Assembly (NCBI GenBank): GCA_027046245.1
Contig: JALTZJ010000034.1
Location: 1 to 59,769, forward strand
Reading direction: 5' to 3'
Source: Acidilobaceae archaeon
GTDB lineage: Archaea > Thermoproteota > Thermoprotei_A > Sulfolobales > Acidilobaceae
DNA length: 59,769 nucleotides
Under the pieces are notes generated by a model. The model was not told the DNA's origin and did no database searches. It was given only the letters and a program-made list of their open reading frames with translations. Numbering within the stretch: the stretch's first letter is position 1; each line of letters opens with the position of its first letter. The position numbers were made by a program, and so were the translations under genes. Shown one piece after another: positions 1 through 59,769 of this stretch.

Positions 1-458
1 AGGTGCTAAACCCCGTTCAGCTAGAGTATAGCGTGTTAAGACCCACAATGCTGATCCCAGTGCTCCATACACTCAAATTCAACCAGCACAGGAACAAGCC
101 GATCAAGGTGTTCGAAGTAGGCAATATCGTCAGAAGGAGGGATGGATCAGTCGAGGAGGACCTGGTCCTAGCGATGGGTGTCCTCGACGAAGAGGCAAGC
201 TTCGAGGTGGTGCAGGCACCTCTGTACTCGTTGCTCCAAATACTTGGCGTGGAGTTCTCAGCAGAGCCCGGTGAGGCACCAGGCCTCATGCAGGGGAGGA
301 CAGCGGTACTCAAGCTACCCGACGGGAGTGTACTAGGTAGGATAGGGGAGGTGCACCCAGCACTACTAGAATCTATAGGAATAGAGTATCCGGCGGCATA
401 CGCTGAGGTAAGCATCGGGGTGCTAGCAAAGTGGAAATCCAGGACCTCCGGCCCTTGA
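1..458 (+). CDS. pheT: Phenylalanyl-tRNA synthetase beta subunit, C-terminal part (5' truncated by window)
   Basis: The beta chain of the heterotetrameric phenylalanine tRNA ligase supports charging of tRNA-Phe. The visible part has the conserved C-terminal core of the archaeal/eukaryotic PheT type: 'NPVQLEYSVLRP' near the start, then 'FEVGNIV', 'PGLMQGRTAV', 'GRIGEVHPALLE' and 'GIEYP'. The reading frame is open from the window edge, so the GTG at position 3 is internal and the true start lies upstream. The stop at 456-458 overlaps the next gene by 28 bp, which suggests translational coupling. No frameshift is visible. Confidence 0.95.
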   Translation, partial: VLNPVQLEYSVLRPTMLIPVLHTLKFNQHRNKPIKVFEVGNIVRRRDGSVEEDLVLAMGVLDEEASFEVVQAPLYSLLQILGVEFSAEPGEAPGLMQGRTAVLKLPDGSVLGRIGEVHPALLESIGIEYPAAYAEVSIGVLAKWKSRTSGP

Positions 459-1288
459 GGCCCCTCCCTATTAATCGTGTGGGTTTCCGCGGCATAAGGA
501 AGAGGGCTGTAATCCACACGCCATGGGGCCCTAGAGAGTTAGACCTAACAGTTGATGTCTACGTGGATGTGGATGTGTCGAGGAGAGGAGTCCACCTGTC
601 GAGAAACGTTGAGGCGGTAAGAGACGCCCTTGAAGCCGTGGGTAAGGGGGCAGGAAGCCTCGAAGAACTAATGGGCTCCGTGGCTTCGCTACTCCTAGAG
701 AGGCACAATTATGCCAAGAGAGCCGTCGCGAGAGCATCCACAGTGATATACGTGCCAATAAAGTATGCTGGGATAGAAGGAGTCGAGCCCGTAGACGCCG
801 CAGTAGAAGTGGAGGCAGGAAGGGACGGCCACAGGCTATGGAGAGTCGAGGCAACAGTACACGGCATGACAGTCTGCCCCAGCGCCCAGGCAACAATAAG
901 CGAGTTAATAGGGCAAGAGAGGGAGGTCAGCCCTAGCCACAGCCAGAAAACGCTCCTGAAGGGCATAGTAGAGACAAGCGAAGTAATGGTAAGGATAGAA
1001 TGGGTAGCAGAGGAATTATTTGCAAGCCTCTCAGCACCAACGTTTACACTACTCAAGAGACCCCAAGAGGCTCGCTTGATCCTTGAGGCTTTCAAGAGGC
1101 CCCGCCTAATAGAAGACGTGGTTAGAGAAGCGGCCTACAGACTAGCTAAGAGGCTTGCGGGCAGGGCGCCAGGCGATTCCAGACTAGTAATAGAAGCCTA
1201 CAGCCTCGAGAGCATTCATCCACACGACGTCTACGCTTTGATAGCGCTCACACTAGAAGAAGCCTTAGAGCTCACCCGAGGAGAGTGA
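431..1288 (+). CDS. mptA: GTP cyclohydrolase MptA (FolE2/COG1469 family)
   Basis: This type IV GTP cyclohydrolase opens and rearranges the GTP ring as the first step of archaeal pterin synthesis; the family uses a metal-bound active site. The 285-residue length fits. Visible signatures are 'HLSRNVEAV' (about 55-63), 'GMTVCPSAQATIS' with the likely catalytic Cys149, 'PSHSQK' with His170, and 'ESIHPHD' near the C-terminus. It starts with GTG inside the 3' end of pheT and its TGA overlaps the GTG of the next gene, so pheT, mptA and the kinase-like gene look co-transcribed. Confidence 0.93.
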   Translation: MEIQDLRPLRPLPINRVGFRGIRKRAVIHTPWGPRELDLTVDVYVDVDVSRRGVHLSRNVEAVRDALEAVGKGAGSLEELMGSVASLLLERHNYAKRAVARASTVIYVPIKYAGIEGVEPVDAAVEVEAGRDGHRLWRVEATVHGMTVCPSAQATISELIGQEREVSPSHSQKTLLKGIVETSEVMVRIEWVAEELFASLSAPTFTLLKRPQEARLILEAFKRPRLIEDVVREAAYRLAKRLAGRAPGDSRLVIEAYSLESIHPHDVYALIALTLEEALELTRGE

Positions 1289-2553
1289 ACCGGGGTATGA
1301 GCAGCGCCCCCGACTGCGAGGCAGCCTCTAGGGATCCCTGGTTCAAGGATTGCCAAAGGGTGACCTGTAGCCTAGACGAAGGCATTGTAGTAGCTAGGGG
1401 GATAGGCTGCCTCGAGCCGACGATGAGCCTGTACACGGAGACAATGGAGCCCGTCGAGGCTCCAGGAGGCCCGCTGAAGGAGCTATTACTAGAGAAAGCC
1501 ACATGGCTCCACGCACCACCTCACGCTATAGCGAATGCCGCTGTGGCTAGCGTTACAAGGAGGAGCGTGATACTCGAGGCAGACGCTCCCCCCTTTGGCA
1601 GGATAGTTATCAAGGTTTTCAAGAGGCCCGGGGGGAGCGCTAGAGAGAAGCTAATACTGGAGGAGCTGAACGGGTTCCCCCTAATACCTAGACTTCTGGC
1701 AGTGTATGAAGCAGAGGGCACGCCATACATGCTAGTTTACGAGGCCTTCGAAGGAGAGCCCCTTGCCTCGGGCTTCATAGAGTCGGGACTTGAAACCCTA
1801 TGGAGCGGGGCGTCTAGGCTGCCGCAGTGTGCAGCCCCGCTAGGCCACTCGCTCGCCGCCCTCCACGCAGCACTAGGAAAACTAGCGGGCCCTATACCGG
1901 CGTCAACGACGGCGGACAAGGCTTTAGTAAATGCATGGATAGAGAGGATAGAGAAGCGTGCAGCCATGATAACAGAGCTTGCCCCAGGAGACGACTCGAT
2001 AGCGGAGGCCGCAGAGACCTTGAGGTGGCTAGCGGGCGAATGGAGAAGAGCAGTTAATGCGCTCATAGGCAGTAAAGTGCAGCTGACACACGGAGATCTA
2101 CACCTATACCAGGTCTATGCCGGTCCGGGCTGCAGGATTTTCTTCACGGACTTCGAGGGAGAACCCCTGAAGCAGCCTGGCTCCACGTGGGACCCGGAGG
2201 GAAGGGAGCGCGATCTAGCAGCTCTAAAGAGGAGTATAACCTACGCAGCGGCCCTAGCGGCTGAAAGAGCCACAGGAGCGGGCCTGGAGGAGTCGGCTAG
2301 GACCGCCCTCGAGGAACCGCTGGCCTCATGGACCGAGAAGGTCTTCGCTGCTATAAGGAAGGCGTATGAGGAGGCGTGGGCTACCTTAATGGGGGCCCGG
2401 GAGCCTGTTATAATGGAGGAGGGGCTCCGTTTCTGGATCCTGGAAAGGCTTAGCTACGAGCTAGTATATGAGTTAGCATACGCTACTGGCTACCACTATG
2501 TACCACTCTGGAGCCTATTAAAAAACCCTGATAGCTACGCTCCTTCCCCCTAG
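1285..2553 (+). CDS. Maltokinase-like / aminoglycoside-phosphotransferase-fold sugar kinase
   Basis: A 422-residue protein of the kinase-like (APH) fold. The catalytic loop 'HGDLHLYQVY' is followed by the metal-binding 'FTDFEGEPLKQ', the form typical of maltokinases and of the kinase part of trehalose-synthase fusions; an upstream 'VIKVFKR' may hold the ATP-binding lysine. By family it would phosphorylate maltose or a related sugar with ATP. No trehalose synthase or maltosyltransferase lies next to it, so the substrate is unproven. GTG 1285 overlaps the mptA stop; ATG 1297 is an alternative start. Confidence 0.75.
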   Translation: MNRGMSSAPDCEAASRDPWFKDCQRVTCSLDEGIVVARGIGCLEPTMSLYTETMEPVEAPGGPLKELLLEKATWLHAPPHAIANAAVASVTRRSVILEADAPPFGRIVIKVFKRPGGSAREKLILEELNGFPLIPRLLAVYEAEGTPYMLVYEAFEGEPLASGFIESGLETLWSGASRLPQCAAPLGHSLAALHAALGKLAGPIPASTTADKALVNAWIERIEKRAAMITELAPGDDSIAEAAETLRWLAGEWRRAVNALIGSKVQLTHGDLHLYQVYAGPGCRIFFTDFEGEPLKQPGSTWDPEGRERDLAALKRSITYAAALAAERATGAGLEESARTALEEPLASWTEKVFAAIRKAYEEAWATLMGAREPVIMEEGLRFWILERLSYELVYELAYATGYHYVPLWSLLKNPDSYAPSP

Positions 2554-2572
2554 TTATTCTTAAGGAGAGGCG

Positions 2573-2875
2573 TTAGACGACGAAGATCAGGATCAGGGCT
2601 ATTAGTAGCCCGTAAATGGCGATACCCTCACCCAGCACGACGAATAGCAGGGTTGTACCGAATAGCTCCCTCTTCTCCGCAACAGCGCTTATAGCGCTGG
2701 CGCCTGCTACTGCTACTGCGTAGCCTCCTCCAATGCCTGCAAGACCTACAGCCAAGCCGGCTCCAATAGCCTTGGCTAGGGTGGTTATGCCCTCATCGGT
2801 TATCTGCGCGCTTGCGCTAACTGCCAGCAGGGCAGCGACGGCTAGCACAGCTAGTAGGGCCTGCACTGCCTTCAC
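2573..2875 (-). CDS. atpK: A-type ATP synthase proteolipid subunit K
   Basis: The rotor-ring (c-type) subunit of the archaeal A1A0 ATP synthase, in the cytoplasmic membrane. The 100 residues hold a cleavable-looking leader (about 1-23), then two hydrophobic helices (about 33-65 and 73-99) rich in small residues ('GAGLAVGLAGIGGGYAVA'). The ion-binding carboxylate is Glu83 in 'LGEGIAIYG'. The start is GTG with 'GGTGGAG' just upstream, and a TATA box lies about 40 bp before it. No other atp gene is in the window, so the subunit is encoded apart from the rest of the complex. Confidence 0.93.
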   Translation of the reverse strand: MKAVQALLAVLAVAALLAVSASAQITDEGITTLAKAIGAGLAVGLAGIGGGYAVAVAGASAISAVAEKRELFGTTLLFVVLGEGIAIYGLLIALILIFVV

Positions 2876-2911
2876 TGTTCTCCACCGCGAGGGCAGGGGA
2901 GTTGGAGCGGC

Positions 2912-2920
2912 GGTTTAATC
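2912..2920 (-). promoter_or_regulatory. TATA box of atpK
   Basis: On the minus strand the sequence reads GATTAAACC, centred about 42 bp before the GTG start. It predicts a transcript start near 2892 and a leader of about 17 nt that includes the ribosome site. Confidence 0.55.
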
Positions 2921-2955
2921 TGGAACCCGGCGGCTAGCACATGCAGAAGGCCGCT

Positions 2956-2977
2956 GTTACCACTAATCGGTGGTAAC
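2956..2977. repeat. 8-bp perfect hairpin downstream of the priX-like gene
   Basis: GTTACCAC (2956-2963) and GTGGTAAC (2970-2977) are perfect inverted arms around a 6-nt loop. It lies 14 bp past the priX-like stop and upstream of the atpK TATA box. It may end the priX transcript or bind a regulator; no T-tract follows. Confidence 0.5.
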
Positions 2978-2990
2978 CCGGCGGGAGGAT

Positions 2991-3356
2991 CTACTGAATC
3001 CCTAGAACGCGGCTAATAGTGGAGTATAACTCTGGATCCTCCTGCTTTACCCTCTCAAGGCTCCAGGGCCTCCAGCCACCCTCGGAAACCCTGCGTAGAA
3101 CATGGCGAATCCATGACTTGTAGATCTTGCTGCAATTACCGTAGTTGCGGCAGCTAGCCTCGAGGAAAGCGTCTATCACGGCCTCAGCCTCCTCCAGGCT
3201 AAGGCCCTTAACGTTTATAAGATACCTACTAATAACGTAGAGGATAAGCCTGCTCCTACCGTCAGGAACGCCGCGCTCCAAGAGATCCTCTACCCAAGCA
3301 TAACGCTCGCCACCGCTTCTCCTCGACCTGCAACGGCCAACGAGAGACTCGCACAC
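2991..3356 (-). CDS. priX: PriX-like DNA primase noncatalytic subunit
   Basis: Resembles PriX, the third subunit of the crenarchaeal primase PriS-PriL-PriX, thought to help start RNA primer synthesis. The diagnostic stretch is 'GVPDGRSRLILYVISRYL' followed by 'NVKGLSLEEAEAVI' (about residues 29-62), and the C-terminal part is basic and helical. From GTG 3356 it is 121 residues, which seems short. The frame stays open for 31 more codons, up to a TGA at 3450-3452, with coding-like content (Trp, Cys, acidic/basic pattern) but no ATG, GTG or TTG. It could start at a CTG (3434) near the predicted transcript start. It is divergent from tRNA-Gln. Confidence 0.7.
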   Translation of the reverse strand: MCESLVGRCRSRRSGGERYAWVEDLLERGVPDGRSRLILYVISRYLINVKGLSLEEAEAVIDAFLEASCRNYGNCSKIYKSWIRHVLRRVSEGGWRPWSLERVKQEDPELYSTISRVLGIQ

Positions 3357-3461
3357 TCTCCGAAAAAACTCATCCGCAACCCTACTACAGTCTCCATCAC
3401 TGCTGCATGCCTCAACGACAGACTGCCAGCTCAGTTCCCAGGCACCCCCTCACCAACGCAA

Positions 3462-3508
3462 TAACCTGGGGGCAGCGGTAACCCTTAAGAGGCCCGACCC
3501 CCAGGTTA
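3462..3508. promoter_or_regulatory. Dyad-symmetric divergent promoter between tRNA-Gln and the priX-like gene
   Basis: Arms of 11 bp, TAACCTGGGGG (3462-3472) and CCCCCAGGTTA (3498-3508), flank a 25-bp centre that contains the palindrome CTTAAG. Each arm reads as a C-rich element followed by GGTTA on the strand of the gene it faces. The GTTAAA at 3505-3510 is about 28 bp before the tRNA, as expected for its TATA box, and GGTTATT on the minus strand could serve the priX-like gene. Confidence 0.6.
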
Positions 3509-3534
3509 AAGCAGAAACGGGCCGCATGGGGGGT

Positions 3535-3610
3535 AGCCGGGTCGTCTAGCGGCCCAGGATGCGGGGCTCTGGCCCCCGTGACCGGGGTTCGAATCCCCGC
3601 CCGGCTACCA
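3535..3610 (+). tRNA. tRNA-Gln (CTG anticodon)
   Basis: A complete cloverleaf. The 7-bp acceptor stem is AGCCGGG with CCCGGCT, the anticodon stem CGGGG/CCCCG encloses loop CTCTGGC with anticodon CTG at 3569-3571, and the T-arm is CGGGG-TTCGAAT-CCCCG. A73 at 3607 is followed by an encoded CCA (3608-3610). No intron is present. Archaea commonly charge this tRNA with Glu by a non-discriminating GluRS and then amidate it with GatDE; a GluRS gene lies 1.1 kb downstream. Confidence 0.97.
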
Positions 3611-3692
3611 CCCCTTAAACCATGCATTAACGCCCTTCTAATCCTATCGAGAAACTGTTCCGCTAGTCTCACTCACGTGTTCCGGGAGAGGT

Positions 3693-4613
3693 GTGCATCT
3701 GGGGTTGACGCTTCCAGGCGAGCTAAGGAAGCTAGCCTCGATAGTCAAGGGTGAGTGGTGCCTCAACTACGATGCATGCCCTGTAGCCCCCGGGTTAGTG
3801 GTCAACATAGATGGTTATAGTGAGCGTGAAAGCAGGCTCCCATGGATGAGCCTTGCCGACTGGGGCTGGAAGGCTGTAATAGCTGCTGCGAGTGATGTTG
3901 CGGCCTCAGGGGGCAAACCCCTCTCCATATTTTATAGCGTGGGGGTACGCAGTTTTAGAGAATCATTTGAAGTAGCGGAGGGTGTTGCGGCTGCCGCTGA
4001 TTGGATTGGCGTCAGGGTGGCGAAGAGCGATGCCAACCGGGGAGGCGAGGCCTGGATAGATGTAGCCGTTATTGGAGGCACGGCGAGAGCCGTGCCTCGT
4101 AGCGGCGCTGAGCCGGGCGATGTAGTTGTTCAAGCGGGCTATGTAGGGCCGGGAGCTGTAGCGAAGGAGGTGCTATCAAGTGTTATACCACTTGAGGAAG
4201 TGCCTGAAAGCGTCTTGGCCGCCACGCGAAGGCCCCTACCACCTGTGAGGCTAGGCCCGTTCATAGCGGGTTGCAGCGCTACGGCGGCCTCGGATAACAG
4301 TGATGGATGGGGATTCACGTTATCGTTGATAGCTGATGCTAGCAGGGTAGCTATCGACTTGGATACAGTGCTAGTAGATCCAGGCTCAGCTAAAGTTATG
4401 GAGGCACACGGCATCGACCCAGAAACCGGGGGGCTTGCCAGCTGGGAAGACTATAGCATAGCGGTAACGGCTTCAGAAGACTCCGCCGAATGCCTGCTAG
4501 AAGCCTGCAAGCGCCTCTCCATCCCGTGCAGCATTGTCGGCAGAGTTGAGAGGGGCAGGGGCGTATTCCTTAGAGGAAGACAGATCGAGATTGGGGGGTG
4601 GAAGAGCCTCTAG
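3693..4613 (+). CDS. thiL: Thiamine-monophosphate kinase
   Basis: ThiL phosphorylates thiamine monophosphate to the active diphosphate with ATP. It belongs to the AIR-synthase/PurM superfamily. Visible are the N-terminal metal/ATP acid in 'VNIDGYSE', the helix 'GWKAVIAAASDVAASGGKP' (the family's 'SDIAAMG' element), a mid-protein 'KSDANRGG', and the C-terminal 'ASDNSDGW' motif. The length of 306 fits. GTG 3693 follows 'GGGAGAGGT'; TTG 3705 is an alternative start. It lies between tRNA-Gln and gltX on the same strand. Confidence 0.88.
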   Translation: MHLGLTLPGELRKLASIVKGEWCLNYDACPVAPGLVVNIDGYSERESRLPWMSLADWGWKAVIAAASDVAASGGKPLSIFYSVGVRSFRESFEVAEGVAAAADWIGVRVAKSDANRGGEAWIDVAVIGGTARAVPRSGAEPGDVVVQAGYVGPGAVAKEVLSSVIPLEEVPESVLAATRRPLPPVRLGPFIAGCSATAASDNSDGWGFTLSLIADASRVAIDLDTVLVDPGSAKVMEAHGIDPETGGLASWEDYSIAVTASEDSAECLLEACKRLSIPCSIVGRVERGRGVFLRGRQIEIGGWKSL

Positions 4614-4706
4614 ATCTAGATAATCGAGTCCTGTAAGCGGCTAGGGGGTCGAGAAGTATAACGCCGCCCCCCCGACCTACGAGGCTTCTAGGGTGCTAGT
4701 ACAGGG

Positions 4707-6434
4707 ATGACTGGCGGCCTTGAGAGGCTGGTCCGCGGCTATGCCTTAAGGGACGCAGTTAAGCATGGTGGCAGGGCTAGCGTAGGCAGCGTCATGAGCA
4801 TGCTATTGGGCGACCATCCCGAGTTGAGGCCTAGGGCCAGGGAGATAGCTGCAATTGCGCGGAGGATAGTGGATGAAGTGAACAAGCTAGATGCAAGCGA
4901 GCAGAAGAAGCTGCTAGAGGAGGAGTACCCCGAGCTTGCAGGTGAGGCGCCTAAGAAGAAGGAAGAGGAGCATAGGAAGGGCCTTCCCCCCCTGCCTAAC
5001 GCCGTCGAGGGGAAAGTACGGGTCAGGTTCGCTCCTAACCCGGACTTCGTGATTCACATGGGGAACGCTAGGCCCGCCATAATTAATAGTGAATACGCTA
5101 AGATTTACAAAGGCCGTATGGTGCTCCGCTTCGAGGACACCGACCCCAGAACGAAGTCGCCCCTCAAGGAGGCATACGACCTGATAAAGCAGGATCTGAG
5201 ATGGCTAGGAGTGGAGTGGCACGAAGAGTACATACAGAGCCTGCGAATGGACATCTACTATAAGATAGCGAGGGAGATGCTCACTAGAGGCTGCGCATAT
5301 GTAGATACGTGCGGCGAGAGGGGGAGGGAGCTGCTGAGGAGCGGCGAGGGCTACTGCGAGACCAGGGATGCAAGCCCAGAAGAGAACCTTAGCCTCTTCG
5401 ACAAGATGCTAGAAGGACACTACGGGGAGGGGGAAGCCGTAGTAAGGGTAAAGACGGATCCTAGGCACCCCAACCCCAGCATAAGAGACTGGGTGGCCCT
5501 ACGCATCATAGACACGGAGCGGTACCCCCACCCATTAGTCGGCAGCAAATACAGGGTGTGGCCAACCTACAACTTCGCTGTGAGCGTCGACGACCACCTA
5601 ATGGGTATAACCCATGTATTGAGGGGCAAGGAGCACGCGCTCAACACGGAGAAACAGTTATACGTTTATAAATGCATGGGCTGGGAACCACCGGTCTTCA
5701 TACACTTTGGCAGGCTAAAGCTGGAGGGATTCATACTAAGCAAGAGCAAGATAAGAGAGCTACTCGAGAAACAACACGACAAGTTCATGGGGTACGATGA
5801 TCCCAGATTCGGCACGATAGCGGGCCTCCGGCGCCGCGGAATACTAGCAGAGGCTATAAGGCAGGTCATACTAGAGGTGGGCGTCAAACCGGGCGACGCC
5901 ACTATAAGCTGGGCCAACCTAGCAGCTGTAAATAGAAAGCTGCTAGACGAGCGTGCTGATAGGATCATGTATGTCGATAACCCAGTAGAGCTAAGACTCG
6001 AGGCGCCCAGCTGCGTCGAAGCCGAGATACCCTTCCACCCGAGTAGGCCGGCTAGGAAGAGGAAGCTAAGGGTATGCCCGGGCGATGGAGTATTAATCGA
6101 GAAGAACGACGCCAGCAGCGGCGAGCTGAGGCTGATGGGCTTAGGCAACTTCAGAGTCGACACGGGCGAAAACCTTCTATCTATGGTAGAGGATCAGAGC
6201 CTAGACTACGCGAGGAGCAAGAGGGTCCCTATCGTTCAATGGGTTCCCGCGAGCGATGCTGTCCCTGTGAAGGTGCTAGAGCCTCAAGGGCTAGAGTTAA
6301 TCGTTCACAACGGTTATGCGGAGCCGGCGATAAGAGGGTACAGTGTAGACTCGAAACTGCAGTTCATCCGCTTCGGCTTCATAAGGATCGACGAGCCCGG
6401 TAGGGAGCCGGTAGCTATCTACGCTCACAAGTAA
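4707..6434 (+). CDS. gltX: Glutamyl-tRNA synthetase, archaeal type
   Basis: Class I synthetase that attaches Glu to tRNA-Glu and, in archaea, usually also to tRNA-Gln. The 575-residue protein has the archaeal/eukaryotic layout: a helical N-terminal extension (about 1-100), a Rossmann catalytic domain with the HIGH-type motif 'VIHMGNAR' (117-120 in the core), 'LRFEDTDPR', the KMSKS-type 'ILSKSK' near 348, and a beta-barrel anticodon-binding C-terminus. ATG 4707 is a clear start. It is about 90 bp after thiL on the same strand. Confidence 0.95.
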   Translation: MTGGLERLVRGYALRDAVKHGGRASVGSVMSMLLGDHPELRPRAREIAAIARRIVDEVNKLDASEQKKLLEEEYPELAGEAPKKKEEEHRKGLPPLPNAVEGKVRVRFAPNPDFVIHMGNARPAIINSEYAKIYKGRMVLRFEDTDPRTKSPLKEAYDLIKQDLRWLGVEWHEEYIQSLRMDIYYKIAREMLTRGCAYVDTCGERGRELLRSGEGYCETRDASPEENLSLFDKMLEGHYGEGEAVVRVKTDPRHPNPSIRDWVALRIIDTERYPHPLVGSKYRVWPTYNFAVSVDDHLMGITHVLRGKEHALNTEKQLYVYKCMGWEPPVFIHFGRLKLEGFILSKSKIRELLEKQHDKFMGYDDPRFGTIAGLRRRGILAEAIRQVILEVGVKPGDATISWANLAAVNRKLLDERADRIMYVDNPVELRLEAPSCVEAEIPFHPSRPARKRKLRVCPGDGVLIEKNDASSGELRLMGLGNFRVDTGENLLSMVEDQSLDYARSKRVPIVQWVPASDAVPVKVLEPQGLELIVHNGYAEPAIRGYSVDSKLQFIRFGFIRIDEPGREPVAIYAHK

Positions 6435-6435
6435 G

Positions 6436-6447
6436 CATTTAAATAGG
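6436..6447 (+). promoter_or_regulatory. TATA box of trpB2
   Basis: CATTTAAATAGG just after gltX predicts a transcript start near 6467. That rules against start codons at 6447 and 6462 and favours ATG 6504. Confidence 0.6.
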
Positions 6448-6503
6448 TGTACGCTGCCTACATGGGAGTGCGGCCCCAGCGAGGCGAGGGCGATGGAGCG
6501 CCA

Positions 6504-7859
6504 ATGGATTTAACCGGCTTTAGATTCGACCTCTCCCCCTCAGACGTACCCACCTCCTGGTATAACATACTACCTGACCTCCCGGAACCCGTACCTCCAC
6601 CACTAGACCCGCGGACAAGGCAGCCTGTACCCCCCGAGGCCCTGACACGGTTATTTGCCAAGACCCTAGTAGAGCAAGAGGTCAGCACAGAGAGATTCAT
6701 AGAGATGCCTGGCGAGGTCAGGAAGGCGCTGGTAGCGTTCGGTCGCAGGCCAACCCCTCTCTTCCGTGCAATGAACCTTGAGCGGTACCTGAATACGCCG
6801 GCGGAGATCTACTTCAAGTACGAGGGTGTAACCCCTACAGGGAGCCACAAGATAAATACCGCGTTGGCGCAGGCGTTCTACAATAAGCGGGAGGGTATAG
6901 AGAGGCTCGTAACCGAGACTGGAGCGGGTCAGTGGGGCTCGGCCCTAGCAGCGGCAGGGGCATACTTCGGCCTCAAGGTAAGGGTATACATGACTAGGAG
7001 TAGCTACCTAACAAAGCCCTATAGACGCACTCTCATGGAGTTGTTCGGGGCAGAAGTGTACCCTAGCCCTAGTGATAAGACCGAGGTGGGGCGCCGTTTC
7101 CTAGCAGAGGACCCCAATCATCCTGGCAGCCTGGGTATAGCAATAAGCGAGGCCATAGAAGATGTACTCAAAGACGAGAGGGCTAGATACAGTCTCGGCA
7201 GCGTGTTGAACCACGTGCTTCTCCACCAGACAGTCATAGGGCTAGAGGCCATGAGGCAGCTAGACGAAGCTGGAGTATACCCGGATGTTATGATAGGAGC
7301 TGTAGGGGGAGGCAGCAACTTCGCGGGCTTCACATACCCCTTCATAGGTGAGAGACTAAGGGGTAAGAGTGAGACAAGGTTCATAGCGGTAGAGCCCAAG
7401 GCAAGTCCCAGCATGACACGCGGCGTATACACGTACGACTATGGCGACACTGGAGGACTGACACCGCTACTAAAGATGCACACAGTGGGCCATCAGTACA
7501 GGGTGCCGCCCATACATGCAGGAGGACTACGCTACCACGGCGTAGCACCAACACTCAGCATACTCATTAACCACGGCATAGTAGAGCCGGTAGCATACCA
7601 TCAGAGAGAGGTCTTCGAGGCGGCACACTTATTCACTAAGCTAGAGGGCATAGTACCCGCACCCGAGAGCGCTCACGCCGTGAAGGCCGCTATAGATGTA
7701 GCGCTAAAAGCCAAGGAGGAGGGTCGCAGAGTTGTGGTAGCATTCAACCTCAGCGGTCACGGCCTCCTCGACCTGCAAGGCTATCGCGAGTACCTCGACG
7801 GCAAGCTAGTTGATTACGAGCCGGAAAAACTGCCGGTGGAGGAGGGTCCACCGGTCTAG
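6504..7859 (+). CDS. trpB2: Tryptophan synthase beta-like protein TrpB2
   Basis: PLP enzyme of the TrpB2 branch. The family condenses indole with serine or O-phosphoserine and often works without TrpA. The hallmarks are the long N-terminus '[18 protein letters not shown]' specific to TrpB2, the PLP lysine in 'TGSHKINTA', '[10 protein letters not shown]' and the phosphate loop 'GAVGGGSNF'. The frame is open from 6447, but the TATA box at 6436-6447 and the family's usual N-terminus favour ATG 6504 (451 residues). No trpA or other trp gene is nearby, so it stands alone, as is common for trpB2. Confidence 0.93.
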
Positions 7860-7921
7860 CCTCCTTATCGTTCTTGTCCGTACACGGTTCTCTCCTCCTA
7901 GCATCCGGTGTGGGATAACCC

Positions 7922-7928
7922 TTTTAAG
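7922..7928 (+). promoter_or_regulatory. TATA box of the four-gene membrane operon
   Basis: TTTTAAG in the gap after trpB2; the predicted start near 7950 would put 7969-9341 in one transcript. Confidence 0.5.
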
Positions 7929-7968
7929 CCTCCAGCCGCTAAACTAATCTGCCTTGAGGGTGGGCGGC

Positions 7969-8229
7969 GTGAAGAACCCAATAGCGATTTTCCTTATAGT
8001 AGTAGGCTTGGCAATGCTACTGGCAGTATTCTACGCTGGCTACAAGAGCTTTCAGACGTTTACGGTGGAGATCAATGCACAGGGAGACGTAGTCCAGGCG
8101 CTAGCAGAGAACAGCGGCATACTCATCGAGTTGCTAGTCAAGGTAGCGTTCCTAGCGGTAGCCCTAGCCGCGGGGAGCGTGGTGCTAGGCAGGGGAGTAG
8201 ACCTGCTAAAAGGGTGCCCGCAGGGGTAG
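7969..8229 (+). CDS. Small membrane protein, first gene of a four-gene membrane operon
   Basis: Unknown function. It has two hydrophobic segments: the N-terminal 'AIFLIVVGLAMLLAVFYAGY' and a second near 'LLVKVAFLAVALAAGSVVLG', joined by a short polar loop. GTG 7969 was chosen because 'GAGGGTGGG' precedes it and a TATA box (TTTTAAG, 7922-7928) predicts a transcript start near 7950; TTG 7954 and GTG 7960 are in frame but very close to that start. The next gene begins a few bases after its stop, and all four genes of the set are membrane-associated and tightly packed. Confidence 0.75.
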   Translation: MKNPIAIFLIVVGLAMLLAVFYAGYKSFQTFTVEINAQGDVVQALAENSGILIELLVKVAFLAVALAAGSVVLGRGVDLLKGCPQG

Positions 8230-8233
8230 CGTG

Positions 8234-8620
8234 ATGGCTAGAGCCCTACTCCCCTTTCTATCGACGGCTGTAGGCATGCTGCTGCTACTACAGGCAGGCT
8301 ACCCGCTCTATGCATTTGCAGTGGATAGCATGAACGGAGGACTCAATGTCATGTATACCATAGAAGATAATAAACTAGTTGTAATACTTGAATACGGCGT
8401 CAGAGTACCCCTGAAGGAGGCTGTACTGAAGCTTACCACGGACACCGGGAAAGAGTGGAGCTCTAGCGACCCGAGCCTAGAGCCAGGCGAGAAGCTAGTG
8501 CTTGAAATCCCGTTAAGCGAGCTTGAAGACGTAGAAGAGGTTACACTATCTATAGAGGGCAGTATAGCGGGCATCTACAAGGCAGGCCTCCAAATAAATG
8601 CTGGAGGGATCCAAGGTTGA
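8234..8620 (+). CDS. Membrane-anchored or secreted beta-rich protein of the membrane operon
   Basis: Unknown function. One N-terminal hydrophobic segment (about residues 4-30) is followed by about 95 residues that look like a beta-sandwich: alternating hydrophobic strands such as 'NKLVVILEYGVRVPL' and 'EKLVLEIPLSEL', with 'EPGEKLVLEI' like the turn pattern of archaeal surface domains. It would face outside the cell. ATG 8234 is directly preceded by an in-frame GTG at 8231. Its stop overlaps the TTG of the next gene. Confidence 0.7.
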   Translation: MARALLPFLSTAVGMLLLLQAGYPLYAFAVDSMNGGLNVMYTIEDNKLVVILEYGVRVPLKEAVLKLTTDTGKEWSSSDPSLEPGEKLVLEIPLSELEDVEEVTLSIEGSIAGIYKAGLQINAGGIQG

Positions 8621-9075
8621 AGCCGGAGAAGGAAGTAGCAGAGTGGCTAAAGAGGTTCGCCTCTGCAGCGATACTAGGAGCAATAGAGTTCGCCATCTTC
8701 ATAGTACTATTCTACTGGCTACTGCCCTATGTCATACAGCAGCTAGTCCCAGGCTACGAGCCAGTAGCTAGGCAAGGCTATCCAGTGATAGTAGTCTCGA
8801 TGCTGCTACTCAGCATAACAGCCAGAGCACTAAGAGGAACCATACTAAACCCGATATTCAGGAGCGCCATGATACTACTAGGCCTAATACTATCGGTGAG
8901 CATAGTAGGCATAGGCGAGCTAAAGGTAGAGGGAATAGATGCAGGGGGAGGCGCCACCCTAAACTTCTACATAGACCTCACACCGCTCTACGAGATAATA
9001 TTCCTCTTCATGATACTACCGACAATAGCCTTCATATTCATAAACTACTTCCTCGGAGAAGCAGAGAAGAGTTGA
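8617..9075 (+). CDS. Four-helix membrane protein of the membrane operon
   Basis: Unknown function. About four membrane helices are predicted: around 'AAILGAIEFAIFIVLFYWLL', 'YPVIVVSMLLLSITARAL', 'SAMILLGLILSVSIVGI' and 'IIFLFMILPTIAFIFINYF'. The start is TTG 8617 in a TTGA overlap with the previous stop, and the gene ends in another TTGA overlap with the next. It may form a complex with the neighbours. No catalytic motif was recognised. Confidence 0.7.
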   Translation: MKPEKEVAEWLKRFASAAILGAIEFAIFIVLFYWLLPYVIQQLVPGYEPVARQGYPVIVVSMLLLSITARALRGTILNPIFRSAMILLGLILSVSIVGIGELKVEGIDAGGGATLNFYIDLTPLYEIIFLFMILPTIAFIFINYFLGEAEKS

Positions 9076-9341
9076 AGCCCCCAAAGGCGAGACTGTTTTA
9101 CGCGAACGGTGTTCGATTAATGGCGGAGAGCCGGAGGCTCCGCGAGTCCGTGCCAGCAGCCCTCTCGATACTACTTGCTGCGCTGAGCATATACTTCTTC
9201 ATAAACGCGCTCAGACTGATAACCTCGGAGCAGCCGCGCGTGGCTGCAAGCATACTAGCCACGATCATAGGGATAACACTGCTTAGCGCGAGCGTGAACG
9301 CCCTTAAGAGCTGGGTTCTCGCTAGGAGATGTGAGGGATGA
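9072..9341 (+). CDS. Two-helix membrane protein, last gene of the membrane operon
   Basis: Unknown function. It has 89 residues with a basic N-terminus and two hydrophobic segments ('VPAALSILLAALSIYFFI' and 'AASILATIIGITLLSASV'). TTG 9072 overlaps the previous TGA. The gene could instead begin at ATG 9120, which would shorten the basic N-terminus. It ends the operon; the DUF2797 gene beyond is convergent. Confidence 0.65.
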   Translation: MKPPKARLFYANGVRLMAESRRLRESVPAALSILLAALSIYFFINALRLITSEQPRVAASILATIIGITLLSASVNALKSWVLARRCEG

Positions 9342-9461
9342 TGCAAGTCTGCCGCTCCTGAGCCCCTCTAAGTCTCCCAGCTAGGGGGCTTTGAGGACCG
9401 AACCCCTGACTGACCCCCGCTATTAGTGGGCCCTTGCAGCTCTAGCCACGGCCTCCGAGGT

Positions 9462-10379
9462 TCAGGCATCCTCGTATCCTAGCTTTATGATGCTGGCCCT
9501 ATGCATTAGCTCCCTGCTATGGATGGCTGCATAGACTCTATCACCCTTAACTATCAGAAAGCCGCCCCAGTAGCCTACGGCCCTAAGCTTGGAGCCGTGG
9601 AGCCTCGCTGGAGCAGCCTCGGGTGGTAGCTCGTCGGGAGGTCTAATCCTCACGATTTGCCCGTCCCAGTCGAGGCCGAGCACTCTCGATGCTTTCTCCG
9701 CGGCGGCTTCAAGGAGCGCAGCAGCTGCCCCAGGATGAATACGTCTGGCTCTAGCTTTCCTGGACGGCCTCTCGCTAGCGATGCCCCGCTTCGAGGCCTC
9801 CAGTTCGAGGAGGCGCGCCCTGTAGGCCCCCTCAACGACTGCTATCAACGTCGCGGCATCGTGAGGCTGCTCCGCCAGTCTATCTAGGAAACGCCAGCTC
9901 CTAGTAACTCCCACCTTAACAGAGCCGCCGGCAACAGCCAAGTAAACCGTATATTCGAGCTTGACCCTCTCGTCGAGCGCCCTGCACGCCTCAAGGCTCT
10001 TGGCCCCGGATCTACTAATGCACTCATCGTATAGAGCCCTCAAACTCCTACGATGCCTTCTGCAGTAGCCCTGCGGAGCTAGCTCGGGGCAGTAGAGCCT
10101 CTCCTCCGGATTATCCTTCTCTGCTAGAGGCCCATTATGCCACCTGCAATAAGCCTCGTATCCCCCCCTGCCAGGTAGCGTGAAGAAACCATTATACAGG
10201 TAGACATCGGCGCTTGGAGGGTCTTGGAGGAGCAGACCACGGAAGGACACAGTATACTCGTCGACCAAGTATTCTCCTCCACCAGCGAGCCCCCTATACT
10301 CATAGCTAGCCCTGCTACGGTACTCCACAGATTTACGGACTAGCCTCAACACGCTAACGCCCTGCACTACAGGATACAC
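9462..10379 (-). CDS. DUF2797 family zinc-ribbon protein
   Basis: The DUF2797 family has no settled role; its core is similar to GIY-YIG-type folds. The 305-residue protein has paired Cys/His sites ('YCRWHNG', 'LYCPEL', 'YCRRHRR') that look like zinc-binding sites, and then the family core 'YTVYLAVAGGSVKVGVTRS' followed by 'RLAEQPHDAATLIA'. The family's usual 'EQGA' is 'EQPH' here. GTG 10379 is the likely start. It is convergent with the membrane operon and divergent from proS. Confidence 0.8.
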   Translation of the reverse strand: MYPVVQGVSVLRLVRKSVEYRSRASYEYRGLAGGGEYLVDEYTVSFRGLLLQDPPSADVYLYNGFFTLPGRGGYEAYCRWHNGPLAEKDNPEERLYCPELAPQGYCRRHRRSLRALYDECISRSGAKSLEACRALDERVKLEYTVYLAVAGGSVKVGVTRSWRFLDRLAEQPHDAATLIAVVEGAYRARLLELEASKRGIASERPSRKARARRIHPGAAAALLEAAAEKASRVLGLDWDGQIVRIRPPDELPPEAAPARLHGSKLRAVGYWGGFLIVKGDRVYAAIHSRELMHRASIIKLGYEDA

Positions 10380-10435
10380 CCCACCCTCCCGGCTCCCCTA
10401 CCTAGCACCTCCCTGAGGGAGCAGTAAGCCCTAGA

Positions 10436-10451
10436 GGAGTAGGGATACTCC
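10436..10451. repeat. 6-bp hairpin in the DUF2797-proS gap
   Basis: GGAGTA and TACTCC around a GGGA loop. The 240-bp divergent gap otherwise shows only promoter-like A/T patches; the role of the hairpin is unclear. Confidence 0.3.
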
Positions 10452-10619
10452 AGGCGTGATAGAGGGGCTAGCTAATCAATACCCCGCTTCTCCTAAGTGT
10501 AGCACGGCTCCTAAGGTACGGGTCTTCGTTATCTGCTCTGAGTAAGCCCTGTAGCTAAATGCTCAAGTGTATGGAGAGTAGCGTATCTGGGATAAACGGT
10601 TGGAGGCCTGTTGAGGTGC

Positions 10620-12077
10620 ATGGACGTGGCGGGTGTCCAGAGGGAGAAGTGGAGGAGCGACTTTCCAAGGTGGTTTGACTGGATAATCAGGGAGGCAGAG
10701 GTTTACGATTATGGAAGGTATCCTGTGAAGGGCATGGGCATATGGATGCCTTACGGCTTCCAGATTAGGCGGAGGATAATAGATGTCATTAGAGGCGTCC
10801 TGGACCCGCTAGGCCACGAGGAGGTTCTGTTCCCTCTCCTGATACCGGAGGACCTGCTGCGTAGGGAGTCTGAGCATATCAGGGGCTTCGAGGACGAGGT
10901 ATACTGGGTTACGCATGGGGGCTTGGAGCCGTTAGACGTGAAGCTGGCACTCAGGCCTACTAGCGAGACCAGCATAACCTACATGGAGACCTTCTGGATA
11001 CACAGCTACAAGCAGCTCCCGAAAAAGTACTATCAGATAGTGAGTATATTTCGCTACGAGACCAAGGCTACCCGGCCTATGATAAGGCTAAGGGAGGTAA
11101 CAACGTTCAAGGAGGCACACACAGTCCACGACAGCTTCGAGGACGCGGAGAGACAGGTTCTCGAAGCAATTGACGCCTACAAGAGAATATACGACGAGCT
11201 GGCTATACCCTACTTAGTCAGTAGAAGGCCTGACTGGGATAAGTTCGCTGGCGCCCTCTACACGATAGCCTTCGACACAGTACTTCCAGACGGGAGGGTG
11301 CTGCAGATAGGCACAGTTCATAACCTAGGCCAAAACTTCACCAAGGCATTCGACTTCAAGATTCAGCTGCGCGACGAGAGCCTGGATCACCCGTGGCAGA
11401 CTAGCTACGGGATAAGTGATCGAGTCGTTGCTACAGTCATAGCCATACATGGAGATGATAGAGGGCTGATCCTGCCGCCCAACGTGGCTCCCGTGCAGGT
11501 AGTCGTTATACCGATCCCCTCGGGCGATGAGGAGAGGAAGAAGAGGGTGGTAGAGGAGGCTAAGAGGATAGCGGAGGAGCTGAGGAGCGCCGGCTACCGG
11601 GTTCACGTTGACGACCGTGAGGGCGAGAGGCCGGGAGCTAAGTTCTACCACTGGGAGGCCCGCGGTGTTCCCGTGAGAGTTGAGGTTGGAGCTAGGGAGC
11701 TCGAGAAAGGAGAGGCCACGGTAGCCGCGAGAGATACTCTCGAGAGGAGAAGCGTGCCTCTCGACAGGCTACCAGCAGAAATAGGGAAAGAGCTGGAGAG
11801 TCTAAGAGAGCGGCTCCATAGAAGGGCGTGGGAGTGGCTATCAAGCAACGTAGCCAAGCTGAGGAGCGTCAAGGAGGCTAAGAGAGTACTAGAGGAGAGG
11901 AGGGGCGTAGTAGAGCTTCCATGGTGTGGCAAGGACGAGTGCGCTCAGAAACTTGAAGAGGATCTAGGCGCAAGGGCCCTTGGGTATCCATGGCCTAGGG
12001 AAGCCGCAGAGGGAGAAGCATGTCCCGTATGCGGGGAACCTGCAATCACCTGGATGAGGTACGCGAAGACCTACTAG
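10620..12077 (+). CDS. proS: Prolyl-tRNA synthetase, archaeal type
   Basis: Class II synthetase charging tRNA-Pro. The catalytic core shows motif 2 '[25 protein letters not shown]' split around the ATP site, '[12 protein letters not shown]', and motif 3 '[14 protein letters not shown]'. The anticodon-binding domain follows, then the C-terminal zinc domain of the archaeal/eukaryotic subtype with Cys pairs in 'WCGKDEC' and 'CPVCGEP', ending in the usual Tyr. ATG 10620 is preferred; TTG 10611 in frame with 'GGAGG' just before it is the alternative. Confidence 0.95.
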
Positions 12078-12104
12078 GCGCTCCGGAAAGCTATGCACGA
12101 TACC

Positions 12105-12113
12105 CTTAATAAC
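12105..12113 (+). promoter_or_regulatory. TATA box of the S26e gene
   Basis: CTTAATAAC in the proS-S26e gap predicts a start near 12133 and a leader of about 20 nt before GTG 12152. Confidence 0.5.
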
Positions 12114-12151
12114 CTGTACCCGGCCACCCATGAATCTCTGGGTGCGGAAAG

Positions 12152-12439
12152 GTGCCCAAGAAGAGGGAGAACAGGGGACGGAGAAAGGGCGCCAAAGGTA
12201 AAAGCGGCACTATACAGTGTGACAACTGCGGCAGAGTAGTCCCTGCAGACAAGGCGATATGCGTCACGAGGATGTACAGTCCAGTTGACCCCCAGCTAGC
12301 CGAGGAGCTAGAGAAGAAGGGAGCAATAATAATGAGGTACCCGGTAACGAAGTGCTACTGTGTAAGCTGTGCAGTGCACTATGGAATAGTCAAGATAAGG
12401 CCCGAGGAGCAGAGGAAGCCCAAGACATTCAACATATAG
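12152..12439 (+). CDS. rps26e: 30S ribosomal protein S26e
   Basis: Ribosomal small-subunit protein present in eukaryotes and some crenarchaea. It has 95 residues with a basic N-terminus ('KKRENRGRRKG'), the zinc site formed by 'CDNCGR' and 'YCVSCAVHYG', and the family core 'PADKAICVTRMYSPVDP'. The GTG start follows 'GGAAAGGT'. It has its own TATA box. The next gene starts 25 bp after it on the same strand. Confidence 0.95.
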   Translation: MPKKRENRGRRKGAKGKSGTIQCDNCGRVVPADKAICVTRMYSPVDPQLAEELEKKGAIIMRYPVTKCYCVSCAVHYGIVKIRPEEQRKPKTFNI

Positions 12440-12464
12440 CCCGGGTAGGGGTGCCCTGAAAGGC

Positions 12465-12971
12465 TTGGAAGCCCCTCGACACAGCCTAGTAGACCTTTTA
12501 TGGTTCCTAGACCTAGTGGCGGGGCGGGCAGAGGCTGCGGGTAGCGACTTCCTATTAGCGGGCCCCGTGAACCAATGGTTCCGTGGGATCAAGAGGACAA
12601 TCCCCCACCCCTACCTCATCCTAGTGGCTAGCCGTGAAGGCGTGTCAGCCCTTAGGAGAGCCCTCGAAATAGGAGCAGCAATCCTGGAATGGGAGCCGGA
12701 ATGGGTTGAAGGCGTGGAAGAGGGGTTGGAGGCCAGGCTACTCCTAAGAGGCTACGACATAGCTCTTCTCAGCGACCCCCTACTCAGGCTACCCGGGGGA
12801 GCTAAGAAGATGTATATAGCGAGAGAGATGGCTAGGGACGCGGGCCACGTAGTCATAGACAAGAGAGTAGTCAGACTAGCCCCCCTCTCTTTTGAGGCAG
12901 ACCTAGGCGAGGCCCTCGGTGCCGCTCCATGGCTTCGGGAAAACGAGCATGGAGGGCTAGCGAGGCGCTAG
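12465..12971 (+). CDS. Conserved hypothetical, possible degenerate nucleotidyltransferase fold
   Basis: Not firmly recognised. The 168-residue protein has 'FLLAGPVNQWFRGIKRTI' followed by 'YLILVASREGVSALRRAL', a layout like nucleotidyltransferases of the AbiEii/MNT kind ('L-x-GG-x-A...R...D-x-D-L-hydrophobic'). The position that would hold the catalytic Asp pair reads 'PHPYLILV', so it would be inactive if related; this is weak inference. TTG 12465 is the start. Its last 43 bp overlap the nuclease gene, pointing to a coupled pair. Confidence 0.55.
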   Translation: MEAPRHSLVDLLWFLDLVAGRAEAAGSDFLLAGPVNQWFRGIKRTIPHPYLILVASREGVSALRRALEIGAAILEWEPEWVEGVEEGLEARLLLRGYDIALLSDPLLRLPGGAKKMYIAREMARDAGHVVIDKRVVRLAPLSFEADLGEALGAAPWLRENEHGGLARR

Positions 12972-13570
12972 CCGCCTGGCTCCTAGAGGAGCTTGGCTTC
13001 AAAGTAGTAGAGACGCATAGAAGAATAATAGTTGACGGTGTGGACGTAGGCGAGATAGATATAGTGGCTGAGCGTGGCGGTACGCTCTACGCCGTCGAAA
13101 TAAAGGCGGGACAAGCAGACGTAGGCTCGGTGAGGCAAGCCTATGTCAATGCAGTGGCAGCAGGCATGAAGCCTCTAATAGTGGCAAGAGGTGTCGACGA
13201 GTCTGCAAGGAAGCTAGCTGAGAAGCTTGGCGTCGAGATCCTAGTGGCGAGTGACATAGTCTATGCAGGAGCAGACGAGGTACGAGAAATAGTAAGGGAA
13301 GCTGTGGCAGACGCATTACTCGCCATAGCAGCAACTATCTACAGCTGCACAAAGCTAACCTCCGACGAGGAGGAGATATTAAAGGCAATAGCAGACTCGC
13401 AGACAATAACGGAAGCCGCGGAGAAACTAGGAGTCGGCATAGGAGAACTTGGCAGGAAGCTGGACGAGCTAAGAAAGAAAGGCACTCTGCCCAAAGACAA
13501 GAGCTACAAGAGCCTGAGAGCCTCCGCAATGCTTGCACTTCTCTGCAGGAAGAAGCTAAAGAACCAATAA
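12929..13570 (+). CDS. PD-(D/E)XK (RecB/YraN-like) nuclease with C-terminal HTH
   Basis: The N-terminal half has the PD-(D/E)XK core: Glu12 in the first helix, 'GEIDIVAE' with Asp44, and 'YAVEIKAG' with Glu57 and Lys59, all appropriately spaced. The fold is that of small RecB-like or Holliday-junction-type nucleases. The C-terminal part, after a helical linker, carries a helix-turn-helix ('TITEAAEKLGVGIGELGRKL', about 143-164) that could bind DNA. It is 213 residues from ATG 12929, inside the end of the preceding gene. The DNA substrate is unknown; a repair or recombination role is the simplest guess. Confidence 0.8.
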   Translation: MASGKRAWRASEALAAWLLEELGFKVVETHRRIIVDGVDVGEIDIVAERGGTLYAVEIKAGQADVGSVRQAYVNAVAAGMKPLIVARGVDESARKLAEKLGVEILVASDIVYAGADEVREIVREAVADALLAIAATIYSCTKLTSDEEEILKAIADSQTITEAAEKLGVGIGELGRKLDELRKKGTLPKDKSYKSLRASAMLALLCRKKLKNQ

Positions 13571-13676
13571 TAAGCCGCATAAAGAATTACGCTGAATCAT
13601 GGCCTCACACTACACACATAATGAGCTAAATATAATGGGGGATTGTGCCCCGCCCCTGACACCCCGAGCTCATTTA

Positions 13677-13700
13677 AACCCCCTAAATCTCTAGGGGGTT
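13677..13700. repeat. 9-bp perfect hairpin in the gap 13571-13863
   Basis: AACCCCCTA and TAGGGGGTT around a 6-nt loop (AATCTC). It lies about 110 bp after the nuclease stop. No T-tract follows on either strand. The 293-bp gap shows no credible coding region. Confidence 0.5.
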
Positions 13701-13817
13701 CCCAGTCGCCGGGGCTCTTACAGCGGGGCGTATCCTAGTCTAATACATTCTAAGACGGGGTAGGGGTCAAATGTTTAGATGAGGGGGCTTCATTCAATGG
13801 TTAGCGTCTCCGACCAT

Positions 13818-13832
13818 GTTATATATAAATAG
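13818..13832. promoter_or_regulatory. Orphan TATA-like element
   Basis: GTTATATATAAATAG is a near-ideal TATA box on the plus strand and also A/T-rich enough on the minus strand. No plus-strand gene follows, and the minus-strand gene at 13864-14040 lies upstream of it, so its product, if any, would be noncoding. Confidence 0.35.
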
Positions 13833-13863
13833 TGGAAAGAGTCGAGCTGCTTTTGAACTAGTT

Positions 13864-14040
13864 TTAGGTGAGACCTCTCTTCTTCGCTTCTCTCCTTAGG
13901 TGTTCTAGCACCTCGAAGGGGTCTCCTTCATACATGTCTTCTAGGTCTTCTAGTGCCTGCATCCACCTCCTTCCATAGAGTTTCTTAGCTAGACTAACAG
14001 TCTCCTCGAGTATTCTTCTTGCCTCGTCGATTCCACTCAC
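13864..14040 (-). CDS. Small conserved-looking hypothetical protein (58 residues)
   Basis: A short gene not recognised by family. It starts with GTG at 14038-14040, preceded by a strong ribosome site GGAGGTTGAT at normal spacing, and ends with TAA at 13864-13866. The product is mostly helical and highly charged, for example 'GIDEARRILEETVSLAKK' and 'PFEVLEHLRREAKKRGLT', with typical archaeal codons. A TATA-like patch (AAAAATATTTC on the minus strand, near 14145) suggests its own transcript with a hairpin-bearing leader. It lies downstream of nmd3 on the same strand. Confidence 0.7.
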   Translation of the reverse strand: MSGIDEARRILEETVSLAKKLYGRRWMQALEDLEDMYEGDPFEVLEHLRREAKKRGLT

Positions 14041-14091
14041 GTCACATCAACCTCCGGCCTCTGGTTTCCCTTTAGAGGCGGCCCCGTAGCC

Positions 14092-14127
14092 CCAGGGGAC
14101 TACTCCCATGTCAATGGGCTCCGGCTC
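14092..14127 (-). repeat. Hairpins in the leader of the 58-residue gene
   Basis: On the minus strand CCCAT-TGAC-ATGGG forms a small hairpin inside a wider CTCCCA...TGGGAG pairing, next to CCCCTGGGG. Together they fill the nmd3-small-gene gap and could be a terminator of nmd3 or a structured leader. Confidence 0.35.
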
Positions 14128-14152
14128 TTTGGGAGTGTGAAATATTTTTCGT

Positions 14153-14860
14153 TTATTTGAGTCTTACAGTTATAGTTTTTCTAGTCCTTGTTTTCCCGCT
14201 CCTGTTAGTTCCCACGATCTCGTGCCTAGTCCTGCTGATACTAGCTTGCCTAGCTCTGGTGAGCGCCTTCACGAATTTACTAGCAGCCCCTCTATGGGTG
14301 AAGTACACGTCTATGCCGTCGCGGCTCTCTATGACTTCTATTAGCGCGTCCCAGACGCTTGCATGTTCAAGTGCCTTCTCGACCTCCCTGCGTACATCCA
14401 CGCTGCTAGCGCCTCGTACCTGGACTAGAGTGTCATACTCGCCGCTTTGCCTAATCTCGCACAGAGGACAGATGCTGGGCTCAAGTTCTATGTGCGTGTC
14501 AATGGTGTAGGGGATCGCTACGCCCTTGTAGGATAGGGATAGCCTAATGAGTACCCTAGTCCTCCAGTCGGGCTCGGATAGCGGCTCCCACCGCTCTAGC
14601 TCGACTCCCTCAAGGGGCTCCACGGGCTTAAGCCTCTCAATGAGCATGCCGACTGCAACGTCTACGGCGGCTGGGAAGCTACCAGCCTCTACCCAGCGGG
14701 TACCCCTTTTCACTCTCCCGCAGAACCTGCAGACAGTGACTCTAAACCTAGAAGGCGTCCCTTTGGCGCCTCCTACTCGCGTTGTGAAGCACTCGGGGCA
14801 TAGACCCTTAATTAGCACTTCGCTTTCTCTGCCACAGGCGGCGCAGAACCTCCTAGCCAT
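14153..14860 (-). CDS. nmd3: NMD3-family ribosome-associated protein
   Basis: The archaeal counterpart of NMD3, which in eukaryotes adapts the large ribosomal subunit for export; in archaea a role in large-subunit maturation or anti-association is assumed. The N-terminal zinc region has 'FCAACGRES', 'LCPECFT', 'VCRFCGRVKRG' and later 'CPLCEIRQ', the two-zinc pattern of the family. The remainder resembles the OB/SH3-like domains, ending with a basic tail. The archaeal form is shorter than eukaryotic NMD3, as expected. ATG 14860 is the start; the next gene is divergent about 110 bp away. Confidence 0.85.
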   Translation of the reverse strand: MARRFCAACGRESEVLIKGLCPECFTTRVGGAKGTPSRFRVTVCRFCGRVKRGTRWVEAGSFPAAVDVAVGMLIERLKPVEPLEGVELERWEPLSEPDWRTRVLIRLSLSYKGVAIPYTIDTHIELEPSICPLCEIRQSGEYDTLVQVRGASSVDVRREVEKALEHASVWDALIEVIESRDGIDVYFTHRGAASKFVKALTRARQASISRTRHEIVGTNRSGKTRTRKTITVRLK

Positions 14861-14989
14861 GCCAGGGGCGCCCCATATACTACTATTGAGATTTAGAGTT
14901 GGAGGGGTTGAAAGAGTATTTCTCTAGCGCCGGATACTCACCGCTTCTAATCAACGGGGTATGCGCTGTTGCTAGGGCTTAACACTGTT

Positions 14990-15469
14990 ATGCTTTTAAT
15001 TGATAGGGGCTTCATTATTCGCGGGTGCCCGGCGCCGTGGATGTGCGTAGCTGTGAAGGGTTCAGGGTCGCCTGTAATGGTTGCAGTTGACTGGATAATG
15101 CATACAGTTCTCATCGATGAGGGGGAAGCAAGGGTTATAGACGGCTCCACGCCCTCAGGTACAGCATTACTACGAGATCCTCTTTCCTTTAGCGTGGTTG
15201 GCAGAGCAAGCCTAGTTAAGGGGAGAGGCGTCGCTAGGATTAATGGTGAATGGAGGGGCACCTGGCTTCTCGCGGATTTAGGCGAGTGTAGAGGAGAGGT
15301 TGAATCTCTAGTAAAGGGAGCGGCGGAGAACTCTGGCATAGTATACGCGGCCCTAGCGTATTCGCCTAGGAGGTCCGTAAGGCTGCCCAGATGGCCTCCC
15401 TTAAAAGCGCCTGCTAGTTGCAGGCCCCTAGTAGATGCTGCCTTTGGCGGTGACCCACTTCAAGGGTAG
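14990..15469 (+). CDS. Conserved hypothetical protein
   Basis: Not recognised. About 160 residues. Visible stretches are 'VDWIMHTVLIDEGEARVIDG', 'ALLRDPLSFSVVGRASLVKG' and a C-terminal 'PRRSVRLPRWPPLKAP'. The pattern suggests an alternating-strand, likely soluble protein. TTG 14969 is in frame 21 bp upstream; ATG 14990 fits a transcript starting near 14972. Its 3' end overlaps the convergent FAU-1 gene by 10 bp. Confidence 0.6.
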   Translation: MLLIDRGFIIRGCPAPWMCVAVKGSGSPVMVAVDWIMHTVLIDEGEARVIDGSTPSGTALLRDPLSFSVVGRASLVKGRGVARINGEWRGTWLLADLGECRGEVESLVKGAAENSGIVYAALAYSPRRSVRLPRWPPLKAPASCRPLVDAAFGGDPLQG

Positions 15470-16875
15470 AGGCTATCTAGCCTCTTACGCGTCTTCTCGG
15501 CCTCCTCAAGCGCTTTCTTGTATAGAGCCTCTGTGAGTCTCCCTTCGCTGTAGGCATTCTCGAGTTTATCGACATCTACGATCTCTGCTGGCTCGCCCGG
15601 CCTCTTAACTACGTCAACGTGCAGGTCTAGGTAGCGTATCCCCTGGCTACTAACCTCGGGTGGCGTATTAATGTTGGCGTAAACACCTAACAGCCTGCCA
15701 TCGGCGGTTACGTATTCGTGAAGCACAACCCACTCTCTAGTATCCATGTAGGTGACCCCTCTATCGCCCGGCATCTTCTCAACATTAAGAGCGTCAAGAA
15801 CGCCGCGGCTACGGAAAACACGCTCAAGCCTTAGCTTGACATAGCCCTCTCGGGCCTCTCCCTTAACGGAGGCCACCGTGAAGGGGCCAAGCCTCAAGGC
15901 TCTACGCTCCGGGGTGAAATGAGTTATAGTGACTCTTCTCCCCGAGAGCTTCTCTGCAACAAACACAAGCACCATACCGCCGCTCTCGGGCCCCCAGAGC
16001 CCTCTACGCATGCCCTCCTCCGCAAAATCAACTAGCATGCTCTCCATTTCGCCTCCAGCCTTCAGGCTATGATGAAGCGTCACAGTGGGCCACAGGCTCC
16101 TTCGTAGCTCATCCATCACTTTCTTCCCTGGTAGGGGAAGGTTGACAATGCTGAGGTACTCGCCCCTCTCGACGACCCCGGGCTCCCCAGGCTTCTCGGA
16201 GGCTAGGGAAAGGGCTTTCTCAGCGAGTTCAAGGGCCTCGGAGACCGCCTCCCGAGGGCTCCCCTTCTGGGCGCCACTCCTAAACCTTACATGCACTCCC
16301 CTGAGCCTATCAGAGACCTTCTGCAACTCGCTCAGCAACTCGAGCCTCCTCTCCTCTCTTATGTGCCTCGAGAAGCTGACTCCTGATCCGGGAACTCTGA
16401 CCACAACCCTGAGACCTACTAGGTCTACACCCCTACGGGCTTGCAACTCCTCACCGGGCTCCAAAGCCTCCCGCACAATAGAAAGCCTAACCCGCTCGCC
16501 CTCGTCGGGACAATCGCCCTCTACCACACGCACCCTAAGGCCCTCAGGGCCCCTAGCATGACAGCCGCCCTCGCCTACAGCGTCTATCACTGTATGGACG
16601 CCTAGCCTAGCACGGGAAACCGAAGCGTAAAGAGTCTCCCCAATTATAGCCTTCTCGGCCTCAACGCCAGCCTCCCAAGGATAACCCACGATGACTAAAT
16701 CCTCTATTCTATCCTCGCCGCTCTTAACAGTTACATGAGGGGGAGCATCACTAGTAGGAAGCCTAAGACGATCTTGTAGAACCCGGCTAAGATCTGCTAA
16801 GAGGAAACCCCTCTTCGAGAAGAGAGCAGCAAGGGCAGTTGCATATATCCCCCTCACCCTAACCAGGTACACCAA
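15460..16875 (-). CDS. fau1: Probable ribonuclease FAU-1 (RNase E/G-like with DUF402 domain)
   Basis: Matches the archaeal FAU-1 proteins, AU-rich RNA-binding ribonucleases related to RNase E/G and linked to rRNA precursor processing. The 471 residues have an N-terminal RNase E/G-like region (with 'GYPWEAGVEAE'), a central 'GSGVSFSRHIREERR', and a C-terminal DUF402 domain with 'REWVVLHEYVTADGRLLGVYANINTPPEVS' elements and 'YLDLHVDVVKRPG'. The length equals the known family size. TTG 16875 is followed by GTG 16872; either may start. Confidence 0.85.
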   Translation of the reverse strand: MVYLVRVRGIYATALAALFSKRGFLLADLSRVLQDRLRLPTSDAPPHVTVKSGEDRIEDLVIVGYPWEAGVEAEKAIIGETLYASVSRARLGVHTVIDAVGEGGCHARGPEGLRVRVVEGDCPDEGERVRLSIVREALEPGEELQARRGVDLVGLRVVVRVPGSGVSFSRHIREERRLELLSELQKVSDRLRGVHVRFRSGAQKGSPREAVSEALELAEKALSLASEKPGEPGVVERGEYLSIVNLPLPGKKVMDELRRSLWPTVTLHHSLKAGGEMESMLVDFAEEGMRRGLWGPESGGMVLVFVAEKLSGRRVTITHFTPERRALRLGPFTVASVKGEAREGYVKLRLERVFRSRGVLDALNVEKMPGDRGVTYMDTREWVVLHEYVTADGRLLGVYANINTPPEVSSQGIRYLDLHVDVVKRPGEPAEIVDVDKLENAYSEGRLTEALYKKALEEAEKTRKRLDSLYP

Positions 16876-16975
16876 AATCCCTCAACCCTTCCCCCATTAT
16901 AAGCCAGGGATCCAAGCAGTCCCGGGGAAGAGTCTACCCCAAGTGGGGGACCCGCTTCTAGCGTTCTTTCCGTTT

Positions 16976-17245
16976 TTAGTCCCTTACTGTTTCGAGTATA
17001 CTGATTACTTGCCAGATCCTGGTTCTAGCGTGGAAGGGCATGTTAGGGTCCTGGCTCACCTCGTCCAGCACGCTAACAGCGTTGGCAGCCCTTACAGCGG
17101 GGCTCAACCTTGGATCCCTTAGGTGGGTTAATGCATTGGCGGCAGCCCTCCTAATATTCCTGGGCACCGCTGTGTCATTGATTATCGTGACGAGTATACT
17201 CATAGCGAGCTTAATCTTACCTTCATTATCCTCCGGAATCTTCAT
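16976..17245 (-). CDS. UPF0147 family protein
   Basis: A small helical archaeal family without assigned function. The family sequence is plain: '[19 protein letters not shown]' followed by '[20 protein letters not shown]' and '[12 protein letters not shown]'-like residues. ATG 17245 is preceded by 'GAAGAGG', and TTG 17251 just upstream is the longer alternative. A TATA-like TCTTTAAGCC on the minus strand near 17300 would start the transcript about 30 bp before the ATG. Confidence 0.9.
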
Positions 17246-17328
17246 TGCCAAGCCTCTTCACACCCCCAAGGGCCTCTGAGCCCCGAGAAGCGGGGCTTAA
17301 AGAGCTAAGACCGGGGCCCGAGAGGCCC

Positions 17329-17457
17329 TTGAAAGCGTGGATTGACGAGTCGCACCTAATAAAGCGCGCCATGTACTGGCAGTCTATGCCAAAGGGAGGG
17401 AACTCATTCGCGGATGCATGCCTAGCCTTTGAGGTCACAAGCTTAAGGGATTCGTAA
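17329..17457 (+). CDS. Candidate microprotein (about 42 residues)
   Basis: A tentative gene in the 250-bp gap between UPF0147 and cobA. The frame has gene-like codon choice (AAG, CTA, AGG, AGA) and ends in TAA. It could start at TTG 17329 after GAGGCCC, with TTAAAG at 17297-17302 as a TATA element shared in reverse with UPF0147. The product contains 'AWIDESHLIKRAMYWQ' and 'GGNSFADACLAFEV'. No family was recognised, and it may be noncoding. Confidence 0.25.
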   Translation: MKAWIDESHLIKRAMYWQSMPKGGNSFADACLAFEVTSLRDS

Positions 17458-17497
17458 GGGTGAATGCGGTATTTCCGCCCGCTATGTAAGATAGTTT

Positions 17498-18304
17498 ATG
17501 GAGAGGTTGATGGGTGCGATGAAGGGCGCGCCGAGCTGCCGTGATAATGGCGCTGTCTTCATAGTGGGTGCAGGCCCCGGCGATCCAGAGCTGCTCACGA
17601 TTAAAGCGCTTCGCTTACTCGCAGAAGCCGACGTGATAGTCTATGACAGGCTGGCGCCTCAGGAGGCCCTCCTTAGAGCCCGTCCCGACGCTACACTAGT
17701 ATACGCAGGCAAAGGTTATGGTGAAGCAGGGAAGCAAGAATGGATAAACGAGTTATTGTTCGAGGAAGCTTGCAAGGGTAAGCTTGTAGTTCGTCTCAAA
17801 GGAGGAGACCCGCTAATCTATGGTAGAGGAGAAGAGGAATGTCTCTACTTAATAGAGAGAGGTGTTTACTGCGAGATCGTACCGGGGGTTACTAGCATAG
17901 CTGCTGCCGCAGCAGCAGCCCTAGCACCGCCAGGATCCCGGCTAGGGAGCAGTACCTTCGCAGTAGTTCCAGGTAGACAGGCTGGCAGTGGAGAGCCAGG
18001 ATTCAATTACGCCGAGATAGCCTCAACTGTAGATACAATAATAATAATGATGGGCGCATCTACCTCGAAAACCGTTGCTGAAAAGCTCATGGAGAAACTC
18101 TCCCCCGACACACCAGTAGTGATTGTAGAGAGTGCCTCGCTTGAACAACAAAAAGTCACCATAACTAATCTCAAGGGGCTCAGAGAAGCAGGCGAAAGAG
18201 GAGACGTGAAGCCGCCAGCAGTCATAATAGTGGGAGGAGCAGCGGAAATAGCAAAGAAGTATCAATTAAATAGTCAAGATCACCGTATCGACGATATATC
18301 ATAG
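17498..18304 (+). CDS. cobA: Uroporphyrinogen-III C-methyltransferase (SUMT)
   Basis: SAM-dependent methyltransferase making precorrin-2, the branch point to siroheme, cobalamin or heme d1/alternative heme. Motifs are 'GAGPGDPELLTIKALRLL' near residue 24, 'DVIVYDRL', 'RLKGGDPLIYGRGEEE', 'VPGVTS' and 'VVPGRQ' in place of the common 'THR', all typical of SUMT. The protein has 268 residues. ATG 17498 is the longest start. No other tetrapyrrole gene is in the window. Confidence 0.9.
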   Translation: MERLMGAMKGAPSCRDNGAVFIVGAGPGDPELLTIKALRLLAEADVIVYDRLAPQEALLRARPDATLVYAGKGYGEAGKQEWINELLFEEACKGKLVVRLKGGDPLIYGRGEEECLYLIERGVYCEIVPGVTSIAAAAAAALAPPGSRLGSSTFAVVPGRQAGSGEPGFNYAEIASTVDTIIIMMGASTSKTVAEKLMEKLSPDTPVVIVESASLEQQKVTITNLKGLREAGERGDVKPPAVIIVGGAAEIAKKYQLNSQDHRIDDIS

Positions 18305-18413
18305 GTATGCCGGTCAAGCGGTGTGAATCTAAAACTTACCGGCATTTAGCAGCCTAGGCTCTGGTATTAAGGGCTTGGCTCTAAAGGGCCTCTGCGTGCG
18401 TGATTAATCTTCC

Positions 18414-18908
18414 GTGGGGCGGCGGGCTGTGACGGGTGCCTGCGACGAGCGGAGCCCGTGCAGGGGCGGTGAGTGGGAAGAGCCGAATGAGCCCGCCGCC
18501 TCAGCCGAAGCCGAGTGCCTTGTTAGGGTTTACGGGGGTTATACTAGGCTCAGAGACATGATATCCAGAGTTATACCGGTAATCTACGAGTATAACGATG
18601 CTATCAGAAGCACGGGTTACTATCTGAAACCAGTTCACAAGGTCTACAAGAATGTGGGTGGAGTGCGAAGGGTATACGAATACTATGGACGGTATTGGTG
18701 GCGACGGGTTAGGAGGCGTGACAGGAGCGGTTACAGACTCGTATATGCTGGTACCGAGAGGCCCAGGGAGGTGCCGCTAGATCCTCCACATACAGGCCTT
18801 GAAGGGCTACGAGTCATAGTAGAAGGCGACGATATAATAATAGAGTGCAGCGTTTACGATAAATATAAGAACAGCTTTCAGGGTTTGAAGGTTTCAAGAG
18901 TCACATGA
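18414..18908 (+). CDS. Hypothetical protein, Tyr/Arg-rich
   Basis: Not recognised. The first 35 residues are low in structure and may not be translated; starts are GTG 18414 or GTG 18429. The core has 'YTRLRDMISRVIPVIYEYND', then a very aromatic and basic patch 'VYEYYGRYWWRRVRRRDRSG' that could bind nucleic acid, then a short strand-rich end. It is convergent with the DUF62 gene, overlapping by 8 bp. Confidence 0.6.
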   Translation: MGRRAVTGACDERSPCRGGEWEEPNEPAASAEAECLVRVYGGYTRLRDMISRVIPVIYEYNDAIRSTGYYLKPVHKVYKNVGGVRRVYEYYGRYWWRRVRRRDRSGYRLVYAGTERPREVPLDPPHTGLEGLRVIVEGDDIIIECSVYDKYKNSFQGLKVSRVT

Positions 18909-19809
18909 GAAGTGCTTCCTCTCCCGCCTCTAGAGAGGCACCACCACGCCTGATACCCCTATCCTCCATGGGAATAAGGGTAACCTTCATGTCGATCTCA
19001 GCGCCTATCTTGTGGGCTGCATTGCCTCTATTCACGGCTAGTTCTAGGTAGCCAAAGCTGTTCACATAAATAATCAAGTCGCTACCAGGCGCCTCGCTAA
19101 ACGTGTTAACAACCTTCGCATAGTACATTCCGGCGTGGGTCTTCACGCCAACAGTGCTCCACTTCTTGAGCTGTACCATGTGAGGCTTCGCGCTGAGCGC
19201 TACATTGCCAAACTTGTCGATATAGACTACGTTAACCCTGTAGTATCCGTTAACGTGTTCAACATGATCTATACTAGCCTTTCTTAACCTCTCAAACTCC
19301 ACGGGCTTCCCTAGATCGTCTAAGTCGACGCTACCACTAGCTATAAGCGCCGCCGCCGGTGCAAAGACGTCTCGGCCGTGGAATGTGTGGCTTATGCTCC
19401 AGCGTCCATCATGTAGAACACCACGGAACTTTAGGGGCACGAGATCCTCTATTCTCCTGTAGTCTATAGCAACTGCCCTCTTGAATCCGTCGCGTACAAC
19501 GGCAGGGTATAGCACCCCGTTGTCGGGCCCTATGAATACATAGTTGTTGGTCTCTACGGCTAGAGCAGCGCGTGAAAAACCGACACCAGGATCTATGACG
19601 GCTACGACCACGCTGCCGCGAGGCATCCAGTGATAAGAGTTAGCTACAATATATGCGCCGGCCGTCACGCTGAAACTGGGAACCCAGTGGTCAATGTCTA
19701 TGACCTTCACGTCGGGATCTATGCTCGCTATGACAGCTTTCATAATGCCCTGGTAGGGCCCCTCCCCGAAGTCTGTTATCAGGCCTATATGCCTCTTCAT
19801 CACGCCCAT
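18901..19809 (-). CDS. SAM hydroxide adenosyltransferase (DUF62 family)
   Basis: Archaeal DUF62 enzymes are related to fluorinase/chlorinase and hydrolyse S-adenosylmethionine to adenosine and methionine using hydroxide. Family features are 'GLITDFGEGPYQGIMKAVI' at the N-terminus with the adenosine-binding Asp, 'VVVAVIDPGVGFSR', 'FIGPDNGVLYP', and 'HTFHGRDVFAPAAA' carrying the His-Arg-Asp group that sets this family apart from halogenases. The C-terminal beta-barrel holds 'VVYIDKFGNVALS'. Length is 302. ATG 19809 was chosen; ATG 19800 also fits. Confidence 0.9.
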   Translation of the reverse strand: MGVMKRHIGLITDFGEGPYQGIMKAVIASIDPDVKVIDIDHWVPSFSVTAGAYIVANSYHWMPRGSVVVAVIDPGVGFSRAALAVETNNYVFIGPDNGVLYPAVVRDGFKRAVAIDYRRIEDLVPLKFRGVLHDGRWSISHTFHGRDVFAPAAALIASGSVDLDDLGKPVEFERLRKASIDHVEHVNGYYRVNVVYIDKFGNVALSAKPHMVQLKKWSTVGVKTHAGMYYAKVVNTFSEAPGSDLIIYVNSFGYLELAVNRGNAAHKIGAEIDMKVTLIPMEDRGIRRGGASLEAGEEALLM

Positions 19810-19922
19810 CCCGGTGGTCTAGCTAAGCCTCGCTCCTATCAGGTTTCAGGCTCTCATAGCCATTTATGCCTGGAGAAAGAGGTTTAGGGGTTAAAACTCT
19901 ACAATTTGTAGGTTGACATTTT

Positions 19923-20738
19923 CTACTCGGAGAGGGGTATCATAACGGCTATGTAGTGATCATTGTTTACCTGGGCAGTTATCACGGCGTTTGCAACAGT
20001 CAATGGTATAATAGCTGTGGGGTTGTTGAGATCATATGTAGCGATAACTATCTTGAGTGTCATGGACTCTCCGGGGGCTAGCGTCTCTATCCAGAGGGGA
20101 GCTTTAGGATAGTAGGAGAAGCCACTGCTATCTAGGATCTCTGCGAGGCTGAAGCCCTCTACTAGCCTTAGATTAGTGTATTCTACGTAAATAGTTGGGT
20201 TGACGGCGTTGTTCCAGTAGGTGGTATCACTGTACATAGTTCTACATGAGGGCATCGACTCGCCGAGGTCGACACCGCCGTTTCCAACAAGATTAACTAG
20301 GCCGTCACTGTCGAGGTCTACCAGGTAGAATATTCTGACATTGAGGCCGGCAGCCTCGTTCCCTGGCAGCGTAGAACTATGAATGGGTATAATACTAATT
20401 AATTGGTCAAAGTAGAAGTTCTGCCCTACTCTATAAGCCGGTAGAACCGTGAGACCAAACCTAACATCGGAGCCTCCTACATTAGCTAGGTTTAGAGTAT
20501 AACAATACACTGCTGGGGCATCAGTCTCATCGCTCTCCTTTAGAACTATAGAGGACTGGATACTACTAGCCACGGTATAAGCCGTAGCAGTAACTCCCTG
20601 CTGGAGCCTAGTCTGCGCTGCTACATTGTTAAAGAATGCAAACATTGCGAGCCCTATAGCTATTGTTACGGCCATTAGAATAACTATGGTTATGGGGCTA
20701 GCCTGTCCCCTTCTCGAGAGGTGTACTAGCTGGGCCAA
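19923..20738 (-). CDS. Archaeal type IV prepilin-like surface protein (271 residues)
   Basis: Surface or filament protein with a class III (PibD/EppA-type) signal: a short basic N-terminus 'HLSRRGQASP', predicted cut after Gly11, then a hydrophobic helix 'PITIVILMAVTIAIGLAMFA'. The mature part is strand-rich and has a calcium-loop-like 'DLDSDGLVNLVGNGG'. The start is TTG 20738, not the upstream end of the frame, because 'GGTGGAGGG' precedes it and a TATA box at 20779-20787 gives a start near 20758. It is divergent from the 817-residue prepilin-like gene, which shares its signal type and Asp-rich loops. Confidence 0.8.
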   Translation of the reverse strand: MAQLVHLSRRGQASPITIVILMAVTIAIGLAMFAFFNNVAAQTRLQQGVTATAYTVASSIQSSIVLKESDETDAPAVYCYTLNLANVGGSDVRFGLTVLPAYRVGQNFYFDQLISIIPIHSSTLPGNEAAGLNVRIFYLVDLDSDGLVNLVGNGGVDLGESMPSCRTMYSDTTYWNNAVNPTIYVEYTNLRLVEGFSLAEILDSSGFSYYPKAPLWIETLAPGESMTLKIVIATYDLNNPTAIIPLTVANAVITAQVNNDHYIAVMIPLSE

Positions 20739-20778
20739 AACCCTCCACCCACAGATATTCGTTAGAGCAGAGAAAACG

Positions 20779-20787
20779 TATTTACTA
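20779..20787 (-). promoter_or_regulatory. TATA box of the 271-residue prepilin-like gene
   Basis: TAGTAAATA on the minus strand, centred about 45 bp before TTG 20738. The leader would be about 20 nt. Confidence 0.5.
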
Positions 20788-20940
20788 ATTGTAGCAGAGA
20801 GGAGTATATCATTCACATAAATCAGATAATTAAAGAATATGTTAGTCGGAAATATGTGCATAACCTGTTTCTGTTTAAATAAATGTGTAATAGCAGTTAT
20901 GTGGATAGTAAGTATAAGTGATCGACACTAATTATCTAAC

Positions 20941-20949
20941 CTATTTATG
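20941..20949 (+). promoter_or_regulatory. TATA box of the 817-residue prepilin-like gene
   Basis: CTATTTATG within a 300-bp A/T-rich divergent region; the predicted start near 20970 leaves an unusually long leader of about 70 nt before TTG 21041. Confidence 0.45.
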
Positions 20950-20978
20950 TGTTGAATGCTATCTCTAGTCTACCGAGA

Positions 20979-20993
20979 GGGACAAATTGTCCC
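20979..20993. repeat. 15-bp palindrome in the giant prepilin leader
   Basis: GGGACAA and TTGTCCC around a single A. It lies just after the predicted transcript start, so it could be an operator or an mRNA hairpin. Confidence 0.55.
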
Positions 20994-20997
20994 CTCT

Positions 20998-21016
20998 GGA
21001 GGGCCCTGAGCCCTCC
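20998..21016 (+). repeat. Second leader hairpin before the giant prepilin start
   Basis: GGAGGG (20998-21003) pairs with CCCTCC (21011-21016) around a 7-nt loop, about 12 bp before the ribosome site AGAGGTGG at 21027-21034. Confidence 0.45.
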
Positions 21017-21040
21017 AAGGGGGATTAGAGGTGGTAAGCT

Positions 21041-23494
21041 TTGGCCGTGGGTGTCAGGAGTAGGAGTAGCGGGATAGGAAGGCTTAGGAAGGGCCAAGCG
21101 GAGGTCATAGGAGGGCTCTTCGTACTAACGCTCATATTCCTAGTAGCCTTACCTATAGTAATGAACTACTATAACCAGACGCTGACAGCCGTGGAAGATG
21201 TTGCCAGGAGTAATATAGTAGCTAATGTCGCTAGGAACGAGAGGATAGTGATTCAGCCTCTCGACCCAAACAATGAAGATTATTTAGCGCTTGGCTGGAT
21301 CCCAGGAGTATTCATAATCAACGCGGGAACGGTAGAGGTAGAACTCACTAGAGCCTACATAATCAACACGCAGACAAACAAGATAGACTATGTAATAGAC
21401 TTGACGACCCTGAGGCCGGGTGACCTCACGCCAACTCATGTAATCAAAGCAATAGCCCTCAACCCGAGCATAGCAAACCCCAGCGGAGAACCGCTACCGG
21501 CCGACGGCGAACCTATAGTGCTAGGCCCAGGGGATAAGCTGCTCCTAGCTTTCAACATAGTTAACCCAGATATCTATGTGTTGGCCGTCCAGTCAGCCAC
21601 GGGCGTTCTACACCCAGTAGGCGGAGGTAGCGAAAATACCCTCGTACCCACAGGCGGAGGCGGCACAGGGACAGGTACAGGCGAGGGCGAGGGAGTATAC
21701 AAGGGAATCTTCGCCCCGCTTAGCGGCTTCAAGATGCTAAGCGGCGAGGAGATAAGCGACAGCGGCTTCGTCAAAGTATGGAGGCCTGCAAACAGAATAA
21801 TTGAGTTCACAATAGCATACAGGTCAACCTTCATATACGATGATGACAGGTATCCAGGCTTCTACAAGATCTACATACTGAGCGACGAGACGACCACTCT
21901 AGAGACTACCTATGGCAACTGTTATATCAGGAGAGGCTGGGAGGTCTACATATATGGCTTCATAGGGACATACTATCCATACGCTGTCAGCACATGGTTC
22001 GGCACCGAGAACTACGTATTCATAGACGGTTATGCCTTTGAGATAGAAGTATACGATAGCGCCGGAAACCTAGTGTGCCCACTTAGGATACCACTAACGT
22101 ACAACGTAAACCCGGCTAGAACGGTCGATTTAATAGACTTCGACGGGAACGGCGTGCTTGAGCTGACTTTCTTCACCAGGCTGAACTCACCCACGACAGG
22201 AGACGCTGGTGACGTGGACATAGACGGCGACGGTAGCACTATAAGGGACGTGATACTGTGGGAATATGTTGTTCAGAGAGACATAGGCAGCGTTGACTTC
22301 ATACAGGTCAGCGGCAAGATAAACTATTACTGGACCAAGATCTTCTATTCGTCATGCCCGTCAAGCTTCAGACCACTAAAGATATTCAGTATAGTAGTGT
22401 GGAAGTTCGACGATACAGCAGGGAAGTGGCGCATATACAACTGGAAGGACTACTTCTACGTAGATGACAAGCCTAGGCAGTTCCAGTTCTTCGCGACATT
22501 CCCTGTCGAGAGAGAAGGCATCTACAGGGTCGGCGTTATCTTCTACGACAACTATAAGATGTTTGTAACCAGCTCTGGATACGATTGCTTCATCGAGTTC
22601 ACCTACGCCTTAGAATACATGACTGTCGAGTACGGCGTGATAAACCCGCTATTCGAGGAGACTCCACCAATATACATAGTAGCAATACCTGATCCAAACA
22701 AGATAAGCGGCATAGGAGAATATGACTATGCAAACGCCTATGGCATAACAGACATAGACCAGGCCAAGGTGCTAGCCCAAAAAGAGCTACTAAGCATCCT
22801 AACCGACGAGCTGAAGAGAGTAGGAATAGGAGCATATACTATAATAGACACCGAGTCAGAGTTCTGCAACGTGCTGTTCCCAGATCTAATAAGTGGAAAC
22901 GTGATGCAGCCGCCCAGAAACGCCGTAATCTTCTGGCTACAGGGCGACACCGATATACAGTACCTAGTGGACCCGACGATCTGCGGCATATCCTACGGTG
23001 CAGTTAGGGACCACGTAGCGCAGTATAACTGGGTATTCGTACAGATGACAGGTACACCATTCTGGACGCTAAGCAGCAACCCAGAACTATACTTCCTCCA
23101 ACTAGAATACGGAGACATAGCAATAGTGGACGGTGGCAACGCAGCCATAACTGACGATGGAGTAGCAGCTAGGGGCCGCTACGCCTTCATAGCAATGCTA
23201 AACGAGCTACCATTCCAGAGCAGGGTGCAACTAAGCACAGCAGCAAAGAGCTACGTCGTGTCAAACGCAACATTCTATTACAACCCCGACGATGACGCAT
23301 ACGGGCACGTAGCAATACTAAACATGGACCCCGCTAACCCAGAGGACAGGGGAGTCTACGTTATAATGCATGCACACATAGACTGGGACACAACCGGCGA
23401 CGGCATAGACCCGCTGACACTAGTCCAAATGGCTGTAGGAGGAGGACTAGAAGCCTGGAAATACGTAAAAACTCCCCTAATAACAGTACCATGA
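21041..23494 (+). CDS. Giant prepilin-like surface protein (817 residues)
   Basis: Begins like an archaeal prepilin or archaellin: basic 'RLRKGQAE' with a predicted cut after Gly18, then a hydrophobic stretch 'IGGLFVLTLIFLVALPIVMN'. At over 800 residues it is several times longer than normal pilins. After the helix come an N-terminal beta-rich region, a Gly/Thr linker near 205-218 ('GGGGTGTGTGEGEG'), a middle beta region with calcium-type loops ('DFDGNGVLEL', 'DVDIDGDGST'), and a C-terminal alpha/beta region from about 545 that has no recognised family. It is probably secreted and assembled or anchored on the cell surface. TTG 21041 follows a good ribosome site. Confidence 0.8.
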   Translation: MAVGVRSRSSGIGRLRKGQAEVIGGLFVLTLIFLVALPIVMNYYNQTLTAVEDVARSNIVANVARNERIVIQPLDPNNEDYLALGWIPGVFIINAGTVEVELTRAYIINTQTNKIDYVIDLTTLRPGDLTPTHVIKAIALNPSIANPSGEPLPADGEPIVLGPGDKLLLAFNIVNPDIYVLAVQSATGVLHPVGGGSENTLVPTGGGGTGTGTGEGEGVYKGIFAPLSGFKMLSGEEISDSGFVKVWRPANRIIEFTIAYRSTFIYDDDRYPGFYKIYILSDETTTLETTYGNCYIRRGWEVYIYGFIGTYYPYAVSTWFGTENYVFIDGYAFEIEVYDSAGNLVCPLRIPLTYNVNPARTVDLIDFDGNGVLELTFFTRLNSPTTGDAGDVDIDGDGSTIRDVILWEYVVQRDIGSVDFIQVSGKINYYWTKIFYSSCPSSFRPLKIFSIVVWKFDDTAGKWRIYNWKDYFYVDDKPRQFQFFATFPVEREGIYRVGVIFYDNYKMFVTSSGYDCFIEFTYALEYMTVEYGVINPLFEETPPIYIVAIPDPNKISGIGEYDYANAYGITDIDQAKVLAQKELLSILTDELKRVGIGAYTIIDTESEFCNVLFPDLISGNVMQPPRNAVIFWLQGDTDIQYLVDPTICGISYGAVRDHVAQYNWVFVQMTGTPFWTLSSNPELYFLQLEYGDIAIVDGGNAAITDDGVAARGRYAFIAMLNELPFQSRVQLSTAAKSYVVSNATFYYNPDDDAYGHVAILNMDPANPEDRGVYVIMHAHIDWDTTGDGIDPLTLVQMAVGGGLEAWKYVKTPLITVP

Positions 23495-23559
23495 TTTAAG
23501 TTTATGCGTAATGGATAACTACAATCATAAAAATTATTCGACGTGAAAATTAATATAAA

Positions 23560-23580
23560 AATTAAAACTTTTTATTTTAG
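23560..23580 (+). terminator. T-rich terminator of the giant prepilin gene
   Basis: The 160-bp convergent gap after 23494 is strongly A/T-rich and carries the tract CTTTTTATTTT at about 23568-23578, a typical archaeal T-rich stop signal. The gene at 23657 lies on the other strand. Confidence 0.5.
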
Positions 23581-23656
23581 AACTTTTATGTTTCCGATAG
23601 GCGGAAAAGGCTAGTCTCAATAGTTTTTATCTTTCCCATTAGGCTTTCCCGGGTAT

Positions 23657-23977
23657 TTAGTATTCATCGCCGTAGTCTGGCTCGTCCTCGCCATATTCCT
23701 TATCTCGTGCTCCCCCGACGGCGATCAGGCCTTTCTGATTAAGTATTCTCAGGAGCTTGCTAGCTAGGCTCTTACTTCGCACCTTAACTAGTATGACGTC
23801 TACAGCGTCAACAACTATTATTTCGCCTTGCCTTCTGCCCGCGAGCCTTTCAACTACCTCTCTGCCTTCAGGTCTTACAGGTATAACGTAGTAGCCGTGA
23901 GGATCTCGCCGAGACAAGAGATCCCTAAGGTAGGGGGGATGCGACAAGACCCGAGCACCCCTCGCAGGCGCATGCAT
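23657..23977 (-). CDS. Small hypothetical protein
   Basis: Not recognised. About 106 residues with a compact core 'GYYVIPVRPEGREVVERLAG' and 'EIIVVDAVDVILVKVRSKSL' followed by 'LLRILNQKGLIAVGG', suggesting a small alpha/beta domain, and then a highly acidic tail rich in Asp, Glu and Tyr. ATG 23977 is the longest start, and the first 15 residues may not belong. It is convergent with the giant prepilin and divergent from the acyl-CoA synthetase. Confidence 0.6.
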   Translation of the reverse strand: MHAPARGARVLSHPPYLRDLLSRRDPHGYYVIPVRPEGREVVERLAGRRQGEIIVVDAVDVILVKVRSKSLASKLLRILNQKGLIAVGGARDKEYGEDEPDYGDEY

Positions 23978-24180
23978 ACAGCATGGCTTCCCCCATTAGA
24001 GCCTGGGGGAGGGCGGCGCGGCCCCGGCTATGCGCTTCTTCACAGGCTTCTGCGCCGCCATTGATAAATTAATCTCAAGTGGGATCTCTGATTTAACGCT
24101 TTGCAGCTCGCTAGCGGCTATCCAGGGGAGGATACTGGGGAGGGACAGTGGTGGGGATATTATCGCGGCGCCCCAGAAAG

Positions 24181-24191
24181 GATTATATAAT
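24181..24191 (+). promoter_or_regulatory. TATA box of the acyl-CoA synthetase gene
   Basis: GATTATATAAT is an excellent TATA box, only about 15 bp before GTG 24200. Normal spacing places the transcript start near 24210, which points to a leaderless start at TTG 24209 or a slightly later codon. Confidence 0.6.
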
Positions 24192-24199
24192 GGACGGGT

Positions 24200-26176
24200 G
24201 TGGCTGCGTTGGCAGAGATCTGGCAGCCCCCTAGAGAGTTGGTTGAGAACGCTAACGTCACTAGGTTCATGGAGAAACTAGGGATAAAGAGCTACCCTGA
24301 GTTCGTCAAGAAGAGCAACGAGGATTCTAAGTGGTTCTGGGGCGGCCTTCCAGAGTGGCTGGGAGTAGAGTGGTTCAGGGAGCCTAAGGAGGTAGTCGAT
24401 CTTAGCCAGGGTGTGGAGTGGGCTAAGTGGTATAGGGGAGGCCTCATCAATGCTGCCTACAACGTTGTGGATAGAATAGTTAAGCTGGGGCTGGGCGATA
24501 GGGAGGCCTTCACCTGGGTAGGCGAGGACGGCGAAACCCGGAGCTATACTTATTTACAGCTTAAGGAAGAAGTAGACAGGCTAGCACGTCTCTTCAAGGA
24601 AGACTACAACGTTAAGCCCGGAGAAGTAGTAGCTATCTATGCTCCCATGATGCCTGAGAGTATAGCAGCTATGCTAGCAGCTATGAAGATAGGCGCGGTG
24701 GCTAGCCCAATATTTAGCGGCTTCGCCCCTCCGGCAGTTGCTGAGAGGCTTCGTCTCTCGGAGACGAGAGTACTAGTAACTGTTGACGGGTACCTAAGGA
24801 GGGGCAGGAAGATTAATCTAAAGAGGCAGGCCGACGAGGCAATTAAACTAGCCGGTGAAGGGGTAGAGCATGTTCTAGTAGTGAAGAGGCTAGGGCTTGA
24901 AATAGATTGGATTGACGGTAGAGACGAGTGGTACCACACGGCTATAGCCGGGAAGAAGGGCAGCATAGAACCCGAGGAGCTAGACCCTGAGCATCCAGCC
25001 CTTCTCCTCTTCACAAGCGGCACCACCGGTAAACCCAAGGGAGCCGTTATCAGTCATGCAGGGGCTCTACTACAGCCAAGCAAGGAGCACTACTTCAACC
25101 TAGACATAAAACCGGGCTGGGAGGAGCCCGGTGACAGGCTCTGGTGGATAACCGATATAGGCTGGATGATGGGGCCGTGGCAAGTCATGGGAAGCCAGTT
25201 CCTAGGAGCCAGTCACTTAATGGTAGAAGGCGCCATCGATTATCCTGAGAGAGGCAAGGTGTGGAGCCTCATACAGGAGTACAAGGTTACGCACTTCGGC
25301 TTTGCAGCCACAGTTGCCAGAATGCTGCGAAGAATAGCAAGCGACCTAATAGAAGAGTACGATCTAAGCAGCATAAGAGCCTTCGGAAACACGGGTGAGC
25401 CAATAGACTACGCTACCTGGATGTGGGTAATGAAGGATGTAGGCGAGTGGAAGAGGCCAATGATCAACCTGAGCGGCGGCACAGAAGTATTTGGCTGCAT
25501 ACTCTTGCCAAGCCCCGTTGTACCACTGAAGCCTACCACGCTCTGGGGCCCAGCACTAGGCATGGACGCAGACGTGTTTGACGACGAAGGGAGGCCCGTA
25601 AGGGGAGTGCCGGGCTACCTGGTAGTGAAGAAGCCAGCGCCCAGCATGACCCGCGGCCTGTGGAAAGATCCAAAGCGCTACATAGAAACGTACTGGAGCC
25701 GCTTCCCCGGAGTCTGGTACCACGGAGACTATGCCCTCGTAGACGAGGACGGATTCTGGTACATACTAGGCAGGGCCGACGACGTAATTAAAGTTGCGGG
25801 CAAGAGAATAGGCAGCGCAGAGCTAGAGAGCGCAATAACAGCGCACCCCAACGTAGCAGAAGCAGCATGTATAGGCGTCCCCCACGAGATAAAGGGCGAA
25901 GTAGTGGCATGCTTCATAATACCGAAGGGTGAGGCAGACGAGGAAAAGCTCGCAAATGAAGTAAGGAAACTAGTAGCTGAGAAGCTAGGCAAGCCCTTCG
26001 CCCCAGAGCATGTAATTGTAGTAGACGAGTTACCCAAGACCAGGAGCGGCAAGATAACGAGGAGAGTAATAAGGGATCTAATACACGGCAGAGAACCGAG
26101 AGAGCTCAGTGTGCTAGAGAACCCCGAGTCCGTGGAGAAACTAAAGTCTATAATACAAAGGGTATTCAGAAAATAA
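24200..26176 (+). CDS. acs: AMP-forming acetyl-/acyl-CoA synthetase
   Basis: Makes acyl-CoA from a carboxylate, ATP and CoA through an acyl-AMP. The ATP loop is 'LLFTSGTTGKPKGAVISHAG' (about 271-290), followed by 'WWITDIGWMMGPW', 'NLSGGTEVFG', the hinge 'GRADDVIKVAGKRIG' and the catalytic lysine in 'KTRSGKITRRV' near 615. The 658-residue length and N-terminus fit the acetyl/propionyl-CoA synthetase branch. The chain length of the substrate is not decided. GTG 24200 is the longest start, but the TATA box favours TTG 24209 at the head of a leaderless mRNA. Confidence 0.92.
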   Translation: MAALAEIWQPPRELVENANVTRFMEKLGIKSYPEFVKKSNEDSKWFWGGLPEWLGVEWFREPKEVVDLSQGVEWAKWYRGGLINAAYNVVDRIVKLGLGDREAFTWVGEDGETRSYTYLQLKEEVDRLARLFKEDYNVKPGEVVAIYAPMMPESIAAMLAAMKIGAVASPIFSGFAPPAVAERLRLSETRVLVTVDGYLRRGRKINLKRQADEAIKLAGEGVEHVLVVKRLGLEIDWIDGRDEWYHTAIAGKKGSIEPEELDPEHPALLLFTSGTTGKPKGAVISHAGALLQPSKEHYFNLDIKPGWEEPGDRLWWITDIGWMMGPWQVMGSQFLGASHLMVEGAIDYPERGKVWSLIQEYKVTHFGFAATVARMLRRIASDLIEEYDLSSIRAFGNTGEPIDYATWMWVMKDVGEWKRPMINLSGGTEVFGCILLPSPVVPLKPTTLWGPALGMDADVFDDEGRPVRGVPGYLVVKKPAPSMTRGLWKDPKRYIETYWSRFPGVWYHGDYALVDEDGFWYILGRADDVIKVAGKRIGSAELESAITAHPNVAEAACIGVPHEIKGEVVACFIIPKGEADEEKLANEVRKLVAEKLGKPFAPEHVIVVDELPKTRSGKITRRVIRDLIHGREPRELSVLENPESVEKLKSIIQRVFRK

Positions 26177-26315
26177 ATAGCAACATAAAATACTTTTATC
26201 CCCCATACACGCATTAATTCCTTCTTAATTTTAGCCGTGCCATGACGGATAGTAGTTATTAAGATTCCTTCAGGTGGTATACAAGCTACTGTATTAAGAT
26301 GATATCTTGGTAAGC

Positions 26316-26480
26316 ATGAGGGCGGTAGGAGGGGTGCACCCGCTAAGACTAGCCCTTACAGTAATACTAGGAATCTTAGGGTTGCTTCTCTACGTAGCCT
26401 CACTTGCCGCTTACTACAAACTATTAGAAGTAGCTAGTGAGCCCCAGGCTGAAGGCGGGCTTCTCGCGTCTCTCGAATGA
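26316..26480 (+). CDS. Small single-helix membrane protein (54 residues)
   Basis: A short gene with ATG 26316 and TGA 26478-26480. The product has one membrane helix, 'LALTVILGILGLLLYVASLA', then a short Glu-containing tail. A TATA element GTATTAAG at about 26291-26298 lies at the right distance for a leaderless transcript. Its last 44 bp overlap the next gene in another frame. No family was recognised. Confidence 0.6.
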   Translation: MRAVGGVHPLRLALTVILGILGLLLYVASLAAYYKLLEVASEPQAEGGLLASLE

Positions 26481-26781
26481 GCATGACTGCTTATTAGGTG
26501 CGGCGCTAGCAGCCCTAGCTTCGTTACTACTAGCAGCATCTGCCATTATATCGCGGAGCCGAACGTACAGGATTATCCTCTCCCTCCCCTGGGCTGATAG
26601 GCGTTGCGGCATAATTATAGTATCTTACAATACCTCTCTCCGCGAAGCAACTACTAGAACCACGGATGTGCCTCAGGAAACAATGGATCCAGGCGTATTT
26701 GCAACTAATCTCGCCATAGCGGGCGTACCGTACATGCCGCTCATTATGATAGCTGTTGTATCGGCCCTGCGTAGGGGCTAA
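26437..26781 (+). CDS. Small two-helix membrane protein
   Basis: Not recognised. It has 114 residues from GTG 26437 with two hydrophobic stretches, 'LLGAALAALASLLLAASAII' and the C-terminal 'YMPLIMIAVVSAL', around a polar middle. It is out of frame with the upstream small membrane gene and overlaps it by 44 bp, so the pair may be co-translated. The start is uncertain because no ATG lies early in the frame. Confidence 0.5.
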   Translation: MSPRLKAGFSRLSNEHDCLLGAALAALASLLLAASAIISRSRTYRIILSLPWADRRCGIIIVSYNTSLREATTRTTDVPQETMDPGVFATNLAIAGVPYMPLIMIAVVSALRRG

Positions 26782-26915
26782 TGCATGTGTATTAAGGGAG
26801 CAAGGGTGTATACTCTACTGCTCTTCTCTAGCCTTAGGTGCTGCCTTCAGGATTAAACCCCTCCTCTAGCGCTTTACGTGTTCGAGGATAAGAATAGTTA
26901 GAGGTGACGCGGCTC

Positions 26916-27233
26916 ATGTCGGGAAAGAAGTGGCAGTGCGCTATCTGTGGCGGCGAAGTTGTAGAGGGGCAAAGGTTTACTTTCATTCCCGGGAAGGGGG
27001 CAGTACATGTAGAGTGCCTCAACGCCTACGCACTAGGAAAAGCCAAGGATAAGGTGAAAACGGCGGCGCTACTGGATGCAAACGAGGTTCTACTATACGC
27101 AATAACCAGGCTCAAGGAGGCAGCAAAGCTCCTAGAGGGAGAAGCTAAGGAAGCAGTGGACGAGGCCAGAAAGGCCGTCGAGAAAAGCGCAGGAAAACTA
27201 GCAAACATCCTGGCGAAGGAAATAGAGGAGTAA
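26916..27233 (+). CDS. DUF2175 family protein
   Basis: Crenarchaeal family of unknown role with a treble-clef-like zinc site. The N-terminus reads 'KKWQCAICGGEVVEGQRFTF' followed by 'GAVHVECLNAY', which supplies the Cys2-His-Cys ligands. The rest is a charged helical tail rich in Lys, Glu and Ala. ATG 26916 fits the ribosome site AGAGGTGA; GTG 26904 is in frame but sits inside it. The convergent peroxiredoxin gene ends 2 bp away. Confidence 0.85.
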   Translation: MSGKKWQCAICGGEVVEGQRFTFIPGKGAVHVECLNAYALGKAKDKVKTAALLDANEVLLYAITRLKEAAKLLEGEAKEAVDEARKAVEKSAGKLANILAKEIEE

Positions 27234-27235
27234 GC

Positions 27236-27727
27236 CTACACCTTCCCAGCTATCTTTTTAACCTCCTCAAGGGCCAGATCCGCATGCTTCTCCGCCGGCC
27301 GAATATTCTTCAGTATAGCCCTAATCACACCATCGCCATCTATTATGAAGGTCACGCGCTCCGCCGAGGGCCTCGAACCCCTACCCGTCCTAAGGACTCC
27401 ATACGCCTCAGCAATACGCCCCTCAGGGTCGCTGAGAAGCTTAAACCTAAACCCCATTTTCTCCGCGAACTTCCGGTTCGCCTCAACGCTATCAGTACTT
27501 ATACCCAGAACCACTGCACCGAGCTTCTCGAATTCATCGAACAACTCATTAAATCTTACACCCTCCCTGGTACACCCGGGAGTCATAGCTCTAGGGTAGA
27601 AATAAAGTACGACTATCCTACCCTTGAAATCATCAGGTACTCTAACCTTCTCGCCCGTATGAATCACAGCCTCAAAGCTGGGAGCCCTAGCACCGACCTC
27701 CACGGCAGCTGCCAACCCCAGGTACAC
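27236..27727 (-). CDS. Peroxiredoxin, PrxQ/BCP type with one cysteine
   Basis: Thiol peroxidase that reduces hydrogen peroxide and alkyl hydroperoxides. The active site is 'YFYPRAMTPGCTREG' with peroxidatic Cys52; this is the only Cys in the protein, so the usual PrxQ resolving Cys is missing and an outside thiol must reduce it. Conserved core elements are 'LGISTDSVEANRKFAEK', 'LLSDPEGRIAEAYGV' and 'RVTFIIDGDGVIR'. The first 8 residues may be extra. It is 69 bp downstream of a cysteine-free paralogue-like gene on the same strand. Confidence 0.9.
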   Translation of the reverse strand: MYLGLAAAVEVGARAPSFEAVIHTGEKVRVPDDFKGRIVVLYFYPRAMTPGCTREGVRFNELFDEFEKLGAVVLGISTDSVEANRKFAEKMGFRFKLLSDPEGRIAEAYGVLRTGRGSRPSAERVTFIIDGDGVIRAILKNIRPAEKHADLALEEVKKIAGKV

Positions 27728-27796
27728 CCCCTCTTCCTTCCCTCTTCAGCTACCGATCCTATTCACCGGATCCTAGCGGGAGCGTTAAACGGTAGG

Positions 27797-28282
27797 TCAT
27801 ACTTCAACTGAGGATCTAGCTAGTTTAGAGGCGGCTTCAAGCGCCCAGAGCGTATGGCTAAACCCGTCACCTCCCCCCTTAGCAATCTCTATCTTAAGGG
27901 TTCCTGCAAAGCGGGAAACCACCATTGTAGCTGGCTCCACACCCAGGCTTAGGCCAATAATTGGTATCCTCTTCACAATGCCGAGCAGCTTGGCAAGGCT
28001 GAGATTCTCGTCGACGAGAACTGTAAGGGGGGCGCTAGGTATGGAGCCGCTAAGCTTCCAAGCCTTACGTCCAGCTAGCACTAGGGCGACACGGTACCCT
28101 AGAGGCGACAGTTTGAAGGCTAGCTGAGCCCATTGACGGACTACGTTGCTTGCTGGTTTATCTATGTGGAGGACGAGGCCTTGCCCAGAGAGGAGCGTCG
28201 CCATACTGACTCTGCCGCCAGATATACTAGGCAGCGTCATAGGCGAGACCGCTTCAAGGATGAATCGGGCACTGCTAGACAA
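27797..28282 (-). CDS. Cysteine-free peroxiredoxin-like protein
   Basis: The fold pattern resembles a peroxiredoxin: 'MTLPSISGGRVSMATLLSGQ' as the N-terminal strand-turn, 'LVLHIDKPASNVVRQW' where the active-site helix would begin, 'LGYRVALVLA', then 'LTVLVDENLSLAKLLGI' and 'EPATMVVSRFAGTLKIEI', in the normal order. The 161-residue sequence has no Cys at all, so it cannot be a thiol peroxidase. It lies just upstream of the 1-Cys peroxiredoxin and may be its partner or a binding protein. The assignment is by pattern only. Confidence 0.55.
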   Translation of the reverse strand: MSSSARFILEAVSPMTLPSISGGRVSMATLLSGQGLVLHIDKPASNVVRQWAQLAFKLSPLGYRVALVLAGRKAWKLSGSIPSAPLTVLVDENLSLAKLLGIVKRIPIIGLSLGVEPATMVVSRFAGTLKIEIAKGGGDGFSHTLWALEAASKLARSSVEV

Positions 28283-28340
28283 TAGCTAGCGCCCCTCAGC
28301 CCGGTAATCATCGCCTACGAATAATAGTAGGGGTCACCGG

Positions 28341-28349
28341 GATTTAACC
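28341..28349 (+). promoter_or_regulatory. TATA box of the nitrilase-family gene
   Basis: GATTTAACC in the divergent gap predicts a start near 28370, so the TTG at 28367 is unlikely to begin the protein and ATG 28388 is favoured. Confidence 0.45.
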
Positions 28350-28387
28350 GGTATACCGCGGTAGTATTGAGGGATGGTGCGTGTAGA

Positions 28388-29197
28388 ATGGGTAGAGTCC
28401 TGGTTGCGGTGTTCCAGGTAGCGCCAAAGGCGTCCAAGCAGGAAACCATCGAGTTTATAGAGCGTTTGGCCGCCAATCTAAGGGAGCAGCCAGATATAGC
28501 GGTGTTCCCTGAATACCTAATGTTCGACCCGACTGGCATGAGTAGAGAAGAGGCCTACAGGCTGGGTGAAGACCTCGACGGCCCATGGGTTAACGGCTTT
28601 GCTAGACTAGCGGAGAAGCTCGGCTCTTGCATAGCCTTCCACATGTTTGAACGGTCGCCCAGCCGCAGGGTCTACGGGAGCTTCGTCATGATGCGGCGCG
28701 ACGGATCCGTGGCGGGAGTCTACAGGAAGACGCACTTATTCGACGCATACAGTTACAAGGAGAGTAGTTTTACCGAGCCAGGAGACAAGCTGCTCGACCC
28801 TCTAGATCTCTGCGGAGTCAAGGTGGGAGCGGCGATATGCTACGAGATACGCTTCCCAGAGGTTTTCAGGCATGCTGCACTCAAGGGCGCCGAAGCCGTG
28901 CTAGTACCAGCAGCGTGGTATAGAGGCCCCGGAAAGGAGGAGACGTTGAAAGTATTGGCACAGGCAAGGGCCCACGAGAACGGGTTCTACGTGGTAGTTG
29001 CAGGAAATCCGGGCGTTAACTTTGTGGGGGGAAGCAGGATAGTAAACCCCTGGGGTCATGTAGAGGCAGATGCTGGTTGGGGAGAGAAGGTGCTTCTCTG
29101 GGAAATAGATGTCGGCGAAGTGGAAAAGGCTAGAAGTACTATACCGCAGCTTATGCACCTCAGAAGGGATCTCTACCCAGTGCCAGGCACAAGCTAA
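28388..29197 (+). CDS. Carbon-nitrogen hydrolase (nitrilase superfamily)
   Basis: Hydrolyses a nonpeptide C-N bond, such as an omega-amide, amide or carbamoyl group. The catalytic triad is complete: Glu42 in 'VFPEYLMF', Lys114 in 'YRKTHLFD' and Cys151 in 'GAAICYEIRFPE'. Also present are 'LVPAAWYRGPGKEE' and 'ARAHENGFYVV'. The sequence is closest in pattern to the NIT2/omega-amidase-like branch, but the substrate is open. It has 269 residues from ATG 28388; TTG 28367 is the longer form. Divergent from the peroxiredoxin pair. Confidence 0.88.
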   Translation: MGRVLVAVFQVAPKASKQETIEFIERLAANLREQPDIAVFPEYLMFDPTGMSREEAYRLGEDLDGPWVNGFARLAEKLGSCIAFHMFERSPSRRVYGSFVMMRRDGSVAGVYRKTHLFDAYSYKESSFTEPGDKLLDPLDLCGVKVGAAICYEIRFPEVFRHAALKGAEAVLVPAAWYRGPGKEETLKVLAQARAHENGFYVVVAGNPGVNFVGGSRIVNPWGHVEADAGWGEKVLLWEIDVGEVEKARSTIPQLMHLRRDLYPVPGTS

Positions 29198-29375
29198 AAA
29201 CCTAAACCGGAAGCATACGAATAGAGCAATTATATCATAAATTTTAGTACAATCATTAATTCATAGCTTTCGGCTCATGTTTCGCTATTGTAGTATTAGC
29301 ATTGCTAGTTTCTTGCCTAGCTAGGTCTGTGAGGGATAGGACAGGTTCTTGTCTGGAGGCCGGCACGGATAGCAG

Positions 29376-29383
29376 TTAAAAAG
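29376..29383 (+). promoter_or_regulatory. Promoter region of the Dpp-type operon
   Basis: TTAAAAAG predicts a start near 29405; a second TATA-like CCTTATAG at 29403-29410 gives one near 29432. Both precede the ribosome site GGAGGG at 29438-29443. The rest of the 257-bp gap is A/T-rich with no ORF. Confidence 0.4.
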
Positions 29384-29454
29384 AGAGTCACGTTGGTAAA
29401 GTCCTTATAGTGACGCGTGAGGAGCTACAGTGGGAAAGGAGGGCATGAATAGTC

Positions 29455-31029
29455 TTGGCTCAGAAGTTCAATGCGAGGCTAGCTATAGCTGCTGCCGTAG
29501 TCCTAATAATAATACTGGCAGCGGGCTTCTACCTCTTCGCCGGGCAAGGAGGAGAGCAGGCTGCCCAAGCTCCAACAGTGGTGATAGGAGTTACTGATAG
29601 CGTAACAGAGTTAGACCCTGCTACTAGCTATGACTTCTTCACGTGGGAAGTTCTCAGCAACGTGATGGCAGGGCTCGTGACCTACGATCCGGACACTGGA
29701 GAGATAGTGGGCGATCTAGCCACTGGCTGGGAGGCCCGCGAGGGAGGCAAGGTATGGGTATTCACCCTAAGACCCGATGCTAAATTCGCCGACGGCACTC
29801 CATGTACGGCACAAGACGTGGTTAGGAGTATAAAGAGGGTTATGACTATAGGCGGCGACCCTAGCTGGCTAGTCACCGAGTTTGTCGAGGACGTGAGAGC
29901 AATAGATGACTACACCGTCGAGTTCAGGCTCAAGCAGCCCGTAGGCTACTTCCTAGCAGTCGTAGCGACAATACCCTACCACCCAGTGCATCCAAACTAT
30001 CCGGACAACGAGCCAGCGCCAGACGCTACCTGGGGAGGATGCGGCCCCTACAAGATCAGCGAGTTCAAGAGGGGAGAATATATCGTGTTGGAGCCCAACC
30101 CCTACTACTATGGAGAGAAGCCGAAGAACGGGAAGGTTATAATAAAGTTCTATGAGAGCAGTCAGGCCCTCAGGGCAGCTCTAGAAGCAGGCGATATAGA
30201 CGTCGCATGGCGTACACTGAACCCAGCTGATATTCGGGACCTACAGGATAGAGGTTACAACGTGAAGGAGGCGCCAGGCTTATTCATACGCTACATAGTG
30301 GTCAAGGTGGACGCTCCGCCGACTGACAGGAAGGAGGTCAGGCAGGCCCTCGCCGCAGCTATAGACAGGCAAGAGCTCGCGGACAGGGTGTTCCAGGGCA
30401 CCATGGAGCCGCTCTATAGCATGGTGCCCAGCGGGCTCTGGGCCCACTACCCGGCGTTCAAGGATAAGTATGGCGAAGGAGCTAACATAGATCTAGCAGT
30501 GCAACTACTGAGGAGCGTTGGCTATGATGAGAACAATAAGCTCAAGGTAGAGCTATGGTATACTCCCACTCACTACGGCGACACTGAAGCTCAGTTAGCA
30601 GCCGTAATAAAAGAACAGTGGGAAGCCACAGGCTTGATCGAGGTCACACTTAAGAGCAGCGAGTGGGGTCAGTACGTGGAGCAGCTGAGCCAGGGCCAGT
30701 TCATGCTCAGCCTCCTAGGCTGGTACCCGGACTACCTCGACCCAGACAACTTCCTAACTCCATTCCTTCTCTCGACAGCCAACACCTGGACCGGTACGGG
30801 CTACGTGAACCCCCAGGTGGACGAGCTTCTACAGCAGGCTATGACCGAGACAGACCAAGAGACCAGGGCGCAGCTCTACAAGCAGGTGCAGGAGATACTA
30901 GCAGAGGACGTACCTTACATACCACTACTTCAGGGCAAACTCTACGTCGTGCTAGGCCCCAACGTAGTAAATGTAGAGATAAGCCCGCTACAATTCCTGA
31001 TATACTCGAGCATAGAGGTAACAGGGTAA
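29455..31029 (+). CDS. ABC transporter substrate-binding protein, peptide/nickel (family 5)
   Basis: Captures peptides or similar solutes outside the cell for the permease encoded next. It has an N-terminal membrane anchor ('LAIAAAVVLIIILAAGFYLF') in place of a lipobox, then a DppA/OppA-type fold: 'DPATSYDFFTWEVLSNVMAG', 'WVFTLRPDAKFADGTP', 'TAQDVVRSIKRV', 'WGGCGPYKISEFKRGE' and 'RQALAAAIDRQELADRV'. The length of 524 is normal. TTG 29455 follows GGAGGG. In crenarchaea this family also binds sugars, so the ligand is not certain. Confidence 0.9.
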   Translation: MAQKFNARLAIAAAVVLIIILAAGFYLFAGQGGEQAAQAPTVVIGVTDSVTELDPATSYDFFTWEVLSNVMAGLVTYDPDTGEIVGDLATGWEAREGGKVWVFTLRPDAKFADGTPCTAQDVVRSIKRVMTIGGDPSWLVTEFVEDVRAIDDYTVEFRLKQPVGYFLAVVATIPYHPVHPNYPDNEPAPDATWGGCGPYKISEFKRGEYIVLEPNPYYYGEKPKNGKVIIKFYESSQALRAALEAGDIDVAWRTLNPADIRDLQDRGYNVKEAPGLFIRYIVVKVDAPPTDRKEVRQALAAAIDRQELADRVFQGTMEPLYSMVPSGLWAHYPAFKDKYGEGANIDLAVQLLRSVGYDENNKLKVELWYTPTHYGDTEAQLAAVIKEQWEATGLIEVTLKSSEWGQYVEQLSQGQFMLSLLGWYPDYLDPDNFLTPFLLSTANTWTGTGYVNPQVDELLQQAMTETDQETRAQLYKQVQEILAEDVPYIPLLQGKLYVVLGPNVVNVEISPLQFLIYSSIEVTG

Positions 31030-31067
31030 TCATTAATTAGATACGAGGGTGCCCGGCGCACTCCACC

Positions 31068-31078
31068 TTTTTAAACCC
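31068..31078 (+). promoter_or_regulatory. Internal TATA box before dppB
   Basis: TTTTTAAACCC between the binding-protein and permease genes predicts a start near 31098, so the transporter genes can be expressed apart from the binding protein. Confidence 0.5.
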
Positions 31079-31122
31079 ACGCGTATCCCACTCGTTTCCT
31101 CGCCGGCCCCGGGTGCCACCAG

Positions 31123-32142
31123 TTGGGGAGCCTAGCACGTTACATCGCCTTGAGAGCAGCGTTGATTGTGCCCAGCGTGCTAATACTCTACACCATAGTA
31201 TTCGTGGTGCTCAGAGTCATACCCGGAGACCCCGTGCTAGCGGTTCTCGGCACTAAGAGCGTGCCGCCAGAGGAGCTTGAAAGGATAAGAGAGAGGCTCG
31301 GCCTCGACAAACCCCTATACCAACAGTACATCGAATACCTAATGGGCGTGTTAAGGCTCGACTTCGGAGAGAGCATGGTATACACTGGAAGGCCTGTATG
31401 GAATGATATAGCAGACAGGTTCCCCGCTACACTAGAACTAGCGGTCTTCGGCTTCCTAGCTAGCGTGGTCCTGGGTCTGGCCTCGGGAGTAGCAGCGGTC
31501 AAGGGGAGAGGCCCGATAAGAGCTCTGGCGAACTTCTACGCTGTAACAGGCTACACCCTCTTCATACCATGGATAGGCCTCATACTAATCTACGTATTTG
31601 CTGTAAACCCGATCCTGCCCTTTAGGCTGCCCGTGGGAGGAAGGATAAGCCCTGAAGTTGGTCTACGAGAAGTGACAGGTCTCTACATAGTCGACAGCAT
31701 AATAACAGGCAACATACCTGCGCTGATAGATGTTCTAGCTCATCTAGTACTCCCTAGTGTAACGCTCGGAATAGTGCTGGGCAGTGCATACGCTAGACTA
31801 GTGAGGAGCCACCTAAGAGAGGTACTAGCGAGCGAGATAGTAGCAGGCTACAGGGCCCGCGGTATACCGGAAATACTGTTGTTGAGGCATGCACTGCGCA
31901 ACACGATGGTGCCCATAGTAACCTATATGGGCCTCCAATTCGCCATTCTCCTAGGAGGCGCTGTTCTCACGGAGACAACCTTTAGCTGGCCTGGACTAGG
32001 CACCCTCCTGCTAGAAAGGATAGAGTTGAGGGACTACACTGCAATACAGGGAGTAGTTATCTTCTTTGCATTCATGATAGGACTAGTTAGCCTCGTAGTA
32101 GACGTGATCTACGCGCTCCTCGACCCCAGGATACGATACTAG
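31123..32142 (+). CDS. dppB: ABC peptide transporter permease, DppB type
   Basis: One of two membrane subunits of the importer. It has six predicted helices, the DppB N-terminal 'RYIALRAALIVPSVLILYTI', 'VLRVIPGDPVLAVLG' and the cytoplasmic EAA loop 'YARLVRSHLREVLASEIVAGYRARGI', here followed by 'LLRHALRNTMVPIVTYMGLQ'. Ends with 'VDVIYALLDPRIRY', the usual DppB C-terminus. TTG 31123 starts it. The gene order is the standard one for Dpp/Opp operons. Confidence 0.93.
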   Translation: MGSLARYIALRAALIVPSVLILYTIVFVVLRVIPGDPVLAVLGTKSVPPEELERIRERLGLDKPLYQQYIEYLMGVLRLDFGESMVYTGRPVWNDIADRFPATLELAVFGFLASVVLGLASGVAAVKGRGPIRALANFYAVTGYTLFIPWIGLILIYVFAVNPILPFRLPVGGRISPEVGLREVTGLYIVDSIITGNIPALIDVLAHLVLPSVTLGIVLGSAYARLVRSHLREVLASEIVAGYRARGIPEILLLRHALRNTMVPIVTYMGLQFAILLGGAVLTETTFSWPGLGTLLLERIELRDYTAIQGVVIFFAFMIGLVSLVVDVIYALLDPRIRY

Positions 32143-32166
32143 CACTAGAAGGAGGTGAAAGAGAGA

Positions 32167-33015
32167 ATGGCAAAGCAGGCCATATTAGCGAGGCCCGGAG
32201 GCCTAATGGTTACAGCAGGGCTATCAATAATCCTGTTCTATGTTGCACTAGCAGTACTAGCCCCCATATTAGCACCATACGGTCCCACGGAGGTTAGTGT
32301 ACCTAAGGAACTAGCTGGCAGACCCCAGCCGCCCAGCCCTGAGCACCCCTTCGGAACCAACGAGTTGGGATACGATGTTCTGAGCAGGATCGTATGGGGT
32401 AGTAGGGTAGTAGTGCAGGTAGTTGCATTAAGTGCAGTGCTTAGCATGGCAGTAGGAGTACCACTAGGCCTAGTCTCAGGCTACTACGGCGGCCCCGTAG
32501 ACAGAGTTCTAAGCCTCGTCATGGACAGCGTCTATGCCTTCCCCGGGATACTGCTCGCTATAGCAGTGGCTTCAGTGCTCGGTCCAAGCGTCGGCAACGC
32601 CGCTATAAGCCTAATGGTAGTCTACGTTCCCACGTACTTTAGGATGGTTAGGGCTAGGGTTCTAGAGTTAAAGGCGAGGCCCCTCATGGAGAGCCTATGG
32701 ACAGCAGGCCTACCAGACCACTGGATAATACTTAAACATATCCTACCCAACGTGGCGCCAACTATACTAGTCGTCTTCGGGCTTGCAAGCGCAGACGCTA
32801 TACTCACCGAGGCGGGCCTCAGCTTCTTCGGCCTGGTAGTAGTGTATCCCGAAGCAGACTGGGGCTTAGACCTCTACTACGGCAAGAACTGGCTCCTCTC
32901 CGGTGCCTGGTGGCTCACCCTCTTCCCCGGCCTAGCGATTACCTCCTTCGCAGCAGGGTTCGCCTTACTAGGAGAAGGGCTAGCCAGGATGATGGGTGAA
33001 GAAAGATGGTCCTGA
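32167..33015 (+). CDS. dppC: ABC peptide transporter permease, DppC type
   Basis: Second membrane subunit. The N-terminal helix is followed by 'HPFGTNELGYDVLSRIVWGS', which is the DppC 'FGTD-x-G-R-D' region, then helices and the EAA-type loop 'PTYFRMVRARVLELKARPLM'. C-terminal 'ILTEAGLSFFGLVV' is typical. ATG 32167 is chosen since GGAGGTGA at 32151-32158 is its ribosome site; the in-frame GTG 32155 is part of it. The end overlaps dppD by 10 bp. Confidence 0.92.
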   Translation: MAKQAILARPGGLMVTAGLSIILFYVALAVLAPILAPYGPTEVSVPKELAGRPQPPSPEHPFGTNELGYDVLSRIVWGSRVVVQVVALSAVLSMAVGVPLGLVSGYYGGPVDRVLSLVMDSVYAFPGILLAIAVASVLGPSVGNAAISLMVVYVPTYFRMVRARVLELKARPLMESLWTAGLPDHWIILKHILPNVAPTILVVFGLASADAILTEAGLSFFGLVVVYPEADWGLDLYYGKNWLLSGAWWLTLFPGLAITSFAAGFALLGEGLARMMGEERWS

Positions 33016-33968
33016 AGATAGACGGTTTAATCATCGAGTATAGAACCCTTAGAGGCCCCCTGAAGGCGGTTGATGGTGTTTCTCTCGCTATCGGTAGGGG
33101 CGAGTGGGTTAGCGTCGTTGGGGAGAGCGGCAGCGGCAAAACAACCCTCGCCCTCTCAATACCAAGGCTACTCCCGGCTAACGCTACAATAGTTGGGGGC
33201 ACTATAGAGATTGAAGGCGTCGATGTGACAAGGCTGGGCGAGGACGAGTTAAGGAGGAGAGTCAGAGGGCGACTCGTGGGAGTGGTTTTCCAAGAACCGG
33301 GAGCCACGCTTGACCCCTTAAGGAGGGTTGGCGACCAAATAGCAGAGGCTCTCATGGTCCATGGACTAGCCTCTACTAAGGAGGAGGCTCTCAGGCTAGC
33401 CGGAGACGCCCTTGAGAAAGTAGGCGTCCCTAGAGAGCGAGTATCTAGCTACCCATTCCAGCTCAGCGGGGGTCAGAGGCAGAGAGTTGCGATAGCGGCA
33501 GCCATAGCACTAGAGCCCAAGCTACTAGTAGCTGATGAGCCCACTACGGCTCTAGATGTAGTAGTACAGTCTAGGATAATGGATCTACTCGACAAGCTGA
33601 GGGACGATATGGACCTCTCAATACTCCTAGTAACACACGACATAGCCCTAGCAGCAGAGAGGAGCGACAGGATAGCAGTCATGTACGCTGGGAAGCTAGC
33701 GGAGGAGGGCCCTGCAGGCGAGATCGTAATAGGCCCCCTACACCCCTATACAAGAGGCCTGCTAGATGCGACTCCAGATCTGTGGGGCGAGAGGAGAAAG
33801 CCTAAACCGATACCAGGAAGCCCGCCGGACCTGAGGAACCCTCCCAGCGGCTGCCGTTTCCACCCTAGGTGCCCGCTGGCTACAAGCGAATGCAAGGAAA
33901 GAGAGCCACCAGAAGTTAGGGAGTCTAGCGGCAGGAGAGCCTACTGCTTCCACCCGCTCACGAGGTGA
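33006..33968 (+). CDS. dppD: ABC peptide transporter ATPase, DppD type
   Basis: Energises the importer. Walker A is 'GESGSGKTTLA', Q-loop 'VFQEPGATLDP', signature 'LSGGQRQRV', Walker B 'LLVADEPTTALD' and switch His in 'LLVTHD'. The C-terminal oligopeptide-transporter domain has the Cys pattern 'GCRFHPRCPLATSECKE', which in relatives can hold an Fe-S cluster. Two tracts in this gene (33069-33151 and 33847-33908) are nucleotide-identical to the next ATPase gene, including silent sites. Confidence 0.95.
   Translation: MVLKIDGLIIEYRTLRGPLKAVDGVSLAIGRGEWVSVVGESGSGKTTLALSIPRLLPANATIVGGTIEIEGVDVTRLGEDELRRRVRGRLVGVVFQEPGATLDPLRRVGDQIAEALMVHGLASTKEEALRLAGDALEKVGVPRERVSSYPFQLSGGQRQRVAIAAAIALEPKLLVADEPTTALDVVVQSRIMDLLDKLRDDMDLSILLVTHDIALAAERSDRIAVMYAGKLAEEGPAGEIVIGPLHPYTRGLLDATPDLWGERRKPKPIPGSPPDLRNPPSGCRFHPRCPLATSECKEREPPEVRESSGRRAYCFHPLTR
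33069..33151 (+). repeat. 83-bp exact repeat, copy in dppD
   Basis: Identical base for base to 34080-34162 in dppF. It codes the end of the A-loop strand through Walker A. The genes diverge immediately outside it. Confidence 0.95.
33847..33908 (+). repeat. 62-bp exact repeat, copy in dppD
   Basis: Identical to 34846-34907 in dppF; codes the C-terminal Cys-rich motif. The offset between copies (999 bp) differs from that of the first tract (1011 bp), so they are separate events or conserved blocks, not one duplication remnant. Confidence 0.95.
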
Positions 33969-33977
33969 AGCAGGGCC

Positions 33978-34997
33978 ATGCACCAGCTACTCACAATAGA
34001 AGACTTGAAAGTATACTACCCGGTATACGGCAGCATAGCCTCAAGGATCCTGGGCAAGCCCACAGCCTACGTAAAAGCAGTTGATGGTGTTTCTCTCGCT
34101 ATCGGTAGGGGCGAGTGGGTTAGCGTCGTTGGGGAGAGCGGCAGCGGCAAAACAACCCTCGCTAAAGCGATAGTAGGTCTGCTCAAACCCACAGCGGGCA
34201 CAATACTCTTCGACGGAATAGACGTGGCCAGGCTAAGCAGGAGAGACTGGAGAAGGAGAGGCCTAAGAAGGAGAATCCAGTTAGTGCAGCAGGATCCGCT
34301 GGAAAGCCTAGACCCTATGATGCCAGTTGGAGAGCAGATACGAGAAGCGCTAGAGGCTAACGGCGTCGCTAGAGGGGGAGAGGCTAGGAGGAAGGCGCTT
34401 GAGGCCCTAGAGGATGTAGGGCTCACCCCGCCAGAGGAGATGTACAAGCGGAGACCCAGGCAGCTAAGCGGTGGTCAGAGGCAGCGGGTTGCAATAGCCC
34501 GGGCACTCGCACTAGAACCGGACCTTATAGTAGCGGACGAGCCCGTTAGCATGATAGACGTCAGCCTCAGGGCCTCGATACTGGACCTACTAGACAAGGC
34601 GAGACGACGCGGCACTAGCGTGCTAATGATAACACACGACATAGCAACTGCCTGGATCTACAGCGATAGAATAGCAGTAATGTACCTGGGCAAGATAGTC
34701 GAGGAAGGCTCCTCAAACAGCGTAGCCAGGGACCCGAGGCACCCCTATACCGCAGCCCTAGTAACATCTGTACCCAGCCTAGCCAGCCGAAAACCGCCGA
34801 AATGGCCCGTTGAAGGAGAGGTGCCGAGCGGCCTAAGAATACCCGGCGGCTGCCGTTTCCACCCTAGGTGCCCGCTGGCTACAAGCGAATGCAAGGAAAG
34901 AGAGCCAGCAGAAACGGTGGAAAACGGGGGAAGAAGGTATAGGTGCATTCACCCCTTACCCCCTGGAGGCGTCTGGAAGCCGCCTCGTAGGGGGTGA
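33978..34997 (+). CDS. dppF: ABC peptide transporter ATPase, DppF type
   Basis: Second ATPase of the importer. Walker A 'GESGSGKTTLAKAI', Q-loop 'LVQQDPLESLDPMMPV', signature 'LSGGQRQRVAIARALAL', Walker B 'LIVADEPVSMID' and 'LMITHD' are all present, as is the C-terminal 'CRFHPRCPLATSECKE' segment. 339 residues. ATG 33978 lies 9 bp after dppD. It shares two identical DNA tracts with dppD although the rest differs. Confidence 0.95.
   Translation: MHQLLTIEDLKVYYPVYGSIASRILGKPTAYVKAVDGVSLAIGRGEWVSVVGESGSGKTTLAKAIVGLLKPTAGTILFDGIDVARLSRRDWRRRGLRRRIQLVQQDPLESLDPMMPVGEQIREALEANGVARGGEARRKALEALEDVGLTPPEEMYKRRPRQLSGGQRQRVAIARALALEPDLIVADEPVSMIDVSLRASILDLLDKARRRGTSVLMITHDIATAWIYSDRIAVMYLGKIVEEGSSNSVARDPRHPYTAALVTSVPSLASRKPPKWPVEGEVPSGLRIPGGCRFHPRCPLATSECKEREPAETVENGGRRYRCIHPLPPGGVWKPPRRG
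34080..34162 (+). repeat. 83-bp exact repeat, copy in dppF
   Basis: Pair of 33069-33151; same reading frame and protein segment. Confidence 0.95.
34846..34907 (+). repeat. 62-bp exact repeat, copy in dppF
   Basis: Pair of 33847-33908; same reading frame and protein segment. Confidence 0.95.
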
Positions 34998-35000
34998 GAC

Positions 35001-35010
35001 GTTTTAACCC
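35001..35010 (+). promoter_or_regulatory. TATA box of the Pot-type operon
   Basis: GTTTTAACCC just after dppF predicts a start near 35030 and a short leader before TTG 35051. The Pot genes are therefore probably a separate transcript from the Dpp genes. Confidence 0.5.
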
Positions 35011-35050
35011 CCTATGTTGTCCTCGGGGGCCCCCGGGGTGCTAGAGGGGG

Positions 35051-36268
35051 TTGCGCGGAGCCCAGGCATTCGCCCTAATACTCGTAGGCATCGTGCTACT
35101 AGCTACGCCTCTACTACTAGCAACTACTGCAGAGAGCCAAGAAGAGGAGAGGGTGCTCAAAGTACTAAATTACAGTGAATATATCGACCCAGAGGTGCTG
35201 ACTATCTTCGAAGAGAAGTATGGAGTCAAGATAGTATATGACGAGTTCGAGGCGGCGGAAGAGGCCTGGGCAAAGCTGAAAGCCGGAGGGGGAGGCTACG
35301 ACTTGATAATAATAGCGCACAGCTACGTTAGACTAGCAATAGAAGAGGGCCTCGTCCAGCCCCTAGACAAGGAGATGGTACCCAACCTCGCTAATCTCGA
35401 CCCCCTCATAGCTAGCCACCCGGCTGATCCTAACCAGGACTACGCGGTCCCCTACATGTGGGGTACAACGGGCATAGCATATGTAGCTACATGCGTACAG
35501 GAGCCTCCAGAGACTTGGGCCGAATTCTTCGATCCACATGTGATCGAGCCCTACAAGGGTAGAGTAAGCCTTCTAAGCGAGCTCACAGAGGTCATAGAGG
35601 CCGCCATGATAGCGCTAGAGATAGATCCTACAGTTAGGGAGAACTGGAACCCAGACACGATGGAGCAGGTAGTTAAGCTAGTTTCACAGGTGAAGCCCTA
35701 TCTCGCGGGCTTCTACGGTGCAAGCCAGTACATACCAGCGCTCGCCAATGAGGAGCTATGCATGGCCCAGGCCTGGAACGGTGACGTAATGATTGCAGCA
35801 GAGGAGAACGAGAATGTTAAATTCGTGAATCCAAAGGACGGAGCCATTTACTGGGTAGACTTCATGGTTATACCCAGAGATGCTAAGAACGTGGAAGACG
35901 CGCACCGCTTCATAAACTTCCTCCTGGAGCCCGAGATAGCCGCTAGAAACGCAAAGGCAGTTTGGTACGCCCCCAGCATAAAGAAGGAGCTATTAGAGAG
36001 GTATGCCGAAGAAACGGGAGACGAGGAGCTGAAGGCCCTACTAGAGGACCCCCTGGTCTATCCGGGGAGCGATGTCAAGCTAGTGCCAAGCCCTGTGCTA
36101 GATAAGGAGATGCAGTCGCTGGTCGAGGATGTAAGAGTTAGGATAATGAGTCCGGTGAGCGAGTCGACGGACGGAGCGGCTAATAGCCTCTACCTCGGCG
36201 TTGCGGTCCTGGCAGTCATAATAGCCGTCGCGGCGATAGCGATGAAAGTAATAGCCCGTAGAAGGTAA
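35051..36268 (+). CDS. potD: ABC transporter substrate-binding protein, PotD-like (polyamine type)
   Basis: Extracellular solute-binding protein of family 1, PotD/PotF branch. It has an N-terminal signal segment, then 'VLKVLNYSEYIDPEVLTIFE' with the family's 'NW-x-x-Y' replaced by 'NYSEY', 'YDLIIIAHSYVRLAIEEGLV', 'VPYMWGTTGIAYV' and 'AQAWNGDVMIA'. A C-terminal hydrophobic helix ('SLYLGVAVLAVIIAVAAIAM') followed by Arg residues suggests an archaeal C-terminal membrane anchor. TTG start. The ligand could be spermidine, putrescine or another cation. Confidence 0.85.
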   Translation: MRGAQAFALILVGIVLLATPLLLATTAESQEEERVLKVLNYSEYIDPEVLTIFEEKYGVKIVYDEFEAAEEAWAKLKAGGGGYDLIIIAHSYVRLAIEEGLVQPLDKEMVPNLANLDPLIASHPADPNQDYAVPYMWGTTGIAYVATCVQEPPETWAEFFDPHVIEPYKGRVSLLSELTEVIEAAMIALEIDPTVRENWNPDTMEQVVKLVSQVKPYLAGFYGASQYIPALANEELCMAQAWNGDVMIAAEENENVKFVNPKDGAIYWVDFMVIPRDAKNVEDAHRFINFLLEPEIAARNAKAVWYAPSIKKELLERYAEETGDEELKALLEDPLVYPGSDVKLVPSPVLDKEMQSLVEDVRVRIMSPVSESTDGAANSLYLGVAVLAVIIAVAAIAMKVIARRR

Positions 36269-36339
36269 ACGAGTGAAGCCAGGCTATGAGACCAGCCACG
36301 CGTGTTTAGAGGGAAAGTAGTGGGCTCTCGGGGGGCGCC

Positions 36340-37356
36340 TTGACCGGCGCCAGCGTAACACTAGAGGAAGTAGAGGCGGGCTACGGCTCCGAGGCCGTGC
36401 TCAAGGGGGTAAGCCTCGCATTCCCCCGAGGCAGGGTTACAGCTGTAATCGGCCCCAGCGGCTGCGGCAAGACCACGCTACTCAGAGTAGTAGCGGGCCT
36501 CGTACAGCCGCGTCGTGGCCGCGTGCTGTTCGACGGCCGTGACTACACTAGGGTGCCCCCCGAGAGGAGGAACGTAGGAGTAGTATTCCAGGATCTAGCA
36601 TTATTCCCTCACATGACCGTATACGATAACATAGCGTTTCCTCTGAGGATCCGAGGCTACTCCGAGGGTGAGGTGAGGCGCCGCGTAAAGTGGGCCCTCG
36701 AGCTAGTCGGCTTAGAGCCTAGCTTGTTCGCAGGCAGGAGCGTGTCTAGCCTTAGCGGCGGCCAGCAGCAGAGGGTAGCCATAGCGAGGGCAATAGTCTA
36801 CGAGCCCAGCGTACTACTCCTTGACGAGCCTCTAAGCCACCTCGATTTAAAGATAAGGCAGCGGCTTCTCGAGGAGCTGCGCCGTATACAGAGGGAGACC
36901 GGGGCTACGATGATATACGTGACCCACGATCAGTGGGAAGCTATGGAGCTAGGCGATTACGTAGCTATAATGAGGGATGGCCGTGTGGTGCAGTGGGGCG
37001 AGCCTGAGGAGGTGTATGATAACCCGGTGGACGAGTTCGTGGCAACCTTCTTCGGCGACGCAAACTTGCTACCCTCGAAGCTAGTGGGGCTCGGTGGTAA
37101 CGGGCTTGTGGCTGTCGTGAGGCCCGAAGACGTCGAGGTGGCTAGGGATAAACCTGGGGGCGACTATATAGTATTCGAGGCAACCGTCGGCGACAAAGTC
37201 TTTCACGGAGGGCAAGTAAAGGTTACACTTAGAGTAGACGGAGTAGAGCTGAGAGCATTAATGCCTAGGAGGAAAGCGTCTTTCACTGCAGGAGACCGGG
37301 TTTACGTAGCGATAAGCAAGGAGAGAATAAGGCTAGTCCGGAGGAGTAACACTTGA
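36340..37356 (+). CDS. potA: ABC transporter ATPase, PotA-like
   Basis: ATPase of the Pot-type importer, with the C-terminal TOBE-like regulatory domain (about 240-338). Walker A 'GPSGCGKTTLLR', Q-loop 'VFQDLALFPHMTVYDNIAFP', signature 'LSGGQQQRVAIARAI', Walker B 'VLLLDEPLSHLD' and 'YVTHDQWEAMEL' are complete. TTG 36340 starts it after a 71-bp gap from potD, and the stop overlaps potB in a TTGA arrangement. Confidence 0.93.
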   Translation: MTGASVTLEEVEAGYGSEAVLKGVSLAFPRGRVTAVIGPSGCGKTTLLRVVAGLVQPRRGRVLFDGRDYTRVPPERRNVGVVFQDLALFPHMTVYDNIAFPLRIRGYSEGEVRRRVKWALELVGLEPSLFAGRSVSSLSGGQQQRVAIARAIVYEPSVLLLDEPLSHLDLKIRQRLLEELRRIQRETGATMIYVTHDQWEAMELGDYVAIMRDGRVVQWGEPEEVYDNPVDEFVATFFGDANLLPSKLVGLGGNGLVAVVRPEDVEVARDKPGGDYIVFEATVGDKVFHGGQVKVTLRVDGVELRALMPRRKASFTAGDRVYVAISKERIRLVRRSNT

Positions 37357-38132
37357 CGGGCAGCCTTGCAGCCCTACTCCTAGCAACTCCCATGATCCTC
37401 TTCCTCCTCGCATTCTTCTACGCGCCGCTAGCCTACGCAGTAGCCTACAGCGTTGAAGCGGGGGGCGGCGGGCTCCTCTCAGCCTACATAGAGGTGTTGA
37501 CGAGGCCCGAGTACTACGGTGTGGTTGCCGCGAGCGCAGTAAACGCGCTTATAGCTGCTGGCATCTCAACATTGCTGGCGGCCCCTGCAGCTTATTATGC
37601 AACTAACATGGCTAGCCCGAGGATGAGACCCCTAATCCTAGTCGTACTCGTAGCACCGTTCTGGGTAGACGTTCTCCTGCGGTCGCTCAGCCTGAAAGCA
37701 ATCCTCTACCTGGTAGACGTGAGGGAAGGGTACCTAGCAATGATGCTAGGCCTCGTATACGAGTACCTTCCCATAGCTGTTATAACAGGCTACGTGGCGT
37801 TTAGCGGGGCTCCCCAGAGGCTTGTAGAAGCCGCCCGAACCCTAGGCGCTACCCCCCTCCAGGCGTTAATTTCGGTATTGCTGCCTATTGCTGCTCCTTG
37901 GCTCGCCGCCGGCGCCGTAATAATATTCCTCATGGCATTGACGGACTATGTAGTCCCGGGCCTTCTAGGCGGCACACAGGGCTTCACCGTCGGCACCCTC
38001 CTCTACTACCTTATACTCTCCGGGGATAGATGGGATCTAGGCAGCGCCCTCACATCGCTCTTGACAATAGCGACTGTAGCGGGCACCGCGGTGGCCTTCA
38101 AGAGGATCTACGAGGTGGCGGCTCGTGCGTAG
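37353..38132 (+). CDS. potB: ABC transporter permease, PotB-like
   Basis: Membrane subunit with about six helices. The EAA loop is 'QRLVEAARTLGATPLQALIS' followed by 'VLLPIAAPWLAAG', as in polyamine permeases, and 'VAPFWVDVLLRSLSLKAIL' matches the PotB-type central loop. TTG 37353 overlaps the potA stop, and the stop overlaps potC by 8 bp. Confidence 0.92.
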   Translation: MTGSLAALLLATPMILFLLAFFYAPLAYAVAYSVEAGGGGLLSAYIEVLTRPEYYGVVAASAVNALIAAGISTLLAAPAAYYATNMASPRMRPLILVVLVAPFWVDVLLRSLSLKAILYLVDVREGYLAMMLGLVYEYLPIAVITGYVAFSGAPQRLVEAARTLGATPLQALISVLLPIAAPWLAAGAVIIFLMALTDYVVPGLLGGTQGFTVGTLLYYLILSGDRWDLGSALTSLLTIATVAGTAVAFKRIYEVAARA

Positions 38133-38931
38133 ACTACTAGCGATCTACACTATCATACTGGCTATGCTACTCTACGCGCCCATACTAGTCATGGCCATCC
38201 AAAGCTTCAACAAGAGCCCCTACATAGGCTCGTGGGAGGGATTCACGCTCACCTGGTACAAGGTGCTTGCCAGCGACGAGGAAGCCGTTCAAGCTCTACT
38301 GAATAGCCTCTACGTAGCGGCGGCTAGCAGCGGGCTAAGCGTGGGCATGGCCCTGCTAGCGGGCATGGCCGTTAGAAGGCGTAGAAGCCTCACGCTAGTA
38401 GACCTACTAACCTACCCGCCCCTCGTCCTCCCAGAGATAGTCGAAGCGGTAAGCCTCCTCTTGTTCCTAGCCGCCCTAGGAGCCCCCTTCGGGGCCCTAA
38501 CAGTCATAATAGGCCATACAGCGTTCAACGTAGCATACGCCTACATAGTAGTGGCTCCGAGCCTCAAGGAGGCAACACGCTACGAGGAAGCAGCAAGAAC
38601 CCTGGGAGCCAGCCCCCTCAGAGTAGCGGCGACAATAACCCTCAGACTAGCAGCCCCCGGCCTAGTATCAGCAGCCATGCTCACCCTGCTACTCAGCTTC
38701 ACCGACTTCATAAAAACACTGTTCACCACGGGCCCCGGCTTCGAAACACTGCCTCTCCTCCTATGGAACAGGGCTAGGAGGCCGGGCCTCCGGCTAGAGT
38801 CGAGTCATAGCGCTCTAGCGGCGCTAGCCACAGTAATGACCCTAGCCACCCTGCTGGTAGCAGCCGCATATACCATGGTAGCCATTCGACGGGGAGCGTC
38901 ATTAGAGCGCGGCAACACAATACAACGGTGA
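38125..38931 (+). CDS. potC: ABC transporter permease, PotC-like
   Basis: Second membrane subunit. It has an N-terminal helix 'LAIYTIILAMLLYAPILVMA', then 'SFNKSPYIGSWEGFTLTWY', the typical PotC segment, and the EAA loop 'ATRYEEAARTLGASPLRVA'. GTG 38125. Its stop overlaps the frame of the tpiA ORF (GTGA at 38928-38931), so expression of tpiA may be linked to the transporter. Confidence 0.92.
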   Translation: MRRLLAIYTIILAMLLYAPILVMAIQSFNKSPYIGSWEGFTLTWYKVLASDEEAVQALLNSLYVAAASSGLSVGMALLAGMAVRRRRSLTLVDLLTYPPLVLPEIVEAVSLLLFLAALGAPFGALTVIIGHTAFNVAYAYIVVAPSLKEATRYEEAARTLGASPLRVAATITLRLAAPGLVSAAMLTLLLSFTDFIKTLFTTGPGFETLPLLLWNRARRPGLRLESSHSALAALATVMTLATLLVAAAYTMVAIRRGASLERGNTIQR

Positions 38932-38966
38932 AAGCCGGATTAGAAGGGGGTCGGGGTCGAGGGGCT

Positions 38967-39647
38967 GTGGCCACCGAGAGAATCCTAGTGGTCAACATGA
39001 AGGCCTACGAGGCCTCATTTAGAGTAGACGTGGTTGAGGCGCTAGCGGCGGCGGCATCAAAGGCGGAGAGGGAGACAGGAGTCCGAGTGGTGATAGCTCC
39101 TCCCGCGCCCCTACTACTACCAGCCCTACGGATACACAAAGGCGTCTACGCTCAACACGTAGACACGCCCGGTTTATCGGCAAGAACAGGCAGGCTACCC
39201 GTGGAAGCTTTAAGGCTACTCGGCGTTGAAGGCTTCATAATCAATCATAGCGAGTACAAGGTTAGCCTGAGGCACCTCAGGGAGGTAATTGCAAGAGCCG
39301 CCGAGCTAGGCCTCGAGTCACTTGTTTGCGCTGACACGCCGGAAGAGGCGGCCGCCGTTGCAGCCCTACGGCCTTCCATGGTTGCAGTGGAGCCACCCGA
39401 ACTCATAGGCACTGGGGTGAGCGTCAGTAAGGCCAGACCAGGGGTCATAACAGGAGCTGTAGAAGCAGTACAAAGAGTTGCCCCGGAAACGCCTGTACTA
39501 GCTGGTGCAGGGATAAGCAGCGGGGAAGATGCCGCAGCGGCGGTCAGGTTTGGAGCCTCAGGGGTCCTAGTAGCTAGCTATGTGGTGAAGCATAAAAACC
39601 CCTCGATGGCTCTCAGGGAGCTAGCTGAGGCGCTGACAAGCGTTTGA
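38967..39647 (+). CDS. tpiA: Triosephosphate isomerase, archaeal type
   Basis: Interconverts dihydroxyacetone phosphate and glyceraldehyde 3-phosphate. Catalytic residues are visible: Lys in 'VVNMKAYEAS', His in 'FIINHSEYK' and Glu in 'AVEPPELIGTG', plus the phosphate-binding 'AGAGISSGEDAAAAV' and 'GVLVASYVV'. The short length (about 226) is the archaeal tetrameric form. GTG 38967 fits the family's N-terminus and follows GAGGGG; the frame also opens earlier at GTG 38928, overlapping potC. Confidence 0.93.
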   Translation: MATERILVVNMKAYEASFRVDVVEALAAAASKAERETGVRVVIAPPAPLLLPALRIHKGVYAQHVDTPGLSARTGRLPVEALRLLGVEGFIINHSEYKVSLRHLREVIARAAELGLESLVCADTPEEAAAVAALRPSMVAVEPPELIGTGVSVSKARPGVITGAVEAVQRVAPETPVLAGAGISSGEDAAAAVRFGASGVLVASYVVKHKNPSMALRELAEALTSV

Positions 39648-39663
39648 ATAATTAAAACACTTT

Positions 39664-39672
39664 CTTTTAACG
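39664..39672 (+). promoter_or_regulatory. TATA box of copA
   Basis: CTTTTAACG predicts a start near 39693, after GTG 39681 and before ATG 39720. Confidence 0.5.
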
Positions 39673-39719
39673 TAAGTATAGTGAGCAGAAAGTTACTCAT
39701 TTGTGGTGGAGTGATTCTA

Positions 39720-42218
39720 ATGGCCGCCGGAGCCATACAGGGTGAAGATCTAGAGAGGATAGAGCTCGGGATTAAGGGCATGCACTGTGCTACATGTGGG
39801 CTCACAGTCGAGAAGGCGCTAAAGAGTATCCCAGGGGTCGTGGAAGCTAACGTTGATCCTGTGAGTGGCAAAGCTCTTGTAGCCCTAGAGCCCGGCAAGA
39901 CCACGCTCAAGGATCTAGTCAAGGCTGTGAGAGCGGTAGGCTACGATGTTGCTCTCCAGGAAGCAGTACTTGAAGTCGAAGGGCTCAGAAGCGCCGACGA
40001 CGAGAGGGTAATAGAGAAAGTGCTACTATCCCAGAAGGGCGTGGCGGAAGCCTACGCTTCAAGCTCTACGAGGAAGGTGGTAGTGTATTTCGCTCCTACC
40101 GTGGCGAGCCTAGAGAGCATAATAAGGGCTCTGGAAAAGGCGGGCTTCAAGGCCAGACCAGTAAAGGGGGTAACTGAGGAAGGAGAAGGCTCGTCGGAGA
40201 GGCAGCTCCTAGTGCAGGCAGCTTTCGCTCTAGCAACGGGTTTCACGCTACTCTCTCTAAGCATGCTAGAGAGGCTGGGCGTCGAGGCTGTAAAGCCCCT
40301 CCTAGGCCCCCTAGGAGCCGTTCTATCAGCGGCAGTGATTCTATTCAGCGGCAGAGGCATCTACAGGGCAGCGTTGAGGAGCTTCCGTAACCTCTCCCCT
40401 GGTATGGATGCTCTAGTAGCCCTAGGCACTTCAGCCATATTCCTCTACAGTCTAGCAGTAACACTAGGTCTCGCCGAGGGGGGTCTCTACTATGAGGGGA
40501 TAGGACTCATCATAGGCTTCGTCCTCCTGGGTCGCTACCTTGAAGCCAGAGTTAAGAGGGGCACAGCTGGGGCGGTTGAGAAGCTAGTCAAGCTGAAGCC
40601 AGGCAAGGCTAGGGTAATCAAAGGCCGCAAAGAGATAGAGGTAGACGTAGCTGAGGTGAAGCCTGGAGATATAGTGGTAGTCAGGCAAGGCGAGAGGATA
40701 CCTGTAGACGGCAGGGTAGTAGCGGGGAAAGGGTATGTAGACGAGAGCATATTCACGGGGGAGCCTGTACCCGTGGAGAAGAAGCCCGGCGATCAAGTCT
40801 TGGCGGGAACCCTTCTGACATCGGGATGGCTCCAGGTCTCTGCGACCAGAGTCGCGGGCGACACTGCCCTAGACAGGGTCGCAAGGCTGGTAGCGCTGAG
40901 CCAAGCGGGGAAGAGTGAAACACAGCGACTAGCTGACAGAATAGCAGGCACTTTCGCATGGATAGTGATGGGTATAAGTGCAGCAACATTCACTATATGG
41001 ACCCTGCTGGGAGCACCGCTGGAGAAGGCAATCCTCTACTCGGCCAGCGTCCTTCTAGTTGCCTGCCCCTGTGCATTAGGCCTAGCTACACCCACGGCTA
41101 CCACTGCAGGCGTCGGGGTAGCAGCAAAAGCTGGTATACTTGTGAGGAGCGCTGCTAGCCTCGAGAAGCTAGCCAAAATCGATACAGTGGCTTTCGACAA
41201 GACTGGAACGCTCACCCTCGGGAAACCCAGGGTCTCGAGTATCACAGTCCTCAGTGGGTTCACGGAGGAGTATATACTAAGGCTTGCTGGATCCGCGGAG
41301 AAATGGAGTGAGCACCCGCTAGCTAAGGCCATCATAGAGGCTCACATAGCCCGGTTTGGCAGGGGGCCCAGGGATCCGGAGGAGGCAGAGTACCTGCCAG
41401 GCATGGGAGTCTATGCAGTTGTAGAAGGTGTTACGATCCTCGTGGGTAACGAGAAGCTACTGCAGGGCTTCGAGGTGGATGTAGACCCGTTGAAGCAGTA
41501 CGCAGAGGAAGTTGCTAGGAGAGGCGCTACACCTATACTAGTAGCGGTGAATGGCAAGCCGGCGGGCGTGATAGCTGTAAGAGACGAGCCCAGACCTGAG
41601 GCCAAGGAAGCCGTGAGCAGGCTAAAGAAGCTGGGGCTCAAGGTTGTTATGCTGACTGGCGACAACGAGGTCACAGCTAGGGCCATAGCTGAAGATCTTG
41701 GAATCGACGATGTCAGGGCTAGGCTAAGCCCCGAGGATAAGGCTGAAGCCATAAGAGAGATGCAACGTGAAGGGCGCAAGGTAGCCATGGTGGGGGATGG
41801 AGTTAACGATGCTCCAGCCCTTTCGAGGGCTGACGTCGGCATCGCGGTAGCGAATGCCGCTGACGTGAGCGCGGAGGCGGGAGAAATACTACTAGTAGAA
41901 GGCGATCTACGCCGAGTACCCCTAGCCGTCGAGATAGCTCGACGCGTATATAGAACCATAATGGGTAACCTTGCATGGGCATTTATCTACAACATCACAC
42001 TCATACCAATAGCAGCGGGGGCTCTTAGCTGGGCCGGCATAACCCTCAGGCCTGAAATGGCTGCAGCAGCGATGGCGTTAAGCAGCGTGAGTGTAACACT
42101 CTACAGCTACAGACTATCAAGGTGGACTCCGAAGCTGGAACCTTTAGGCGAAGCTAAGAGGATAGAGGAGAGAGGAAAGCTAACGAAGGCGGTTGGAGAG
42201 GTGCAAGTGAAGGGTTGA
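39720..42218 (+). CDS. copA: Copper-translocating P-type ATPase CopA
   Basis: Exports Cu(I) from the cytoplasm using ATP (P1B-1 ATPase). It has an N-terminal metal domain with 'GMHCATCG' (Cys23, Cys26), a second such domain that has lost its Cys pair ('[13 protein letters not shown]'), transmembrane CPC in '[13 protein letters not shown]' near 448, phosphorylated Asp in 'DKTGTLT', 'SEHPLAKAI', '[12 protein letters not shown]', and the Cu(I) signatures 'YN' in 'FIYNITLIP' and 'MALSS' near the end. ATG 39720 is preferred over GTG 39681 because of the TATA box and the ribosome site GGTGGAGTGA. It is coupled to the thioredoxin-CcdA gene by a TTGA overlap. Confidence 0.94.
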
Positions 42219-43369
42219 GGGCTACGCTACGCCTCGACCCAGGAGAAGTTAGGGATGCAGTAACAGCTGTGATAGCGGTAGCCATAGCGGGAGCATTACT
42301 AGGTGCCGTAGTTCCCAATGTCATTCTAGGCTTCACTAACTCATTCTATAGCGGTCCCCTTTCTATAGACGCTCAGGAGTTCAACGCTTTGCTATCGAGT
42401 AAAGATGGTTTCGCAGTAATGTTTAGCAGTGAAAATTGTCCTTCATGTAAAAAAATGGAGCCCTTCTGGAGAGATCTAGCAGATCAAGGATACTCAGTAT
42501 ATATAATAAAACTATCAGCCGATACCATACAGATATTCGAGGAGTATGGCGTCGAGGGAACTCCAACATTCATAGCGTTCAGGGAAGGTAAACCCGTTGC
42601 CATTCATAAAGGAGTATTTCAGGGCCCTGATGTAGCAGATGAGATGAAGACGTGGCTGGAAACAGCACTCTTCTCGGATGCAATGCACGAGCAACCTAAG
42701 GAAACTGCAGGCACGAGTTTCAGCTCGGTAGAAGGGCTAGCAGTAGAGGCCCAAGCAAGACCCGAATCCATAGCTGCAATGCTAGTGGCGGGTATAGCTG
42801 CTGGAGTAGCGGCTAGTGCTAGCCCTTGCACTCTACCCGCGCTAGCAATTTACGCCTCCAGCATCGGGCGTAGAGGCTACTCAAAGGGATTTGCCCTCGA
42901 AGCCTCACTAGCAGCAGCAGTGTCAGTGGCCTCGGTGGGGGGACTGGCACTCCTAGCCGGGAGCCTGCTAGCTGCGATACAATCAGTGCTCCTATACTCT
43001 GCTGCCATGATGCTTGTAGCCCTCGGAATAGCCCAACTACTAGGAATAGAAGTATTCATCCCCCTCTCCGCATCACTCCCCCGAAGGCCGGGACTCGCAG
43101 GCCTCTCTTACGGATTAATAGCGGGCCAGTGCAGCCTACCTCTAACTGCAGCGGCCCTGGCCCTAGCAGCAGCTAGCCCCGTAATAGCGGGCGCTGCACT
43201 GGTAGCAGGACTGGCGATAGGCTCTGCACTCCCCGTAGCCATGGTAACTCTAGCCACACATAAGACAGCGGCCGCTGTTGCGAGGCTCGAGGCGTTAAGA
43301 GCCCCGATAGGAGTAGTCCTTGCAGCATCAGGACTGCTGATTCTACTCTATGAAACCGGCGCGCTCTAG
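42215..43369 (+). CDS. Thioredoxin domain fused to CcdA/DsbD-type membrane domain
   Basis: A thiol-redox relay protein. An N-terminal membrane helix (about 17-38) is followed by an extracytoplasmic thioredoxin-like domain (about 50-150) with active site '[13 protein letters not shown]' (Cys75, Cys78) and '[11 protein letters not shown]' holding the cis-Pro. Then comes a CcdA-like six-helix domain with its Cys pair in 'ASPCTLPAL' (Cys205) and 'GQCSLPL' (Cys306). It should carry electrons from cytoplasmic thioredoxin outwards, within one chain. The TTG start overlaps the copA stop, so the two are made together; it may keep copper-handling thiols reduced. Confidence 0.88.
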
Positions 43370-43412
43370 CGTGTTCACACTAATTGAACACTACCTAATA
43401 CCCTTTACTCAA

Positions 43413-43420
43413 GTATAAGC
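43413..43420 (+). promoter_or_regulatory. TATA box of the winged-helix gene at 43444
   Basis: GTATAAGC predicts a start near 43441, leaving almost no leader before ATG 43444. Confidence 0.5.
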
Positions 43421-43443
43421 AGTAAAAGTAAGGGGCCAGCCTC

Positions 43444-43821
43444 ATGGTTGACGCAAAATCCATAGGGAAACTAATAGTTCTAGCAGCGGCAAAGCAGGGA
43501 TTCACCCTAGATGAGCTAAAGGACTCCCTATTGCTAGACGATAGCGAGATCGACATGATAGTGGATAAACTAAAAGAAGGAGGCCTGCTTAAGAGCAAAA
43601 ACGCCCTGATACTAACAGCCAAAGGCGAGGCAGCAGCAAGCGAAGCAATAAGAGTAATAGACGACCTCGTATCTAGAGCACTAGAGAGAGACGAGAAAGC
43701 AATAAGGGCCTTAGCACCGTACCTGGCAATCATACCATACATAATAGAGAAAGATCACGGATTCGACCCATCAAATATAATAATTGAATATTTCAGCAGT
43801 CCAAGAAGACGGGCCAGCTAG
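43444..43821 (+). CDS. Small winged-helix DNA-binding-like protein
   Basis: 125 residues. The N-terminal half looks like a winged helix: 'GFTLDELKDSLLLDDSEIDM' as helices 2-3, then 'IVDKLKEGGLLKSKNALILT' with a beta wing. The C-terminal half is helical and ends in a basic tail. It has its own near-leaderless promoter 75 bp after the thioredoxin-CcdA gene and could regulate the copper module; no metal-binding Cys is visible, so that link rests only on position. Confidence 0.6.
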   Translation: MVDAKSIGKLIVLAAAKQGFTLDELKDSLLLDDSEIDMIVDKLKEGGLLKSKNALILTAKGEAAASEAIRVIDDLVSRALERDEKAIRALAPYLAIIPYIIEKDHGFDPSNIIIEYFSSPRRRAS

Positions 43822-43848
43822 CAAAACCAGCAGCTAATTGGCAATCAA

Positions 43849-43970
43849 CATTAAACCCCTTAGCCCCAGAACACTAATTACTAAACTGGGACCTCCCCCC
43901 GCAGACGCCCGCGTGAACCGCGGGAGAGTGAAGCGGGGCTCCGTCAGGCGCGCGGCCATTCCCTCATTTA
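43849..43970 (+). ncRNA. Structured GC-rich island 1 (possible noncoding transcript)
   Basis: In the 575-bp gap 43822-44397. ATTAAACC at about 43849-43856 could start a transcript near 43877. A hairpin CCCGCG (43908-43913) / CGCGGG (43919-43924) with a 5-nt loop lies inside a GC-rich stretch to about 43960. No ORF is credible. It shares an 11-bp direct repeat and a 10-bp inverted repeat with the structured element near 44.24 kb. Confidence 0.3.
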
Positions 43971-44256
43971 GCCTTCGCCATGCATGATAATAATATTAAC
44001 ATCAATTAGTTTCTTAATTAAGAGTAGATGATGAAACAGTGTGAAATACTATAAATATTGTATTGTGTAGAGATGCCCTGAAAGAGGGAAAGACTCGGTC
44101 AAGAGTATAAAAACCGTTTACTGTGTGGAGCCCCCATACACCCCAGGGGACTAGTTGGTTGCGTTCATGCCGCCCCTAGGGTGTAGGTTTAGGCCCATGG
44201 CTCGAAGTCCGGCGGCTTTGGGTCGCCGGGGAATGGGTCGGCCATTCCCGCTTCAC
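43928..44256. repeat. Inverted and direct repeat pair linking the two structured islands
   Basis: GTGAAGCGGG (43928-43937) and CCCGCTTCAC (44247-44256) are perfect complements. CGGCCATTCCC occurs in direct orientation at 43953-43963 and 44239-44249. Confidence 0.55.
44104..44112 (+). promoter_or_regulatory. Strong TATA box in the gene-free gap
   Basis: GTATAAAAA predicts a transcript start near 44132. A second TATA-like CTATAAATATT lies near 44050. Neither is followed by a convincing protein gene before 44398. Confidence 0.55.
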
Positions 44257-44265
44257 CGGTCTGCT
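44130..44265 (+). ncRNA. Highly structured RNA candidate
   Basis: Downstream of the TATA box at 44104. Three strong hairpins follow in order: 13-bp arms 44137-44149 and 44173-44185 with one mismatch; CCGGCG (44209-44214) with CGCCGG (44224-44229); GGGAATGG (44229-44236) with CCATTCCC (44242-44249). An A/T-rich stretch (TTTGATTATTTATTAAA, from about 44265) could end it. It does not match SRP RNA, RNase P RNA, a tRNA or a clear C/D box RNA by eye. A 37-codon ORF from ATG 44168 exists inside but has atypical, Pro/Arg-rich content. Confidence 0.45.
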
Positions 44266-44364
44266 TTGATTATTTATTAAACGTGGTATGCTTGTGTTCA
44301 ATGTTCCTCGCTGATAATAGAAGTAAAGGTTAAATTGTGTATTCGCTAGAGTAGGGTGATAAAG

Positions 44365-44372
44365 CTATAAGG
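44365..44372 (+). promoter_or_regulatory. TATA box of the M32 carboxypeptidase gene
   Basis: CTATAAGG predicts a start near 44394, only a few bases before ATG 44398. Confidence 0.5.
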
Positions 44373-44397
44373 GGTTAGCTCGGGAACCGAGTGTTGC

Positions 44398-45975
44398 ATG
44401 GTTCCTCACGAATCAGCTATTCCAGTATGGGGGAGAGTCGCTGTGGCTGTGGGCGACGTCTCTAGAGGGGTGTTTGTGCATCCACTAGCTAGTGAGATAG
44501 TTGAGAGGATAAGACCCATCTGGGGAATAGAGCATGCCCTCTCTCTCATGGGATGGGATGGCCGCACGTATATGCCTCGTGGCGGCGTCGAGGAACGGGC
44601 TATTGCTAGGGCTGAGCTCCTAGTTCTGAGGCGCAGACTCCTCCTCAACCCGGAAACTGTGAAGCTCGTGGAGAATGCGGAGGAAGCTGTAGACGATATG
44701 AACGAGTTTGAGAGGGGTCTTGTGAGGGTTCTAAAGAGGAATATAAGGATAGAGAGTAGCCTGCCCGATGAGCTTGTGTATGAGCGCGCTAAGGTCACGG
44801 AGGAAGCTGTAGCGGTCTGGGAGAACGCTAAGTCTAGCGGTAATTTCGCGGCGTTCAAGCCTTACCTCGAGAGGATTGTTGAGCTAGCAAGGAAAATGGC
44901 GGAGCATCTTGGCTACGAGGAGCATCCTTATGATGCTTTACTAGACCTATTCGAGGAAGGGCTGACCACCAAGAAGGTCGAGGCATTATTCAACTCCATC
45001 ATGCCGACGCTCAAATTGACTCTTGAAAAGGTTAGAGCTTCGGGCTACTACCCTGAGAGGCATCCGCTAGAAGATGTAGAGTACCAGGTGCCAGTTATGG
45101 ATAAGGTTAACAGGGAGGTCTTAAGCCTTATAGGCTTCCCCTGGGAAAGGGGCCGCCTAGATGTGAGTGCCCACCCATTCACCATTAGCCTAGGCATCGG
45201 CGACGTCAGGATAACGACGCGCTACGAAGGAGTAGACTTTCGCCACACCCTATACGCCGTGATACACGAGTTCGGTCATGCACTCTACGAACTCCAGATA
45301 GACGAGGCGCTGAAAGCTACACCCCTAGCTAGTGGGGTGAGCTTAGGGGTTCACGAAAGCCAGAGCAGGTTCTGGGAGAATATAGTGGGTAGGAGTCCCG
45401 CATTCGTTGAGGCTGTTTCGCCGCTTCTCAGGAAACACCTAGGCTTCCTAGAAGGATACAGCGATGAGGAGCTCTACAGGTACTTCAATATAGTGAGGCC
45501 GGGCCCGATAAGAGTAGAGGCGGACGAGCTAACCTACAACTTCCACATATACCTGAGATTTAAGATAGAGAAAGAGCTAATAGAAGGAAGCCTAAAAGTC
45601 GACGAGGTACCTGAGGCGTGGAATAGCTTGATGGAGGAGCTACTAGGAGTAAGGCCCAAGAACTATAAGGAAGGAGTGTTGCAAGATATTCACTGGAGTA
45701 GCGGAGCCATAGGCTACTTCCCCACATACACTATAGGCACCGTGTTAGCCGCGCAGATACTATACAGGTACGAGTCTGTCAAGGGAGGATTCTATGATTC
45801 AGTAAGGAGTAGGGACTTCGCGCCGATAAGAGAATACCTTAGAGAGTCTATACACAGGTGGGGTTCAACATTCAAGCCAGAGGAGCTAATAGAGAAGGGT
45901 CTAGGAGAGCCTATGAACCCAGAGTACTACAATAGGTATATAATGAGGAAGTTCCTCGAGGTAAAGCTACCCTAG
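44398..45975 (+). CDS. M32 family metallocarboxypeptidase (Taq type)
   Basis: Removes C-terminal residues from peptides with a zinc or cobalt ion. The diagnostic site is 'VIHEFGHALYELQ' near residue 290 (HExxH-type 'HEFGH'), with 'GVHESQSRFWENIVGRS' as the downstream metal-ligand helix and 'RVEADELTYNFHIYLRF' as the substrate site. The 525-residue size is right. The N-terminal 25 residues may be an extension, but the TATA box supports ATG 44398. A role in peptide use would fit the Dpp importer elsewhere in the window. Confidence 0.93.
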   Translation: MVPHESAIPVWGRVAVAVGDVSRGVFVHPLASEIVERIRPIWGIEHALSLMGWDGRTYMPRGGVEERAIARAELLVLRRRLLLNPETVKLVENAEEAVDDMNEFERGLVRVLKRNIRIESSLPDELVYERAKVTEEAVAVWENAKSSGNFAAFKPYLERIVELARKMAEHLGYEEHPYDALLDLFEEGLTTKKVEALFNSIMPTLKLTLEKVRASGYYPERHPLEDVEYQVPVMDKVNREVLSLIGFPWERGRLDVSAHPFTISLGIGDVRITTRYEGVDFRHTLYAVIHEFGHALYELQIDEALKATPLASGVSLGVHESQSRFWENIVGRSPAFVEAVSPLLRKHLGFLEGYSDEELYRYFNIVRPGPIRVEADELTYNFHIYLRFKIEKELIEGSLKVDEVPEAWNSLMEELLGVRPKNYKEGVLQDIHWSSGAIGYFPTYTIGTVLAAQILYRYESVKGGFYDSVRSRDFAPIREYLRESIHRWGSTFKPEELIEKGLGEPMNPEYYNRYIMRKFLEVKLP

Positions 45976-45996
45976 AATCCCCAATTATTTTTCTAT

Positions 45997-47139
45997 TTAA
46001 CTCACTATAGCGTAGGGGCGCTTCCACGTCCTACTGCTTTTATCAAACATGTTGTAAGGTATAGTATAGATTCTGTGGTACCTGGTGAGAGCCTTGTTGA
46101 CTACTTCATAGGAGAAGTAGTCCCAGTTGCAGCCCTTTTCTAGCCAGGACACTACGTCGCTTGTATAGCCTCGGGGCAAGCTTAGAGTAACTAGTAGATC
46201 ATACTGCTTCCAGTCACTTAGAGGTACTGGGGTGTTGCCTCCTACGAGTATACCTGCTGTGTAGAGGTATGGCATTAAAAGCCTAGTCATGTCCCTCGCG
46301 CACGAGCCGCCCCGGCCGAAGACTAGCACCATGTCGTTACGGTAATCGAATATCCTTAAGTTCATGTAGGAGGAGACCGGTACCACGTGCTTCTCCAGAT
46401 GCGTCTTGTATTTTCTCCTGGCGTTTCGACCTTTAATTAGCTTGTCAACGTATTTCCTGCTGGCTATAACGTTCCGCTCTAGAATGCTTAGTATAAGGAG
46501 ATCCAGGCTGTCATGGACCTCGGGTTCTCTTCTAGGGGGCTCATTTAGGAGGGATAAGGTCTCCTCTACGCTTTTACGAGAAAGATATTCCCTGTCGTCG
46601 GCTAGTCTGTCAGCTATGCTTATAGCCCTATAAGGGTCTACCTTAGAGTCTAGTTCTCTAACTGTTACAGATAGTAGCGGGTGCGGTCTCACCAGTTCTT
46701 CAGCATAAATATAATGAACCTCGCGGTAAGATGGGGACTCGGATACTATGACAGAGAGAGCCTCATCTACGTGGTTACGAGGTATAAAGTATGTTACTAG
46801 AAGGCCGAGCGACGTCTTAAGAATACTCTTAGTAAGAGCCTGAAGTCTACGCGGCAACTTATCTGCATCGTGGAAGCCGACGTAAAGCACGCTAAGCAGT
46901 GAAACAGATAGCCTCTTCAAGCTATACATTGCCTTGGGAGTGACACCGTCACTAGCGAGGTTATTAATAACCCTGCTAACGTTGCTCCTAGGCATGCCTA
47001 GGGCGTCGCTTATCTTAGTCGTGTTAAGAGGCGGCTTTGTGTTGCTTATCTCATCTATAATCTCAAGTGTGCGACCGGGTCTCTTTAGTATCCTCACTAA
47101 GACCGGCGCCAATCCACTCTCATGAGGGCAGCCAGACAT
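45997..47139 (-). CDS. Large HTH regulator with an apparent internal duplication
   Basis: 380 residues from ATG 47139, which follows AGGTGTC; a GTG at 47169 is the longer option. The N-terminal winged helix is clear ('NTTKISDALGMPRSNVSRVI'). After it comes a sensor-like region, then a second stretch 'LDLLILSILERNVIASRKYV' that resembles the start of the first half, suggesting two HTH-plus-sensor repeats. No ligand motif was recognised. It lies in A/T-rich surroundings and is convergent with the carboxypeptidase gene. Confidence 0.65.
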   Translation of the reverse strand: MSGCPHESGLAPVLVRILKRPGRTLEIIDEISNTKPPLNTTKISDALGMPRSNVSRVINNLASDGVTPKAMYSLKRLSVSLLSVLYVGFHDADKLPRRLQALTKSILKTSLGLLVTYFIPRNHVDEALSVIVSESPSYREVHYIYAEELVRPHPLLSVTVRELDSKVDPYRAISIADRLADDREYLSRKSVEETLSLLNEPPRREPEVHDSLDLLILSILERNVIASRKYVDKLIKGRNARRKYKTHLEKHVVPVSSYMNLRIFDYRNDMVLVFGRGGSCARDMTRLLMPYLYTAGILVGGNTPVPLSDWKQYDLLVTLSLPRGYTSDVVSWLEKGCNWDYFSYEVVNKALTRYHRIYTIPYNMFDKSSRTWKRPYAIVS

Positions 47140-47169
47140 ATCGACACCTTTCCAGCAGTCAGCCCCCAC

Positions 47170-47518
47170 GCACTCGTACTCGTATTCATCGACGCTCAGA
47201 GCTACGCCTCACCCCGTTAACTATCAGTACTATCACTTTAGCATAGGTGCTAGCCATAACTAAGGCAAAGACCAGCGTAACTACTAAATCTTGATGTACC
47301 GTAAGGCTAGCCTCTCATTGAATCACTAATTATCATCTAAACATTGACTTGGAGAAGCGAAGACTACCTGCAGAAATATATAGTAATAGTGTAGTAAATT
47401 AGGATTGGAAGCCATAAACATTGATTCATTAAATACGGAATAGTAGTAGATTATTGAAAATAGTTAATGTTTTTTCTTATTCTTTTTTCCCATTAAGTAA
47501 TGATTGATTGCTTTGAAG
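47170..47518. other. A/T-rich gap without a recognisable gene
   Basis: 349 bp. It contains a TATA-like AAATATATAGTAATAG near 47373-47388 and two plus-strand T-tracts (47470-47475, 47483-47488) about 80 bp downstream. They would fit the two ends of a short plus-strand transcript, but the sequence between is A/T-rich and shows no stable fold. Confidence 0.4.
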
Positions 47519-47983
47519 TTACTCTATTTCTCCTACCTCTTCCTTGTAGAGTTTAAGTACTTTTGTGACGTCCCTCGCAGTTATGAGGCCTACCAGGTTG
47601 CCTTCCCTATCCACTACTGGCAGGTTCCTTATCCTGTATTCAAGCATGCGCTGGAGGGCGACTGCAAGGTAATCGTCTTCGCGGGCTGTGACAGGCCTAG
47701 GCGTCATAACCTCTTCTATCTTCGTCGATGGCGGTATACCCTTAGCTACTATGCGTACTAGATCCTTCTCTGTGAATATTCCTAGAGGTTTGCCGGTGTC
47801 GTCCACGACTACTATGCTACTTGAGTCATTCTCGTACATTCTCTTAACAGCGGCTTCTATGGTCTCATCGGGTCTAGCCGTTACGGGTTTCCGCATAACG
47901 TCTCTTACCCTATAGGAGGAGTACAAAGCTCCCACTCCACTGTAAATCCTCTGTTTAATCTGCTCTGATTTATCTGGGTGCAT
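47519..47983 (-). CDS. Two-CBS-domain protein
   Basis: A 154-residue protein made of a CBS pair that likely binds adenine nucleotides and senses energy state. The first domain is 'VRDVMRKPVTARPDETIEAA' through 'GIFTEKDLVRIVAKG'; the second is 'VEEVMTPRPVTA'-like through 'LVGLITARDVTKVLKLY'. It has no effector domain, so it would act through a partner. Its ATG lies only 8 bp from the start of the divergent membrane protein gene, so the two promoters must sit in each other's coding ends. Confidence 0.9.
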   Translation of the reverse strand: MHPDKSEQIKQRIYSGVGALYSSYRVRDVMRKPVTARPDETIEAAVKRMYENDSSSIVVVDDTGKPLGIFTEKDLVRIVAKGIPPSTKIEEVMTPRPVTAREDDYLAVALQRMLEYRIRNLPVVDREGNLVGLITARDVTKVLKLYKEEVGEIE

Positions 47984-47991
47984 CGCAGGTC

Positions 47992-49065
47992 TTGACGGGG
48001 CCGTCTAGATGGTGCCATGTCGGCTTCCACGCGGCTATAGGGCTATCTCTAGCATCTATAGCGTTTCTCGCGGGCTTGCTAGCCGCACCCTGGCTCGCAC
48101 GGGTCCACATGGCCTTAGCAGGCTTCGCAGGCGGCTTCACATTCCCAATGCTAATCTACATAAACCTAGTTACTGGTATGGCTGGCGGCGAGCCCCGTAG
48201 AGGGCTAGAAGGCGTCCTCGCATGCATATCGATCTACCTCTCACTAGCGCCGCCCATCCTAGCCCTACACTCTCCATGGATTGCATCCCTGGGAGTCCTG
48301 CTGAGCGGAGCGGCTTCAGCAACCTATACTGCACTACAGCTGGGTAAACCAAGGATGGCTTGGAGGCCCTTCGCCCCGCTCCTCATGGCGCCACCCCTAG
48401 GCGGCGTGGCTGGCGGGTTAGTGGCTATGACAGCGGAGGAGGAGCTAGTAGGTGTTGCAGGTCTTGCAGCGGCGGGCTTCACACTGCCAATGATAATGCT
48501 TCTATCGCCCGCGACGGTGGGCTCAATCTATGGTGTGAGGGCTAGAACTGCTCAGCCCCTCTCGCTCCCGGCATCGGCATCCCCTCTCATAGCTCTAGCC
48601 CTGGGCTGGGAAGCGGCTCTAAGGGTGAGCATAGTCATGGGTCTCCTATACTTGATCATCATCTTGTCCAATGCCCCCAGAGTCGCGGGCTACAGAGGCG
48701 CAAGGCTCTACATAGTACTAAGCCATGCAGCCGCATTTACAGGAGCAGTACCAGGCCTGCTGCTTTCCGGTGTTCCACTACTACACTCTGCTTACCTAGG
48801 TTTCGCAGCGCCGCACGCTCTAATGCACGTGATGGTGAGAGGAGGAGAGGTCCCCTTCACGGTGAGACCCCGCTTCTGGCCTCACACCTCACCAATTCTC
48901 CTAGCAGCCTCCGCGCTCGCGAGGCCTCTAGAGCCGCTCGCTTCGTGGCTACTAGCCCTTTCAGCTTTCCTTCTTGCAGCGGCCTCCCTCGCTAGCAGGG
49001 AACCCGTACCGCCTGCTTTCAAGCGGGAACAGGATATACGCCTCAACCATCAACGAAAGCCCTAA
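47992..49065 (+). CDS. Polytopic membrane protein of unknown function
   Basis: 357 residues, about ten predicted helices. Several His residues fall at helix ends ('WCHVGFHAAIG', 'ARVHMALAGFAGGF', 'LLHSAYLGFAAPHALMHVM', 'FWPHTSP'), a pattern that recalls heme/copper proteins of the NnrS kind, but no decisive motif was seen. The start is TTG 47992. It is divergent from the CBS gene and followed 13 bp later by homoserine dehydrogenase. Confidence 0.65.
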   Translation: MTGPSRWCHVGFHAAIGLSLASIAFLAGLLAAPWLARVHMALAGFAGGFTFPMLIYINLVTGMAGGEPRRGLEGVLACISIYLSLAPPILALHSPWIASLGVLLSGAASATYTALQLGKPRMAWRPFAPLLMAPPLGGVAGGLVAMTAEEELVGVAGLAAAGFTLPMIMLLSPATVGSIYGVRARTAQPLSLPASASPLIALALGWEAALRVSIVMGLLYLIIILSNAPRVAGYRGARLYIVLSHAAAFTGAVPGLLLSGVPLLHSAYLGFAAPHALMHVMVRGGEVPFTVRPRFWPHTSPILLAASALARPLEPLASWLLALSAFLLAAASLASREPVPPAFKREQDIRLNHQRKP

Positions 49066-49078
49066 GGTGGCCAAGGAG

Positions 49079-50077
49079 ATGAGAGTATTCCTAGTAGGCT
49101 TCGGTAACGTGGGAAGAGAAGCCGCTAAGCTGGTTAGAGCGGCTCCCTGCCTTGAGCTAGCCGGCGCTGCAAATAGTCGGGGCGCAGTAGTGGCGCTCAA
49201 CGACGCAGCGCGAAGGGAGGTGGCAAGGCTCGCAGAGACGGGGGAGAGACTGGAAAAACACTGGGACTACAATGAAGGGTTAGACCCGGTAAAGGCGGCG
49301 GTAGAAGCTGGAGCAGACTACGCGATAATAGCGATACCTCCCAGCTACGAGACAGGCGAACCAAACAGGAGCATAGTACTAGGACTCCTAGACCAGGGTA
49401 TAGGAGTCGGCCTCGCAGACAAGACTGTGCCAGCACTCTTCTACGACGAACTAGTAAGGAGAGCCGAAGCATCGGGAGCCCCGATAGGGCTAAGGGCAAC
49501 AGTAATGGCGGGGACTCCGGCTACAGACGTGGTAAAAGCCCTAGCATCCAGATCTATAGAGAGGATAAGGGGCGTACTGAACGCCACCACTAACTACATA
49601 CTAACCATGGTAGAGGAGGGGGCGAGCTTTCAGGAAGCGATAAAGAGGGCGGTGGAGTACAAGCTCGCAGAGCCCGACCCAACAGTAGACACACATGGCC
49701 TCGACGCGGCTGCCAAACTAGTGATACTTGTAAGGCTAGCGGGCTACAAAGCCGAGCTAGGCAAGGTTGAACGCGTGCCGCTAGAAAGCATAGGAGAGTA
49801 TGAAGTGAGGCGGGCACTAGCCGAGGAGGCGCGAGTGAAGTACGTTGCAACAGCAGACCCCGAAGCTGGCGTCTACAAAGTGGCACCGGAGAAACTGCCC
49901 AGCAGTAGCCCGCTAGCCAGAGTCGATAGGGAGTATAACGCTGTAGAGCTAGAATTAGAGGGGGCCATGGTAACCCTCACAGGCCCCACAGGCCCTGCCT
50001 GGAGAACTGCGAGGGTCCTGGTCGGAGAAGCCCTAGACCTGAGCGACTGCAGCGGTGCAAAACTACCATCAATCTAA
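49079..50077 (+). CDS. hom: Homoserine dehydrogenase
   Basis: Reduces aspartate semialdehyde to homoserine with NAD(P)H on the way to threonine and methionine. The N-terminal Rossmann site is 'VFLVGFGNVGREAAKLV'. The catalytic region has 'GVLNATTNYILTMVEEG' and 'EPDPTVDTHGLDAAAKLVIL' with the conserved Asp and Lys. The protein lacks a C-terminal ACT domain, so feedback control by that route is absent. ATG 49079, preceded by AAGGAG, starts it; the frame is open further upstream but overlaps the membrane gene. Confidence 0.93.
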   Translation: MRVFLVGFGNVGREAAKLVRAAPCLELAGAANSRGAVVALNDAARREVARLAETGERLEKHWDYNEGLDPVKAAVEAGADYAIIAIPPSYETGEPNRSIVLGLLDQGIGVGLADKTVPALFYDELVRRAEASGAPIGLRATVMAGTPATDVVKALASRSIERIRGVLNATTNYILTMVEEGASFQEAIKRAVEYKLAEPDPTVDTHGLDAAAKLVILVRLAGYKAELGKVERVPLESIGEYEVRRALAEEARVKYVATADPEAGVYKVAPEKLPSSSPLARVDREYNAVELELEGAMVTLTGPTGPAWRTARVLVGEALDLSDCSGAKLPSI

Positions 50078-50212
50078 ACCACTATTAGCCCTTCTAGGCT
50101 CCCCCTCCAGATCTAATGGTGGGGGTTTCTCCCTTCACGGGGGAGTCTATTGATCGCTTGCTTTGGGACGGTCTTGCTTCTTCTCTCTTGAGGGTTACTA
50201 CCTGGAATTGGG

Positions 50213-50220
50213 TTTATTAT
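50213..50220 (+). promoter_or_regulatory. TATA box of rtcB
   Basis: TTTATTAT in the 183-bp gap before rtcB predicts a start near 50242. Upstream, CTCCC-TTCAC-GGGAG could end the hom transcript. Confidence 0.45.
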
Positions 50221-50260
50221 CCGGGGCTGCCCGACTAGCATTCAAAGGGGTGTCTGCGGC

Positions 50261-51709
50261 ATGACTATGCCGCTTAGAAGAGTAGATAAATACGTCTGGA
50301 TGATCCCTAAGGGTGCACAGCCCTGCATGAGGGTGCCCGCAATAATCTATGCCGACGACTTCCTAATCGAGAAGATGAAGCAGGACCTTACCCTCAAGCA
50401 GGCGGCCAACGTGGCGTGTCTTCAGGGTATACAGAAGTATGCTATAGTGATGCCCGACGGTCACCAGGGCTACGGGTTCCCCATTGGCGGCGTCGCAGCA
50501 ATGGACATAGAGGATGAGAACGGCGTCATAAGCCCTGGAGGCGTCGGCTACGACATAAACTGTGGCGTGAGGGTTCTCAGGACAAACCTTACAGTTGACG
50601 AGGTGCGGCCCAAGATAAAGGAGCTAGTAGACACTATCTATTATAATGTGCCGAGTGGTCTAGGCAGCACTGGCAAGGTGAAGCTTAGCGTACAGGAGCT
50701 GAATAAGGTCCTCGACGAGGGAGTAGAGTGGGCTATAGGCAGGGGTTACGGCTGGGCCGAGGACAAGGAGCATATAGAGGAGAGGGGTAGCTGGAGCCTC
50801 GCTGATAGCAGTAAGGTGAGCGAGACCGCTAAGAGGAGGGGTGCAGCCCAGCTAGGCACCCTGGGCAGCGGCAACCACTTCCTAGAGGTTCAGGTGGTAG
50901 AGCGTGTCTTCGATGAGAGGATAGCCAAGGCCTACGGCTTATTCGAGGGCCAGGTAGTAGTCATGATCCACACTGGCAGCAGGGGCCTCGGCCACCAGGT
51001 GGCCAGCGACTACCTCATGATAATGGAGAGGGCCATGAGGAAGTACGGCACTATACCGCCGGACAGGGAGCTGGCGAGCATACCATTTAACACGCCCGAG
51101 GCGCAGAACTATGTAAGGGCTATGGCTGCAGCCGCCAACTTCGCATGGACCAACAGGCAGATGATCACGCACTGGACCAGGGAGAGCTTCCGCAAGGTCT
51201 TCCACACGGATCCCGACAAGCTAGGCCTAGAGATAGTATATGATGTAGCACACAATATAGCCAAGATAGAGGAGTACGAGGTCGACGGTAAGAGGAAGAA
51301 GCTGGTTATCCACAGGAAGGGAGCCACCAGAGCATTCCCGCCAGGCCACCCCGAGATACCAAAGGACTATCAGGACGTGGGCCAGCCCGTACTGATACCG
51401 GGAAGCATGGGAACGGGCAGCTACATACTAGCAGGAGTTCCCGAGGGCGTAAAGAGCTGGTACACAGCCCCCCACGGAGCAGGCAGGTGGATGAGCAGGG
51501 CCAGAGCCAAGAGAACTAAGACCTACAGGCAGGTAGTCCAAGAGCTGGCAGCTAAGGGCATCTACATAAGGGCTAGCAACGTAGCAACCGTAGTAGAGGA
51601 GATGCCAGAGGCCTACAAGGACGTCGACAAGGTAGCGCAAGTAGCACACGCAGTCGGCATAGGCAGGCTAGTAGCTAGAATGAGGCCTATAGGAGTAACC
51701 AAAGGCTAG
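50261..51709 (+). CDS. rtcB: tRNA-splicing ligase RtcB
   Basis: Joins RNA ends with 2',3'-cyclic phosphate or 3'-phosphate to 5'-OH, using Mn2+ and GTP; in archaea it seals tRNA exons after intron removal. Conserved blocks are 'MPDGHQGYGFPIGGVAA', 'SPGGVGYDINCGVRVL' with the Mn Cys, 'LGSGNHFLEVQ', 'IHTGSRGLGHQV' and 'VYDVAHNIAKIE', with 'HRKGATRAFPPGH' near the GMP-binding His. The 482-residue length shows no intein, although many RtcB genes have one. Confidence 0.96.
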   Translation: MTMPLRRVDKYVWMIPKGAQPCMRVPAIIYADDFLIEKMKQDLTLKQAANVACLQGIQKYAIVMPDGHQGYGFPIGGVAAMDIEDENGVISPGGVGYDINCGVRVLRTNLTVDEVRPKIKELVDTIYYNVPSGLGSTGKVKLSVQELNKVLDEGVEWAIGRGYGWAEDKEHIEERGSWSLADSSKVSETAKRRGAAQLGTLGSGNHFLEVQVVERVFDERIAKAYGLFEGQVVVMIHTGSRGLGHQVASDYLMIMERAMRKYGTIPPDRELASIPFNTPEAQNYVRAMAAAANFAWTNRQMITHWTRESFRKVFHTDPDKLGLEIVYDVAHNIAKIEEYEVDGKRKKLVIHRKGATRAFPPGHPEIPKDYQDVGQPVLIPGSMGTGSYILAGVPEGVKSWYTAPHGAGRWMSRARAKRTKTYRQVVQELAAKGIYIRASNVATVVEEMPEAYKDVDKVAQVAHAVGIGRLVARMRPIGVTKG

Positions 51710-51715
51710 CGGCAT

Positions 51716-52240
51716 TCACTCTTTAGAGCCCTTCATCTTTTCCAGGGCAAGCTCGACATAAGTAGCGTCTACACGCTCTGCTCCAAGCTCTTTTAAGCCG
51801 AGATCCTCTACGAGCAGCCATGGATCGCTACCTTCCACCTCGACAAAGCAGCCAAGCCCCTCAACCCTGTCAAGAGTCACAGTGTAGCCGTCCCTGGTAT
51901 AGTAGACTCTCTCCTTAGTTACTCTCAGGGCCTCCCTAAAACCTAGAGCCTCAAGGATCCCCGTTACACCTTCACCCACAGGAGCCTCTAACTCGACCCT
52001 CTCCTTCACGCCATCACGCATCTTACGGGGCCCCTTATAGGTGAGCCTTATCCCTCCATCGGTCACCCTTAATCTTAGGGCTTCATCTGTATCCATGAAG
52101 TCTCTGCAGGGATGCGAGTAGTATATATCAACTTCTCGCTGCTCAACTACTACGCTAAAGCCTTTCTTCTCGAGAAGGTCTCTGATGCGGTCTAGGGAGT
52201 TGCAAGGTATACGGAGTTTCACCTCCCTCTCTATAGTCAT
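51716..52240 (-). CDS. CYTH-domain protein (class IV adenylate cyclase / CyaB-like)
   Basis: CYTH proteins form a beta tunnel that binds triphosphate substrates; members are adenylate cyclases, thiamine triphosphatases or polyphosphatases. The diagnostic ExExK is 'IEREVKLRI' at the N-terminus. Later conserved parts are 'EALRLRVTDGGIRLTYKGPR', 'KERVELEAPV', 'VTLDRVEGLGCFVEVEG'. ATG 52240 matches this N-terminus; the frame is open to 52294 without family sequence. Convergent with rtcB, 6 bp apart. Confidence 0.88.
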   Translation of the reverse strand: MTIEREVKLRIPCNSLDRIRDLLEKKGFSVVVEQREVDIYYSHPCRDFMDTDEALRLRVTDGGIRLTYKGPRKMRDGVKERVELEAPVGEGVTGILEALGFREALRVTKERVYYTRDGYTVTLDRVEGLGCFVEVEGSDPWLLVEDLGLKELGAERVDATYVELALEKMKGSKE

Positions 52241-52389
52241 CCCCGTTAGCCACCTCGTTGTCCACGCTACTACTAAATGACCCTCGCTGCTCAACTAAAC
52301 TCTGCGCTGCTCTACGGATTTGAGGGGGCTTACTGTCGCGAATAAGATCTCGGCGTCAAACCTCGGTCGTTTTGGGGGTTAAACCGGGG

Positions 52390-53550
52390 ATGGGGCTCCT
52401 TCTAAGTCCCCCTTCGGGATTCGAGGCGTATGGCGCAGTTAGGGTGTTCGAGGAGGCGAGGGTTCTAGGCTTAGACGTGGCCAGCGGCAAGGCTGGAGGC
52501 CTGCTAGTGGGGAGAGGAGAGCTTGAGGACTACGGGTCCCGCACGGCCATAGTGGTGCCGGTCAAGGACGAGGATCCCTTGACTCTTGAAAATGTGTTGA
52601 GGGCGATACCGACGGTTAGCCCCTTGGTTGTTGTCAGCGCTAGTACCCGGGAGCCGCTTGACAACTACAGGGGAGAACTGGAGCTCGCCGAGATGATAGG
52701 CAGGAGCCTAGGACGCAAAATAGTTGTCGTACACCAGTTCGACCCTGCATGGGGTGAGGCGCTCGAGGGAACTAGCCTAGAGGACATGCTGGAGGACGGC
52801 AAGGTCAGGGGCGGGAAGGGAGAGGGCATGATACTAGGGGTTCTACTGGCTGCATGGCTGGGTGCAGATTATGTGGGCTTCATAGATAGTGATAACTGGG
52901 TGCCTGGAAGCGCTACGGAGTACTCCTGGATATACTACTCGGGCTTCGCCCTAGCGCGGAGCCGATACCCCATGGTCAGACTTATATGGCCTTACAAGGG
53001 GAAGCTCGCCACAGGCGACGTATACCTGAGGAGGAGGGGTAGGGTTTCGAGGCACACCAACGCGCTCCTAAACATGATACTCACGAGGATGCGGAGGATA
53101 GAGACTGATATAGTTAAGACGGGTAACGCCGGCGAGCACGCAATGAGCATAAAACTAGCCCTGTCAATGGACTGGGCAGGCGGCTTCGCCGTTGAACCCT
53201 ACCAACTCGTATGGCTGCTTGAGAACTGCGGGCCCGTCGCGGGCCTGGGGGAGTGCCCAGCGCTACCAGACACCGTTGAAGTCTACCAGATCGAGGCTCT
53301 AAACCCGCATATACACGCGGAGAGGGGAGACGAGCACATAGCAGGCATGCTAGCAAAGAGTATAGGAGTCATATACCATAGTAGACTAGCCTGGGATGAG
53401 CTTCGCAGGGAAGCACTGAGAAGGCTGAGAGAGCAGGGCTACGAAGGCGAGCCACCGAAACCCAGGGTATACCAGGTACGGGGCGTCGATCCCAGCAAGA
53501 TAGTCGAGAAATTCTTAGCAGCGTCGAGGGACGCGCTACTACTAAACTAG
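52390..53550 (+). CDS. mpgS: Mannosyl-3-phosphoglycerate synthase (GT55)
   Basis: Transfers mannose from GDP-mannose to 3-phosphoglycerate, the first step of mannosylglycerate, a compatible solute that helps hyperthermophiles under salt or heat stress. The nucleotide-binding 'IVVPVKDEDPLTLENVLRAI', the metal site 'VGFIDSDNWVPGSATEY', 'RGGKGEGMILGVLL', 'NAGEHAMSIKLAL' and 'VYQIEALNPHIH' are all family features. ATG 52390 fits the family's N-terminus; TTG 52372 is the longer alternative. mpgP follows 26 bp later. Confidence 0.93.
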   Translation: MGLLLSPPSGFEAYGAVRVFEEARVLGLDVASGKAGGLLVGRGELEDYGSRTAIVVPVKDEDPLTLENVLRAIPTVSPLVVVSASTREPLDNYRGELELAEMIGRSLGRKIVVVHQFDPAWGEALEGTSLEDMLEDGKVRGGKGEGMILGVLLAAWLGADYVGFIDSDNWVPGSATEYSWIYYSGFALARSRYPMVRLIWPYKGKLATGDVYLRRRGRVSRHTNALLNMILTRMRRIETDIVKTGNAGEHAMSIKLALSMDWAGGFAVEPYQLVWLLENCGPVAGLGECPALPDTVEVYQIEALNPHIHAERGDEHIAGMLAKSIGVIYHSRLAWDELRREALRRLREQGYEGEPPKPRVYQVRGVDPSKIVEKFLAASRDALLLN

Positions 53551-53576
53551 AACGTCGATAAGAGGAAGGGAGAGAG

Positions 53577-54434
53577 GTGGAAGGAGGGCTGCCCAAGGCT
53601 AGGCCGCTGGCAGCAGTGATGCTTGCAGACGTGGACGGCACGCTGATACCCTACTATGGATCTCTTCAAGGAGAGGCAGTTGAGGCAATCCTAGAACTCG
53701 AATCCCTGGGAGTGGAGATAGTACCTGTCACGGCTAAGAGCGCTGCCGAGGTCTGGAGCCTCTGGTCTCAAGCTATAGGAAGGCCCCCAAGGATAGCTGT
53801 GGTCGAGAGCGGCGGCGCTATTTACTCACAGCCAGGCCTACTCTCTAGGCCCCACGGATCCGAGACCCTGGAAGGCGTCACAGTCGAGTACACGGAGCTC
53901 GCGCCTGAGATAAGCGAGTGGCGGCCTCTTCTAGTGGAGGCGTTAAATGCCACAGGCTGCAGGGGGTTCATGCTGCTGGCCGGGGCTCCGAGGAGCGTTG
54001 CCGAGGAGATAACCCTGCTATCGGGGCGAGCAGCCGAGCTAGCAGCATTAAGACGGTACCTAGAAGTAGTCTATCATGAAAGGGGCGAGTGCCTCGATAA
54101 GGCGGCTCTGGAGGCGGAGAAGCGGGGCCTCTACACATTTAGGAGCCGTAGGCTACTCCATGTAGCCATGCATCGTGGCAAAAAGCGAGCTGTAGAGGTG
54201 CTCCTAGAGGAGCCTCTAGTCAGGCATGCCAGGCTAGTGGCTGCTGCAGGCGACAGCCCCGCCGACAAGGAGCTGCTAGAGGTTGCGGACGAGCCGTTCC
54301 TAGTAGCTCCCCAGGGTAGATCGTGGATTAGGGGAGTAGCGAGACGCTACACTCCAATAGTAGAGCCTCCTCCGGAAGCGGTGAAGCTCATAGCTGAGAC
54401 CCTGAAACACCGTCTAGCACCGCCTTCGATATAG
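53577..54434 (+). CDS. mpgP: Mannosyl-3-phosphoglycerate phosphatase (HAD family)
   Basis: Dephosphorylates mannosyl-3-phosphoglycerate to mannosylglycerate. HAD motif I is 'LADVDGTLIPYYG' near residue 17, motif II 'VPVTAKSA', and motif IV 'AAGDSPADKELLEVAD'; the cap carries 'VVESGGAIY'. The position directly after mpgS, in the same direction, supports the assignment. GTG 53577 is the longest start, and an internal start a few codons later is possible. Confidence 0.9.
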   Translation: MEGGLPKARPLAAVMLADVDGTLIPYYGSLQGEAVEAILELESLGVEIVPVTAKSAAEVWSLWSQAIGRPPRIAVVESGGAIYSQPGLLSRPHGSETLEGVTVEYTELAPEISEWRPLLVEALNATGCRGFMLLAGAPRSVAEEITLLSGRAAELAALRRYLEVVYHERGECLDKAALEAEKRGLYTFRSRRLLHVAMHRGKKRAVEVLLEEPLVRHARLVAAAGDSPADKELLEVADEPFLVAPQGRSWIRGVARRYTPIVEPPPEAVKLIAETLKHRLAPPSI

Positions 54435-54556
54435 GGTTGCTTCGTTTGAAGCTCGGCTCCCAGATCTGTTCCTTATATGGATAGTTTTAATTAGTGGGGC
54501 GTGACCGGTCCTATTAGGGGAAAATACTTTTACGGATCAGAATGGCATTCTAGTGT

Positions 54557-57547
54557 ATGGGTGCGCTTGTAATGAACGCTTTTATAGCTATACTACTCTT
54601 AGCGGCTGTAACGCTGAGTCCTATAGCCTCAGCGCTCCCCGCCACGCCGCAATACAACTATGCAAGCGTGAGGTACGTCGTTATAGGTCCCTCAGCCGGC
54701 GATGCCCTGCGCAGCATAGGAGTGGAGCCGCTAGTAGATGCAGGAAACCTAGCCGCAGCCTTCCTAGACCCCCGCGAAGTTGCAGTGCTAAGGGAGAGGG
54801 GCTACAGGGTTACCCTGGACCCTGTAATCCATCTAATCGAGCCTCAAGTCACAGGGCAGGTGCAAGTCTCTCCGCAGTCCTATGCTGATCTAGTCAACGC
54901 TACACCCCTGCATCAGCAAGGCATAACAGGTAATGGCGTGATAGTGGCTGTCGTTGACACGGGCGTCGACGAGGCGAGACCTGAGCTAGACGGGAAACAG
55001 GCATGGGAATACGATGCAACCCAGACTGGTCAATCAGGCTACTGTGGCAAGGGCCTAGGGCTCCCGTACTCAGCCCACGGAACAATGGTTGCGGGAATTA
55101 TATTCAGCGAGGGCACAGAGCTACGGGGCATAGCACCAGACGCAACCCTATACGACGTGATAATAGCTAGGCCGGAGCTGAGCTGCGGCGGCGCGTATCT
55201 AAGTGACATATATAATGGGATACTAGCCGCGGCTAGGGGGCCCGACGGCCAGCTAGGCACAGGAGACGATGCTGACGTCATAAACCTCAGCTTCGGCACT
55301 GTAGTTCTACCCTGGAACTGGTATTACATGCTAGACCCGATAGACGATTACAGCGCTCTGTTCGCCGAGCTAGCGAGGCTCACTGAACAGTTAAGACACG
55401 ACTACGGCATAAACGTTGTCGTAGCGGCCGGCAATGCGGGGCCTGCTACAAGCAGTGTAAACCCCTTCTGTGCTTCAGCACTCTGCGCTGGAAGCTACAG
55501 TCCCCTAGGGGATCCAAGCTTCTTCAGCAGCAGAGGTCCGGATCCCTTCCTAAGGCCTGCGCCACACGTTATGGCGCCTGGAGAGAATCTGACAGTGCTA
55601 CTACCACTAGAGCTCGGATCAACCACGACTGCTAGCGGCACTAGCTTCTCGGCACCCATGGCCTCAGGCACGCTTGCACTACTAAGACAGCTATTACCAG
55701 AAGCGGATGCCCTGAGCCTCGAAGCACTGCTAGTGGCAGGCGGCGACCCACTAAGCATCATCGACTGGGACCTTGTCAGGCTCGGCGGCACAAGGGTCGA
55801 CGCTGCTGGAGCAGCTGAGAAACTGGTAGCGGCGGCCTTCATAGGAGAGGGTATATCGAGGGCGGAGGCGCAGCTGCCGACAGCATCACTGTGGAGCGGC
55901 TCCAGCCTCACACTACAAGTAGTGAACCTCAGCTCTGCTGAAGTCACACTGGTAGCCTCGGCACAGGTAATGCCGGGATTACTAGCTCCCGGCGCCTCCG
56001 GCCAGGCGCTAGTAGATCCGCCATCAATAACTCTGCCCCCAGGCGGGGAAGCACTCATAACGGTGACAGCGTCAGCCTCGACGCCAGGGATTGCAGGCCT
56101 GCTCATAAGGCTTAACGATGCTGACACGGGCCAGACGCTAGCCTATGCATTAGCATCCCTAGTAGAGCCGCTCAAGCCCGGAGAAAGGATATCGCTCGAG
56201 ACAACAATATACGACTGGGGCTTCCTACCCGTCCCCCTGGAAGCGCCGCAATCCGGGATTTACAGTCTAGATATCTACTCCTACACTCTCCCTATTCAAA
56301 CGGTGGTATGGGACGGTACAGGCCCCGACTCGACACCCTCAACGTTGCTCCTGACAGTGAGAGCAGTGGCTTACCTCAATCCATTCCCCTTCGTAGCCGC
56401 ATACCCTATGGCCGCGACCACGAAAGTAGACGTCGCGTTTAGAACCATCTCCACGGGCAATCTAGACGAGATACAGGCCAGACTCGTAGAATTAGAGGAC
56501 AGGCTACTACTCCTAGAAGCCAGGGTAGACGCGCTAGAGGCCGAAATAGCAAGGCTAAGCATAATAGAAGATGAACTAGAATCACTTAGGGGAGAGCTTG
56601 AACTACTCAAGGCTGGGCTTGAAACTGTAAAGGCGGGGCTAGAAGAGCAGAGCGCTGTAAACGAGGAGCAGTGGAGAGAGATAAATAGGCTCTCTGCGGA
56701 GCTGCAATCGCTAGCGTCGTCAATAGATAGCTTGAGGAGCGAGTTAAGAAGTGTGAGGGAGGCTCTAGCAGTCTTAACAGCGAGGATAGACACGCTGAGC
56801 CTAAGACTTGACAGGCTACAGGAAAGAACCGTTAACCTCGAAAACGAGGTTAACAGGCTCTCACGAGACCTAGCATCTCTTTCGGCAAGGGTAGACACGG
56901 TAGAGGCAAGCCTAGCAGAGGCGCTACAGAGAATAGCAAGCCTAGAAGAGGGTCTAGACCAGGTGAAGCAAGATCTACTAGAAACGCAGGAGAACGTGAC
57001 GCTACTAAACGGACAAATAGCAGAGCTAAACGTGAACCTGCAAAGGCTTGAAGCAGAGACGAGCTCCTCTCTAAACGAGTTGAGCGAGGGGCTGAGACAG
57101 GTCAAAGAGAGTCTATCACTGCTGGACAAGAATGTAAATGATAGGCTACGAGAAATAGACGGGCAGCTAAGCATAGTGACCCAGACGCTAGAAGAGCTCC
57201 GGAGGAGCATAGACGAGCTACAAGGACAAGCCGCTACTATCCAGGAATCACTAGAGAAGGTGAACGAGAAACTTGCAGCCGCAGAGGAGGCTATAGTCAG
57301 CCACGAAGATAGAATAGACGGGTTAGAGAGCGAGTTAGCCGAGGCCAGAAAAGCCGTGGAAGAGCTGAGAAAAACTGTAGAGGAACTAGAAAAACAGCAG
57401 GACGAGACTAGCAATAGGCTCGCTGAACTAGAAGAGGAGCAGAGGAGTAGCAGGCTAACGAGCAGCGCAGCCCTAGCGCTAGGAGCGGCAGCGGGACTAG
57501 CCCTACTGGGACTAGCAGCACGCAGGCTACTAGGGGGAGAGACCTAG
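54557..57547 (+). CDS. Stalked, membrane-anchored subtilisin-like protease
   Basis: A 996-residue surface protease. The order is: signal segment (about 5-26), a pro-region-like part, the S8 subtilase domain with Asp134 ('VVDTGVD'), His174 ('SAHGTMVAG'), oxyanion Asn293 ('AAGNAGPA') and Ser363 ('SGTSFSAPMAS'), then beta-rich domains to about 630, then about 330 residues of canonical heptad coiled coil (regular 3-4 spacing of Leu/Ile/Val), and a C-terminal helix 'ALALGAAAGLALLGLAARRL'. It recalls the heat-stable STABLE protease that sits on the tetrabrachion stalk of Staphylothermus, but here protease and stalk are one chain. ATG 54557 is near-leaderless after TATA-like AAAATACTTTT at about 54521. 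Confidence 0.9.
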   Translation: MGALVMNAFIAILLLAAVTLSPIASALPATPQYNYASVRYVVIGPSAGDALRSIGVEPLVDAGNLAAAFLDPREVAVLRERGYRVTLDPVIHLIEPQVTGQVQVSPQSYADLVNATPLHQQGITGNGVIVAVVDTGVDEARPELDGKQAWEYDATQTGQSGYCGKGLGLPYSAHGTMVAGIIFSEGTELRGIAPDATLYDVIIARPELSCGGAYLSDIYNGILAAARGPDGQLGTGDDADVINLSFGTVVLPWNWYYMLDPIDDYSALFAELARLTEQLRHDYGINVVVAAGNAGPATSSVNPFCASALCAGSYSPLGDPSFFSSRGPDPFLRPAPHVMAPGENLTVLLPLELGSTTTASGTSFSAPMASGTLALLRQLLPEADALSLEALLVAGGDPLSIIDWDLVRLGGTRVDAAGAAEKLVAAAFIGEGISRAEAQLPTASLWSGSSLTLQVVNLSSAEVTLVASAQVMPGLLAPGASGQALVDPPSITLPPGGEALITVTASASTPGIAGLLIRLNDADTGQTLAYALASLVEPLKPGERISLETTIYDWGFLPVPLEAPQSGIYSLDIYSYTLPIQTVVWDGTGPDSTPSTLLLTVRAVAYLNPFPFVAAYPMAATTKVDVAFRTISTGNLDEIQARLVELEDRLLLLEARVDALEAEIARLSIIEDELESLRGELELLKAGLETVKAGLEEQSAVNEEQWREINRLSAELQSLASSIDSLRSELRSVREALAVLTARIDTLSLRLDRLQERTVNLENEVNRLSRDLASLSARVDTVEASLAEALQRIASLEEGLDQVKQDLLETQENVTLLNGQIAELNVNLQRLEAETSSSLNELSEGLRQVKESLSLLDKNVNDRLREIDGQLSIVTQTLEELRRSIDELQGQAATIQESLEKVNEKLAAAEEAIVSHEDRIDGLESELAEARKAVEELRKTVEELEKQQDETSNRLAELEEEQRSSRLTSSAALALGAAAGLALLGLAARRLLGGET

Positions 57548-57569
57548 GGAGGCTTTAAGGGCAGCTAAA

Positions 57570-59066
57570 TTACCGTTTTCTGCTCCTCCGTCGCGAGCCC
57601 CTGCCTCGGCTGCTGCCGGACCCGGAGGGTGATCCGCCTAGGAACCAGTCGAGGGTAGCAGTCCTCCTTGTTTCCTTCTCCTCGCCTCTAGGCTTCCCAG
57701 TGGCGGGCGTCCTAGCAGCTTTCACGGGCTCCGCTGGTTCAGTCTTCCGCGCTGGTGCAGCCTCCTCGGCTCTGGCTTTCTTCAGCTTCTCTATAGCCCT
57801 TAGGATTTCCCGTTTCCTTGTGCCTGCAAGGTAGGCTATCATTTCCTCCGTGAATCCATAGCTTAGCGCTATCTCTGCAGGCCTCGTAGGGTCACTCGCG
57901 TGCCTGAACACAGCGATAAGTAGCGGTATGATCTCTCTCTTGACGGTAGCCTTACTCACTAGTAGACGCGATGCAAGCAGCTCCGCGAGCCTCTCTCTTA
58001 CCTCTCTCACTTGTCGAGTCTGTGCTAGGAGCCTGATCCTCTCGGGGTAGCTGTATCGGGCCTTCCCTATTTCTCCTTCCTGCCTGGCAAACGCCACTCC
58101 GGGACCCATTAGGTCGAAGACGTAGCTTAGAAGGCTCCAGTGGCCTCCGTACTTCGCTCTGGACAGGAATAGTGTTGCTCGTGAGAGGGCATCCATGGCC
58201 CTATAGAGGTCTCCTGGGTGGACTAGCTTCTTGGGGGTGTTGTCGTTGAGCCAGGCTAGTAGCTCTTCGTAGTCTTTCTCGCTCTGGGTCACTGCCCTCT
58301 TGGCCTGCCAGGCGGCCCTAGCGTAGTATATCTCGTTGAGGGTCCTCCAGATATCTATGGTCTTCTCCCTCCTGTACCTGAGCACCTCCCGCACGATCCC
58401 TATAGTGACCTTTCCGTACCCCTCTGCGACGGCCTGGAGATCGTTTATCGCGGCTCTTAGATCCCCCTGGCTCTGCTCGGCTATGTAGCGGAGAGCCTCT
58501 CTCTCACAGTACACGCCTTCCGCCTCGCATATCCTCTCTAGAACCCCCACGATCACGGTCATGCTTAGAGGCTTGAACTCAACGAGGAGGCAATGATCTC
58601 TAAGGGGCTTCAACTGGTCCTTCCATGGGTCATTGGCGGTCATAACGATGGGGTTCCTAGTCTCCTTGATGATATTGATTAGGGCTTCGATGCCGCCAGC
58701 GTCCTCCCTAGGATTAATCCCGTCGACCTCGTCAAGCAGTATTATTATACCTTTCTTAAAGAGGCTCCTCCTCTTGGCAGCTACTCCGACTATCCTCTCG
58801 ATATCACTCCTCCTCCTATAATCGCTGGCGTTGAGCTCCAGGAGCTCTAGGTCGTATTCGTTGGCTATGGCCTCTATAAGGCTGGTCTTGCCCACGCCTG
58901 GAGGACCGTAGAGGAGTGCAGCCTTCTTATCGGGTGGCTGCCCTGAGAGCCATTTCTTTATCCACGGTATGATCGCTTTTTTCGCTTGATCCTGGTTGGC
59001 GACGTCATCGATCCTCTTGGGCCTGTATTTTATCACCCAGGGTAGGCTCCTAGTGCGTCTCCTCAC
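57570..59066 (-). CDS. rfcL: Replication factor C large subunit
   Basis: Clamp-loader subunit that, with RfcS, loads PCNA at primer ends. 'WVIKYRPKRIDDVANQ' opens the AAA+ domain; Walker A is 'YGPPGVGKTS' (54-62), Walker B 'ILLDEVDG' (109-116), and 'RSDIERIVG' and 'MTANDPWKDQL' follow. The charged tail ends in a PIP-like motif 'TATLDWFLGG' (about 469-478) for PCNA binding, then a Ser/Arg/Gly end. The ATG overlaps the rfcS stop. It is convergent with the stalked protease gene 22 bp away. Confidence 0.95.
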   Translation of the reverse strand: MRRRTRSLPWVIKYRPKRIDDVANQDQAKKAIIPWIKKWLSGQPPDKKAALLYGPPGVGKTSLIEAIANEYDLELLELNASDYRRRSDIERIVGVAAKRRSLFKKGIIILLDEVDGINPREDAGGIEALINIIKETRNPIVMTANDPWKDQLKPLRDHCLLVEFKPLSMTVIVGVLERICEAEGVYCEREALRYIAEQSQGDLRAAINDLQAVAEGYGKVTIGIVREVLRYRREKTIDIWRTLNEIYYARAAWQAKRAVTQSEKDYEELLAWLNDNTPKKLVHPGDLYRAMDALSRATLFLSRAKYGGHWSLLSYVFDLMGPGVAFARQEGEIGKARYSYPERIRLLAQTRQVREVRERLAELLASRLLVSKATVKREIIPLLIAVFRHASDPTRPAEIALSYGFTEEMIAYLAGTRKREILRAIEKLKKARAEEAAPARKTEPAEPVKAARTPATGKPRGEEKETRRTATLDWFLGGSPSGSGSSRGRGSRRRSRKR

Positions 59067-59769
59067 TGCGTCTGCACCCTTCTACCGAGCATGGTGAGCC
59101 AGGCTAGGAAGGCACTGAGCTGAACATCGTCATCGCTGCCCTCGACTAGTCGGAAGTGGACCTCGCCTAGGTAGTCTGCTATCATTACTCTAAGCTCCTC
59201 AGGTATCTTCAACTCGTTACTGAATATCTCCCTGTGGATCTGTCTAACAACGTCTTCACCGCTAAGCCCATACTCTATCATCAGCCTCCTTAGCTCCTGC
59301 CTGGCGGCCATGAAGTCGCCTTGGAGAGCCAGCTTTATCATCTCCCTAACCTCACGTGGCTTGGCCATACCTACTACCTTGTACACGGCATCCACTGTCA
59401 CCCTGCCTAGGTAGCTGGCTGCTTGGAGTATGTTGATTGCCTTCCTCATGTCGCCCTCGCTAATTTCATATATAGCCTCAAGGGCCTCCTCATCGTACTC
59501 GACGCCCTCCTGCTCTGCGATCCAACGGAGCCGCTCTACTACGTCCTCCTTCTTCAGCGGTGTGAACCTGAAGTAGGCGCACCTACTCTGAATAGGATCG
59601 ATTATCTTAGAGGGATAATTTGCTATAAGGATGAATCTAGTGGTGGCGCTGTAGAGTTCCATGAGGCGTCTGAGGGCCTGCTGGGCGTCGCTAGTCATGT
59701 TATCTGCCTCGTCTAGCAGTACTATTTTAAAGCCTATCTCGGGCGGTACCCTGCTCCTAGCGAACTCCT
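59063..59769 (-). CDS. rfcS: Replication factor C small subunit, C-terminal part (cut by window edge)
   Basis: The coding frame is open to the right edge, so the N-terminus with Walker A is outside the window. Visible are Walker B 'VLLDEADNMT', the SRC motif 'IQSRCAYFRF' with the arginine finger, 'LRWIAEQEGVEYDEEALEAI', 'EGDMRKAINILQAAS' (sensor 2 region) and the C-terminal oligomerisation helices. The stop overlaps the rfcL start in ATGA, so small then large subunit are coupled. No intein is seen in the visible part. Confidence 0.95.
   Translation of the reverse strand, partial: EFARSRVPPEIGFKIVLLDEADNMTSDAQQALRRLMELYSATTRFILIANYPSKIIDPIQSRCAYFRFTPLKKEDVVERLRWIAEQEGVEYDEEALEAIYEISEGDMRKAINILQAASYLGRVTVDAVYKVVGMAKPREVREMIKLALQGDFMAARQELRRLMIEYGLSGEDVVRQIHREIFSNELKIPEELRVMIADYLGEVHFRLVEGSDDDVQLSAFLAWLTMLGRRVQTQ

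Follow-up and report, generated by a model that had tools for sequence, protein, structure and literature searches.

In S. sanguinis, PilC, a large lectin pilin of modular build, is bound and stabilized at the pilus tip by the small minor pilin PilA (PMC9934059). Modular pilins occur widely among bacteria (PMC8179133). For archaeal type IV pili (T4P), the account by Makarova and colleagues proposes DUF2341 as a pilus-tip adhesin domain; it also describes, for the Desulfurococcales T4P subclade 4A, an ATPase, TadC, a PilA-type pilin, and three to four extra untraced components that are proposed as a minor pilin set (PMC4858521). The Sulfolobus Aap pilus is likewise an ATPase-platform-pilin system in which AapA is proposed to be a minor pilin or cap, and the portion of the source at hand describes no large modular subunit (PMC11178815).

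Here we analyze a divergent pair of pilin-like genes in a 59,769-nucleotide contig of an Acidilobaceae archaeon (the window), which belongs to a 1.38-Mb draft genome of 73 contigs. Like S. sanguinis PilA-PilC (PMC9934059) and the modular pilin PilB (PMC8179133), the pair combines class III signals with one small pilin and one large modular pilin onto which a beta- or lectin-type module is grafted, both encoded within a single pilus system. PilC is bacterial and about 53 kDa, whereas the archaeal mature protein has 799 residues and two head domains; glycan binding is a feature of S. sanguinis, and the archaeal pair is likened to that system by architecture and is not claimed as a member of its family. 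The likeness to subclade 4A lies in the content of Desulfurococcales T4P loci, and the available part of that source describes no paired small/large module for 4A (PMC4858521). None of the titles or opening abstracts that a literature search on modular pilins and archaea returned describes this archaeal pair.

RESULTS

The open reading frames of both genes were confirmed within positions 19923 to 23494 of the window. The large gene (21041 to 23494, plus strand) encodes 817 amino acids, and its TTG start codon at 21041 is preceded by a GGTGG Shine-Dalgarno sequence (21030 to 21034) and a 6-nt spacer. The small gene was first listed as a 312-amino-acid frame at 19923 to 20861 on the minus strand, and a GGTGG Shine-Dalgarno sequence with a 6-nt spacer lies within that frame, upstream of a TTG codon at 20738. 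Because this spacing is identical to that of the large gene, the small pilin probably starts at 20738, judging from the upstream sequence, and would be 271 amino acids long (19923 to 20738, minus strand) rather than 312. Between the two starts is a 302-bp intergenic region (20739 to 21040), in agreement with an earlier note that the genes share one divergent control region.

The 5′ leader of the large gene (20957 to 21036, plus strand) was predicted to form a multibranched RNA (minimum free energy of −53.6 kcal/mol; z of −4.4) whose closing stem spans the GAGGTGG Shine-Dalgarno sequence. No similar fold was found upstream of homologues, no second copy was found in the genome, and there was no match in Rfam. 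A structured leader as a shared regulator was rejected, as the fold was neither conserved in homologues nor repeated in the genome. At two other loci (L046 and L068), a gene resembling Fur-type regulators, judged by eye, lies between divergent small and large genes; L072 and L046 are the same contig.

Both proteins begin with a short basic leader ending in RRG or RKG; QA and a hydrophobic helix come next. In the small pilin, the leader MAQLVHLSRRG (20706 to 20738, minus strand) precedes QASPITIVILMAV, and the predicted cut falls between the two, before QASP; in the large pilin, residues 1 to 18 (21041 to 21094, plus strand) end in IGRLRKG and precede QAEVIGGLFVLTL, and the predicted cut falls before QAEVIGG. 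The basic leader, the Gly or Ala before the cut, and the hydrophobic helix are those of archaeal type IV pilins. The bacterial Glu5 rule was set aside: the archaeal major pilins found here also have no acidic residue at that position. Nearly all homologues of both proteins retain a basic residue and Gly or Ala before Gln and the hydrophobic helix, and the class III pattern is therefore not a product of chance. A prepilin peptidase (PibD/ArlK) is clear in relatives, and the window draft genome gave a weak trace (E = 0.01). The small pilin also matched PF13400 of the bacterial Tad pseudopilins TadE/TadG, over the N-terminal helix only and below threshold (E = 0.07 to 0.085; 13.6 to 13.9 bits against a cutoff of 22.3). 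We conclude that both genes encode the archaeal class III signal, as had been claimed.

The earlier note also pointed to Asp-rich, calcium-like loops in both proteins. In the large protein, the loops D366-x-D368-x-N370-G-x-x-E374 and D395...D403 were invariant among 13 homologues of 33 to 47% identity and rank among the most conserved residues. The small pilin carries the loop DLDSDGLVN (20292 to 20318, minus strand); the pattern D-x-[DN]-x-[DN]-G occurs in most of its homologues from family f1, and the acidic loop is absent from the small pilins of family f2. A strict acidic-loop pattern was present in most large homologues and about half of the small ones, compared with an expectation of 0.00 to 0.02 per shuffled protein. 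This conservation fits structural sites at which calcium may bind, as far as residue patterns can indicate.

AlphaFold predicted a long N-terminal helix followed by a beta-rich domain in both proteins, the arrangement of archaeal type IV pilins. In the small pilin (mean pLDDT of 89), the helix spans residues 13 to 59 and is followed by the beta domain. In the large protein (pLDDT of 78), a helix at residues 17 to 65 and strands at 69 to 185 form a base whose beta domain reaches about residue 190, followed by a disordered linker of low pLDDT (193 to 228), a beta jelly roll (225 to 535), and an alpha/beta domain (541 to 812); the arrangement of these domains is uncertain because the pTM was 0.45. 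On the plus strand of the window, the pilin base (residues 19 to 190) is encoded at 21095 to 21610, the Gly/Thr-rich linker (residues 193 to 224) at 21617 to 21712, the jelly-roll head with the acidic loops at 366 to 374 and 395 to 403 at 21713 to 22645, and the alpha/beta domain at 22661 to 23476. The linker differs in length and sequence among homologues. Thus, the structure prediction that the earlier note had proposed gave pilin architecture for both proteins and added two domains to the large one, which is predicted to be a modular pilin in which a pilin base carries extra domains through a linker.

Searches for known relatives of the head domains were mostly negative. Pfam and NCBIfam contained no recognized family for either protein, and PDB sequences gave no usable match for the large protein or for profiles of either head domain, so that the description of the C-terminal alpha/beta region as belonging to no recognized family stood. 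That domain had no fold match; it is common to the homologues in families f1, f2, and f10 and is missing from shorter relatives. Foldseek returned nothing below an E value of 0.001 for the small pilin, and a viral fold library returned generic beta-rich matches alone. For part of the large chain, Foldseek returned CBM16 and other jelly rolls (probability of 0.98 to 0.99; weak E value of about 0.006), a lead rather than proof, by which the head is predicted to be sugar-binding-like. The best Foldseek E values for the large protein were to glycoside hydrolases, through the beta domains of those enzymes, as might be expected if the protein were a surface enzyme, for example a glycan-active one, with an incidental prepilin anchor. 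The whole-chain TM-scores of 0.11 to 0.13 argue against such an enzyme, however, as do the invariant residues of the alpha/beta domain, which are Pro, Gly, Tyr, Leu, and Trp without a conserved catalytic set, and we give it very little credence.

Homologues were searched for in 197 genomes of the order. Sequence searches found the large protein in 31 genomes. Profile searches at E ≤ 0.001 gave 72, in many of which the match covered only the N-terminal part. A single-sequence scan of genome contigs returned nothing; an alignment-based search returned 19 loci. Homologues in Aeropyrum, Acidilobaceae, and other Desulfurococcales retain both the class III signal and the acidic loops, and they retain the partner as well. 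A search for the same gene pair in related genomes had been suggested, and among the 31 strong profile matches to the large protein, 27 have the small pilin gene as an immediate neighbor. Contig ends truncate three of the remaining four loci, and the last genome (G161) has its small pilin on another contig. Among weaker matches, the genes were paired in 25 of 27, a hand-chosen list that is not relied on. Lone homologues with unrelated N termini were looked for in the related genomes and were not found. Two complete genomes of the same genus as the window (G027 and G075) carry the pair too. We conclude that the small and large genes form a conserved pair.

The orientation of the pair varies. 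A divergent arrangement is usual in the window's family, and in families f2, f10, and others the small gene is followed in tandem by the large one; a second pair in the window genome (contig C62; L035, 2443 to 5706) is tandem with the large gene first. Shorter relatives include large subunits of 372 to 556 amino acids beside small pilins. A phage origin was rejected, as tblastn gave no match among 50,697 phage records. In family f11, tandem small (156 to 177 amino acids) and large (518 to 698 amino acids) class III-like genes (L157, 5762 to 8388; L158, 6078 to 8092) are weakly similar to the window pair.

One paralogue of the large protein bears a different head. In genome G093, of the same genus as the window, residues 16 to 193 of the window protein are matched by a gene at L041, 7903 to 10995 (34% identity; E = 7e-20), the head of which is DUF2341 (E = 1.9e-21) and the partner of which is a homologous divergent small pilin (31%; E = 1e-26). 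Through this paralogue, which shares the pilin base and the small-pilin type, the window pair resembles the large, PilY-like proteins with DUF2341 that archaeal T4P loci encode (PMC4858521); unlike them, the window protein itself has no match to DUF2341 (PF10102), nor does any other part of the window genome. We conclude that the head has been exchanged on a retained base.

Head exchange bears on where the pair might sit in a filament. The two proteins could be minor pilins along the filament or at its base, that is, decorations comparable to minor archaellins. The published model takes additional class III components of untraced origin to be minor pilins, near the base by analogy with the archaellum (PMC4858521), and a flexible linker would permit display from the side. 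Known tip complexes are nevertheless the better match for bulky multidomain heads with a dedicated small partner (PMC9934059, PMC8179133), and exchange for a DUF2341 head also argues against placement along the filament or at its base, which we regard as unlikely.

The earlier note had found no assembly ATPase or platform beside the genes. Indeed, the window contig contains no T2SSE gene, yet the absence is a local feature. Throughout the window's own family, the pair lies apart from the machinery, and the machinery of the window genome is on other contigs: C59 encodes an ATPase that is orthologous and 54% identical to that of L051 and is followed by a T2SSF protein, and C17 carries three major-pilin genes. 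The C59 ATPase and platform are probably cognate to the window pair. A gene transcribed away from them (L037, 8580 to 14447) encodes a secreted-looking protein of 1955 amino acids with C-terminal CarboxypepD_reg/PEGA, possibly a further surface component.

In several other families, the pair clusters with a T2SSE ATPase and a T2SSF/TadC platform. Pfam identified the adjacent ATPase as T2SSE in L051 (E = 1e-34) and L053 (E = 5e-28) and the platform as T2SSF in L051 and L052 (about 1e-22); for the L052 ATPase, identification came from a BLAST match to that of L051. Short pilins of the ISPILATVIL type lie within the L051 to L053 clusters, and the L051 major pilin has relatives among archaeal pilins of known structure (8fk7; E = 4e-6). 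BLAST showed the same set of ATPase, platform, and major-pilin genes around more distant pairs (L142 to L147). At L147, 10580 to 16655, two small and three large pilin-like genes stand in a row near the ATPase cluster, a possible expanded module. The T2SSE ATPase at L053, 5122 to 8184, is interrupted by an intein (PF14890, LAGLIDADG), and long ATPase frames elsewhere (e.g., L052, 1 to 3489; L154, 7600 to 10287) suggest the same interruption.

Presence of the large protein was also compared with presence of the ATPase across 36 genomes of the window's family, with a strong large match scored against an ATPase of at least 55% identity. Both were present in 16 genomes and neither in 14 (Fisher P = 1.3e-4, uncorrected for phylogeny). 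The 6 discordant genomes comprise 4 with the pair and no detected ATPase orthologue, all of them drafts, and 2 with the ATPase and no strong large match. The ATPase is widespread in the order, beyond genomes with strong large matches. One could suppose that the class III helix is a membrane anchor only and that the pair forms its own short pseudopilus or a membrane-anchored adhesin without a classical pilus; in the window's family the genes are transcribed divergently and at a distance from the machinery, which would suit this, and the large protein alone matches many surface adhesins in size. The co-occurrence of the large protein with the ATPase counts against an anchor or pseudopilus, as does the linkage seen in other families between the pair and genes for ATPase, platform, and major pilin, and we therefore consider it improbable. 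We conclude that membership of the pair in a type IV pilus is well supported.

DISCUSSION

We favor, at a probability of roughly 0.62, a reading in which an ordinary archaeal type IV pilus carries the pair as a two-subunit minor-pilin complex, the small pilin together with a modular tip adhesin. The earlier note had suggested two subunits of one unusual filament or adhesive structure. The proteins held up as a prepilin-like pair, and they do look like components of a filament or adhesive structure at the cell surface; an unusual filament of their own is improbable, as the clusters that join the pair to assembly genes encode a separate standard major pilin. Because that major pilin is separate, the pair is better read as a minor-pilin complex, probably at the tip.

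In the proposed mechanism, prepilin peptidase would cut off both short leaders just ahead of Gln, and the N-terminal helices of the two proteins would insert side by side at the start, or tip, of the filament, with the small pilin as partner or nucleator. The base of the large pilin would anchor it, and the flexible linker would present calcium-stabilized jelly-roll and alpha/beta heads. Because the growth of type IV filaments begins at the tip and proceeds toward the base, the pair would end up at the distal end, where it might be the first part to touch surfaces, other cells, or glycans. In the window genome, the ATPase and TadC platform on C59 and the major pilins on C17 would act in trans. 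By analogy, the archaeal pair in all likelihood works like S. sanguinis PilA/PilC, in which case the large protein may bind a ligand from a tip position.

More tentatively, and at somewhat less than even odds, the pair could exemplify a widespread, unnamed archaeal tip module in which a small pilin accompanies a large pilin of 372 to 1030 amino acids whose base is kept and whose head is exchanged, in one case for DUF2341. Such a module would be a counterpart of the bacterial PilABC/HIJK tip complexes, with weaker traces in other families of the order.

Published models of how archaeal type IV pili begin and of what forms their tips rely on analogy to position unnamed minor pilins. A conserved two-gene module tied to a specific ATPase is a concrete candidate for the initiator or tip complex and for an adhesin. 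The weaker f11 pairs might permit tests in genetically tractable species, if f11 is Sulfolobaceae. The module predicts that adhesive specificity would change through swaps of heads on one base.
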